Shown here piece after piece: positions 1-64,000 of a stretch of 64,000 nt of DNA. Origin of the DNA: Diabrotica undecimpunctata (lineage: Eukaryota; Arthropoda; Insecta; Coleoptera; Chrysomelidae); contig NC_092808.1 of assembly GCF_040954645.1 (NCBI RefSeq), forward strand, positions 114,492,049-114,556,048, given 5' to 3'. Numbering within the stretch: position 1 is the first letter of the stretch; every line of letters begins with the position of its first letter. The notes under the pieces are model-generated. The model was not told the DNA's origin, ran no database searches, and was given only the letters and a program-made list of their open reading frames with translations. The position numbers and the translations under genes are program-made.

Positions 1-239
1 AAATTAACAATTTCAATTTTTAGAATTAGCGATTTTGTTTGTTTTAAGATTGTGTTAAGTTTATGAATATTGAAGATGGTTAGCGAAAACATCACCAAAT
101 CTGTTTGTTTTACAAAGTAAACTAATACTAAATCAAATGCGTTTTTTTCATTTAATATCTTCATGTTATATCATAAGTTTTAAAGTGGTGCGTTAAGTTC
201 TTGGAGCAGTGTATTAAATAATTGCGGAGACAGTATGCA

Positions 240-1210
240 TCCGTGCCTGATACCTTATTATCATTAATATTATACCATTACATAAAAAGGAAACCAATTA
301 GAATGTGGAAACTGCTGTGCAATCACTCTATTGAATACAGCGTACAAAATAAAGTGCAATTGTGTGAAATTAAAGTGTGACTTCTGTAGACAGAAGTTAA
401 CAATAGACCAGATATTTGTTGTACGACAGATTCTCGAAAAAAACAAGTAATATACATCGACACACATTATCTCTTCGAGAATTCTTAATACAAGCAGTGA
501 AAGAATTTAATATATCAACACAATTGATAGTGTTAATATAAGAAACTCTAAAAGTTGAACGTAAACTCCGGCTACAAAAATAATTAACGGAAACAATAGT
601 TGTAAAAAAGGGACTACGTCAGGAAGACGTCCTATCATGCATCTTGTTCGACACCATGCTTGAAAGAATAATAAGAGAATAATTATATTTTCTTTGTTAG
701 TGTTAGTGTCTAGCGTTTACAGTTGATGTCGACATAACCCCAAGGTTAAGAAGAGAAATCACAGAGGCATTCAATCAAATAGAACCAGCTACACAAAATA
801 ATGGGCTTAAAATAAAAAAATATATGCATACAAATAAAAACGCAGAAATAAGGCAGCTCCAAAATCTAACAATAGGAGAATACAACATTGGCGAGATAGA
901 AAATGGAATTTGGCGAAGATACAACTTTGAACTATACAAAATACACCAGGATCCGGATATCGCAACATTTATTAAAGTAGGATATCGGTGTTGGATGGGA
1001 AAGGTGGAAATGATGGAAGAAGACAAAATACCAAACCAAATAAGTAAACAAGTGTCAGTAGGAAAAAGAACAAGTAGAAGACTCAAGCTGAGATACATAG
1101 AACAACCATAAAAATAATACATTGGAGAAAAACAGCACGAAACAGATTAGAATGGAGAAGAAGAATCCTGGAACAGGTCAAGACCCAAAAAGGGTTGTCG
1201 AGCCAGTGAT
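240..1210 (+). mobile_element. Degenerate non-LTR retrotransposon remnant, 3' half of RT
   Basis: Broken reverse-transcriptase pieces can be read in several plus-strand frames. In order they are a '[10 protein letters not shown]'-like segment near 310-350, '[14 protein letters not shown]' near 395-440, '[18 protein letters not shown]' near 600-650, and from 824 to 1111 the end of the ORF with '[16 protein letters not shown]'-like sequence. The tail at about 1140-1215 ends in a TGATGATGA-like repeat typical of LINE 3' ends. Stops, frameshifts and an internal deletion make it inactive. The same remnant sits at 33160-34110, so insertion predates the duplication. Confidence 0.75.
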
Positions 1211-1357
1211 GATGAAAGAAATTTTTGATAATTTCATGTAAAAGATTTATATTAAAACTAGGCTTTCACAGCAACTAAAAACTTTTTAAATAAGATTTTA
1301 AGCTGTTATGAAATGGTTATAACGTATTATTAAAATGTAAATATTTTTCTGTTTTAG

Positions 1358-1516
1358 GCATGGTGTAAATTTTATGAAATCTTGGCACATTTTCCTGTAA
1401 TTCCACTTTGTGCTGTGAGTAATAAAAAGCTTGAAAGTCTGCATTTATGTGAAGCTCCTGGGGCATTTGTTTGTGCATTAAATCACTATCTGACGCTGAA
1501 CTACCCAGGTTTGGAA
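1358..1516 (+). pseudogene. CMTR2 copy 1, exon 2
   Basis: The exon follows a TTTTCTGTTTTAG acceptor and precedes a GTTAGT donor. It is 159 nt, phase 0 at both ends, and encodes the SAM-binding [10 protein letters not shown] motif. It reads the same as exon 2 of the intact gene. Confidence 0.85.
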
Positions 1517-1801
1517 GTTAGTTTTGTTTACTTATTTTTCGAGATTAACATATTCATACTTAAGTAATTAGTATTTGTAAATCAAATTTATATGTAAGTT
1601 TTTTATTTGTAGTAGATTTTTTTTTATTATTTACGCCAATCAAATGGTTAACAAACTTAATAGAAAAATCGTAATACAAATTAATGAAAACAAAGTAAAA
1701 TCCAACTGCTTCTTACATTAGAACAGAAAAAATTTTTTACTGTTAATGGAGTAGGAAGCGTCTCAAATAGCTTCTTCTGCTCAAACGTCAATCTCTATGA
1801 A

Positions 1802-2050
1802 TTGCGGAAAATATGCAGAATCCACTTGACTAATAACAGGACATCGATATGCATCAGAACAGTAGCGAAAAAGGAGTGGGTGTTTAATAAACTTCTAGAA
1901 CTAATGAAAAAAAGTAGAATGTATGGTCTCTGTAACATATTGTATGCCACTTATATTGCGGCAACGTTTGATCCCTTCTCTGTTTACAACGGATACCTGT
2001 GTGAAAACTACAATATACTTGCTACAGAAGTAATGAAATACTTGCAATAG
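1802..2050 (+). other. Unrecognised 82-residue ORF in intron of copy 1
   Basis: An open frame with a counterpart at 34732-34944; the two agree up to about 2004/34934, where both copies change to different sequence. I recognise no family. It lies among LINE debris inside a CMTR2 intron, so it is more likely repeat-derived than a gene. Confidence 0.2.
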
Positions 2051-2207
2051 AAATAATAAGAAAGAAATTGGAAACAACTGGTAGGAACATGAATTGATGT
2101 GGGAAAAGTCTTCAAAATTGTATAAAGAAAATTGGCTCTAAATTGAAAACAATAAATAAACGTCAAGCAGTTATGGAAAGCCAAAGAATAGCCAACAGAC
2201 GTAATGT

Positions 2208-4985
2208 ATTCTTCTTCTTCAGTGCCTTATCCGGTCCGGATGTTGGCGATCATCAAGGCTATCATGGTTTTGTTAACTGCTCTGCGAAAAAGCAACGCGG
2301 AGGTCATCCCAAACCATTGTCGGAGGTTTTTCAACCACGAGATACGACGGCGTCCCGGTCCTCTCCTGCCAAATACTTTACCCTACGTAACGAGTTGAAG
2401 AATTCGATATTTTTCTTCGTTCTGCATCACGTGGCTGAGGTACTCAAGCTTACGTTCTTTCACTAAATTTAGCACTTCTTTTCCTTTTGTCATGCGCTGT
2501 AGGACGTTGGTGACATGATCCACATACGATATTTTTAGTATCCTCCTGTAGATCCATATCTTGAAGGCTTCAATCCGCTTTTCTGTGGCTTGCCTCAGTG
2601 TCTAGGCTTCAACTCTATATAGTAACACTGGAAGAATGTAGCACCTCACTATCCGCATCTTGGTTCCCAAACTGAGATCACTGCAGCACAGCTAGGATCT
2701 CAACTTGATAAATGTAGACCGTGCCATTTCAATTCTGGATCTAATCTCTTGAGCGTAGTCCCATTGTGAGTTGAGGGTAGTTCCGAGGTAAGTGAATCTG
2801 TCGACTCTCTGGATCACTTCGCTACCTGCCATTTGTGCCCCGGGATCTAAATTTGCACGACTGATTAAAGTCTAGTCCGTATGTTACGCTCAAAGTTTTC
2901 ACTCGGTCTAGTAAGGCTTGTAGATCATTTAATCTGGTTGCTAGTAATACAGTGCGATCGGCTTAGCGGATATTGTTGATGTATTCATCGTTCACTCGGA
3001 TTCCCACCTCTAGGTTTGTGAGGACTTTAGTAAAAATCTTCTCAGAGTATATATTAAAAAGAGTCGGCGAGAGCACACAGCCTTGCCTTACTCCTCGTAT
3101 GATCTTTACTTGGTCGGTCAGCTGGTCTTCGACCTTGATTTGAGCACGCTGGTTCCAGTATAAATTTATGATGATCCGAATGTCCTTCTCATCCAATCTT
3201 AGTCTTTGTAGGACGGTAACCATCTTCTGGTGCTGGCAACGGTCAAATGCCTTGGCGTAGTCAATAAAACAAATGTAGACATCACAACTGACATCGCGCA
3301 TCTCTGAAGTAGGACTTGTAAGGTGAAAAGCACTTCACGTGTACCCATGGAATTGCGGAATCCAAATTGCATTTCACCGACATTTTCTTCGCATTTCTTG
3401 TAAATTCTGGCATGTATGATTTTAAGAAAAATCATAAGTGCATGACTTATAATGCTGATAGTTCTGAAATCTTCGCACGTTTTCGCAGATCATTTTTTTT
3501 TTTTTTGTAGTGTTACAAATGTTGACAATAGCCATTCCTCTGGGATATTACCTGAATCATATATGGCGTTAAACAATTCAGTTAACTCCTTCGTGCTAAC
3601 TTCGCTCATCACCTTAATAAGTTCAACGGGGATTTCGTTCGGACCTGTGGCTTTACCATTCTGAGACTGTTTTAAAGCTGCTTTCACCTCGCTTTCTAGT
3701 ATTGACAGCCCTGTCATGCAATTTATTTCTGGAAGGTTACCTCGGTAGTCCCAGAAAAGTTTTTCTATGTACATTTTCCAGGTCACCAACTTCTTAACTG
3801 TCGTCGCCAGGTTCCTGTCTTTGTTTATGAGGAGGTATGTATTTCTCCTCTTGTATTGACCAGTGGCTTCTCGAATCTTTCGGTGGATATTTATATGATA
3901 GTCTTGGAGCTCTTCGATTAGTTTACATTTTTCTTGCATCCATGTCTCCTTGGCTGTTCGTATTTATTTTTTAACTGTTTGGTTGATTTCTTGGTATTTC
4001 TTCGCGTTCCTGTTTTTCATTAATCTCCTTTGGTCCATCATCTGCAGAATGTCATCAGTCATCCATTCTTTATTTTTTACTCTTGTTTTCTTTCCCAGAT
4101 GTTGTTTTCCCGCATTTAGCATGACGTCTTTGATATAACTCTGTTTTTGTTCTACACTCTGTTCTTGTTGTTTAGCGGTTTCTAGTTTTTCTCTCATTAC
4201 ATCTCTTACGTTCTGACGAACTACGGGGTCTTTTAGAGTGTCATAATCCAGGTTCTGTTTAGGTTTACTTTTGATGAGATTCTTTAGTTTGAGTTCTATC
4301 TACTATAGAGCCCACTAATGGGTTGTGGTCCGATGAGACGTCTGCTCCTGGGAAGGTCTTCGCCGAATTCAAGCTTTTGTTAATGAGAATAAAGTCTATC
4401 TGGTTTCTGATGAGATTGTTGGCTGTACCTGCAGGTGACTTCCACGTATAAAGACGTCTCGAGGGAAGTCTAAACCAGGTGTTAGCAATGGTAAAATCTT
4501 CTTCCCGACAAAATTGGATAAGTCGGTCTCCCCTTTCGTTTTTCTCGCCTAAGCCGTGTTGTCCGACGATGTCTTCTATTCTGCTTTTGCCAACTTTGGC
4601 ATTAAAATCACCCATGGTGATGATAAGCTCGTTCTTCTTGGTATATTTTAGTGCTTTTTGTACAAGTGCGTAGATCTCCTCGATATCCTCTTCTAGCTTT
4701 TCTGATGGAGCGTAAATTTGAATTATGTTCGTATTAACGGGTCTGCCTTGCAGCTTCATCAAAATGACTCTATCAGAGAGAGGTAGCACGCTGATCACAG
4801 CCCCAGCGCCCTTTTTCTCAGAATCACCTCTATGCCATTCCAGTGATGTGGTTTATCGTTTGCCGTATAATGTACTATATGCTCATCCACACAGCACTGT
4901 CCCGAGCCTGGCCATCTCATCTGGCTGATTCCCATCAGGTCGATATTTAGTCTTTTCATTTCTTGAATGGTGTTGTATATCTTTC
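2208..4985 (-). mobile_element. RTE-like non-LTR retrotransposon, nearly full length, inactive
   Basis: Read on the minus strand, 4265-4798 is an AP-type (EEP) endonuclease with 'MGDFNAKVG', 'ERGDRLIQF' and 'SSDHNPLVG' motifs. 3490-3939 and 2963-3435 cover the reverse transcriptase, with 'FIDYAKAFDRCQHQK', 'GVRQGCVLSPTLFNIYSEKI' and a degraded active-site region near 2965. The C-terminal part at 2400-2960 is degraded. The 3' end is a short (TTC)n run at 2210-2221 on the plus strand, i.e. a (GAA)n tail. Frames are split by several frameshifts, so it is dead. The endonuclease resembles the BovB/CFDP2 type, hence RTE-like; clade assignment is tentative. It is absent from copy 2. Confidence 0.8.
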
Positions 4986-5036
4986 CTCCTTCAAACCTTT
5001 CCTTTTTTATTTTCCAACAGGATTTTTTTAAAAGTC

Positions 5037-5950
5037 GTTTTAAATAGTTTAGGAATCTTTTTGTGTATTGTTGTCCAGGAAATCTCTGTCCTAAGTATTT
5101 TTTTGATTTCTTTTTTCTTTGTAGTTAGCCCTTCCAGTCCCTCAAATAAAGAAACCCTTATCTACGACCTAGCTCTCCAACCAAAACACAAGTAGCCGTT
5201 CGCAAACGTTTCAATTTATTTGCTTACCCTATCTTCAGCACAGTAATTGTTCAGTTCTCCCTTTCAACCCCCTATAAGCAATTATATATTGTTACCAGTG
5301 ACACCCGACGTCTTAGGTAAATTTAAATTGCTACAAAGTAGCTTTAACCCATATTTTATGGGTTAAGTTAACCCTTAAGAAATTCGAATGTAATTTCACA
5401 AAATTTTACTGGTTAAATCACCAAGAATGGTATTTCGAAAAACAATTGGTGTTCAAATGAACTTTGCACTTGTGGCACGTATATATTGTATGATTATGAC
5501 ATACTCTGCAACGTCTATGCTACGCTTTTCTTTTCTTGCTTAAAAATAAAGGAAGCCCTGAAGGCTTTCTACAGAGGCGCTCTGATGGGTCCTAAAAAGG
5601 ACGAAATAGGTATAAGCGAATTGTAGAAGCACTATACATGAAATCAAATCTTAACGGTCTTTTCTATTATTAAAGATATTTGGATCAACTCATTGTAACG
5701 ATGGTTCTGGGAGAATAAAAATGAACTATGAACTAGATGAGTTAATGCAGAGCGCAGATATCGTTAGATTTGAACATCAGGCAGTGGCGAAGGAAAGTAT
5801 GGAGAGGCAGAATGGAAAAACGTTGTTAAGCAGGCCAAAATCCACAAAGGGTTGTAGCGCCAATAGAAGAAGATCAACCACTTTTTGTACTTTTAAATAA
5901 TTTGCGGAATCGTAAGGAAGCTGTTTGGCGTCGTTATGACGCGAAGCAGC
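5037..5950. other. Shared intronic sequence of the duplication
   Basis: This non-coding stretch aligns with 35844-36760 in copy 2. Apart from the LINE tail at 5716-5885, no gene, RNA or clear terminal repeat is recognised. It may hold an old unidentified repeat. Confidence 0.5.
5716..5885 (+). mobile_element. LINE 3'-end fragment
   Basis: The reading '[17 protein letters not shown]' followed by 'QNGKTLLSRPKSTKGC' resembles the C-terminal tail of the non-LTR elements in this window, which end with an 'AKTHKGL'-like stretch. The matching fragment in copy 2 is at 36520-36680. It is 5' truncated and has no active domain. Confidence 0.5.
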
Positions 5951-5955
5951 TTGTA

Positions 5956-6107
<152 letters not shown>

Positions 6108-6272
6108 GTTTAGCAAAATTTTCAGTATAGGTAAAAAAATGTTTAAACTACTTCCACAAAATGGGTACAGTTGAATTTTTTTTTGTTGATTAATAATGAT
6201 TTCCAGAGCATCTTGGAATAATAATATTTATGCTTTTTACTGTAGTTAAAGGGATATTTAACGTTGAAATAT

Positions 6273-6324
6273 GGAGTTGGCCGTGTTTGTAACCAACATG
6301 TGGAGATAGACGTTTTTGCCACCA
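6273..6324 (+). repeat. Left subterminal repeats of the TIR transposon
   Basis: Two related motifs lie here: GGAGTTGGCCGTGTTTGTAA followed by CCAA at 6273-6295, and a diverged TGGAGATAGACGTTTTTGCC followed by ACCA at 6301-6324. Both resemble the inside of the terminal repeat (GGCC-A/G-T-n-TTTG-nn-ACCA). Such motifs are often transposase binding sites; that role is inferred. Confidence 0.55.
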
Positions 6325-6428
6325 AAAATATTGCTGATGGTGTCGCTAATATCTTAAGTCAGCAGTAATATACTGAAGATTTTTTTGGTGAAAATAAAAA
6401 AAGTTGAAATATGTGTTACAAATATTAA

Positions 6429-6434
6429 TTTATT
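6429..6434 (-). terminator. Polyadenylation signal AATAAA of the transposon gene
   Basis: An AATAAA on the minus strand about 120 nt beyond the stop at 6553. Its position fits a gene whose frame once ran through to 6553 rather than ending at 6886. Confidence 0.5.
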
Positions 6435-6552
6435 GGGCTAATACAATATTTTTCAATAAAATTTAAAAACCCGATCAATACACTAACTACAAAAGTTATT
6501 TAGATACCTGCTTGATTGGTAGACAATATCTGAATCTTACAATAATTCTGAA

Positions 6553-6885
6553 TCAAAAGTCCACTACAACTTGGTTGACTTCCATGACTTCATCACAGTC
6601 TGCATTATTTAAGCACTCACATTCAGGAAGTGAATTTTCAGGCATCATTTCATTATTGTTTATCACTTCGTGATACCATTCCACATTTTCCATTTCACTC
6701 CATTTTTCACCATAATGTTTTTGTAATAAAACCCGCACGTCTTTAATTTTTAACGCATTCACTTTGACTCCAAGCGTAAGTTCAGTTGGGTTTATATTCC
6801 ACACTTTTTTCCCTGGTCTCATGACACTCAAACTTGAATTAATTGGGAAACTATAGATTTGTTTGCCACTGACAGTTACTGACTT
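6553..6885 (-). pseudogene. C-terminal part of the transposon gene, behind an in-frame stop
   Basis: After the TAA at 6886-6888 the same reading frame stays open for another 110 residues to a second stop at 6553. The segment includes 'VSGKQIYSFPINS', 'MRPGKKVWNINP' and an acidic tail with 'PECECLNNADCDE'. No frameshift is involved: one codon interrupts the frame. The simplest reading is that active relatives encode a protein about 110 residues longer and that this copy has a nonsense mutation. Confidence 0.65.
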
Positions 6886-8631
6886 TTATTTCTTGGTCAG
6901 AATTAACTTTTTGACTTGTGAAATTTTGAAATGAAGATTTTTTGGGTCTTTAACACAGTTTTTAGCTTCTGACGTCCAATCTTGGTTGGTCCAGTCTTTT
7001 CCTAAAAGTTTGACTGTCCCATGCTTACTAAATTCTGAATGATACTCTTCAAGCTGCACAATTGTATCTCTTTTCTTTAAACTTCGTTCTATGCCACCAA
7101 AAATTCTATCACTAGGCATATATGAGTGACCGGTAACAGGAAACACAAGCTCCACTGTAGTGATTGAAGTTTTAGTCCTGTGCAGCCAAGAAATGCACAT
7201 CGTTAATACAATAGTATTCTTGTTTTGGCCTGGACACCCATCAGCTACCATCCTTAAGGTGTCTTTTCCTTCAAAGTAACCAGATTTAGATCTGCACTCA
7301 AGTTCTTCAAATACTGCAGAGGCTATTTCATTCGAAGACTTTTTCATTTCGTATTCGGCCCAAGAGTAAATTGATACATTTTCTTTGCGTAAAGCTTCGG
7401 TTGCAGTAGAACATCCAGAAACTATCGTCAGATTATAGCAGTATAACTGTCTTGAATAGTACACACTCTGATCTGAGAGCTTTGGCAGAGGCATATTTTT
7501 TTGCATGTCGTACGACATTATAGCAACATTAGGTTCATCTTTTTTCAAAAGGTTAAAAAACCCTTTAGCACGGGTAGTGTGAACAGTGTATTCTGCTTTA
7601 AGCGTTTGCAATATTGCTTCATTTTTTTCAACTTTAATTTTTTCTTTGTACTGAAGGCAGGTTGAACACACATCTGCCGAAGGCCTTTTAAAGCTAATGT
7701 TGAACCTAGTTACGAATATGTGTCGGAAAAACGACTCTTTAACTTTAAATTCATCAACAACGGATTCTTCGTACATCTTCCACATTTTAGAAATAGACAG
7801 GGTGGAATCAAGATAAATACGAGTACTCCTCGCTCTACTGTAATGTGATTCTGTGCCTTTAAACTGCTTTTCAAAATGTATTACAGAATCCATTTTTTTC
7901 TGATATATGTTAGCCTTCCTATAACCACCTCGAGTTTCCACGGGGATGAGACATCCGTCTTTTTTAAATCTTGTGAAAATACCTTCAACTCTGTGTTTTG
8001 CGATTCCCAATGTATTCCTACATATCTCTAATCTATTTCCTGCTGTTGTTTTAATACAATATTGGTAGGTTACGCCTTTAGTATGTCTTGATCCGTCTCC
8101 TGGTCTGGTTCTTTTTGGTTGTTCTGCTGTGCAATACTTAAGAATGAAAACATCTTGGCTGGCTTTTGTCTTTTCAAAATAAAATGCACTATGAAACCTA
8201 TTTATATCTTGCATCTTCAATAAACTGCAATTTTTCTTCCCTCTGTGGCCACATGAAGGAGCATCAGGTAATCCCTTTGAACTGCACCTAAAACAAACAT
8301 TGGATTCAAAACCAAAATACAAACTGTTTTATGTCAGGGAAACTTATTTTATTCTAACATAAGTTAAAGAAAAATAAAAATAATGTGAAGTGTGAATAGG
8401 TTAGGCCTACTAGAAATTGTTCCATTTTCACTCTAATCACTAGGCCTAGGCCTAAGTAATAGTAATTTTAAATGAATGTTATTTAAGTTAGTCTATTAGT
8501 TTATTCAATGTTAGGTTATGATTTAATACTAACCTCAAAATCTTCTGTTTGGCTCTTTTCCAATTTGAAGGATTTGGTAGTTTCTTTCTTTCTTTCAACA
8601 AAGGAGATTCTTTAACATTAGTTCCTTCCAT
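6886..8631 (-). CDS. Putative transposase ('CPGQN' family), two exons
   Basis: Exon 1 is 8534-8631, starting at the ATG at 8631 and ending at a GTTAGT donor; exon 2 is 6886-8287 after a TTTGTTTTAG acceptor. The join is in phase and gives 499 residues to the first stop. Visible features are a Lys/Arg-rich N-terminus, a Cys-containing segment 'CSSKGLPDAPSCGHRGKKNC', a second Cys pair in 'DVCSTCLQYK', then 'MSYDMQKNMPLP', 'VADGCPGQNKN' and 'GHSYMPSDRIFGGIE'. Their acidic residues are spaced as one might expect of an RNase H-fold DDE/D core, but this is inference. The position inside perfect inverted repeats argues that it is the transposase. An in-frame stop probably truncates it. I know no experimental function for this family. 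Confidence 0.7.
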
Positions 8632-8811
8632 GTTATTTCTGCAGGTTTATTACAGTAATATCTTTTTAGTATATTAGTAAAACTTTAAAATACTAAACAA
8701 TAAAACAACGCCAGTCACAACACACCAGAATAGCTCAGTTCACTGCTGTCTTCTGTTTCACCTGAGGCGGTGAGGTCACGTGACAGAATGAAGCCATCTG
8801 ATTGGTGCTTT

Positions 8812-8923
8812 GTGGAGATGGCCGTTTTTGTCACCAACATATTTGAGAGCTGGCCGATTTTGTAACCAAGAGTACTATTCAAATGCAGTTTTAACATTGT
8901 TCTGGCCATTTTTGACACCAAAA
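8812..8923 (+). repeat. Right subterminal repeats of the TIR transposon
   Basis: Three copies of a GGCC-n-TTTTG-nn-ACCA motif lie at about 8820-8836, 8852-8869 and 8904-8921, before the terminal repeat at 8993, which contains a fourth. They lie in the upstream region of the transposase gene and may bind transposase or act in its promoter. Confidence 0.6.
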
Positions 8924-8992
8924 CTATTTAGATTTGGATTCCTTATGTTATTTTACACAAGAATCCGTCAATATCTGAATTTTCAAAAAAAT

Positions 8993-9021
8993 GGAGTTGG
9001 CCATCTTTGAAACCAGGCTAC

Positions 9022-9023
<2 letters not shown>
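8993..9023 (-). repeat. Right terminal inverted repeat of the TIR transposon
   Basis: 31 bp ending GGCTACAG, directly followed by (AT)n. It is the exact reverse complement of 6077-6107. Confidence 0.95.
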
Positions 9024-9099
<76 letters not shown>

Positions 9100-9118
9100 T
9101 ATATATATATATATAGTA
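9024..9118. repeat. (AT)n microsatellite, right flank of the TIR transposon
   Basis: AT dinucleotides with two AGTAT interruptions near 9097 and 9115. This is the continuation of the run at 5961-6076 split by the transposon. Confidence 0.9.
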
Positions 9119-9226
9119 TCTATGTACATATATATCATAAGTAACTAATTTTTTTTAACATTTGGTACTGTCTGTTTTCGATGAAAAATATTTTGAATCC
9201 AGAGTTTTATATCTTAATTTTTTTAG

Positions 9227-9396
9227 TGGGCCTGGAAAGCCAATACACTAAACCCAAATTATGAAGGTAACGAATTGACTGAAATGATACCTGATGATCG
9301 GTTTATTAGACATACATTAAAGAACTGGATATTTGGTGCTGATTTTTCAGGAGATATAACTAAAACTTCGGAGTTAACTACGTTCAACATACAAAA
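9227..9396 (+). pseudogene. CMTR2 copy 1, exon 3 with 13-bp net deletion
   Basis: The acceptor (TTTTTTTAG) and the GTAAGT donor are preserved. The exon is 170 nt against 183 nt in copy 2. After AAAACTT at 9362-9368 a 17-nt segment of the intact gene is replaced by CGGA, so the frame shifts by one and exon 4 would be read out of phase. Confidence 0.88.
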
Positions 9397-9501
9397 GTAA
9401 GTTATATTATACATAATGCAAATATTATTTTTAAAAGAAAATTGTTATTTCTAGATTTCATTTTATGCACATTTACTTGTGTTAAATTGTCTAGAGTCAC
9501 A

Positions 9502-10055
9502 TCTTATATACTAAAACGCTAAGCCCTTTTCTTGTCCACCATTTTACTCAAAAACCATATTAGATAATTAAAATATTTTTTCGAAATATTATTAGTATTA
9601 CGTATGAGATTGTCAAGATATACTTTTGGTACAAAAATTCACTTCCGGTTTTGAGATGACCGGAAGTTAAAATTTACTTTAAGTTTTAGACCCCACAATG
9701 TATATATGGATCGAAAGGTCTCGTCGAGACGAATCTAAATATGTACTTCCGGTTGCTATCCGACACCGGAAGTGACCCGAAACGCGCATAAAACGTCAAG
9801 ATAGAGCAAATCTGACACCGGATTCGTGATCAGCATGCAAAATTAACTGCTAAGTGATATCCATGTCGACATTTGATGAACTAAAAATTGCATTCCGGTT
9901 TTGAGGTCGACTTCCATAATCACTTTTTTTTTACTTGCATTATTATTGATGAATGTTATGTATATTCTTGCTTATATTGTTTGTATTGATCTCTTAATTT
10001 TTCTCGCAAAATAAAAATTTCATTTAAAAAACTCGATGTCGAGTTGGTCCGCTAG
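9502..10055 (+). mobile_element. Non-autonomous Helitron, 554 bp
   Basis: The insert begins TCTTATATACTAAAACG and ends GGTCCGCTAG, i.e. 5'-TC and CTRR-3'. A 7-bp-stem hairpin (AACTCGA-TG-TCGAGTT, 10030-10045) lies six bases before CTAG. It sits exactly between A and T of a target CACA|TAAGCAG whose empty version is seen at 37171/37172 in copy 2, with no target duplication. These are the diagnostic properties of Helitrons. No Rep/helicase gene is present. Internally it has several CCGGAAGT/ACTTCCGG motifs in both orientations. Confidence 0.93.
10030..10045 (+). other. Helitron 3' hairpin
   Basis: A perfect 7-bp palindrome with a 2-nt loop, followed by GGTCCG and the terminal CTAG. It has the position and shape of the Helitron 3' termination signal. 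Confidence 0.85.
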
Positions 10056-10059
10056 TAAG

Positions 10060-10320
10060 CAGCTAATTTTGGAAGAAGGATTCAAAATTATTGTTCATAG
10101 GTTTCAGGCTTTGCAAGATAAAGACTTTGGAATAAAAGTTAATGGTGAATTGAAGAGATATGGGTCTAAAAATGAATGTTTCTAAGACAAAATTTATGAT
10201 ATTTAGTCGCCAACCTCTCAACAATGCTTCCCTAGAAATTAATCAACAAAACATTGAGAGAGTAACTCACTTTGAATATCTGAGATGCTAGGTTACATAC
10301 CAAGTATAAGCAAGCATCGA
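10060..10320 (+). mobile_element. LINE reverse-transcriptase fragment (copy 1)
   Basis: Plus-strand frames read 'GIKVNGEL' and then '[17 protein letters not shown]' and '[12 protein letters not shown]', which are the RT region just after the active site. Copy 2 has the same fragment (37180-37360 and 38619-38760) with an extra stretch encoding an ADDTAVL active-site-like motif that is deleted here. Confidence 0.7.
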
Positions 10321-10329
10321 TATAATATT

Positions 10330-11450
10330 ATATGGATGCAACCTATGAATAAATACTTGCGTCCAAAGTAGCTAGTAACAATGGTCGATTTTGTTTCCGG
10401 AATGTCAGTGGTGTACGAAAAAAAATCTTTTAGTACATATATATTTACAATAATTATTAATTTTCGTTGTTATTTACATTTGAATAAAATATATAATGGC
10501 GTGTAACATTGTAAAATTAAAAAATTATTATTTTTATAACATTATAAAACATTTATATTTTACAGGTACGTAGTTGCTCGTAGGTATTAAAAATTTAACG
10601 AATTTTTTAATTTACCAAAAATGATACATTAAATTATTGACTTGAACACATAATGTTACCTGCTTACCTGTAACATTAAAATATCGGGAAATAATGAATC
10701 ATCTTTCAAATTCACGTCGGACATTGTAGCTAGTAATATGACGTCAGAACCGTCGTCTATCAACTACATTTAAAAATATCAACAGGCTCCATTCTTAGTG
10801 TAATACATCGATGGACTCAAGTAATGAGATCAAGTGCATAATTGAAACAACGTGTCTGAAATTTAAATAAACCACGTTGAAGAGTGATCAAATGTTAGAT
10901 TTGATGTGTAGGCTGATTCGAATACCCTGAACAGTGATGCAGACCAACGAAACTGTATTAAGTATACCAAATGCCGTTCGTTAATTATTTAAAACTATTA
11001 AAATAAGAAACATTTAATACCTAGGGCATGTTTTTAGAGGAGACCGATCCAGAATCCTTCAGCTTATCATGAAAGGTAATAGGTAGCAAAGGTGCATAGT
11101 TTACATTTTTTGCTACATTACACCTATTTTGTTACATTGGCGCTCATTCAAAGTGCCATACTCCCACACTTTTGTTACAAATGGCGTATCTTTAGTATAT
11201 TAAAGGAACAAAATTAAAAATAAAAAAAAATTAAAAGATTTTAAAAAATGTCACAATGCAATAGGTAGCCACTCTGTTTTATTGTGAGAACGCACTGCAG
11301 ACAATTAGATAGATGTTGTCAGTAATGTCGAATTTCATCGTTTCGTTCGTAGATTGACGTGACTAAGCAGATGAGTCAGCGTTGTTATGAGATTTTGTAA
11401 GTATTCTACAATGGTTTATCAGTAAAAAGAAACCAATGTGAAATATCGTC
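10330..11450. other. Intron 3 of the CMTR2 copy, no feature seen
   Basis: AT-rich non-coding sequence aligned to 38770-39834 and 40905-40950 of copy 2. The TA at 11402-11403 is the empty target of the 1068-bp element found at 39835 in copy 2. Confidence 0.6.
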
Positions 11451-11456
11451 CTCCTT

Positions 11457-11905
11457 CTTCTTTTTATATAGACATGACTCTGTATGTTTTTCGATGTGCC
11501 TCCAGTAAGTTGTTCCATCGTTTTCGTGGTCTTCCTACTGATCGTCTTCCTATTGGGGAACCGTCTCTTGTCGTCTTTACGACTTTATTTGTTGCCATTC
11601 GGCTTATATGATCGTTCCATTCTACTCTTCCATTTCTTACCCAGTTCTTGATGTTCTCCACCTTGCATATACGTCGTATATCTGTACTTCTAGCTCTTTC
11701 CTATAGTGTCTTACCATCAATTTTTCATCTCTGCTGTTTCTAACATCCTTTTTGTCCTCTCTGTGTCAGGTCTTGTTTCTGCTGCGTATGTCATTATTGG
11801 TCTGATAACTGTTTTGTAAATTCTGCCTTTAGTTTCTCTTCCGATATTTTTATTTCTCCATATTGTTTCGTTTAGGCTTGCGGCTCTGTTTGCTGTATTC
11901 ACTAA
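11457..11905 (-). mobile_element. LINE C-terminal fragment, minus strand
   Basis: Two adjacent frames, 11717-11902 ('[20 protein letters not shown]') and 11464-11661 ('[14 protein letters not shown]', '[13 protein letters not shown]'), match the C-terminal region common to the RTE-like LINEs. The 3' side has a TTCTTCTT run. It is 5' truncated. The same fragment is at 40958-41405. Confidence 0.75.
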
Positions 11906-12052
11906 ACATCGTCATTGAACTAGGTAATTTATATCGGATCGATATAAAATGAACGTAGAATTTGATCTCTTAATGGTTTTAAGTAGTTTCTAAATATCCT
12001 TAAATCTGTATTTTAAGTCTGTATTTTAACCTGATATTTATGCACTTTCTAG

Positions 12053-12173
12053 GTATCCCTAATTACTGAAGATGGAAGTGTGGACTGTATGAGTGATCCT
12101 GGAGAACAAGAACGTCATGTCGAAAGATTGCACTTTTGTGAAACTATAACAGCATTGAGGGTTTTACAAACAG
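12053..12173 (+). pseudogene. CMTR2 copy 1, exon 4
   Basis: 121 nt between a TTTCTAG acceptor and a GTACTT donor. It encodes 'ITEDGSVDC', where the Asp corresponds to human CMTR2 D235. The intact copy reads ITADGS, as the human protein does. Confidence 0.85.
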
Positions 12174-12409
12174 GTACTTATTCAAATCTCATATATTAAA
12201 TTTTAGTAAATAAATAATTAGATGGGGTCAATTAGACCATTTTATATCCCTGGGACAATTTTGATTTAGTGGTATTTATTGTGTATATCACTATCATAAA
12301 ATATTATGTCCATACTATGTACACTATTACTTCTCTAGCTCCCCTTACCCTTTAGATGTCGGAATGTGATTTCTGTTTATCATATATTCATTTTTTCCAT
12401 TCTCTTCTT

Positions 12410-12720
12410 CTTCTTCTTTAAGTTCCATCTTCTATCGAAGGTTGGAAATCATCATGGCTATGCGGACTCTGTTGACTGCCGCTCTAAAAAGTTCTGCACT
12501 ACTGCATTCAAACCATTCCCTTAGGTTCTTACACTCTCTTCTATTATTTACTAATTCCTTCATATTCTCTACGGTTTTCCCTCTTTTCCTTCCATATTCT
12601 TCTAGTTGGTCCAGCTTTTTTTCGTTGAATTTCCCATTTTGAAAAGAATAAAAAGAATGTATATTTTTATATCTACACCGGTTCTTAGTCCAAAATGAAT
12701 ATTTTTTGAGTTGTGCCACT
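12410..12720 (-). mobile_element. LINE C-terminal tail fragment, minus strand
   Basis: The reading '[20 protein letters not shown]' near the 3' end is the typical final stretch of the RTE-like LINEs here, followed by a CTTCTTCTTCTT (GAA)n tail at 12407-12418. It is truncated upstream. Copy 2 has it at 41909-42220. Confidence 0.7.
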
Positions 12721-12938
12721 ATTGCCGCTCATGGGCGATATATTTTTATTTCAAAGCAATTTCTTCAGACAAGTACTTGGAATCTCAATGGACTTCCATT
12801 TTTTCCCCTATAATTGCTGATATATTCATGAAAACCATAGAATCCTCAGCTCTGGAATTACATTTACTTAAATTGAACGTATGGCTTCGTAGATGCAACT
12901 TTTATCATATGGCCTAACGATCAAAATACCCTTGTGCA

Positions 12939-13107
12939 ACATAAACGTATATATTAACATAGACCGAGCAGTATGTAGAGAGAGAGAGGGAGAGAGAGTA
13001 AGAAGTTTCAATGCGCAGGAGAGAAACAGATCGAACAAACGCAAGAGATCTTGTCATCAATACGAGCGGCCGGTATGCTCGATCTATGTTAATATATACG
13101 TCTATGT
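12939..13107. mobile_element. MITE-like inverted-repeat element (copy 1)
   Basis: 32-bp terminal inverted repeats, 12939-12970 and 13076-13107, differ at two positions and share the core ACGTATATATTAACATAGA. The 105-bp interior contains a short GA-rich run and no coding potential. The same element is at 42440-42628. A target duplication could not be fixed. Confidence 0.7.
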
Positions 13108-13323
13108 TTTGGAAGCTCCCGATTTAATTTAATGGTCTAAGATTTGTTTACCTGTTTTATAATATGTGTATCTGTCATCAAAGATGTAGAAATTATAAAG
13201 CAAACAATTTTTATGCTCCATATTTTAAATATTAAATAATTATTAAATAATTAAATATTATAAATTTTAATAAAAATTTGCCTAGTAATTTTCTTGTTAC
13301 TTAATGCTTTTCTTTGTTTTCAG

Positions 13324-14261
13324 GAGGAACGTACGTTTTGAAAAATTTTACCATGTTTGAGGAAAGTACGCTCAACTTATTATTTCTTTTAAATTGTTCG
13401 TTTGACAAAGTAGCACTATTTAAACCCTGTACATCAAAAAGTGGAAACTCTGAAGTATACGTTATTTGTACCAAATATAAGGGATTTAGCGTTATTGATC
13501 ATTTGTGGAGAGGTTTATGGGGTGCTTATGAAGATATTGACATATTTAATTCAAACTCTATGTTCTTGCTAACTCAACTACCGGATAGTTTTTTAGCTGA
13601 AATATATAAATGTTCAGATTTTTTTATGAAAAAACAAGCAGATACTATATTGGATAATATTTATCATTTTGATCGCAGGATTCAAGATAATATTTTTATT
13701 ACCAAGTCATTTGTAGCTCAAGTTTATTTGGCTAGACATGAGATCAAACCCATACCAGAAAGTTCCAAAATAGTACCAAATATATGTGTTTCTGAATTAT
13801 GGAGAGTCCATTCAACTAAGAACTCAAGACACTTTTTTAATACAAATTTACCAAACGTTATACGTAATAGAAAAATTTACAATAGTTTGGATATCATTAT
13901 TGGTAAAGAGATTCAAACTGTATATAATTCCAAATTTACTGACAACGACAATCTCAGAAAAATTCAAACGATGTGTGCAAATATTAAAAATACGTCCGAT
14001 TTTTATCAATATGTTTTGAAGGTGCTGCAAAAAAGTAACATTGTTATAAACGTTAAAGAATTTGATGTTACTATATTCTCAAAATTCCAAAAAGAATTGT
14101 TTCTCAAAATATCTTCCGTTATAGGGGTCGATAAGAATTTAATACTAATTAATATTCCCTTTGTAACGCATTTTCTTGTAGGATTACTATATTTATTAAT
14201 ATTTTTTTACGATAAAGTTTATATGGGGAGAGGTGTTGTATATCTATATCAACCAAAATCT
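13324..14261 (+). pseudogene. CMTR2 copy 1, truncated exon 5
   Basis: It begins after TTTGTTTTCAG and reads GGTYVLKNFTMFEES and onward, parallel to exon 5 of the intact gene. Homology ends at AACCAAAATCT (14261); a foreign TTTCGGGTTTTTTCACATAG ends the frame at 14282. In copy 2 the exon continues to 43990. Confidence 0.88.
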
Positions 14262-14334
14262 GTTTCGGGTTTTTTCACATAGTACATAATAACGCTAAAA
14301 ATGAATTTATTCCATACATATGGACTGCATGGTA

Positions 14335-14660
14335 TATCAGATATGAAGAATACATTGGCAAATCTCAGTTTGGCTTCAAGAGTGGTTTCGGTACAAGAGA
14401 TGCGTTATTTGGCATAGAATCGGAGAGCTGACATTAGAATTAAAGGTCAGACGTTCAAAAAAGTTTCTATATGACCCAAATTAAACAGAGATGTGTGCTT
14501 TCTCCGCTTTTGTTCAATTTATATGCAGAAAAGATTTTCGGAAAAGCTGTGGAAGACAGAACATAAAGTATAATTGCCAACAGAGTAGTCATCAATAACT
14601 TAAGGTATGCTGATGACATAGTTTTGAAAGATGATTTTCAGATACTTCTATGAGTGGTAC
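14335..14660 (+). mobile_element. Degenerate LINE RT fragment
   Basis: Frame-broken plus-strand translation reads 'GKSQFGFKSGFGTRDALFGI', 'RCVLSPLLFNLYAEKIFGKA' and 'INNLRYADDIVL', the central RT motifs including the active-site YADD. It is internally deleted and close to the duplication breakpoint at 14261. Confidence 0.75.
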
Positions 14661-15002
14661 AAAGAAAACCGAATGGATAGGCATCAGCAAAAACAAAAAT
14701 ACAGCTAAGAATCAACTGATATCAGGATGAATGAAGAAACCGTAAGAAGAGTAGGGGAGAACAGGGGAATTCTGTGCAGTGGGTGAATCAGCGCAACAAA
14801 ATAACCAGTACCGTAGAGTTGGGTGACTTGAAATTGTTGGGGTGACTTGGCAGAGCAGGCAATTATTTTTGAAACTGCTGTTGCCATCTATTAGGTGCTT
14901 CCGCAAACTTTTGTTTTGAGTTTGCGAAGACTCGAACAAAGTGCGTATGGATATAATTCTAGAGGGCAATTATTCTGACGATTTTAGTGTGAGGGAAGTG
15001 GT
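14661..15002. other. No feature recognised
   Basis: Non-coding sequence next to LINE debris. I see no gene, RNA or clear repeat boundary. Confidence 0.4.
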
Positions 15003-16130
15003 CTTATGATAGACGGTCTTTAATGTCTTCTTGTGAAAGATTTTTGTTATCGCCTGTCATGACGAGATGGAGGTTTGATTGGATTTTGTTTGTTGTTTTA
15101 AAAGACTTTTGTGGGTGTTGTTTGAAATATCTGTGTCCAATAGTGATTATGTTATCACCGATGTTGTTTCTTAGATTTCTTTGGAATTCGTAGATATTTA
15201 GGGGTTGGAATGTGTTATCTGATGAATAGACTTTGAAGTGGGCTATGTTGTTGGGAAGAAGTTCGTTTGATTTTAAAATATTGTTGAGATGATTTTGTTG
15301 GCAAATGTTTAGTGGGATGTGTTCTATAAGATATTTATATGCGTTGTGTTGTCCTGTTAAGTTATTTTGTGTGTTTGTGTTGCTTGTGTGTGATGGCTGT
15401 AGGGGATGGTTCGTATCGATTGTTTGAATTGATCGTTCTGTAGATTGGGTCGTATGTCTTTCATTTTGAATGTGTTGGTTGTAAGGTTGGGGGTAAAGGT
15501 TCAGTAGGTATTGTTTCTGTCGCAGTTTTATGTTGTGTATTATGTGTAACTGTAATGTTATCGACTTCGATATGGGATGTAAGGTGTTTTTGTAGTGATG
15601 ATGTATTAATTTTAGCTCTGGTTGTAAGTGTGGCAGATTTGCTGGCAGAATTGACTGTAAGGGACTCGACCTTTGAACCGGGTAGATTTTGAGTTTTAAA
15701 TAATCGATTGAATCTGCGTTGATTGCAGAATTGTGAAGGAATGCGTTCGTTTAGGTATGTTTTTGTGATGTTTTCTGGGACTGAAGTGGGGGATGAGGTG
15801 GGTGTTTTTTGGTTGGATCTGTTTATGATGGTAAGGTATTTTTTCTCCGGTAAGAACTTTGAGTTTTGATGGGGTTTGTTGTATAAAGGGAGGCTATTTC
15901 TTACAATTTGCTCACGTAGACTGCAAAGAAATAGTTTTCGTCACCGGAATGATTAGGATGAGTGGGGTTTGGCTGCAGAATTTGGTTGAAATGTGGTTTA
16001 TCATGTATTTTGTGTCGTGTGAGTGTTTTAATCTCAGTTGTTTGAATCGGGCATCCATCTATAGTAATGGACACTCGGGACAAACGGATGAACGTATGCA
16101 TACCGACTATTATCAACTTCCTGTTTAACG
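15003..16130 (-). mobile_element. ORF1-like broken reading frame of an unidentified retroelement
   Basis: On the minus strand long frames without internal ATG run from about 15840 to 15450 and from 15420 to 15003, rich in Asn, Gln, Thr and Ser ('NHPLQPSHTSNTNTQNN', 'GDNIITIGHRYFKQHPQKSF'). The next block upstream, 15901-16116, has Cys/His pairs ('CPECP', 'LRLKHSHDTKYM') like a decayed C2H2 or gag-type zinc finger. The whole is interrupted by stops and frameshifts. It could be ORF1 of a LINE or the N-terminal finger region of an R2-like or other element; I do not recognise a definite family. Confidence 0.35.
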
Positions 16131-16348
16131 ACTGTAAATATTTGTATGGGCTCTATGTAAGTTGTTTATTTATTGTGTCATGTATTCGATGTCGTATTTT
16201 GAATGGCTTTTGGTGTTTAAATGTGTGTGTAAAATTTGTAGTCAAATGCTGACAAAAAAAAATTGTTTCATTTACTAATGTTTGTATTTTGAGAACGATT
16301 TCCGAAGTGGAAATTGAAACGTCAATAAACGTACTTTAACCTTTAATT

Positions 16349-16921
16349 GTGGCTTATTCCCATTTAAATAGTAATTACTTTAAACTTTTTGGTTTCGTTA
16401 CTAGGAATTGCAAGTATTTCTCCATTGATTCAACAAGATTAATGTATTGTTGCTTAGTTAGAACTATTTTGGAATATTGTTCAGTTATTTGGTCACCCTA
16501 TTTTCAGAACAATATTGATACCATAGAAAGAGTCCAACATACATTTTTGAGATATTGTGCCTTCCGTGTCCACACTACTATTGAACATCATGATTATTCC
16601 TGTATCGAACAACAATTATCTTTACCCTCACTCAAGAACCGTCGTGATATGTCAGGAGCTATATTTATATATAAGATCATACATGGATTTATTGATTGTC
16701 CGAACCTGTTAAGCCAGATTAACTTTAATGTTCCCCATCAAGCTCTACGTTACCACAATGTTTTGAATATTCCTTTCCACAGAACAACCTATGGTATGTT
16801 CATTGTACCATGGGTTATAATGAAACAAATGGCGCTAACTTCACCTACATCGAAAGATGCCCATTCCAAAGGTGGCTATGTGTTACTAGCGAACTATGTT
16901 CATTGTGTATATAGATACTAA
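16349..16921 (+). mobile_element. CR1/Jockey-type LINE, C-terminal fragment of pol
   Basis: A 190-residue frame with 'LVRTILEYCSVIWSPYFQNN', 'IERVQHTFLRYCAFR' and 'SLPSLKNRRDM', the conserved region after the RT domain in CR1/Jockey-like elements. The RT core is missing upstream. The frame's last 40 or so residues look frameshifted. An (AT)n run follows immediately, as expected of a 3' end in a TA-rich target. Confidence 0.8.
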
Positions 16922-16924
16922 TAT

Positions 16925-16928
<4 letters not shown>

Positions 16929-16979
<51 letters not shown>
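16929..16979. repeat. (AT)n microsatellite
   Basis: Uninterrupted AT dinucleotide run directly after the LINE fragment. Confidence 0.95.
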
Positions 16980-16983
<4 letters not shown>

Positions 16984-17501
16984 TTGTTTCTAATAGGAAT
17001 ATGTATAACCTAGAATTTTATATTATTACTACATGTTCTGTAATTATTTTATAACATAATTTTATTTAAATGTTTTTAAATATGTGTTTCTAAGTGTTTA
17101 AAAAAACGTTTTTTAAAACAATTTTTTGTTAGTTTTCGCCATTATTTGTAGGGGTCAGATGAGTTGTTTATTCCATATTATAAAAACCATGACAACTAAC
17201 CTCAATTAGTCACCCTAATGCTGCAAATAAATATTTACGAACGCTTGGTAAACTAAAATACTTCTTTGTCCTGTCTTCCGCTGCATACCCAAATAGTTGT
17301 GTTCCTTGAAAATGAGGGAAAACCACGCGTGATAAAATTTAACGAAATGCTGAATGCTGTAGAAAAAAATGCATAAATTTATTGAGAAAAAAATGCTTTA
17401 TTTGCTGAATTATAATGTACAAACTAAAATAATAAAAATAAGTACAAAATATTTAACTATCGATATCAAAAAGATATAGAATACACGAAAAAAAAATATA
17501 T

Positions 17502-17563
<62 letters not shown>

Positions 17564-18540
17564 AAGTATGCAATAAACTCCACAAAATAAATTTGTATGG
17601 ACGTATTTTATAATTTCAACTCTTTTTTGTAACCTTTTGTCTTGCTATCACTCTCTTTGAGAATTCCGGAGAGATTTTTATGCTTCTTGTTTATTTATTT
17701 GCAGAGATTATTAGTAATTCTTGTTTTCAAAATGAAAACCTCGACAAATACAATAAGTATCATATTTTTTTCAGCGTTAAAGTATACGCTTTAGCTTTTC
17801 GGGGTACTGTTGTGTAACACAAATTCATAGTGTTCTTCAAAAAAGTGTACCTTAACGAAAGTAATCACGAATAAGGCTGCAACGAAAACAATGTTACCTA
17901 GAGTTTATTTTTGATAGCACAGACTTCTACAAACCATCGATCTTTTTGTTTTTCAAACAAAGAATAAAATGCTGTTTGCAAAATTTTTTCATTACAAACG
18001 CTAAAAAAGTTATAGCGGAAAAACTTAAAAATTTTGAAATTAACAAAATGTAAGCTACTCTTATTAGTTTTATTATAAGTCTGTTATCCTTAGCGGCAAA
18101 CCTTCTATAGGTTACACTCATCTATGTAAAAAGCAGCTTTAGTAAAAATTTCAGAACGATCCGTTAAATGCGGAAAAAGTTATGTAGGGAAATGTAACTT
18201 CTATAAAATAGTGTAATTCTTTAAAATACACTCAGTAAATTCCACATTTTTTCATTGAAATTAACAATTCATCGTCTTACAAACTGTTAATTTAAAAAAA
18301 AAATAGCCCGAGGACATTCTGATATACTGGAAAACAGTATATTTATTGAAAACAATTTCGAAAAATTATTTAGAAGTCGTCTGAAAGATAATAAGTCGAG
18401 GTGTCTATGAAGTTAAAAAATATATAAAAGTTCTTCAATAACTTGATCTCTATCGCATCCAAATCGAACAGTCTTTAGCTACTGTTGCTGGCGACAAGGT
18501 AGGTTCACAAATATAATGAAAAAAAAATTTGTTACCTTGG
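16980..18540. other. AT-rich intergenic sequence, no gene seen
   Basis: No supported gene. It contains a second (AT)n run at 17502-17557. Short frames here have no recognisable domain. Confidence 0.5.
17502..17557. repeat. (AT)n microsatellite
   Basis: AT dinucleotide run following ATATATAGAT. Confidence 0.95.
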
Positions 18541-18735
18541 ATCTTGAGTACTAACAATCTCCAACGAACTCTTGAACATTTATAAGTCTTTTTTTTTCCA
18601 GTGTGAACTTTCATATCTATTTAATTGACTTTTTTGAGAAACTGCTTGACTAATTTCAAATTTATAGTCTTTCTCCAGTATGAACTTTCATATATTCTTT
18701 TAAAACAGATTTGGGAAAACTGCGTAAGACAAATA
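18541..18735 (-). pseudogene. Two decayed zinc-finger repeats downstream of the stop
   Basis: On the minus strand, beyond the stop at 18736, sequence of the same 84-bp repeat continues with stops and shifts: '[10 protein letters not shown]', 'YESSYWRK', then 'KQFLKKVN' and 'MKVHTG' can be read in alternating frames. The array was once at least two fingers longer at its C-terminus, or these units were lost from the frame by mutation. Confidence 0.7.
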
Positions 18736-27793
<9,058 letters not shown>

Positions 27794-28420
27794 AATTATT
27801 AAATTTCGAGAAAACTAAAATATTAACAATATGTTCCGAGTCTAGCCTCGAAAGAGCCAGTTTACCACACTTATACCAAATAATTCTTTGCTTATACTTA
27901 AGGTAGTTCCACTAACTTAACAAACAAAACTATGATACTACATGCATAAAAGGCTCCAAACTTATATCATTAATACTACTTCAATTATTGATTAACGTAT
28001 AATGCCTTTCATCGGATGTTGAATTTGGTTGAATGTTAACCAATGTATTTTTCAGTTTAAAATTAAAATGCTTCGCCTTTAAAATCCGATACCATGAAAC
28101 AAAAACAAGAGATGAGAGGATGGATTGAGCCGACGAGATGACAGATAATTTATAATATTTATTGGTGTTTGGCAATGTTGAAATTAACATTTACAAATGA
28201 AACATATGCAATAAGATATTTAAAAATTAATAGATTAGAATTATCAAAAAAGAAAAATTAAATCGATTATCACTGGACTCGGGCATAATAGTAAATGTGA
28301 CTTATGACATGTCTACATAATAAAAAATAAAAACAAAACAAATATGAAAATGATAGGTTAGGTACAGAACATTTAAAAACAAAATTATTTATTTAGTATA
28401 TTACATACAAATATATAACA
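27794..28420. promoter_or_regulatory. Intergenic region between divergent start codons, likely bidirectional promoter
   Basis: Only 627 bp separate the zinc-finger ATG (27793, minus) and the CMTR2 ATG (28421, plus). No coding sequence or repeat is apparent between them. Both promoters and 5' leaders must fit here unless there are upstream non-coding exons. No TATA box position can be assigned with confidence in such AT-rich DNA. Confidence 0.6.
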
Positions 28421-28681
28421 ATGAATGAATATGAAGAAGACTTTAATAAAATCTATTTTTTCAAAATACAAGATGAGTTGTCTCTTCCTCGCCAAGTATT
28501 TGAATCTCCAAAGTGGTGTATACCAGAATTACAATCAAAAAAGACTGAATTAAATATAATAAAAGGACGTCTAGGAAAGTATAAACTGAAAGTATGGTCT
28601 AAACACACCGCTCATAGAGACCGAGCTGGTTTTGTCATGAAAAAATTGGCTGAAAAAATTAAACCTGAACTTCTTACTCAA
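28421..28681 (+). CDS. CMTR2: CMTR2 exon 1
   Basis: 87 codons from the ATG to CTTACTCAA before a GTAATT donor. It reads '[20 protein letters not shown]' and 'KPELLTQ', aligning with the segment just before AWCKFHE in human CMTR2. Without the donor the frame would run 14 more codons to a stop, which is intron read-through. Confidence 0.9.
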
Positions 28682-31600
28682 GTAATTATGCACAACTTAT
28701 ACTACACAATGTCTACAAAAAAATAAAGTAACCATATCTAAAATAGCGATTCTTGATAAGTTTACAAAACAAAAGGAAGAATATACTTCATCTATTATTA
28801 CTTAAGTATATTTCTTTAAATGGTACACCCTATATATTTTTTAGTTCCGCATAATCTATTAAATTTAAAATACTCATGTTCTTAAAGCTTTATAGTTCTA
28901 ACTTTATTTATTTGTATTATTCTCTCACCACTTAGCACTTATTAAATTATGTTACGTATTGGAAAGATCTTTGATGTCAGTCTTTAGATAGAATTTTGAT
29001 CTTTTTATGTGAATCATCTCCAATATGCATTTTTTGTTGTAGTTTTGCTCTTTTTCAAAAACAAAAGAATGGCTATTTTCTAGACTCTAGAGAATCCTTG
29101 TCTAAGGCTGTTGTGTTTAATTTGTTGGTTTGTACACTATGTTTGTGTGCAACAACCCTTCTATGTAGTTATTGATGTGTTTGCCCAATATATGTTAAAT
29201 TGCAGTTTTTACAATTTATTTTATGAATCACATCCAACTGATGATCTTTATTAACATTGGGATTAAATTTTGAAAAATATTTTCCGAATGTTTTTGAAGA
29301 TTTATGTTTAAGATTAATATCATATTTTGCCAACATTTTTGACATTTGTTCAGAGAATCCATTAATGTATGGTATGGATATGTAGCATTTGTTTGATTTA
29401 GTTACCTTACTATTATTATTGCTAGGTATGGTTTAGGTTTGTTTTGGATTGGTATTGGAATTAGATTGATTTCTGATAATGCAACTTCTTTTTTTAATTA
29501 GATGTTTGTAAAATTCTGGTTAATAATTATTTGTTTCTTAGATATCTTTAACTTTTTTCAGATTTTCGGAATGATATTGTGGGCTAGATAGCTTAATTGC
29601 TCTGTCAGTTAAACTGAATACAACACTTCTTTTATGGTTTATACGTGTTGGTATTAAAATTTAGATATCTTCTAGACCAAACATCTTTCGTAAACCAGTT
29701 AATTGTTATCAGTCGGTTATTGTTGTTGTACTCTAAACTTAAATCAAGAAAAGTAATTTTGTTGTTTTTTTCTAGTTCATAAGTAAATTGAATGTTATTA
29801 TGAAAATTATTGTACATTTAAAGAGTATAATAGATTTCAAGATCTGGGATGTAGAGTAAGCAATCATCAACATATTGTTTGTAGAAATGTATGTTGTACT
29901 TGTATGTATGAGATGACTATTTGCTCTAATATATCCATTACTAAGTTTACTATTGGTGCTGAGGTAGGCATTGTGCTGATATTTTTATGTTGGAAAAACG
30001 TTGAGCTGAGGCAGAATTTTACACCTTCTAGGAATTCTTCAAGTGGAAGAGAAATATGTTACTAATAATGGGGCGAGCTGGAATTCTTTTTTTTTTTTGT
30101 AGTCCATGAAAAGATTTGTAAAATGGGCACTACAAAAAGTCATTTGCATGTAAGCTGAGTAAGTTATAGCTCTTAAAAGATAGACTATTTGATTATTTTA
30201 AGGAAAAAAGAGCATTATAATTAGCCTTATATCCACCAGAATCAAAATGAATCATTTTCCTTCTACATTAAATTTTATTTTAGTGTTCTTCATTAAATCC
30301 AGGATTTTCACTGATTTAAAATGCATTATTTTTGCATAATACTCTCATTTTTAAAATTTTATGTACAGTAAAAATAATGGAGATATCACATATTAAATTG
30401 TATGTCTTTGTGTGAACACCCCCTGTTTCGAGTGCTTAAAACCTTAATTTTTCAAAATTACTCTTAAAATTACCTTTTAAATGGCTATGTATAAATATAT
30501 CAAATCTTGAAAATGAACTGACTTATTGAAGAAAAACCAATGATATTTTAGGGAGCTAATTCTTGAGCATGAAAAATATATGTATTTTGGAGCTGTCATA
30601 TATCTTAAGTATGCATAATAGTTTTGTAGATGAATATCTCAGCACCAACAAATAACATTGAGTGCTTTGTACTGTTATTAGCATAGGGGGTATTTTCTAG
30701 GTTTAAAAGATGCAACCAAAAAAATATTTTATAAGCAAGGAACAAATATTTATTTTAATGTGTACAAAACTATTTTTAACAATGTAATCGTCTTTAGGGG
30801 CGATTTTTAGGGGTTGACGATTTTAAACTAAAGAAATATCATTTCACAAGCGAGGAATGAATTTTTAGTTATCTAAATGATCATTTCAAAAGCGATAAAT
30901 AAATTGTTAATGATTTTAATCCATAAGTTAAGCATTTTACATCGTAAAAAACGATTTTTTAACGTTATTTACGTCATAAGCGGTGGTTTCTAATTGTATG
31001 AAAATTTGTATTAAAGTACAAATTATCATTGAATATTTTTACTTTACTTAATTCAATCAGATTTTAATGAATACAACGCTTAAATACATGTTTGCCTATT
31101 TTTTTCACTTAGGGGTAGTTTTAACCCTTTAAAAACAAAACGCACACTTCACTCATATTATAACAATGCTTATATCAAAGACAAGCTTAAATCCAAATTT
31201 TCAGCTAAAGCCATGCAGTCTGACAGATCAATAAATGATATCAATGATTGTCAAATTCTAGAGATTGAACTGAGTGATGTAATAAACATTTTTTAAGTCT
31301 TAATGCAAATGAATGTAAAGGTGGAAGTTACTTAAAGAAGCAAAATGTTATATACTTTGTTTATAATATTGGCAATAGTGAATTGGAACATTTGAATAAA
31401 ATTAAAGACCTTGTTATAATTTTTGACTATTAGCTTTCTTTTATTGAGCATATAACTTTAAAAGTTTCTGAGGCACTTAAATCATGTAACTTTATTGGCA
31501 GAAATAGCCAGGATCTTATTAAAAACTGTCAAATTGCTATATTTCTCGTATGTACATTGTAAGCTAGAATATGCCTCTATAATTTGCTCCCCTTTTTATG

Positions 31601-34600
31601 AAGCTCATATTCTGTTTACTGAAAAGTTGCAGCATAAATTTTTAAAATAGTTGTTATTTAAGATTAACGGGGTATATCCAAAGGGAGGTGTCAGTACTAG
31701 TGAGTGATTTAGACATAATTTCATTGGATTTTTTTTTGTTTTTGCTACAGAATATATCTCTTTTTTTAAGAAAGCTAGATTGGTATTTCAGAAGTATGGT
31801 GTAAATAAAATATTGGCAAAGAAATTATTTTAGACACCAATTGTGTGGTAACAGTCAGATATTCAAACATAAAAATGGAAAGAGGTCCTAAGCATGAAGA
31901 ATACAATCTAGACGGACTCAAAGATACGAACAGAACTAGAAAATATAAAGAAAATATAAACATCAAACTAGAAAACAGTCTAAAACATAATTGAGGAGTG
32001 GGAAGAGTGCAGAAATATCGTAGAAGAAGCAGCTGAAGAAGTACTAGACATGCAACTTAAACAAAGAAGAAAATAATGATTGAAAGATGTGTAATATATT
32101 GAGAGAGCAGTAAGAAATATTAAGAAGGTGGACAGAACATTTTAAGGAAAAGCTTGAAGGAGGTAGGAGGGAGGCGAAACCTGTTATACCATTAGACCAA
32201 GAAGACAACAGAGAAAAGAGTCCACCAACAATAAGGGAGAGTAGAACAGGAGTAGACAAATTAAAGAGCAATAAATCACTGGGTCAGATCAAATAGCATT
32301 GGAGCTGCTGAAAAAACGAGGAGATGCATTATTAAAAACAATACAAGCTGATAACAAAGATATGTTTGAATAAGCAATTACCAGTGGAGTGGAATAGCGG
32401 TATTATTATCTCTCTCTTCAATCCTGACCTCTGGAGTGAGTGTAGTGGTCATCGTGATGTCGTGTATTTCTTTTAACTCATGCATAGGTCTTTTGCATAT
32501 TCCTGTAAACTAATCGATCCATTTTGTTGGGGAACTTCCTCGCGATATTCGGTCTTCTACATTTCCTTGGATAATAAGTCTTTCCATGTTTTTGTGCCTA
32601 AATTTTGTTCTAAAGCATGATAATGCTATGCCGTATGTTGAAAATATAGTGCAAAATTATCTAGAGTAAGTTGGAATCGACTGCATGGGATGGCCAGCAA
32701 ATAGTGCCGATCTCAGTCCTATAGAGAATGTTTGCGACTTGCTTGGTAGGCGTCAGCGGAATTCTCCTAATCAACCAAACACTCTGCAGGACTTGGAATA
32801 ACGTTTTGTCCAAATTTGGAATGAACTGGATGAGAATACTTTAAGACCGCTTATTTGGAGTATGAATCCTCGATACCAAGCTGTCATTCGTAGCAGGGTG
32901 GAAAGACGTCTAAAAAAAATTAACAATTTCAATTTTTAGAATTAGCGATTTTGTTTGTTTTAAGATTGTGTTAAGTTTATGAATATTGAAGATGGTTAGC
33001 GACAACATCACCAAATCTGTTTGTTTTACAAAGTAAACTAATACTAGTTCAAATGCGTTTTTTTCATTTAATATCTTCATGTTATATCGTAAGTTTTAAA
33101 GTGGTGCGTTAAGTTCTTGGAGCAGTGTATTAAATAATTGCGGAGACAGTATGCATCCGTGTCTGACACCTTATTATCATTAATATTATACCATTACATA
33201 AAAAGGAAATAAATTAGAATGTGGAAACTGCTGTGCAATCACTCTATTGAATACAGCGTACAAAATAAAGTACAATTGTGTGAAATAAAAGTGTGACTTC
33301 TGTAGACAGAAGTTAACAATAGACCAGATATTTGTTGTACGACAGATTCTCGAAAAAACAAGTAATATACATCGACACACATTATCTCTTTGAGAATTCT
33401 TAATACAAGCAATGAAAGAATTTAAAATATCAACACAATTGATAGTGTTGATATAAGAAACTCTAAAAGTAGAACGTAAACTCCGGCTACAAAAATAATT
33501 AACGGAAACAATAGTTGTGAAAAAGGGACTACGTCAGGAAGACGTCTTATCATGCATCTTGTTCGACACCATGCTTGAAAGAATAATAAGAGAATAATTA
33601 TTGATAATAGTGTCTAGCGTTTACAGTTGATGTCGACATAACCCCAAGGTTAAGAAGAGAAATCACAGAAGCATTCAATCAAATAGAACCAGCAACACAA
33701 AATAATGGGCTTAAAATAAAAAATATATATGCATGCAAATAAAAACGCAGAAATAAGGCAGCTCCAAAAACTAACAATAGGAGAATACAACATTGGCGAG
33801 ATAGAAAATGGAATTTGGCGAAGATACAACTTTCAACTATACAAAATACACCAGGATCCGGATATCGCAACATTTATTAAAATAGGACATCGGTGTTGGA
33901 TGGGAAAGGTGGAAAGAATGGAAGAAGACAAAATACCAAACCAAATAAGTAAACAAGTGTCAGTAGGAAAAAGAACAAGTAGAAGACTCAAGCTGAGATA
34001 CATAGAACAACCATAAAAATAAAACATTGGAGAAAAACAGCACGAAACAGATTAGAATAGAGAAAAAGAATCCTGGAACAGGCCAAGACCCAAAAAGGGT
34101 TGTCGAGCCAGTGATGATAAAAGAAATTTTTGATAATTTCATGTAAAAGATTTATATTGAAACTAGGCTTTCACAGCAACTAAGAATTTTTTAAATAAGA
34201 TTTTAAGCTGTTATGAAATGGTTATAACGTAATATTAAAATGTAAATATTTTTCTGTTTTAGGCATGGTGTAAATTTTATGAAATCTTGGCACATTTTCC
34301 TGTAATTCCACTTTGTGCTGTGAGTAATAAAAAGCTTGAAAGTCTGCATTTATGTGAAGCTCCTGGGGCATTTGTTTGTGCATTAAATCACTATCTGACG
34401 CTGAACTACCCAGGTTTGGAAGTTAGTTTTGTTTACTTATTTTTCGAGATTAACATATTGATACTTAAGTAATTAGTATTTGTAAATCAAATTTATATGT
34501 AAGTTTTTTATTTGTAGTAGATTTTTTTTTATTATTTACGCCAATCAAATGGTTAACAAACTTAATAGAAAAACCGTAATACAAATTAATGAAAACAAAG

Positions 34601-37600
34601 TAAAATTCAGCTGCTTCTTACATTAGAACAGAAAAATTTTTTTACTGTTAATGGAGTAGGAAGCGTCTCAAATAGCTTCTTCTGCTCAAACGTCAATCTC
34701 ACGTCATGCAGTACTCTATGTTAGATATGAATTGCGGAAAACATGCAGAATCCACTTGACTAATAACAGGACATCGATATGCATCAGAACAGTAGCGAAA
34801 AAGGAGTGGGTGTTTAATAAAATTCTAGAACTAATGAAAAAAAGTAGAATGTATGGTCTCTGTAACATATTGTATGTCACTTTAAATGCGGCAACGTTTG
34901 ATCCCTTCTCTGTTTACAACGGATACCTGTGTGAAGCGTTTTAGCTGGGAAGCAGTTCCTTAGTAGATTCTAGGTGCAGAGTGTTGTTTGCTGAAATTTA
35001 ATTATTTTGAATAGTGATTTAACAGTTCGTTAGTATAGTGTAAAGTGTAGTTTGCTGTAATTTAATTATTTTGGATAGTGATGTGGCTTTCGTGAGACAA
35101 TGTGGTTGAAAATATTGTGTACGATAACAACATTGATTTTGTAAAAAAGTGCCAGTGCCGGTGTGAATGTAACTCCTGAAAAAAAAGTACAAGTAAACAA
35201 GATTCTAATGCGTTTAAATACTGAAAGAAAACAAGTATGTTTCAATGTGTACAAAAGTGAAAAACTGTTGGTACAATCAACTTCTGATTTAACAGTATAC
35301 AAACATTCATATTAACAGTAATTAACAGTATACATATGGATGTCAAAACTGGACGCTAACCAAGGCAAACATGAATAAACTAGCCACAACGGAAAGAGCA
35401 ATGTTAGGTATACGACTGTCAGATAAAAAGAGGAACGACTGGATAAGATCCAAAACAAAAGTCGAGGACATAACAACAAAAATTGCCAAACTTAAATGGA
35501 GCTTCGCGGGCCACACTGCTAGACAAAAAGACCAACGTTGGAATACTACAATACAACATTGGAGACCTTACGAAAATAAACGACCAAGAGGAAGACCACA
35601 GATGAGATGGGTTGATGACATTAAAAGAATAGCTGGAACAAATTGGAAATATGTTGCTCAGGATAGAGACCGATGGAAGAAGTTGGGAGAGGCTTATGTC
35701 CAAACATGGACGACAGAAGGCTAAGAAGAAAAAGAATGTTAAAATTATTTCTTTTAAAAATATTTTCACCCTTAAAATGTTTTAAGAAAGAAAAGCCTTT
35801 CTTTCTAACCAGTAAGAGGATTTGTTTTAAACTGCGACCATTTTAAATAGTTTAGGAATCTTTTTGTGTATTGTTGCCCAGGAAATCTCTGTAAGTATTT
35901 TTTTGATTTCTTTTTTTTTTTTTCTGTAGTTAGCCTTTCCAGTCCCTCAAATAAAGAAACCCTTATCCACGACCGAGCTCTCCAACCAACACACGAGTAG
36001 CCGTTCGCAAACGTTTTAATATTTATTTGCTTACCCTATCTCCAGCCCAGTAATTGTTCAGTTCCCCCTTTCAATCCCCCTATAAGCAATTATATATTGT
36101 TATCAGTGACACCCAACGTCGTAGGCAAATTTAAATTGCTACAAAGTAGCTTTAACTCATATTTTATGGGTTAAGGTAACCCTTAAGAAATACGAATGTA
36201 ATTTCACAAAATTTCACTGGTTAAATCACCCAAGAATGGTATTTCGAAAAACAATTGGTGTGCAAATGAACTTTGCACTTGTGGCACGTATATATTGTAT
36301 GATTATGACATACTCTGCAACGTCTATGCTTTTATTGCTTAAAAATAACGGAAGCCCTGAAGGCTTCCTACTGAGGCGTTCTGATGGGTCCTAAAAATGA
36401 CGAAATAGGGATAAGCGAATTGTAGAAGCACTATACGTGAAATCAAATCTTAACTGTCTTTTCTATTAATAAAGATATTTGGATCAACTCATTGTAACGA
36501 TGATTCGTGGAGAACAAACATGAACTATGAGCTGGATGAATTAATACAGAGCGCAGATATCGTTAGATTTGAACATCAGGCAGTGGCGAAGGAAAGTATG
36601 GGCAGGCAGAATGGAAAAACGTCGTTAAGCAGGCCAAAACCCACAAAGGGTTATAGCGCCAATAGAAGAAGAAGCACTTGTACTTATTTTGTAATTTTAA
36701 ATAATTTGCGGAATCGTGAGGAAGGTGTTTGGCGTCGTTATAACGCCAAGCAGCTTTTAATTTTTAACATATGCAGTATCCATATACATATATCATAAGT
36801 AACTATAATTTTTTTATATTTGGTACTGTTTATTTTAGACGAAAAATATTTTGAATCTAAAGTTTTATATTTTAATTTTTTAGTGGGCCTGGAAAGCCAA
36901 TACACTAAACCCAAATTATGAAGGTAACGAATTGAATGAAATGATACCTGATGATCGGTTTATTAGACATACATTAAAGAACTGGATATTTGGTGCTGAT
37001 TTTTCAGGAGATATAACTAAAACTTATAACCATGAATATTTAGTTAACTACGTCCAACATACAAAAGTAAGTTATATTATACATAATGCAAACATTATTT
37101 TCAAAAGAAAACTGTTATTTCTAGATTTCATTTTATGCACATTTATTTGTGTTAAATTGTCTAAAGTCACATAAGCAGCTAATTTGGAAGAAGGATTCAA
37201 AATTATTGTTCATAGGTTTCAGGCTTTGCAAGATAAAGACTTTGGAATAAAAGTTAATGGTGAATTGATTCTCAATATTGTCGACACGCTGACGACACTG
37301 CTGTTTTATGCGATAGCCTCCAAGGCATTCAAGAGTTATTGGCTTGCGTAAACATGACAGTGAATACAGAACAATATCACTAATAAGTCACATTCTCAAA
37401 TTATTCCTGAAAATAATACATGGTCGTATAAATAAAAAACTGGAAGAAGGAATAGATGATAGTCAGTTTGGGTTCAGAAACGGACTAGGAACCAGAGAAG
37501 CATTATTTGCTTTTCATGTGTTAGCTCAAAGATGCATGGATATGAATGTTGATGTGCATGTTTGTTACGTTGATTTTGACAAAGTTAAACATGAAAAATT

Positions 37601-40600
37601 AGTCCAAATTCTAAAGACAAAAAACATAGACCATAGGGACTTACGAATAATAACAAACCTCTACTGGAATCAAAAAGCACAAATCGTAATAGATAACGAA
37701 CCCAGTCCAGAAATTGAAATCAGGAGAGGAGTTAGGCAGGGATGTATTATGTCCCCATTACTATTTAATGTATATAGTGAAGCCATTTTTAAAGAAGCAT
37801 TACTATCTCAAAGTTAAGGAATAATAATTAACGGAAGATCTATTAACAACATAAGATATGCAGATGACACCGTGTTATTACTGTTAAACACAACAAACAG
37901 TTTCTGTGAAAAATATGGACTAAAAATAAATATAAAAAAGACCAAATACATGATAATATCAAAGAAAACAAATATACCAACAAACATACATTTGGGAAAT
38001 GTACCGATAGAAAGGTTTGATAAATACAAATACCTAGGAACCTGGATTTCAGACAATAATGATCAAACAACCGAAATAAGAGCAAGGATAGAAATAGCAA
38101 GAAATACGTTTGTAAAAATGAAAACAATGCTCTGCAACAAAGACCTTAGATTAGAACTGAGAGTAAGAGTACTGAGATGCTACGTGTTTTCGATACTGCA
38201 ATATGGAAAACTGGACATTGAAGCAAGAACACAAATAAATTACAGTCCTTTGAAATGTGGTGTTACAGGAGGATGCTTAGAATAGCATGGACACAGAAGA
38301 AAACTAACACGGAAGTATTGCGAGAAATGGGCAAAGAATGCGAAATAATAAACACAATAAAAATAAGAAAGTTACAATATCTGGGACACGTAATGAGGGG
38401 ACAGCGATATGAACTGCTAAGGCTGATAATACAGGGAAAGATAAGAGGATGAAGGAGTATAGGAAGAAGGAGAGTGTCATGGTTGAAGAATTTAAGGGAC
38501 TGGTTTAAATGCAGTTCTATAGAACTCTTCAGAGCAGCAGTAGATAGAGTAAAGATAGTGATGATGATATCCAACCTCCGATCGGGAAACGGCACTTAAA
38601 GAAGAAGAAACATGACAGGAAGAGGTATGGGTCTAAAAATGAATGTTTCTAGTCTTTCTAGGCTTTCAGTCGCCAACCTCTCGACAATGCTTCCCTAGAA
38701 ATTAATCAACAAAACATTGAGAGAGTAACTCACTTTGAATATCTGAGATGCTAGGTTACATACCAAGTATAAGCAAGCATCGATATAATATTATATGGAT
38801 GCAACCTATGAATAAATACTTGCGTCCAAAGTAGCTAGTAACAATGGTCGATTTTGTTTCCGGAATGTCAGTGGTGTACGAAAAAAAATCTTTTAGTACA
38901 TATATATTTACAATAATTATTTATTTTCGTTGTTATTTACATTTGAATAAAATATATAATGGCGTGTAACATTGTAAAATTAAAAAATTATTATTTTTAT
39001 AACATTATAAAACATTTATATTTTACAGGTACGTAGTTGCTCGTAGGTATTAAAAATTTAACGAATTTTTTAATTTGCCAAAAATAATACATTAAATTAT
39101 TAACTTGAACACATAATGTTACCTGCTTACATGTAACATTAAAATATCGGGAAATAATGAATCACCTGTCAAATTCACGTCGGACATTGTAGCTAGTAAT
39201 ATGACGTCAGAACCGTCGTCTGTCAACTACATTTAAAAATATCAACAGGCTCCATTCTTAGTGTAATACATCGATGGAGTCAAGTAAAGAGATCAAGTGC
39301 AGAATTGAAACAACGTGTCTGAAATTGAAATAAACCACGTTAAAGAGTGATCAAATGTTAGATTTGATGTGTAGGCTGATTCGAATACCCTGAACAGTGA
39401 TGCAAACCAACGAAACTGTGTTAAATATACCAAATGCCGTTCGTGAATTATTTAAAACTATTAAAATAAGAAACATTTAATACGTAGGGCATGTTCTTAG
39501 AGGAGACCGATACAGAATCCTTCAGCTTATTATGAAAGATAATTGGTAGTAAAGGTGCATAGTTTACACTTTTTGCTACATTACGCCTATTTTGTTACAT
39601 TGGCGCTCATTCAAAGTGCCACACTCCCACACTTTTTCTTACAAATGGCGTAAAATAAAAATTTAAAGATTTTAAAAAATGTCACAATGCAATAGGTAGC
39701 CACTCTGTTTTATTGTGAGAACGCACTGCAGACAATTGGATAGATGTTGTCATTAATGTCGAACTTCATCGTTTCGTTCGTAGATTGACGTGACTAAGCA
39801 GATGAGTCAGCGTTGTTATGAGATTTTGTAAGTATAGTTCATCCCAAACCCTTCTTTCAGCGCGTCATAGTTGATCGACTTCTCTCTAACACATTAAGCT
39901 AGAAGTGACAGAAAAAAACGTGAGTCTGTGATTATTATACATAGAACTTAGAAAATTATTTATCGTAAAGCTAATTCTACTTAGGGATGTATAATTGGTT
40001 GGAGTTTAGAATACGCTATATAAATATCCAATCAATGATGCGCATAAATATAATTTGACGCAGATTGTCTCGATCGTGACAGTACTTTCACAATGTCAAC
40101 TGATAAAATGATAACTGTCATTCCAGGTAGTATTATCAGACTAAACATGACTTTCAACAACACCAGTAATTTACATCTTTTATATCCAATATTAAATAAT
40201 TATAGAAAAATTTTTAAATCCCAACACCTGGATTGCTGTTATCATTTTAACATCATCAAAGTTTTTTAATCTTTTGGCTGTAGTAATACTATGTTTAACT
40301 AATATTGTTTCATGGTACATTGACATTTTGTTTTTGATACCGTTCATGGGTATCTTATCAATCAGTTACCAGCTGAAGTCCGTTTGAAGAGGTTTACTTT
40401 CCGGACACTGGAACTCACTTAAGCATGGGTGTATGTTACCTGAAGTAAAATTTAATTAAAATATTAAACATCATATAATATTATCAACATCATGTACAAT
40501 CTTCGGTAACACATTACATTTTAAAGGGTTTTTACCCAAATATTTTGGTGGCTCAGGCATGGTAACCTGTAAGTATAACCATTTTGCTTTTTTAACCTTA

Positions 40601-42475
40601 GTCAAAATTTTAAACCACGTTTGCTGTAATTAAATGGTTTATACTTATTTTAGGTATTTTAACCTGATGATGGAACAGTTGTTCCGAAAACGTTCGTGTT
40701 TTTAATGTTGCCCTTTTAAGGGTTTTTATAAAATAAAATATACCCACATACAAAGACTAACCTCTTTTTGTTATACGTGGTATACAGCCAGCTGCAGGAA
40801 TTATTTTCCTTGTGGATTTTATGCAATAATTCTCGACATTCTTAAAATCCTATATGACGTCAAAATTAGTGGCGCACTGAAAGAAGGGTTTGGGACAGAC
40901 TGTATTCTACAATGGTTTGTCAGTAAAAAGAAACCAATGTGAAATATCGTCCTTCTTCTTCTTTTTATATAGACATGACTCTGTCTGTTTTTCAATGCGC
41001 CTCCAGTAAGTTGTTCCATCGTTTTCGTGGTCTTCCTACTGATCGTCTTCCTATTGGGGAACCGTCTCTTGCCGTCTTTACGACTCTATTTGTTGTCATT
41101 CGGCTTATATGATCGTTCCATTCTACTCTTCTATTTCTTACCCAGTTCTTGATGTTCTCCACCTTGCATATACGTCGTATATCTGTACTTCTAGCTCTGT
41201 CCTATAGTGTCTTAACATCAATTTTTCATCTCTGCTGTTTCTAACATCCTTTTTGTCATCTCTGTGTCAGGTCTTGTTTCTGCTGCGTATGTCATTATTG
41301 GTCTGATGACTGTTTTGTAAATTCTGCCTTTCGTTTCTCTTCCGATATTTTTATTTCTCCATATTGTTTCGTTTAGGCTTGCGGCTCTGTTTGCTGTATT
41401 CACTAAACATCGTCATTGAACTAGGTAATTTATATCGGATCGATATAAAATGAATGTAGAATTTGCTCTTTTAATGGTTTTAAGGAGTTTCTAAATATCT
41501 TTAAATCTGTATTTTAAGTCTGTATTTTAACCTGATATTTATGCACTTTCTAGGTATCCCTAATTACTGCAGATGGAAGTGTGGACTGTATGAGTGATCC
41601 TGGAGAACAAGAACGTCATGTCGAAAGATTGCACTTTTGTGAAACTATAACAGCATTGAGGGTTTTACAAACAGGTACTTATTCAAATCTCATATATTAA
41701 ATTTTAGTAAATAAATAATTAGATGGGGTCAATTAGACCATTTTATATCCCTGGGACAATTTTGATTTAGTGGTATTTATTGTGTATATCACTATCATAA
41801 AATATTATGTCCATACTATGTACACTATTACTTCTCTAGCTCCCCTTACCCTTTAGATGTCGGAATGTGATTTCTGTTTATCATATATCCATTTTTTCCG
41901 CTCTCTTCTTCTTCTTCTTTAAGTTCCATCTTCTATCGAAGGTTGGAAATCATCATGGCTATGCGGACTCTGTTGACTGCCGCTCTAAAAAGTTCTGCAC
42001 TACTGCATTCAAACCATTCCCTTAGGTTCTTACACTCTCTTCTATTATTTACTAATTCCTTCATATTCTCTACGGTTTTCCCTCTTTTCCTTCCATATTC
42101 TTCTAGTTGGTCCAGCTTTTTTTCGTTGAATTTCCCATTTTGAAAAGAATAAAAAGAATGTATATTTTTATATCTACACCGGTTCTTAGTCCAAAATGAA
42201 TATTTTTTGAGTTGTGCCACTATTGCCGCTCATGGGCGATATATTTTTATTTCAAAGCAATTTCTTCAGACAAGTACTTGGAATCTCAATGGACTTCCAT
42301 TTTTTCCCCTATAATTGCTGATATATTCATGAAAACCATAGAATCCTCAGCTCTGGAATTACATCTACTTAAATTGAACGTATGGCTTCGTAGATGCAAC
42401 TTTTATCATATGGCCTAACGATCAAAATACCCTTGTGCAACATAAACGTATATATTAACATAGACCGAGCAGTAT

Positions 42476-42521
<46 letters not shown>

Positions 42522-43990
42522 AGAAGTTTCAATGCGCAAGAGAGAAACAGATCGAACAAACGCAAGAGATCTTGTCATCAATACGAGTGGCCGGTATGCT
42601 CGATCTATGTTAATATATACGTCTATGTTTTGGAAGCTCCCGATTTAATTTAATGGTCTAAGATTTGTTTACCTGTTTTATAATATGTGTATCTGTCATC
42701 AAAGATGTACAAATTATAAAGCAAACAATTTTTATGCTCCATATTTTAAATATTAAATAATTAAATATTATAAATTTTAATATAAATTGCCTAGTAATTT
42801 TCTTGTTACTTAATGCTTTTCTTTGTTTTTCAGGAGGAACTTACGTTTTGAAAATTTTTACCATGTTTGAGGAAAGTACGCTCAACTTATTATTTCTTTT
42901 AAATTGTTCGTTTGATAAAGTAGCACTATTTAAACCTTGTACATCAAAAAGTGGAAACTCTGAAGTATACGTTATTTGTACCAAATATAAGGGATTTAGC
43001 ATTATTGATCATTTGTGGAGAGGCTTATGGGGTGCTTATGAAGATATTGACATATTTAATTCAAACTCTATGTTCTTGCTAACTCATCTACCGGATAGTT
43101 TTTTAGCTGAAATATATAAATGTTCAGATTTTTTTATGAAAAAACAAGCAGATACTATATTGGATAATATTTATCATTTTGATCGCAGGATTCAAGATAA
43201 TATTTTTATTACCAAGTCATTTGTAGCTCAAGTTTATTTGGCTAGACATGAGATCAAACCCATACCAGAAAGTTCCAAAATAGTACCAAATATATGTGTT
43301 TCTGAATTATGGAGAGTCCATTCAACTAAGAACTCAAGGCACTTTTTTAATACAAATTTACCAAACGTTATACGTAATAGAAAAATTTACAATAGTTTGG
43401 ATATCATTATTGGTAAAGAAATTCAAACTGTATATAATTCCAAATTTACTGACAACGACAATCTCAGAAAAATTCAAACGATGTGTGCAAATAATAAAAA
43501 TACGTCCGATTTTTATCAATATGTTTTGAAGGTGCTGCAAAAAAATAACATTGTTATAAACGTTAAAGAATTTGATGTTACTATATTCTCAAAATTCCAA
43601 AAAGAATTGTTTCTCAAAATATCTTCCGTTATAGGTGTCGATAAGAATTTAATACTAATTAATATTCCCTTTGTAACGCATTTTCTTGCAGGATTACTAT
43701 ATTTATTAATATTTTTTTACGATAAAGTTTATATGGGGAGAGGTGTTGTATATTTATATCAACCAAAATCTAGTGTGTTCAAAAGTATACAAAGTATTTT
43801 TAACAGTATTACAGAAAAGTACAAACTTACAACTGAATCAAATAGCCAGTTTGCCCAGGATATTGTTCACATTGTTTCGCCTAGTGTATTTGAAACTGAG
43901 TCTTTTATTGAGACAATCTGGAATTATAATAAGTATTTATTTTGCGAGGACAAATGTTTTACTAGCCCTTATACATATCACTTACAATGA
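28421..43990 (+). CDS. CMTR2: CMTR2, cap-specific mRNA 2'-O-methyltransferase 2 (five exons)
   Basis: Exons 28421-28681, 34263-34421, 36884-37066, 41554-41674 and 42834-43990 join in phase to 626 residues. The enzyme methylates the ribose of the second transcribed nucleotide (cap2) of mRNA and snRNA using S-adenosylmethionine; the Drosophila relative is adrift. The RrmJ/FtsJ fold is seen as [10 protein letters not shown] (residues 116-125), NTLNP, the catalytic Asp in ITADGS (D208) and the Lys in TYVLKIF (K248); with the Lys of AWCK (K91) they match human K117, D235 and K275. The C-terminal half is a divergent second methyltransferase-like region, shorter than in human (770 residues). All GT-AG junctions are good. 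Introns hold many retroelements. It is divergent from a zinc-finger gene, and exons 2-5 are duplicated at 1358-14261. Confidence 0.93.
28740..29059. other. CMTR2 intron 1, no feature seen
   Basis: AT-rich intron sequence without recognisable repeats. Confidence 0.4.
29060..30080 (-). mobile_element. Degenerate Penelope-like element fragment
   Basis: On the minus strand pieces of RT ('[13 protein letters not shown]' near 29970, '[20 protein letters not shown]' and '[13 protein letters not shown]' at 29632-29817) precede a GIY-YIG segment '[12 protein letters not shown]' near 29210. Stops and shifts break the frame. It belongs to a different, older family than the intact element at 22114-24375. 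Confidence 0.72.
30090..31110. other. CMTR2 intron 1, no feature seen
   Basis: AT-rich sequence with no supported gene or repeat boundary. Confidence 0.45.
31120..31700 (+). mobile_element. CR1/Jockey-type LINE fragment
   Basis: The plus-strand reading '[20 protein letters not shown]' and '[14 protein letters not shown]' matches the region after the RT active site of CR1/Jockey-like elements (thumb, 'LGVIFDSKLSF...'-like). Several stops are present and both ends are missing. Confidence 0.6.
31860..32400 (+). mobile_element. RTE-like LINE fragment, linker and start of RT
   Basis: '[19 protein letters not shown]' near 31995-32050, '[14 protein letters not shown]' near 32125-32165 and '[12 protein letters not shown]' near 32250-32285 are typical of the segment between endonuclease and RT of RTE-like elements. 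It is frameshifted and lacks the catalytic core. Confidence 0.6.
32405..32600 (-). mobile_element. RTE-like LINE C-terminal fragment, minus strand
   Basis: The minus-strand reading '[20 protein letters not shown]' followed by 'TKWID' is the conserved Arg/Gly-rich C-terminal block. It is oriented against the neighbouring fragment, so it is a separate insertion. Confidence 0.6.
32616..32911 (+). pseudogene. Tc1-like transposase fragment (C-terminal DDE part)
   Basis: The frame reads '[17 protein letters not shown]', a stop, then '[20 protein letters not shown]' and '[16 protein letters not shown]'. This is the last third of a Tc1-like transposase with the second Asp (in HDNA) and the final acidic residue (in PIEN). 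Two in-frame stops inactivate it. It ends just before the point where duplication copy 2 matches window position 1. Confidence 0.85.
33160..34110 (+). mobile_element. Degenerate non-LTR remnant (copy 2)
   Basis: Counterpart of 240-1210 with the same broken RT motifs and TGATGATAA tail. A 95-residue open piece lies at 33729-34016. Confidence 0.75.
34263..34421 (+). CDS. CMTR2: CMTR2 exon 2
   Basis: Begins AWCKFYEIL (K91 equals human K117, part of the catalytic triad) and contains the SAM-binding [10 protein letters not shown] motif. The acceptor is TTCTGTTTTAG; the GTTAGT donor after GGTTTGGAA keeps phase 0. An alternative donor nine bases upstream would break the frame. Confidence 0.93.
34935..35843 (+). 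mobile_element. Copy-2-specific block with LINE C-terminal fragment
   Basis: The open frame 35371-35724 reads '[20 protein letters not shown]', '[15 protein letters not shown]' and '[16 protein letters not shown]', the C-terminus of an endonuclease-reverse transcriptase LINE, ending with an AAGAAGAAAAAG tail near 35724-35735. Sequence at 34935-35340 is not recognised. This block occupies the place where copy 1 has a different 3-kb LINE. Confidence 0.7.
36516..36685 (+). mobile_element. LINE 3'-end fragment (copy 2)
   Basis: Counterpart of 5716-5885, '[17 protein letters not shown]'. Confidence 0.5.
36884..37066 (+). CDS. CMTR2: CMTR2 exon 3
   Basis: 61 codons, phase 0, from '[17 protein letters not shown]' to '[10 protein letters not shown]' with a GTAAGT donor. 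It aligns with human WSWVANTLNP onward. Open reading past the donor is intronic. Confidence 0.93.
37190..37360 (+). mobile_element. LINE RT fragment, 5' part (copy 2), split by a nested LINE
   Basis: Plus-strand frames read 'FGIKVNGEL' and, after a frameshift, '[20 protein letters not shown]', containing the RT active site. The fragment resumes at 38619 after the nested insertion. Confidence 0.7.
37361..38607 (+). mobile_element. Nested 5'-truncated RTE-like LINE with 11-bp TSD
   Basis: The sequence AAACATGACAG occurs on both sides (37350-37360 and 38608-38618). The insert opens directly in RT ('[20 protein letters not shown]', '[15 protein letters not shown]', '[16 protein letters not shown]', '[13 protein letters not shown]') and ends with [15 protein letters not shown] sequence and a (GAA)n tail. 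Stops at 37817 and 38283, an internal deletion after DDTVLL and a stop at 38450 inactivate it. Confidence 0.88.
38619..38765 (+). mobile_element. LINE RT fragment, 3' part (copy 2)
   Basis: Resumes 'MGLKMNVS' and '[12 protein letters not shown]' after the nested LINE, matching copy 1 at 10150-10310. Confidence 0.65.
39835..40902. mobile_element. 1068-bp TA-flanked inverted-repeat element (Tc1/mariner-like, non-autonomous)
   Basis: Inserted at a TA present once in copy 1 (11402-11403) and duplicated here (39833-39834, 40903-40904). The ends are inverted repeats of about 33 bp with a perfect 19-bp core TCCCAAACCCTTCTTTCAG; the right end reads CAGTCTGTCCC inward. There is no transposase frame. 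A hammerhead-like motif is inside at 40664-40695. TA duplication and CAGT termini suggest mobilisation by a Tc1/mariner-type transposase. Confidence 0.85.
40664..40695 (+). ncRNA. Hammerhead-ribozyme-like motif
   Basis: CTGATGA, then T and a hairpin GGAAC-AGTT-GTTCC, then GAAAACGTTC. Both conserved core boxes are present around a good stem II. It resembles the motif at 21044-21077, so this part of the DNA element may derive from a Penelope-like sequence. Activity is uncertain because stem III is minimal. Confidence 0.5.
40958..41405 (-). mobile_element. LINE C-terminal fragment, minus strand (copy 2)
   Basis: Counterpart of 11457-11905. Confidence 0.75.
41554..41674 (+). CDS. CMTR2: CMTR2 exon 4
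   Basis: Encodes '[20 protein letters not shown]' with the catalytic Asp (D208), and ends one base into a Gly codon that is completed in exon 5. The acceptor is TTTCTAG, the donor GTACTT. Confidence 0.93.
41909..42220 (-). mobile_element. LINE C-terminal tail fragment (copy 2)
   Basis: Counterpart of 12410-12720, with the CTTCTTCTTCTT tail at 41906-41917. Confidence 0.7.
42440..42628. mobile_element. MITE-like inverted-repeat element (copy 2)
   Basis: Same element as 12939-13107, longer because its internal GA run is expanded. Confidence 0.7.
42478..42519 (+). repeat. (GA)n microsatellite
   Basis: An uninterrupted GA run of about 40 bp. The copy-1 counterpart (12977-12999) is about half as long and interrupted by GGG. 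Confidence 0.93.
42834..43990 (+). CDS. CMTR2: CMTR2 exon 5 (last)
   Basis: Begins after TTTGTTTTTCAG with [15 protein letters not shown], holding the catalytic Lys (K248), then '[16 protein letters not shown]', which is highly conserved in CMTR2. The C-terminal 350 residues form the less conserved second domain. The stop TGA is at 43988-43990. Confidence 0.95.
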
Positions 43991-44560
43991 TCTGTATGTG
44001 GTTCGTATACAAAAAATGGAGTCTGGATCTTTTGATAAAATGTTTCTATATTTGCATTTCAGAATTTAAAGAAAAGATATATTTAATGAATAAGTATTAT
44101 GTCATAGTCTACATCGGTTTCAAAAGTGTTTAGTTCAATAAGTAAGACATATACTTAGTTAACCAATACCCAAAAGAGAAGATTGTTACATTTAAATCAA
44201 TAATCGTCTTCATTTAATAACGCAGTATAACTTAGGAGTCCCAGTTAGTAAGCTAAGATAGGCTACCAGTATTTTTGTTTCTTGTTCTATGCAAGAGTTG
44301 TAACAAGGCCAGTGCTAACCTTAACGGTAAATTATGTGTAATATCCTGATGTTAACCAAGCTACTTATTTTATACATGCATACAAGGTGACCAGGTGTGA
44401 ATATATTTTTAATTCACTCTCTTTTTCTCTTATCTTCCCCATTACTTGGATCGTGATTTCCTCAAATACTCATAACAAATTTTCTCCATTGGTTTCTATC
44501 TTCAGTTACTTCAAGAGTTTGGCAGAATGAGTGACATTCTGAATTTGGTGGGACCATCTG
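43991..44560. other. Sequence downstream of CMTR2, no feature seen
   Basis: Expected to contain the CMTR2 3' UTR. No convincing gene or repeat is visible; a clear AATAAA could not be assigned. Confidence 0.4.
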
Positions 44561-45000
44561 ATTGGTGACAACCTTTTTTTAATATCAAGTTGGTTAATAA
44601 TGGAAACGTTTGTCAGATGAGCAGTCCGAGATATGCGCAGCATTTTTCTCCAACACCACATCTCAAAGGTACGATTTTTTTGGCATTCTTGTGCGTGAAA
44701 AGTTTCTGTCCCGTATAGAAATATTGAGAATACAACTGCACTAATCTCATCTTGATTTTTTCCTCGAGTCGTTAGGCGACTAATTGCATTTTTTGTTATA
44801 CCAATGCGTTTCCGAACTTCTGCTTCGCAGTTGCTATCGTTAGTTATACTAGATTCGAGATAGTTGAAGCTATCTATTATCTGAAATTCCTGCCAGTGGT
44901 TACTCAGCTAAATAGTGTTGAATCTGTCTATCACCATTATTTTCGAATTGTCCCTATTAATTGTAAGACCAACTTTCATGCTTTCCTACTCAACTCTTCG
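44560..45000 (-). mobile_element. RTE-like LINE fragment after the RT active site, minus strand
   Basis: The minus-strand reading 'VGLTINRDNSKIMVIDRF', 'CEAEVRKRIGITKNAISRL' and 'FEMWCWRKMLRISRTAHLTN' corresponds to the region behind the RT core. It is interrupted by stops. Confidence 0.7.
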
Positions 45001-45052
45001 CAGGAGATCTCAATGTTCAAATTAATCTCTTTAATGTAATCACTATTATATT

Positions 45053-47950
45053 TCTTCTTCTTCTTCTGGTTCCTATCTGTTTCGGATGTTGGAAATCATA
45101 TTGGCAATCATGACCTTGCTCGCTGCGGCTCGAAACAGCTCCGTTGAGGTTTTCTTAAACCATGTTCTTAAATTCCGCAGCCATGATATTCTCCTTCTAC
45201 CGGGTTCGCGCTTACCTTTGACTTTACCTTGCAATATAGACTGCAGCAGGGAGTAACGGTGCTGATTTTTCATAAGGTGTCCCAGATATTGCAATTTTAT
45301 GCGTTTGATGGTAAACACAATCTCTGGTTCCTTCTTCATTTTTTCTAGAACTTCCTTGTTCGTGATCCTTGCTGTCCATGATATTCTCAGCATTCTTCTA
45401 TAAAGCCACATCTCAAATGCTTCAAGTTTTTTAATAGTGGTGTCTGTGAGCGTCCATGCCTCCGCCCCGTAAAACAACACAGAAAACATAGCATCTCAAA
45501 TGTCTCATTTTTGTATCTAGGGATATGTTGTGACTTTTGAAGATGGCGCTCATTTTGTTAAAGACCGTTCTTGCCTTTCATATGCGGCACTTTATTTCCT
45601 GTACATTGCTCCACTGTTCGTTTATAATAGTTCCCAGGTAGCAATACTGTTTTACTCGCTCTATCTGCGTCCCATTAATTTATAGATGAGCCCCATTTAT
45701 ATTCTCCTTGCTGATAATCATTTGTTTTGTTTTGTGGGTATTAATGTTTAGTCCGTACTGTTGACTGTACTCGTTTATTTTGTCCATTAGCCTCTGAAGT
45801 CCCTCTAAACTATCTGCTATCACCATGGTGTCGTCGGCATATATAACATTGTTTACTCTTTCACCATTTAGAAGGATGCCTTCGTCTATTCCGTAAAGAG
45901 CCTCGTTAAAAATTTTCTCTGAGTACATATTAAATATCAACGGCGATAGGATACATCCCTGTCTAACTCCACGTAGTATTTTTATGTGATCTGTTTCTTC
46001 TCCGTTAATTTTCATGTATGCGGTCTGATTCCAGTATAGTTCTGAAATTATTCTGAGGTCTTTGTCATCCAGGTCTGCTTCTTTTAAAATGTTTATCATC
46101 TTTTGATGTTGAACTCTGTCAAATGCCTTTTCATAGTCGATCAAGCACGCGTATACGTCGCAGTTAACGTCCCTGCATCTTTGAATCAGTACCTGTACTC
46201 CGAAAAGTGCCTCTCTGGTACCCACTGCGTTAATGAAGCCGAACTGTCTGTCCGATATTTGTTCCTCGCACTTCTTATAAATTCTTCCATGGATGACTCT
46301 AAGAAACAGTTTCAACATGTCGCTCATTAGGCTGATTGTTCGATATTCTTCGCTTTTTTTAGCCCCATGTTTTTTAGGTATCGCTATGAATTCTGATTCT
46401 AGCCATTTATCAGGGATGATTCCTGTATTGTATATTTTATTGAAGACAGCCGTGATCCAATTTATTCCTTCTTCCTCCAAGAGTTTTAAAAATTCAGCTT
46501 CGATATTATCAGGCCCTACAGCTTTCCTGCTTTTCATCCGTTTTATTGCTTCTTCTACCTCGGATTTAAGTATGTCCGGGCCCGTCATCCTCTCTGAAAA
46601 TAAATGCCTATAATCCGTTCTTTGATCTTGAAAAAGTGTCTCCAAATATATTCTCCATTTGTCTTTCATCTCTTGGGTGTCAATGATTAATTTTCCATTG
46701 GTGTCTATGAGTTTCATTTGTGTTTGCTTTTTAAAAGTACCCGTTATTTCTTTTACCTTTTTGTGTACATTAAAATTGTCATGCTTGGCTTTTAGTCTTT
46801 CTATTTCTTTACATTTCTCTACAGCTTCTTTTTCTTTAGCTTCTCTTATTTTTCTTCTGATGTAAGCCTGCATTTTTTTATATTCATCTTTATTTCCTTT
46901 AATTAACCTTCTGCGTTCCATTAAGTGAAGGATTTCTGGAGTCATCCAAGATTTCTTCTTTGTTTGGTTTTAGCAGATCTTGTTTAGTTTTCTTAATTAT
47001 TTCTTAGAATTGATTGATTTCTCGTTGGATGTTATTTTCTTCTTTTAGTTGTTTAACTTGGTTGTTAATATATTTCCCCACTTGCTTTTTAACTTCCGGA
47101 TGTTGCAGGGCTGTCATGTCGTAGTTAGGTCTAGACTTTTTCTTTATTGTCTTCAGTCTCACATCCATGACTCCCACTAAAGGTATGTGGTCAGATTCAA
47201 TGTCCGCTCCTGGATATGTTTTGACAGATTTAAAACTGTTTCTGAATCTTCTATTTACCAATATATAATCTATCTGGTTTCTAATTACGTTATGGGGTTT
47301 ATCTGCTGGTGCCTTCCATGTATACAATCTCCTCGGTGGTAGTTTATAAAATGTGTTTAGAACCACTAGCTTGTTATCTTCTGCGAATATTTCTAGTCTG
47401 TCACCTCTTTCGTTTCTTTGTCCTAACCCAAAAGGTCCGATTAGAGACGTTTTCCGTTCGGCCCCAAGTTTTGCATTGAAATCCCCCATTATGATGCTGA
47501 CTTCGTGTTTAGGTATTCGTTCTAATATATCCTCTATGCTTTGGTAGAGAGTCTCTACTTCCTCGTCGTCTTTATCTGCAGTGGGATCGTATATTTGTAT
47601 TATGCTTACATTCACTGGATTGGCTCTTATTTGCAGTAGTATTACTCTGTTGAACACGGACAAAATTTAAAATACATCTACTAATTTTTCTCGTTATTAT
47701 CACACCAACTCCATGCTCTAGTTTTCCATCTAGTGACCCTGAGTAGAATATTCTGTGATCTTTTTTGTCAATGCTTCCTGTTCCGGGCCATCTCATCTCG
47801 CTTATTCCCATTATGTCAATGGTCATTCTTTCCATTTCCTGAATGGCATTTTCTATTTTTCCACTCCTTGCCATAGTTTTCACATTCCATGTGCAAATTT
47901 TTAAATATTGTGGTTTTGCTGCTTTTTCTTTTTCATAGGTACTCATAACT
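45053..47950 (-). mobile_element. RTE-like LINE, nearly full length, decayed
   Basis: In minus-strand order: N-terminus and endonuclease (47572-47946, 'CTWNVKTMARSGKIENAIQE'; 47004-47663, 'MGDFNAKLGAERKT', 'NQIDYILVNRRFRN', 'GADIESDHIPLVG'), RT (45680-46945, 'QFGFINAVGTREALF', 'LIDYEKAFDRVQHQK', 'GVRQGCILSPLIFNMYSEK', 'IYADDTMVIADS'), C-terminus (45073-45489) and a (GAA)n tail, seen as TTCTTC at 45053-45066. Frames change near 47665 and 46950, and stops lie at 45680 and near 45580. It is almost the same family as 25802-26655. Confidence 0.88.
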
Positions 47951-47999
47951 GTCCTATTCGACCGTTTTCAATAACAGTTGCACACTACTGTATCACTAG

Positions 48000-48700
48000 G
48001 GATACTTCATCCTTTTTTTACAGAGTTTTACAAACGTATTGAGTGATACCTTCAAAGAAGGTGCTACTTGCAATATAATTCCATTTAAAATAACTTTACA
48101 AAATTGAGCTTGTCGGCTATTTTGTATGATTACGTCACTAAAACATCTTAAAACCAGTTCCAGCCGCTGTTACTTCAGTTTTCCCAAAAATTTATTATTT
48201 TTATGTTTTATTAACTCTTAATTGCCCTGACAGTATATTTAATCATCAAGCACCTTTTTGTACAATTTCTGAAATTAAATATATCTGTATCATTCTTATT
48301 ATTTTACAAACTACGATACGTTTTGCAGAAGCGATCTATAATCAAGACCTTAGAAAAATATTTTAATGTAACACATTTTTCTTAGTATTACTTAGGTATA
48401 ATATTGTTTGGTTATTGCAGTTTTTATATTTGAAAATTTTAACATTTAACGGTTGTTGTATTATAGATGAATAATCTTTGTTTGATAACAAAGTTACACT
48501 TTAAATAAAATTATATACTTAAATATTTAAGAATCATTGTTTATATACTACGAATTCTTCAATAAAAATTTAAGAGTTTATTTAATGTTTTAATTTTATA
48601 TCAGAGAAGGGACAGAGAATGTCTTGGTAGTAGGTTTTCTTCTGCATAATCCAGATTGCACAAGTCGCTGACTGACTGAAAAGTTTTGAATTAAACACCG
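48000..48700. other. Intergenic, no feature seen
   Basis: AT-rich sequence with no recognisable gene or repeat. Confidence 0.5.
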
Positions 48701-48714
48701 GTATACGAAGGGTA

Positions 48715-48767
48715 GTATAAAGATATTTAAAACCGACGGTACTCAAAGACTAACAAAAATATTCAAT

Positions 48768-48768
<1 letters not shown>
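48715..48768 (+). mobile_element. RTE-like RT fragment, left part of a split LINE
   Basis: Reads 'FKTDGTQRLTKIFNDIY' and then runs into (AT)n. The continuation, 'NGVIPRSWLKSTFIALPKK'-like, resumes at 52766 beyond the Gypsy element. Confidence 0.6.

Positions 48769-48816
<48 letters not shown>
48769..48816. repeat. (AT)n microsatellite, left flank of Gypsy element
   Basis: AT run that continues after the right LTR at 52725; the Gypsy element inserted into it. Confidence 0.95.
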
Positions 48817-48819
<3 letters not shown>

Positions 48820-49095
48820 AGCGAGATTAAATAAAACGAGCGGTTCGAATTTATATAACTATATTTATTTATAAGTTTACAGTTCGGTACTCTCTTATCA
48901 ACTAACTTTACTTCTAACATTGTTACCTATTTATACTACAGTTACTGTATCGAGAATATTCTGGCGTTGTCCCACCTCTAATTCACCTACGTGACCGGTT
49001 ATTCTCTCTCGCACTCGATACGCCGCGAACTTTCGAGAGTATTAGAGATGCAATGCAACCGTTACCTGGGCCATACCAAAAGTATGTTCGTAACA
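48817..49095 (-). repeat. Gypsy 3' LTR (left in window)
   Basis: 279 bp, the same sequence as 52446-52724. On the minus strand it starts TGTTACGAACATAC and ends CTCGCTACA. Confidence 0.95.
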
Positions 49096-49108
49096 CTGCT
49101 CCCCTCTT
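49096..49108 (-). promoter_or_regulatory. Polypurine tract of the Gypsy element
   Basis: The minus strand reads TTAAGAGGGGAGCAG immediately before the 3' LTR, as required for plus-strand DNA priming. Confidence 0.7.
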
Positions 49109-51875
49109 AAATCTGATCGTCCCGATCAGCAACTCCGGTAGGCACAGCATGGCGGAATCTACAGGACTCTCCAGCTCTGCATGAACCCTTTAGAAAGAAA
49201 TAACAGTCTACTGACTTTGAAGGATACGATCCCATCGGGTTAATGCAACACACAGTAATTCGTACGCCGGTGTCTCGGAAGATCACTTCAAGCATGCTTC
49301 TGACAATCTTCCAGTCCAGATTATCTAGTGCATGGCCTATCTTGGGTAAGGCCAAATTCTTGATGTCGTAATTGCACACAATTTTCTTCAAATTAGTTAG
49401 AGCACGCCATATATCCTCGTAGCTTGCCCTGTCTGTATAAGACTTCCTGGTCACCATATACAGCAAAGATCGGGAACCATCTTCTAATCTCAGTACTCTT
49501 CCAACTTTAGGCTGCTGGTTTTTTAACTCGTCCAAACGACCGAATTTCTTATAAAATACGGATGAGATTCCTTTAGTCATCTCAAGATCTTGGGCAACAC
49601 AGTGGGCTAGAGAGACGTTATGCGGAACACTAAAAAGATCCTGCTGAACTTCTGTGGTCACGCCGAATCTAGCACTCTTTCTCTCTGCGTAATTTGACAT
49701 AAATTCATTAAAGCTTGGTCGCCGGTCATCTTTGCTCTCATGTTGAAGGGTTCGTGCTTCTTCTGTTTCATTTGAGCCAGCATATGGTGCAAGACGATTT
49801 ATGTGAACCACTTTTGGTTTACCTTTCGGCAACTTCTTAATTCGGTATATTACGTCATTTATTTTCTTTTTAATTTCATATGGACCTTCCCATTGTCTTT
49901 GCAGTTTGGGAGACAAGCCTCGACGACGTTGTGGATTATAAAGCCAAACAAGATCACCTACTTCATAGCTTTCACTCTTGCATCGAGAATCATATTGATC
50001 TTTCATTCTGTCACTGGCTATCTGGATGTGTTGTCGGGCAAGTTCATGAATGTTGTTCATTCTTAACTTCAGGCGGTCGACATAATCTTCGCTTGCAACA
50101 TGTTCTTCGGAAGGTCTGCAGCCAAACTCTAGGTCGCAGGGTAAACGAACTTCACGACCTAACATCAGACAGGTTGGAGTCTGGCCTGTAGTTTCATTCA
50201 CGGCCGAGCGGTAGGCCATTAGGAATAAATGAATGTGCTGGTCCCAATCTCTTTGATGTTCTGATACAACTTTGGACAGGTGTTTACCCATTGTTCGGTT
50301 CATTCTCTCGACCATTCCATCTGATTGAGGATGCAGGGGTGTCGTTCTGGTCTTATTGACACCAATCAATTTACAAACGTTTTGGAATAGGGTTGACTCA
50401 AAGTTTCGCCCTTGGTCGGAGTGGATCTCCAAAGGAACACCAAATCGGCTAAAGAATTCTTTAACAAGTACCTCTGCAACGGTAGCAGCTTCTTGATTTG
50501 GTATCGCATAGGCCTCAGTCCATTTCGTAAAATAATCCATGGCTACCAGGATATATTTATTTCCATCATTTGTCTCTGGAAGTGGACCTGCAATGTCGAT
50601 TGCTACTCTTTCCATAGGACTACCAACATTGTACTGTCTCATGGGTGCCCTCTTTTTACCAGCTGGCCCATTACTGGTTGCACACAGTTCACATTTCCGG
50701 CACCATCTTCTTACATCATCTTTACAGTTCACCCAATAGAACCGTTCCCGAACCTTTTGCAGAGTCTTCGTGATACCAAAGTGTCCACCTGATGTACCGT
50801 CATGCAACTGACGCAATACTTCTGACACTTTACTTTTAGGTACAATCAACTGAAGCTTAGTTTCTGTACCATCATCGTTCTCAAAGGTTCTATACAGAAG
50901 ATCATCTTTCAGCACTAGACAATTCCATTGGCTCCAGTAACACTTGACTTCTGGACTACATGCACTAATGTCTTGCCAAGAAGGTCTTTCACTTCGACGC
51001 ATCCAATCCAATACTCTTTTTATACATGGATCATCTGCTTGAGCGTCTTGTAGCTGTTGAGGCTGCCATTGATCATTAATGACGGTGGTTCGTCTCACGG
51101 GGCAAAGTCGTTCTTCTAATTTAAGACAGTGATTACAATTTGCACTGCACGGCCGTCTCGAAAGGGCATCAGCATTTGAATGAACTCTGCCAGCCCTGTG
51201 TTCGATCTCGTAATCATATTCTTGCAATCGTTCTAACCATCTTGCCATCTGGCCCTCTGGATTACGGAATTGTAGAAGCCATTTTAGAGCAGCGTGATCC
51301 GTGCGAAGAAGAAACTTTCTGCCATACAAGTATTTATGGAAATGCTCGCAAGCCTTTACTACGCCTAGCAATTCTCTCCTAGTAACGCAATAGTTTCTTT
51401 CTGGTTTTGACAAGACTTTGCTAAAGTAAGCGATGACTTTCTCCTGTCCATCTTGGATTTGTGAGAGAACAGCTCCTATTGCACTGTTGCTTGCATCGGT
51501 GTCCAACACAAATTTTCCTGCCTGTCTAGGGTAGCTTAAAATCGGTGCGCTGGTTAGAGCCATTTGTAAGTTTTCGAAAGCTCTTTGACACTCTTCGCTC
51601 CATGTATATTCTTTGCCTTCTTCTGTCAACTTTGTTAATGGCTTGGAGATGTTGGCAAATCCTTTAACAAAACGTCGGTAATATGTACATAGGCCAAGAA
51701 AACTTCTAATTTCGTGTTTATCTCTTGGTACAGGCCAATCCTTAATTGCTGAAAGTTTTTCAGGATCAGCTGTTACACCATTACTTGCTACAATATGTCC
51801 CAAGTACTTCACTTCTCGTCGAAACATTTTTCTGTATCTTATCAAATGTTCTTGAGACTTCTTCAAATTTCTCAT
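49107..51875 (-). CDS. Gypsy pol polyprotein fragment: RT C-term, RNase H, integrase, macro domain, CCCH finger
   Basis: 922-residue frame; residues 1-16 are out-of-frame gag sequence from the deletion junction. From residue 17: RT C-terminus ('[14 protein letters not shown]', '[14 protein letters not shown]'), RNase H (D125, E168, D193), integrase zinc site (H358, H365, C395, C398), DDE core D427, D487, E523 (DD35E) and a GPY-like segment ('QWEGPYEI', 663-670). After a linker, residues 737-875 match the TARG1/OARD1 type of macro domain ('[15 protein letters not shown]', 'VFYKKFG', '[15 protein letters not shown]'), with the Asp corresponding to TARG1's catalytic Asp at D851. A CCCH finger follows (C891, C899, C905, H909). 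There is no stop between the integrase and macro parts. The palm of RT is absent, so this copy cannot reverse transcribe by itself. Confidence 0.88.
49149..49205 (-). other. CCCH zinc finger at the pol C-terminus
   Basis: C-x7-C-x5-C-x3-H spacing at residues 891-909 ([19 protein letters not shown]). CCCH fingers of this spacing usually bind RNA. It may replace or supplement a nucleocapsid function; that is inference. Confidence 0.8.
49251..49667 (-). other. TARG1/OARD1-like macro domain within Gypsy pol
   Basis: About 139 residues align along their whole length with the human ADP-ribose glycohydrolase OARD1 as I remember it: [64 protein letters not shown] and RITV. The residue in the place of the nucleophilic Lys84 appears to be Arg (T-R-K instead of T-K-K) with Lys next to it; Asp125 is kept. 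ADP-ribose binding is likely, hydrolysis uncertain. Confidence 0.8.
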
Positions 51876-52284
51876 TGTTTTGATTACATACTTCGTCGAA
51901 TCTTCTAGACATATTTTCGAATTTCTCGTCGTTTTGTCTAGCTGTTTCTTTAATAATTTGAGAAGTTTCTTCGATCATTTGAGACGTTTCATCGAATCTT
52001 TTGGAAACAGTCTCGAATTTATCATCAGTTTTTTTAGAAGTTTCTTCTATCATTTGCGACGTTTCATCGAATCTTTTGGAAACATTCTCGAATTTTCCAT
52101 CAATTATTTTAGTTAAAACGGCTTCGTCTGCTGACTGGAACTGGAATGTCTCTGGGTCTTCTCCATTCTTGTTGAGAACAGTCTTCAGTCGTTCTTGGAG
52201 TATCTTCTTGGACCCGCTGCAGTCTTCATCGCGTTCTTCCAGTTGCTCACGCAACTGTTTTACCGAAAGTTCTACTAGCAGCAT
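51781..52284 (-). CDS. Gypsy gag N-terminal fragment (SAP-like motif and coiled coil)
   Basis: Starts [20 protein letters not shown] and fits a SAP-type helix-turn-helix ([10 protein letters not shown]...[14 protein letters not shown], residues 6-37), known from many insect Gypsy gags. Residues 60-150 are near-tandem units of [20 protein letters not shown], a strong coiled coil. From about 51830 the frame no longer encodes gag: the last 17 or so residues are RT sequence in the wrong frame. Capsid and nucleocapsid parts are deleted. Confidence 0.75.
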
Positions 52285-52427
52285 CTTTGGTCAGGCACAC
52301 ACGTACTTTTTTAAATGTTCTTTCGTACAAAGGTCACTACCGAACTACGCGAATTTTCCCGACGAACAATACTTTTCAAAAGTTCAAAAGTCTTTTTCAA
52401 AAATCACTGCTGAATTTATTTGCAAAT

Positions 52428-52445
52428 CTCACACCGGACACCAAC
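52428..52445 (-). promoter_or_regulatory. Candidate primer-binding site of the Gypsy element
   Basis: Directly after the 5' LTR (minus strand) comes GTTGGTGTCCGGTGTGAG. TGG followed by a short match is expected for tRNA 3'-CCA priming; which tRNA cannot be decided here. Confidence 0.45.
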
Positions 52446-52724
52446 TGTAGCGAGATTAAATAAAACGAGCGGTTCGAATTTATATAACTATATTTATTTA
52501 TAAGTTTACAGTTCGGTACTCTCTTATCAACTAACTTTACTTCTAACATTGTTACCTATTTATACTACAGTTACTGTATCGAGAATATTCTGGCGTTGTC
52601 CCACCTCTAATTCACCTACGTGACCGGTTATTCTCTCTCGCACTCGATACGCCGCGAACTTTCGAGAGTATTAGAGATGCAATGCAACCGTTACCTGGGC
52701 CATACCAAAAGTATGTTCGTAACA
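52446..52724 (-). repeat. Gypsy 5' LTR (right in window)
   Basis: 279 bp, the same as 48817-49095. It is expected to carry the promoter for the minus-strand transcript. Confidence 0.95.
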
Positions 52725-52729
52725 ATATA

Positions 52730-52764
<35 letters not shown>

Positions 52765-52765
52765 T
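52725..52765. repeat. (AT)n microsatellite, right flank of Gypsy element
   Basis: Continuation of the AT run at 48769-48816, with one ATACAT interruption. Confidence 0.95.
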
Positions 52766-52870
52766 TAAACGGAGTAATACCAAGATCATGGCTGAAGTCA
52801 ACGTTTATTGCTCTACCAAAGAAAACAAAATCCGTATCTTGCAATGATTTCCGGACCGTCAGCTTAATAA

Positions 52871-52933
<63 letters not shown>

Positions 52934-53460
52934 CTGAAATAGCACCTGTATGCTAAAGTGTATATATTTATATATATATATATATATATATATACACTTT
53001 AGCATACAGGTGCTATTTCAGCGATGTATATATTGGAATTGCAATATTTATGCATGCTTCATTGATTACCATAAAGCATTTGACACAGTAAAACACGGCA
53101 AACTGATTGGAGATATTAACAAATATTGGAATAAACATCTGTGATCTAAGAATTATTAGCAATCTTTAATGGATTCAAACATCGTCTATCCGTACAGAAG
53201 CAGGAGAATCCGATGATATCAAAATCAAATGTGGGGTCCGACATGGATGTATACTATCACCCTTGCTGTTTAATACATATACTCTGAGGAAATCTTTCAA
53301 GAAGCAGTAGAAGATGTTAAAGCCGGAATTCGAATTAACGGAGAATGTATCAATACCATCAGATACGCGGATGACACGGTGGTATTCGCTGATATTTATG
53401 AAGCCCTCCACAAGTTAATGAGAAATAAAATATAGAAAAAGTAAAAACGGAAACCTACCT
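52766..53460 (+). mobile_element. RTE-like RT fragment, right part of the split LINE
   Basis: 52766-52866 reads 'GVIPRSWLKSTFIALPKKTK' and 'CNDFRTVSLI'. After an (AT)n and fold-back block, coding resumes at 52994 with 'HFSIQVLFQRC', 'NIYACFIDYHKAFDTVKHGK', then '[14 protein letters not shown]' and '[19 protein letters not shown]' near 53230-53410. Frameshifts occur throughout. The segment between SLI and HFSIQ (about 40 residues) is missing and replaced by the AT/fold-back sequence. Confidence 0.75.
52875..53026. repeat. Fold-back inverted repeat around (AT)n
   Basis: 52930-52966 (ATCGCTGAAATAGCACCTGT onward) is the exact inverse of 52989-53025, separated by about 22 nt of AT repeat. The right arm is genuine RT coding sequence (FSIQVLFQR); the left arm is its reverse complement, followed outward by more (AT)n. 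Confidence 0.92.
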
Positions 53461-53539
53461 TGGTACCAACGTCAATAAAAATTGGGACCATTCCCAAAAA
53501 TAAAATCTAGGATAGAGAAGTAGAAAGAATATATGCAAG

Positions 53540-54830
53540 AATTATTCGAAGATTCTACTATCAATATTCATTCCACTTCCTAAAAAACCAAACGCTAGAA
53601 AATGTGACGAACATAATTTAATTAGTTCGATGAGCCATGTACTTAAAGTACTCCTTGCTATCATTCACTCGTGCATATACACCAAATTAGAAGAACACCT
53701 GAGTGAAGTTCAATTTGGATTCAGAGCAGGACTCGGAACGAGGGAAGCACTTTTTAGTTTGCAAGTTCTAATACAGAGAGCCAGGGATGTCAACTGCGAT
53801 GTGTATCCATGTTTCATGGATTTCGAGAAGGCATTTGATAAAGTCCCACATGGGAAACTAATTGATATCCTAAAAACATCAGGACTCGATGGTAAGGATA
53901 TAAGACTGATCTCAAACTTATATCTCCAACAAAAAGCAACAGTACGATTAGCAAATGAACTGTCCGAGATCTTTACAGTCGAAAAAGGAGTTAGACAGGG
54001 TTGCATATTTTCACCGGCATTATTTAACATATACTCTGAAAACATCTTTAGAGAGGCCTTGGACGAATATATTAGACAACAACAACAACTTATAAACAAT
54101 ATTAGATATGCAGATGTTACAGTGCTTCAAAGGATGATTGATAACGTTGTAGAAGCATGTAACAAATACGGCCTAAAACTAAATTGCAAGAAGACAAAAA
54201 TAATGATCATTAGTAAGAACACCAACATAAATGCCCAAATTACAATAGTCGATACACCGTTAGAAAGAGTGGAAAAAATATGCTATTTGGGCTGCAATGT
54301 TAAGGATACTTGGGATCACAGCTACGAAATAAAAACTCGTATTGAAAAAGCCAGAAGCTCTTTCAACAGCCTTAGGAAGATTATCTGCAACTTATCTTTA
54401 AGTATCAAGAATTCTTAGATGCTACGTCTTTAGTGTCCTCCTCTATGGAGTAGAAAGCTGGAGCCTTACATAAGATGCCATAAAACGATTAGAGGCATTT
54501 GAAATGTGGTGCTATCGACGTATGTTGAAGGTCTCATATATACACCACACAAGTAACATGACTATTCTCCAGAGGCTAAGAAAAGACAAAGAAATAATTA
54601 ACACCATAAAAAGCAGAAAATCGGCTTACTTCGGCCACATCATGCGTAATGATAAATACCGACTTCTACAGGGCAAGATTGAGGGTAAGAGAGGCCCTGG
54701 ACGTGGACGTATATCCTGGCTGGCCAATCTTAGGAAATGGACTGGTCTAACGTCAACTGATCTATTTCGAGCTGCAGCGAATAGAATAAGATGGGTCAAT
54801 GTGGTCGCCAACATCTCTAAAAGATAGGCA
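53540..54830 (+). mobile_element. 5'-truncated RTE-like LINE
   Basis: 53630-54418 contains RT ('[20 protein letters not shown]', 'CFMDFEKAFDKVPHGK', 'KGVRQGCIFSPALFNIYSE', 'NNIRYADVTVLQRM'); the active site is YADV rather than YADD and the following residues are deleted. 54504-54827 is the C-terminal block ('[20 protein letters not shown]', 'LFRAAANRIRWVN'). A frameshift or stop at 54418 separates them. Confidence 0.85.
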
Positions 54831-54943
54831 CATTTAGAAGATAGAGAAAGCAAGATCTGCATTTCAGAAAATGGCTAAGCTATTCAAATGCCACGATTTA
54901 TCAGTACCCATAAAAATCGAGTTACTCCGATGGATACTAGACG

Positions 54944-54951
<8 letters not shown>

Positions 54952-55024
<73 letters not shown>
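54952..55024. repeat. (AT)n microsatellite
   Basis: Pure AT run between two LINE fragments. Confidence 0.95.
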
Positions 55025-55028
<4 letters not shown>

Positions 55029-55029
55029 G

Positions 55030-55315
55030 GGATTCTACAGTATTCACTGCCTTCCCTCGCTCAACCGTTTCCATCTCTCTCTGTTGTTCCATTCTCCATC
55101 GTTTAGTCCTCTCTTACTCATGGCGTCGTCTACTTCGTTCCTCCAGGATTTTCGGGGTCGTCCTCTTTTCCTCCTTCCTATGGGGCTCCATTCGGTTATT
55201 CTCTTTATCCATCTGCTGTCGCTAGTTCTTCTTACATGTCCATACCACTTTAGTCTTTTTTGTTCTATATATGTTAGTATGTCTGTTTCTATTGATGTTC
55301 TGATACGATTTTCTA
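55030..55315 (-). mobile_element. LINE C-terminal fragment, minus strand
   Basis: Reads 'YIEQKRLKWYGHVRRTSDSR', 'GRRKRGRPRKSWRNEVDDAM' and 'REREWKRLSEGR'-like sequence, the end of an endonuclease-RT LINE. Its 3' end abuts the AT run. Confidence 0.75.
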
Positions 55316-55324
55316 AACAGTCTA

Positions 55325-56410
55325 AAAATAAGGGCTGGTTGACTTCTAGTTTAATAAATGGGGGAGATTTTATTAGAGACATTTTCAGAACTATAAAATA
55401 TTCAGAAAGTCATGAGCTCAGAATACGGTATAACATTCTAAAAAAAAAAATCATGAATACAAAGTTAAGTCAGCCAAGCAAATTTATTTTAATAATAAAA
55501 TGATAAATGCACAGAATAGTACGGCTGAGGTTTGGCGCAGCATAAATCGAAACACTGTCGGAGGTAAAAATCGAAACTCTTCTAAATACCCAAGTAAATT
55601 TAAAAATAATTTGGGAATTTCTGTGGATGACCCTCATGACATAGCAGAATCTTTCAGTCAACATTTTTCGAATTCCGTAAAAAATTTAAATAGTCAAACT
55701 TTACCTGACTATAATCCTAAGAATCTTTCTTCGCCTATACACTCTCTTTTCCTTTATCCTGTTAGTGATGAAGAAATAAAAAGTATAATCAAAGATATCT
55801 CAAAAAAATTCTCGGTTGGACTGGATGAGATCCCGTATTCTATGTTAACACATGTATCTCATAACATATATAAACAATTAACATTTCTAGTAAACCTTTC
55901 ATTCGAGGAAGGAATTTTTCCTGAAATTCTAAATACTGCTTTAGTTGTGCCTATACATAAAAAGGTGACAAATCAAAATTTGATAACTATCGAAGCCTAT
56001 CACTTTTATCTGTGTTTTCAAAAATATATGACAAGGCATTTCATACACGTCTCCTCTCGTATATTAACAAGCACAACATTATAGAAAAGTCTCAATTTGG
56101 TTTCTGTGAAGGTATAAGTGTGCAAGATGCACTACTAGCGCTGTGCAATCATATTTTATCAAACTTTGATAAGGGTAATAAAGTTATCTGTTTGTTTTTT
56201 GACTTAGCACGAGCTTTTGAAACTGTAAATCATCCAATACTGCTGGAAAAACTTTATCATAGTGGTGTTAGAGGAACTGCGTTAAAGTGGATCCACACCT
56301 TTTTATCGAAAAGGTTTCAAAAAATTAAACCATTCAATGTGAATGGGAATATAATATTTTCTTCAGAAGAAAGTGTCCTCTCCGGAGTTCCACGGGGAAG
56401 GGCCCTCTTT
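55325..56410 (+). mobile_element. CR1/Jockey-type LINE fragment (pre-RT and RT)
   Basis: 55500-56030 reads 'WRSINRNTVGGKNRN', 'DIAESFSQHFSNSVKNL' and 'SVGLDEIPYSMLTHVSHNIY'; 56012-56410 has 'IIEKSQFGFCEGISVQDALL', 'ICLFFDLARAFETVNHPILL' and 'SSEESVLSGVPRG'. This is the middle of a CR1/Jockey-like pol. It stops abruptly before the active-site YxDD, where unrelated sequence with a Tc1-like fragment begins. Confidence 0.8.
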
Positions 56411-56479
56411 TATTTTTGCAAACGACCCTGGCAAGCCGTTGTTACTTTTTGGTGACTTTTTCTTGGTTAATTCTTAAGC

Positions 56480-56640
56480 GTTTCTAACTTCTGATCCCTA
56501 GCATACGTTTTTGACACAACGCTCTGTGTTACGCCTACCGTTGTAGCTATGTTCCTCTGAGACATTCATTGCTCCACAAGACCAATAATCTTTCTCCTTT
56601 GCACATCCGTTAACCCCACATAAGGCATATTTTCCTTTTT
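56480..56640 (-). pseudogene. Tc1-like transposase fragment (N-terminal HTH)
   Basis: The minus strand reads MPYVGLTDVQRRKIIGLVEQ, a stop, then MSQRNIATTVGVTQSVVSKT, the paired-like DNA-binding domain of a Tc1-like transposase. The catalytic part is absent. A C-terminal fragment of a similar protein lies at 32616-32911. Confidence 0.75.
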
Positions 56641-56705
56641 GAACTAAAACAAACTATACTGTGCCCGGTAGTGCTATTTGATTGTTTTATTATATATACA
56701 TCGGT

Positions 56706-56990
56706 TTAGAACGTCTTTCGACGTTGTCCGATACCTAAACACCATCTCTCCCTATCTTCGAGTCGTTTGTTGTTAAATTTCTTTCGCTCATGGACTTGTT
56801 TACGCCGTGTTGCCATTCTAATCTGGGTCTTCCTCTTTTCCGTCGCCCTATCGGTTGCCATGCTACTACTTTTTTGGGGAGTCTTGTTGCTGGCATCCGT
56901 TGCACATGCCCATACCACCTTAATTGTTTCTTCTCTATCTCTTGAGTTATATTTCCTTCTATTCCCATACGTTGTTTTATTATTGTTTTA
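56706..56990 (-). mobile_element. LINE C-terminal fragment, minus strand
   Basis: Reads 'IEKKQLRWYGHVQRMPATRL' and 'GRRKRGRPRLEWQHGVNKSM', the same class of C-terminus as 55030-55315. Confidence 0.75.
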
Positions 56991-57049
56991 TTGATTTGTT
57001 TATTTTCAATAAAAACCTTTATTCTTCACAACAATATCAACTGTGTTGT

Positions 57050-59560
57050 GTAAAGCTGGTTAATGGTATTGATGGAACTGGGGGAATCGGTAATTATAAG
57101 AGCTTTGGATATATTACTGGACTTAATATGAGTGAGAGCTTGGTAGATGGCATATAGCTCGCCAGTATGTATGTAGCTTAAGGATGGCAGTTTATACTAA
57201 AATGTAAATATTTGAAGTAACGACAGCTGCCCCAACTCAGGTAGATGTTTTAGAGGCGTCTTTGTATACGTGATTTTTTTGATGAAGGTATTTTTTATTA
57301 AGGAGTAGGGAGTATCATTTTTTCTAAAGATATTTAAGGATGTGTCGGATTGAGGAATGGTTATCGTCCAAGAAGGAGGAATTCCTATGAAGTTGGAATA
57401 GGTATTTGGTATCGGAATTTGTAAAGCCATAAGAATGTGCCTAACTCTTTCGTAGAATGGTGGTTTCACATTCCTATTTTCAGTACATAAGTTTTTAAAA
57501 CGATCACGTAAATACATTGTATCTAGTTGGATTGTTCGGATTAGAACTAGCGGCAAATGCATATGAATATGTGAGAGTTAAATGCATCCTTCTATATTTA
57601 AGTGGCGCCTTTTCATTTTCTGCTATCAAACTTTCTGTTGGGCTGGTCCGGAATGCTACTGCGGCTATTCTTAATGCTGTAGTTTTAATAACGTCTAGGT
57701 GATATAGATTCTTTGGCAGATGCATATACTATAGAACCGTAGTCTATTTTAGATCTTATTAGGGTTTTATAAACATGGATTAAGCAGTTATAGTCCGCTC
57801 CATAGTTTTTATTAGAGAGAGGTTTCATAATATTGATCCCATTTTGGCACGTTTTTTTTTAATTTGCAGTAGGTATATGTTTTTTCCATGTGAGTTTCGT
57901 ATCGAAGATCATTCCTAAAAACCTAATGTCATCAGCGTAATATAAGATTTGGTTATATAATTTTAGCTGTGGTTTAATTGGATCACGTTTTCTTTGTAAA
58001 TAATAAGCTCTTTGATTTGCGGAGTGAAAACTGAAATCCTGTTTTCTTAGACCAGTTTTAGAGTTCGTGAAGTGCGGTTTGTAAGTGAAGCTAAACTCAG
58101 AATATATTTTTCCCTGTAGATATTAACAACAGATCATCTGCGTATAATCTGCCACGAACCAAGCTAGGTTTTGATGGTATAATATTATTCATTGCAATTA
58201 AAAATAGCGTTGCACTTATTTCAGACCCTTGAGGGGTGCCATTTGCTTGATGTCTCATTGAAGATGTGCAGTGGTTAACCCTTACTTGAAAATTCTGTTG
58301 TTTAAGAAAATTTGAAATGTAATTAATGATAGTATCTCTAAATTTTCATGTATGAAGTATTCTGATAATATCATAACGCCATGCCGTATTAAATGCTTTG
58401 ATTATACCTATGAACAGTACAATAGTTTCCTGTTTGTTTGCAAAAGATTCTAGAATTTCAGACTCTAATCATCAATGAGGTTATCAGTAATAGTTCAGTT
58501 TTGTCGTAATCCACTTTGCTCGTTTACCAGGAGGTGATTTTCTTCTAATATCCATAGCAAACTTTTGTTAACTATTTTTTTCATGACTTTGCACATTACA
58601 TTGGTGAGTAAGATGTGTCTATGAGGAAATTTCAGTTAGTGCATTGTTAGGTTTGAGAATAATTATAATTATTGAGTTGCTCCAGGAAGTTGGAAAGACA
58701 TTATTTAACCATATTCTATTGGAATTTAAAAAAAAAAAACACATTTAGCGTTGTCTGGCATTTTTTCCAAGAATATTAAAGGTATGTTATCAGGTCCAGG
58801 AGTAGAGTTTTTAGTAGTATTAAGGGCAAAGTTAACTTCATTTAAGGTTAAAGGGATATTGATAGAACTATTATCTTTATCTTCACAATCAAGCTGTTGT
58901 TTTTCTGTGTTGATTTTGTGTAGTATAAACTCTTCGGAATAGTTGCTGTTGCTGGAGTTTGTTTCGAAATATGTAGTAAAAACATTGACTATTTCTTTGG
59001 GTTTTGTTATTACATTAGTATAGGTAATAAAAGGTACTTGATAAAATTTGTTTTTTCCTGATATTTTACGAATATTGCGCCAAACTGCAGATAAAGGTGT
59101 TAAACTATTTATATTTGATACAAATTTCTTCCAGTTAGTTTTTGTTATATATCTACCATATGCTCTCTGTTTTTAGTATTCAATGATGTTAGTTGAGTTA
59201 TTATGTTTTTACATTTTGTTGAAAGATACTTTATATTGCTTGATTGCGTTTTGACATTCTGTGTTCCACCATGGTAGAGGTCTGTGTTTCCTAAATATTT
59301 TTGTTTTTCCTATATGTGCTTCTGCCTCGTATATAATATTAGTAAAAATGTTTAGAGTTTCGTTTATATCAGTGTTGTCAAAACTGGTGTTTAGTGATTC
59401 TATGTTTATTTCTATGGCCTCAGCGTATTTATTCCAATTAGCGTTTTTCAGGTTTCCTTTTCGGACCGGTTGGTACTCAAAAGTAATGTTGTCAGAATGT
59501 TTGTCTTTGTGTGTATGGAGTTGCTACCAATGTGTATATATTACGTCCTTTACGGATTAT
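57050..59560 (-). mobile_element. I/R1/Jockey-type LINE with RNase H, heavily decayed
   Basis: Minus-strand pieces in order: a pre-RT region (about 58900-59500), RT motifs 'NGTPQGSEISATLF' near 58220 and 'RGRLYADDLLLIS' near 58140, a post-RT block 'ALRIAAVAFRTSPTESLIAE' (57504-57725), and an RNase H segment 'GELYAIYQALTHIKSSNISK' near 57060-57160. The frame is broken many times. RNase H behind RT points to the I or R1 groups. Confidence 0.7.
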
Positions 59561-59868
59561 ATTACAAGGGAATTATATGTGAATTTTCTCAAATAAGTTT
59601 CTATTACAGATACATCTATCTATAGACTTTGTCGTTGGTCTGTTCACTTAGCGCTAACAAATTTCTTCGATGGTTTTTGTTCTTTCATTGATTTTATGAT
59701 TTCTAATGGTGTAGTTTCATTGTAATTGCTACATTAATTTAACACTGTATAATTTCCAAAATCTATGGTTAAGACAATGTTACAATGTTTCTAATAGTTA
59801 TATATTGGTTTATTTATATAATAAAATTGATTTATTAAGAACAATAACTATTATTTTTTCCCTTGTAG

Positions 59869-60035
59869 GTGCAATATCTATTTTTGAAACACAAAAGTTA
59901 AAACAAATGATCTGTTTATCCAGACGTCATAAGCTACCTACTGAAGGGACGATTATATTAAAAACAAAAGAAAAAAAACAGTTTATCCCAAATAATTTGT
60001 TAATTTACCGAGGATTTCCACTCATTATTCTTTAA
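59869..60035 (+). other. Exon-like orphan ORF
   Basis: A good polypyrimidine tract and acceptor (TTATTTTTTCCCTTGTAG) precede an open frame of about 55 codons ('AISIFETQKLKQMICLSRRH...') that ends at 60035. No family is recognised and no partner exon was found. It may be a chance frame or part of a repeat. Confidence 0.2.
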
Positions 60036-60389
60036 CTGTTGTTTTCATCTTCGACATCTCTCATTTTTTTTTTTCGTTCTATGCTCGGCTATTTCAATAT
60101 TTTGTTTGCCATTTTCGCTAGCTATCTACTACGTTATTTACTTAGAAATTCTTGAGGTTCTCAATAGCATATCTGTTCTCTTTTTCCCTCCCTCCCACTC
60201 TTTATATCACCCTCCCTCTTTCTCTCTCGCTTACGAGAGAGAATGAGGGATCTCGTATCACTCTCGCTTAAGTTTTAAGTATAAAGTTGAAATACTCGGT
60301 GAATTATTTTTATTACTGAACTAAGTGGTAAGAACTGCTCACCAGCAAAAATCGATCCCTTAATTCAAGCTTTAACTAACCGTAATAAT

Positions 60390-61975
60390 AATTTACTAAA
60401 GCTTAATCATCTATTGTATATGGATGATTTAAACCTATTGGTTTCCACTCGAAGTCACCTGGATCAGATGCTGAAAACAGTGGAAATTTTCTCTAATGAT
60501 ATTAGTATGCACTTCGGCCTTGACAAGTGCCGTGTCTTAAATATAATCAAAGGAAAAGTTCAGCCCGGTGGATTCAATATGCAAAACGGCCAGAACATCG
60601 AGGACATGGGTGAAAATGATTTGTATAAATACCACGAAATAAAGCAAGCAAGCAAATGAAAACTGAGATAACTACTGAGTTTATACGAAGGGCAAAACAG
60701 CTGCTTCGTTCACATCTTAATAGTAAAAATTTGTTAAAGGCACTAAACACCTATGCATGTTCCGCGCTTAGCTACTCAAGTGGACAAAAAAGGATATAGA
60801 CAATCTTCAGCGAAAAGTACGAACACACTTCACAAAGGCACAAAAACACCATCCTCGAAGTGCAGTAGAAAGAACGACATCACCGTGGTATTTAGGAGGA
60901 CAAGTACTTATGGATATAAGTGAGCAACTAGAAAAACACATTACTAATTTAAGAACTTATTTTCAGGTGCAGGTTGAGATATCTACTCTACATCGCGCGA
61001 TTTGTGCAGTAGATGATACAACACCGATCAAACTGAGGGAACCAGAAATGCGCATAAACCATCTTACTAAAGACGAAAAAATGCGCGCCTGGATGGGCAA
61101 ACCTCTGCACGGGCGACATCTAAATGAGGTCAGTCAAGACCGTGTCGACAATATAGCGTCGACATTTTGGCTGACATCAGGAAAGATGTTCCCTGAAACA
61201 GAAGGTTCATTACTCGCCATTCGGGATCAGGTTATACCAACCAAAAATTACCGGAAATATGTCGTCAAATACCCCCAGGTCCAAAATGATAAATGCCGAT
61301 ATGGATGTCAAGCTCAAGAAACCATCCAACACCTTACTGGGGGCTGCCAGGCATTTGCTGCAACTGAATATAATGAACGGCACGACTCGGTAGGAAAGAT
61401 CATTCATCACGAGATAGCCATCAAACTGAGACTTATCCAAACAAATCATCTCCCATATTATCAATATGTTCTTGAAAGTATACTTGAGAATCATAACTAA
61501 AAGCTACACTGCTACTGCACTGTGCTCACAGACCAAACAGTAGCACATAATAGACCAGATCTCATACTAGTTAATAAACTAAAGAGGCAAACAACACTAA
61601 TTGATGTGGCGATACCCAACAACAATAATCTTCGTGTTAAACAGAACGAAAAGATCGCCAAGTACAGGGATCTGGAAATTCAAATACTAAGACAGTGGAG
61701 AATGAAAAGTACCCAGACAATACCTGTTATTCTACTATATATAGTACTATAATCTACTACTGGAGTCTTTCCGAAAAACCTCATAGAAAACATAAAAAAG
61801 CTAGGTCTGAATGAACATCTCTACAAGACCATGCAGAAAGCTGTACTGCTCTCAACGTCCAGATGTGTACGAAAATTTTTGGGAGATACTCCAGCATACC
61901 AAGTCACTTGGGGCTCGATAACACGGAAAGTGTCCCACCAGAGCTCAATCCTTTTGATACCCTAGGTATCTGGGA
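60390..61975 (+). mobile_element. R2-like LINE, 3' part with CCHC motif and restriction-like endonuclease
   Basis: 60414-60659 contains the RT active-site region ('LLYMDDLNLLVSTRSHLDQM'). 60910-61500 includes 'LREPEMRINHLTKDEKMRAW' and a CCHC motif C-x3-C-x7-H-x4-C in 'CRYGCQAQETIQHLTGGC'. 61522-61752 has the endonuclease 'NRPDLILVNKLKRQTTLIDV'. RT followed by CCHC and RPD...D nuclease is the R2-clade layout. Frame breaks near 60659, 60800 and 61500 and missing 5' parts make it inactive. Confidence 0.85.
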
Positions 61976-61999
61976 TGAGGGAATTTTTCCCTTAGAGGG

Positions 62000-63700
62000 A
62001 GTGTGAGCCGTATGGTTAAATCTGAATTTACTAACCATTAAATTTATCACATATATTTATGTAAGCCCCATTAACCTTTGTTACTGTAGGAATAGGATAT
62101 TGTAGAAGGTAAAATTAATGAGAATTCACTAATAAAGATCGCAAGATTTTATTTATCTGCTGTGTTTGATCTTAAACTTAAACCAGGAGATCAAGACAAA
62201 TAATAACACTAAAATTACAAATTACAAGGTCGAGTGTCCCCGCATAGGAACCAGCTGTGGTCGTATATATATCACATTTATGTTTTTGTTTTACATAGAC
62301 TAAACGAAATTTTTGTAATGTAAGATTAAACGTTAAAATGGTTTTTGTTAATGATGAGAACTAAAAAGATCTTGCTGAAGAATAATTACATCCTTATACA
62401 AAACTTTTATTTACACAGTTTTTACAACCTAACTTTTAATAATCACTTTGTACAATAGTTGAAGGGTTTTTGCAATTCAATAAATATTTTTGATCCCTTC
62501 ATACAGTATTTATTGTGATAATCAGTAAATAAAATAAAACAATGGCATTAATAATGAAGTCACTAGACCAAAAATTACGTCAATCCACTCTCCGATAGGC
62601 ACTATTTAGTAAGCATTCAATTTGTAATATAGACACTTCTAACAAATAACATGCTCTGAGGTAGCTGTCACAGCAAAGAGAAGACAATGTAACAATCATG
62701 TAACAACTACGTCACAGTTGAGACAATTGCTAGCAACATACTATTTGTTATCGATGCAGGTCTATTAACAACTTACCAGAGGGTAGCTCAATTTTTAACT
62801 TAACAAAGAGTGGATCAGATAACATACTATGTCTAGCCCATGTGACCTAATATCTGTCTTAAATTTTGTAAGAGACATTCTCATTATTCTTCAACCAGAT
62901 CAATTTAGATCAGAACCAAAATTGCTTCGACATAATGGTTCCGTCGCTTTTAAGAACGATTCCTACGGTACATCGTCTAGTCTATAAGTGCGGCGAGTAA
63001 AGACTTTAAATACAACATAACGATTTTATTGAAAAGAACTGCATTCGCTTGAATTTTCTAGAAATTACTCTCGGAAATTGATTTTTGTCATTTTACATAG
63101 CCGACAATTTTAAAATGACAATGAGAAGGCTAGGAAATATTGCTAGGTAATACAATTATTAAAGATACTTTGAGGTAGCTACGTTGATCACCTTTTTCCG
63201 CAGTATCGACAATTCGCTCAGATAAAATTCAAGCGTAAGCATTTAACACATTAAAAAATAAATCGATTATAAGTATATTAACTTGAATATATCCAGTAAA
63301 GAAGGTTATTGATTGACGCTACAAATATTCAACTTAGTTCTTAAAACTGTATATTCCGAAAATAATTTAAGACACAAACACAAATTGAAGTTCCAAGTTA
63401 AAAAAAAATGGTGGTCAGTCAAACCTATATGACGAAAATCATTGACAAAATGGGAACTTGAACAAAGGGATATGTAGTCAAAATAAAAGGTAAAATTAAT
63501 GTTAACAATGAAATTTGACCGAGATAATGAGAGGGTAAATTGGCAGCATATTTGTGACAGCCAGTTAACTTTTCTAGTGGATTTTAACGATTTTGTAAAA
63601 TGATTCATGTATATTTTAAGTATCTGCTAGTCAAAGATTTTTGATATCAATTAGAATTATCGATTTTGCTGAGCCAATTCATTAAAATGAAAAAAAAAAT
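62000..63700. other. Intergenic, no gene or repeat recognised
   Basis: AT-rich sequence. The 100-residue minus-strand frame at 63306-63608 has no recognisable domain and a composition typical of chance frames. Confidence 0.5.
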
Positions 63701-63729
63701 GTTCTGCAGCTGAGATATAAAAATATTCC

Positions 63730-64000
63730 TATGATAAGACTGTTGAGATGCTACATATATGTAGTATATGCCTGGACTCTCAAATATTACGATTGAGAAG
63801 TAGTACTACTATAAGATACTGTGTATCTACTAAAGATGAGATCCATAGATAGAGTGACAAACATGGAACTGACAACCAGATAGGGAAGGAACTGGCATTT
63901 ATGACGACTATAACAATAAAAAAAGGGTGAAATATTTGCAACACCATATGAAAGGGCAAAAATACTACTTCAAAATATAAAACAATCAATTTGAGAAACT
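63730..64000 (+). mobile_element. RTE-like LINE C-terminal fragment at the window edge
   Basis: Plus-strand pieces 'IRLLRCYIYVVYAWTL', 'SIDRVTNMEL' and 'KKRVKYLQHHMKGQKY' follow the order of the C-terminal region in the other RTE-like LINEs. It is very decayed and may continue past the window. Confidence 0.5.

Follow-up and report, generated by a model that had tools for sequence, protein, structure and literature searches.

A TARG1/OARD1-type macro domain and a CCCH zinc finger fused in frame to the Pol protein of an insect Ty3/Gypsy retrotransposon

Introduction

In chromoviruses, a chromodomain that reads histone methylation is located at the C-terminus of the integrase. The macro domain described here may likewise be a reader and occupies the same place after the integrase, an analogy of position for which no homology is claimed. 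Host-type domains have also been described in other retroelements: epsilon-like endogenous retroviruses of ray-finned fish carry a macro-domain ORF (Basta et al. 2009, cited in PMC4977317), and orchid Ty3/Gypsy elements have fixed a host-type eraser, an AlkB-type m6A demethylase whose activity was shown in vitro (PMC9289625). As far as the available text of these sources goes, the domain is an additional ORF in both systems, in the second one within 25-kb elements of a plant host, whereas in the insect Gypsy element it is fused in frame to the C-terminus of Pol and accompanied by a CCCH finger, with no room for env. The DarG antitoxin macro domain and the viral macro domains belong to bacterial antitoxin or RNA-virus replicase settings, unlike that of the element.

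For TARG1 (OARD1), the consulted parts of the cited papers describe (i) catalysis by a Lys84/Asp125 dyad (PMC9411070, PMC7050489, the latter printing the second residue as Glu125), (ii) hydrolysis without this dyad, via Gln85, in SCO6735, a protein of the same class (PMC9411070), and (iii) a requirement of G43, I44 and G123 for ADP-ribose binding, which is abolished by G123E (PMC5928194).

The window analysed is a stretch of 64,000 nucleotides of Diabrotica undecimpunctata (contig NC_092808.1, positions 114,492,049 to 114,556,048); the coordinates below are those of the window. A sequence-only reading of this DNA had known of no common Gypsy lineage with a macro-domain tail. This statement holds for the in-frame Pol-macro-finger fusion in insect Gypsy elements, of which a literature search covering few subscription papers found no example, but macro-domain ORFs were already known in retroelements, namely in the fish retroviruses as reported in the cited text.

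Structure of the element

The locus holds a 3.9-kb LTR retrotransposon (48817-52724, minus strand), identified as such by two LTRs with TG...CA ends. The 5' LTR (52446..52724) and the 3' LTR (48817..49095), both on the minus strand and of 279 bp, are 100% identical, which makes a recent insertion probable. A putative primer-binding site (52426..52443, minus strand) lies 2 nt past the 5' LTR and a polypurine-tract-like stretch of 11 nt (49096..49106, minus strand) abuts the 3' LTR, both read by eye. A 5' ORF of 167 aa (51781..52284, minus strand), coiled-coil-like by eye, may be a gag remnant, judging from its position. This ORF contains an 81-bp direct repeat (51957-52037 and 52032-52112, 90% identity).

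A single frame of 922 aa (49107-51875, minus strand) runs from the end of the reverse transcriptase (RT) through RNase H, integrase, an SH3-like domain and the macro domain to the CCCH finger, which confirms the uninterrupted integrase-macro-finger architecture described earlier and shows the fusion to Pol to be real. The frame encodes, all on the minus strand, RT-associated RNase H domains (51216..51602; PF17919/PF17917), an integrase zinc-binding H2C2 domain (50670..50843; PF17921), the integrase catalytic core rve (50328..50618; PF00665), an integrase C-terminal SH3-like domain, previously called a GPY-like segment (49782..49958; PF24626/PF22938), a linker with the motif SFxxFMxxY...ARFGVT, found by alignment and common to many relatives (49665..49723), the TARG1/OARD1-type macro domain (49242..49664; sequence and fold match) and the CCCH zinc finger C-x7-C-x5-C-x3-H (49149..49205; pattern and PF00642). 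The order RNase H, H2C2, rve and SH3 is that of Ty3/Gypsy elements. A Pfam-type domain search of the 922-aa frame found no protease and no RT catalytic domain; in many sister copies the open frame reaches at least 1413 aa, and the window copy is therefore, to judge from the sequence, internally deleted, the RT itself being gone. No env gene, as is found in errantiviruses (insect endogenous retroviruses), is present between pol and the 3' LTR of the window copy, where 11 nt separate the pol stop from the LTR. In P0001 and similar relatives, the frame continues past the window's stop (49096-49109), seemingly across the polypurine tract as far as the margin of the LTR.

Other features were observed in the window. 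Two ORFs that are near-identical by eye, each with an FtsJ methyltransferase C-terminal piece (13314-14282 and 42803-43990, plus strand), apparently represent a duplicated cap-methyltransferase-like gene or fragments of one, about 29 kb apart. A 753-aa frame (22114-24375, minus strand) with an RVT_1 match and, by eye, a GIY-YIG-like C-terminus looks like a Penelope-like element, and RTE/BovB-type LINE-like fragments are found at 45073-47946 (minus strand) and 25766-26635 (plus strand), with an RVT_1 match at E 1.2e-35 for 45683-46945 and the rest read by eye.

Copies in the genome and relatives in other insects

A search of the species' own genome (1.743 Gb, 2867 contigs) with the tail returned 6263 first-look candidates; the 150 scored copies, ranked by tail similarity and biased accordingly, all share at least 96% identity, and 147 are without a stop. 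A second sample was drawn in rank order of integrase similarity to the related protein P0002 (136 scored of 18576 candidates), and all 40 of its copies carry the tail, one with a stop and two with matches that exceed that of the window by 5 and 8 bases; the inserted columns were omitted from the counts below. The P0002 tail found only window-type copies, at 54-56% identity, among 150 scored of 5833 candidates. An OARD1-like host gene is also present, as the single match with an E of 1e-40 or below among 150 scored of 4752 candidates; it shares 85% identity with Diabrotica virgifera P0021, keeps the ITKK, GCGLD and MGSGIA motifs intact and is located elsewhere in the genome, apart from the element.

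The possibility that the window copy merely runs by chance into host sequence that it captured, or that the assembly is faulty, was considered; nothing in its favour was found, and the genomic copies with the tail rule it out. Because the tail recurs across the first-look candidates, the scored copies and the integrase-ranked sample, and with the host gene sitting elsewhere and relatives present in other insects, the probability left to it is negligible, and the junction is not unique to this locus.

In total, 22 related proteins with a macro tail were retained, which gives 23 element domains with that of the window. Protein searches with the window tail (4 relatives) and with the P0002 tail (20 proteins including P0002 itself, 13 read as element Pol and 7 as host-type) together yielded 15 distinct element proteins; a macro-domain profile search gave 2090 matches, and 15 sequences were read among the 120 listed, 7 more being taken as element-derived on the basis of linker, finger or place in the tree. 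Two Macrosteles quadrilineatus (Hemiptera) proteins, P0026 and P0032, are classed as element proteins by linker similarity to P0013 and by the tree. The relatives come from Diabrotica virgifera, Harmonia, Aromia, Callosobruchus, Brassicogethes, Pyrocoelia and Macrosteles, and the leafhopper members could reflect horizontal transfer or a greater age. Of the 23 element proteins, 16 show a loosely defined ARFGVT-like pattern. In relatives long enough to show the order, the macro domain lies behind the integrase C-terminal domain; long polyproteins, among them P0002, P0005, P0006 and P0008, match protease, RT, RNase H and integrase in precomputed Pfam assignments and end in macro domain and finger, the order of the domains in relatives such as P0002 being judged by eye. 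A tail scan of viral contigs and a Pol-alignment scan of viral and genome contigs found no relatives and no macro-less ones. The records of two Pol-macro proteins, P0003 and P0013, name the powdery mildew Erysiphe pulchra as their source, which probably reflects insect contamination of the assembly.

Macro domain and active site

The macro domain belongs to the class of the ADP-ribosyl hydrolase TARG1/OARD1 (ALC1-like), as the sequence-only reading had proposed, and is matched both by sequence and by fold search, so that a structural match to macro domains does exist. The general profile PF01661 matches 10 of 15 tails at E 0.01 or less; its match in the window is weak (E 0.15) and was not used as evidence.

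Residues are given in human TARG1 numbering. The dyad residues are both kept in the 38 non-element rows of the alignment and occur together in 21 of the 23 element domains (K84 in 21, D125 in 22). In the window, D125 is kept and K84 and G123 are replaced by R and A; the codon at position 84 is AGG in 40/40 genomic copies, and that of D125 is GAT in 37/40 (one each AAT, AGT and GAA). The window domain and P0001 share Arg84, His122 and Ala123, P0001 having Glu125 in addition. Position 123 is otherwise Gly (20/23) or, in P0004, Ser, and G43 and I44 are kept in 23/23. The window family thus differs from TARG1/OARD1 and from insect OARD1-like genes by K84R, G123A and the fusion to integrase, and the element domains as a whole differ from most of the 38 non-element rows by G41 to S/T (23/23; S in 6/38) and A42 to R/K (22/23; K in 8/38).

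Since K84 is kept in 21 of 23 domains, the element lineage was probably a hydrolase ancestrally. The window family lacks the Lys84/Asp125 dyad of TARG1-type hydrolases, and a working enzyme of this kind at the locus, as had been read from the sequence, is contradicted by the arginine in all 40 integrase-sampled copies. Arg84 would not be expected to do the chemistry of TARG1's lysine, and the loss of this lysine makes the family most likely non-hydrolytic by the dyad route; with K84 lost and G123 replaced by Ala, even ADP-ribose binding appears uncertain.

These residues bear on a counter-defence role, suggested by the sequence-only reading, in which a free ADP-ribosyl hydrolase would, like viral macro domains, strip host-PARP ADP-ribose from Gag, element RNA or antiviral proteins. 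We regard this role as possible but improbable: the dyad is kept in most members, yet the lysine is absent from every sampled copy of a window family that is abundant nonetheless, and no PARP-based restriction specific to LTR elements is known to us from insects. A search of a viral fold library gave 134 macro-domain matches at E 0.001 or less, which would fit such a role; the best is VP8 of Kadipiro virus, an insect-borne reovirus, with a TARG1-like predicted fold and 35% identity, which may have been taken from a host independently. In the same direction, the accessible parts of two papers report that the alphavirus nsP3 macro protein disturbs stress granules (PMC7050489) and that ZAP/PARP13, a PARP-family CCCH protein, restricts human L1 retrotransposition (PMC4441479).

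Zinc finger

The CCCH finger of the window was correctly recognized from the sequence and matches PF00642 at 24.2 bits against a cutoff of 20.5; its best PDB match is CPSF4 (E 2.3e-6). The pattern C-x7/8-C-x5-C-x3-H is present in 15 of 23 elements and in 0 of 8 host rows, and the finger was therefore probably added separately from the macro domain.

The finger raises the alternative of a nucleic-acid tether, in which macro domain and finger would mainly bind RNA or cDNA, ADP-ribose chemistry being secondary. The frequency of the finger and its match to CPSF4 are in line with this alternative, as are its retention in a window family that has lost catalysis and the binding of RNA by TARG1 itself, outside the pocket according to the part of PMC5928194 consulted. 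However, 8 of the 23 proteins are without an intact finger (P0012 and P0026 end before its position), and most members conserve K84 and D125, which speaks for a role of the pocket, so that a tether as the main function seems unlikely.

Origin of the macro domain

The macro-domain tree comprised 61 rows, namely the 23 element domains and 38 others, 30 of which were chosen by hand among 120 listed matches. The 23 element domains fall on one side of a branch (support 88/91; 89% of 200 bootstrap trees), and this clade joins eight beetle-host-type rows (six from named species, two placed by similarity) at 95/86*, with three further rows inside the group, among insect OARD1 rows. The four chosen outgroup rows are not on one side of any branch, so the root and the host-to-element direction of the capture are ones that we infer.

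In the 14 elements whose integrase could be used, the distances of the macro domain are correlated with those of integrase (Mantel r 0.77, p 1e-4; Spearman 0.51). Four small clades are common to the two trees, namely (window, P0001), (P0002-P0005), (P0006, P0007) and (P0013, P0014). One macro clade and distances that broadly track those of integrase make a single old capture of a host OARD1/TARG1-type domain, followed by co-diversification, likely. Macro distances are a median 1.8 times integrase distances. The window pair groups with P0002-P0005 in the integrase tree (99/98*) and stands on a long branch elsewhere in the macro tree, with a stem of 0.75 for macro versus 0.20 for integrase (0.18 versus 0.13 for the sister clade P0002-P0005). 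This long stem and discordant place make a relaxed constraint on the window family's macro domain possible.

Selection on the tail

The tail shows a deficit of nonsynonymous change, which answers the call of the sequence-only reading for a check of purifying selection. In the 40 integrase-ranked copies, variants shared by at least two copies number 10 nonsynonymous (N) and 13 synonymous (S), where neutrality at kappa 3 predicts an N fraction of 0.72; the ratio is 0.30 of neutral (p 0.004; 0.0006 to 0.007 over kappa 1 to 5). Singletons number 42 N and 25 S (ratio 0.65, p 0.06; 0.006 to 0.12 over kappa 1 to 5), with no significant difference between shared and single variants (Fisher p 0.14). 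Four codons with more than one change and one stop were set aside in these counts, and the p-values are approximate, the copies being related and not independent.

An earlier sample consisted of 50 tail-ranked copies, from which L051 was dropped for the tail and L051 and L013 for integrase (stops, gaps or misalignment). In this first test, shared variants were N5:S11 for the tail in 49 copies (p 8e-4) and N1:S22 for integrase in 47 copies, and integrase looks to be under stronger constraint than the tail. The tail-ranked sample is biased against nonsynonymous change, its top 30 copies being without nonsynonymous singletons, and the test was therefore redone on the integrase-ranked copies, with an outside protein as query; a few copies are common to the two samples. 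The near-fixed differences that separate two subfamilies (1 N and 2 S in the tail, none in integrase) were not numerous enough to be used.

These counts bear on a passenger hypothesis, in which the domain, captured once, would now be drifting, tolerated as harmless at the end of the frame. The long macro branch and lost active site of the window family, the weaker constraint on the tail relative to integrase in the tail-ranked sample and the larger macro distances agree with it. Nevertheless, the catalytic dyad is conserved over diverged families, the shared variants of the integrase-ranked sample depart from neutrality, and elements ending after the integrase should fare equally well, yet the tail is present in 40/40 copies. 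Drift of a mere passenger is thus highly doubtful.

Proposed role and significance

In the preferred reading, which stands at about even chances as a whole, an insect Ty3/Gypsy lineage would have captured a host OARD1/TARG1-type macro domain, probably once, in frame at the integrase C-terminus, many members also having the CCCH finger. Carried with Pol into the particle, the domain would probably work with the integrase at the DNA stage; in most members it would bind, and probably hydrolyse, ADP-ribose attached to chromatin proteins or to DNA ends near the newly inserted copy, and in the window family, with its catalytic Lys replaced by Arg, it would most likely only bind, either ADP-ribose or, together with the finger, RNA or DNA. 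Action with the integrase is suggested by the position of the domain directly behind the integrase C-terminal domain, although the protease may cleave the two apart. A bolder version, tentative and rather improbable, would make the domain the Gypsy counterpart of a chromodomain, an ADP-ribose module carried by the integrase. It would read PARP marks at breaks or in open chromatin, erase them in most families and thereby direct or complete integration, and the window-type family, having lost the catalytic lysine, would have become a pure reader whose fold is kept under selection.

If the preferred reading is true, ADP-ribosylation would be a direct part of how an LTR retrotransposon replicates, and the natural families with and without the catalytic lysine would offer a ready comparison of eraser and reader function. 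The insect Gypsy lineage would then join the retroelements with host-type modification erasers, alongside the fish retroviruses and the orchid Gypsy elements.
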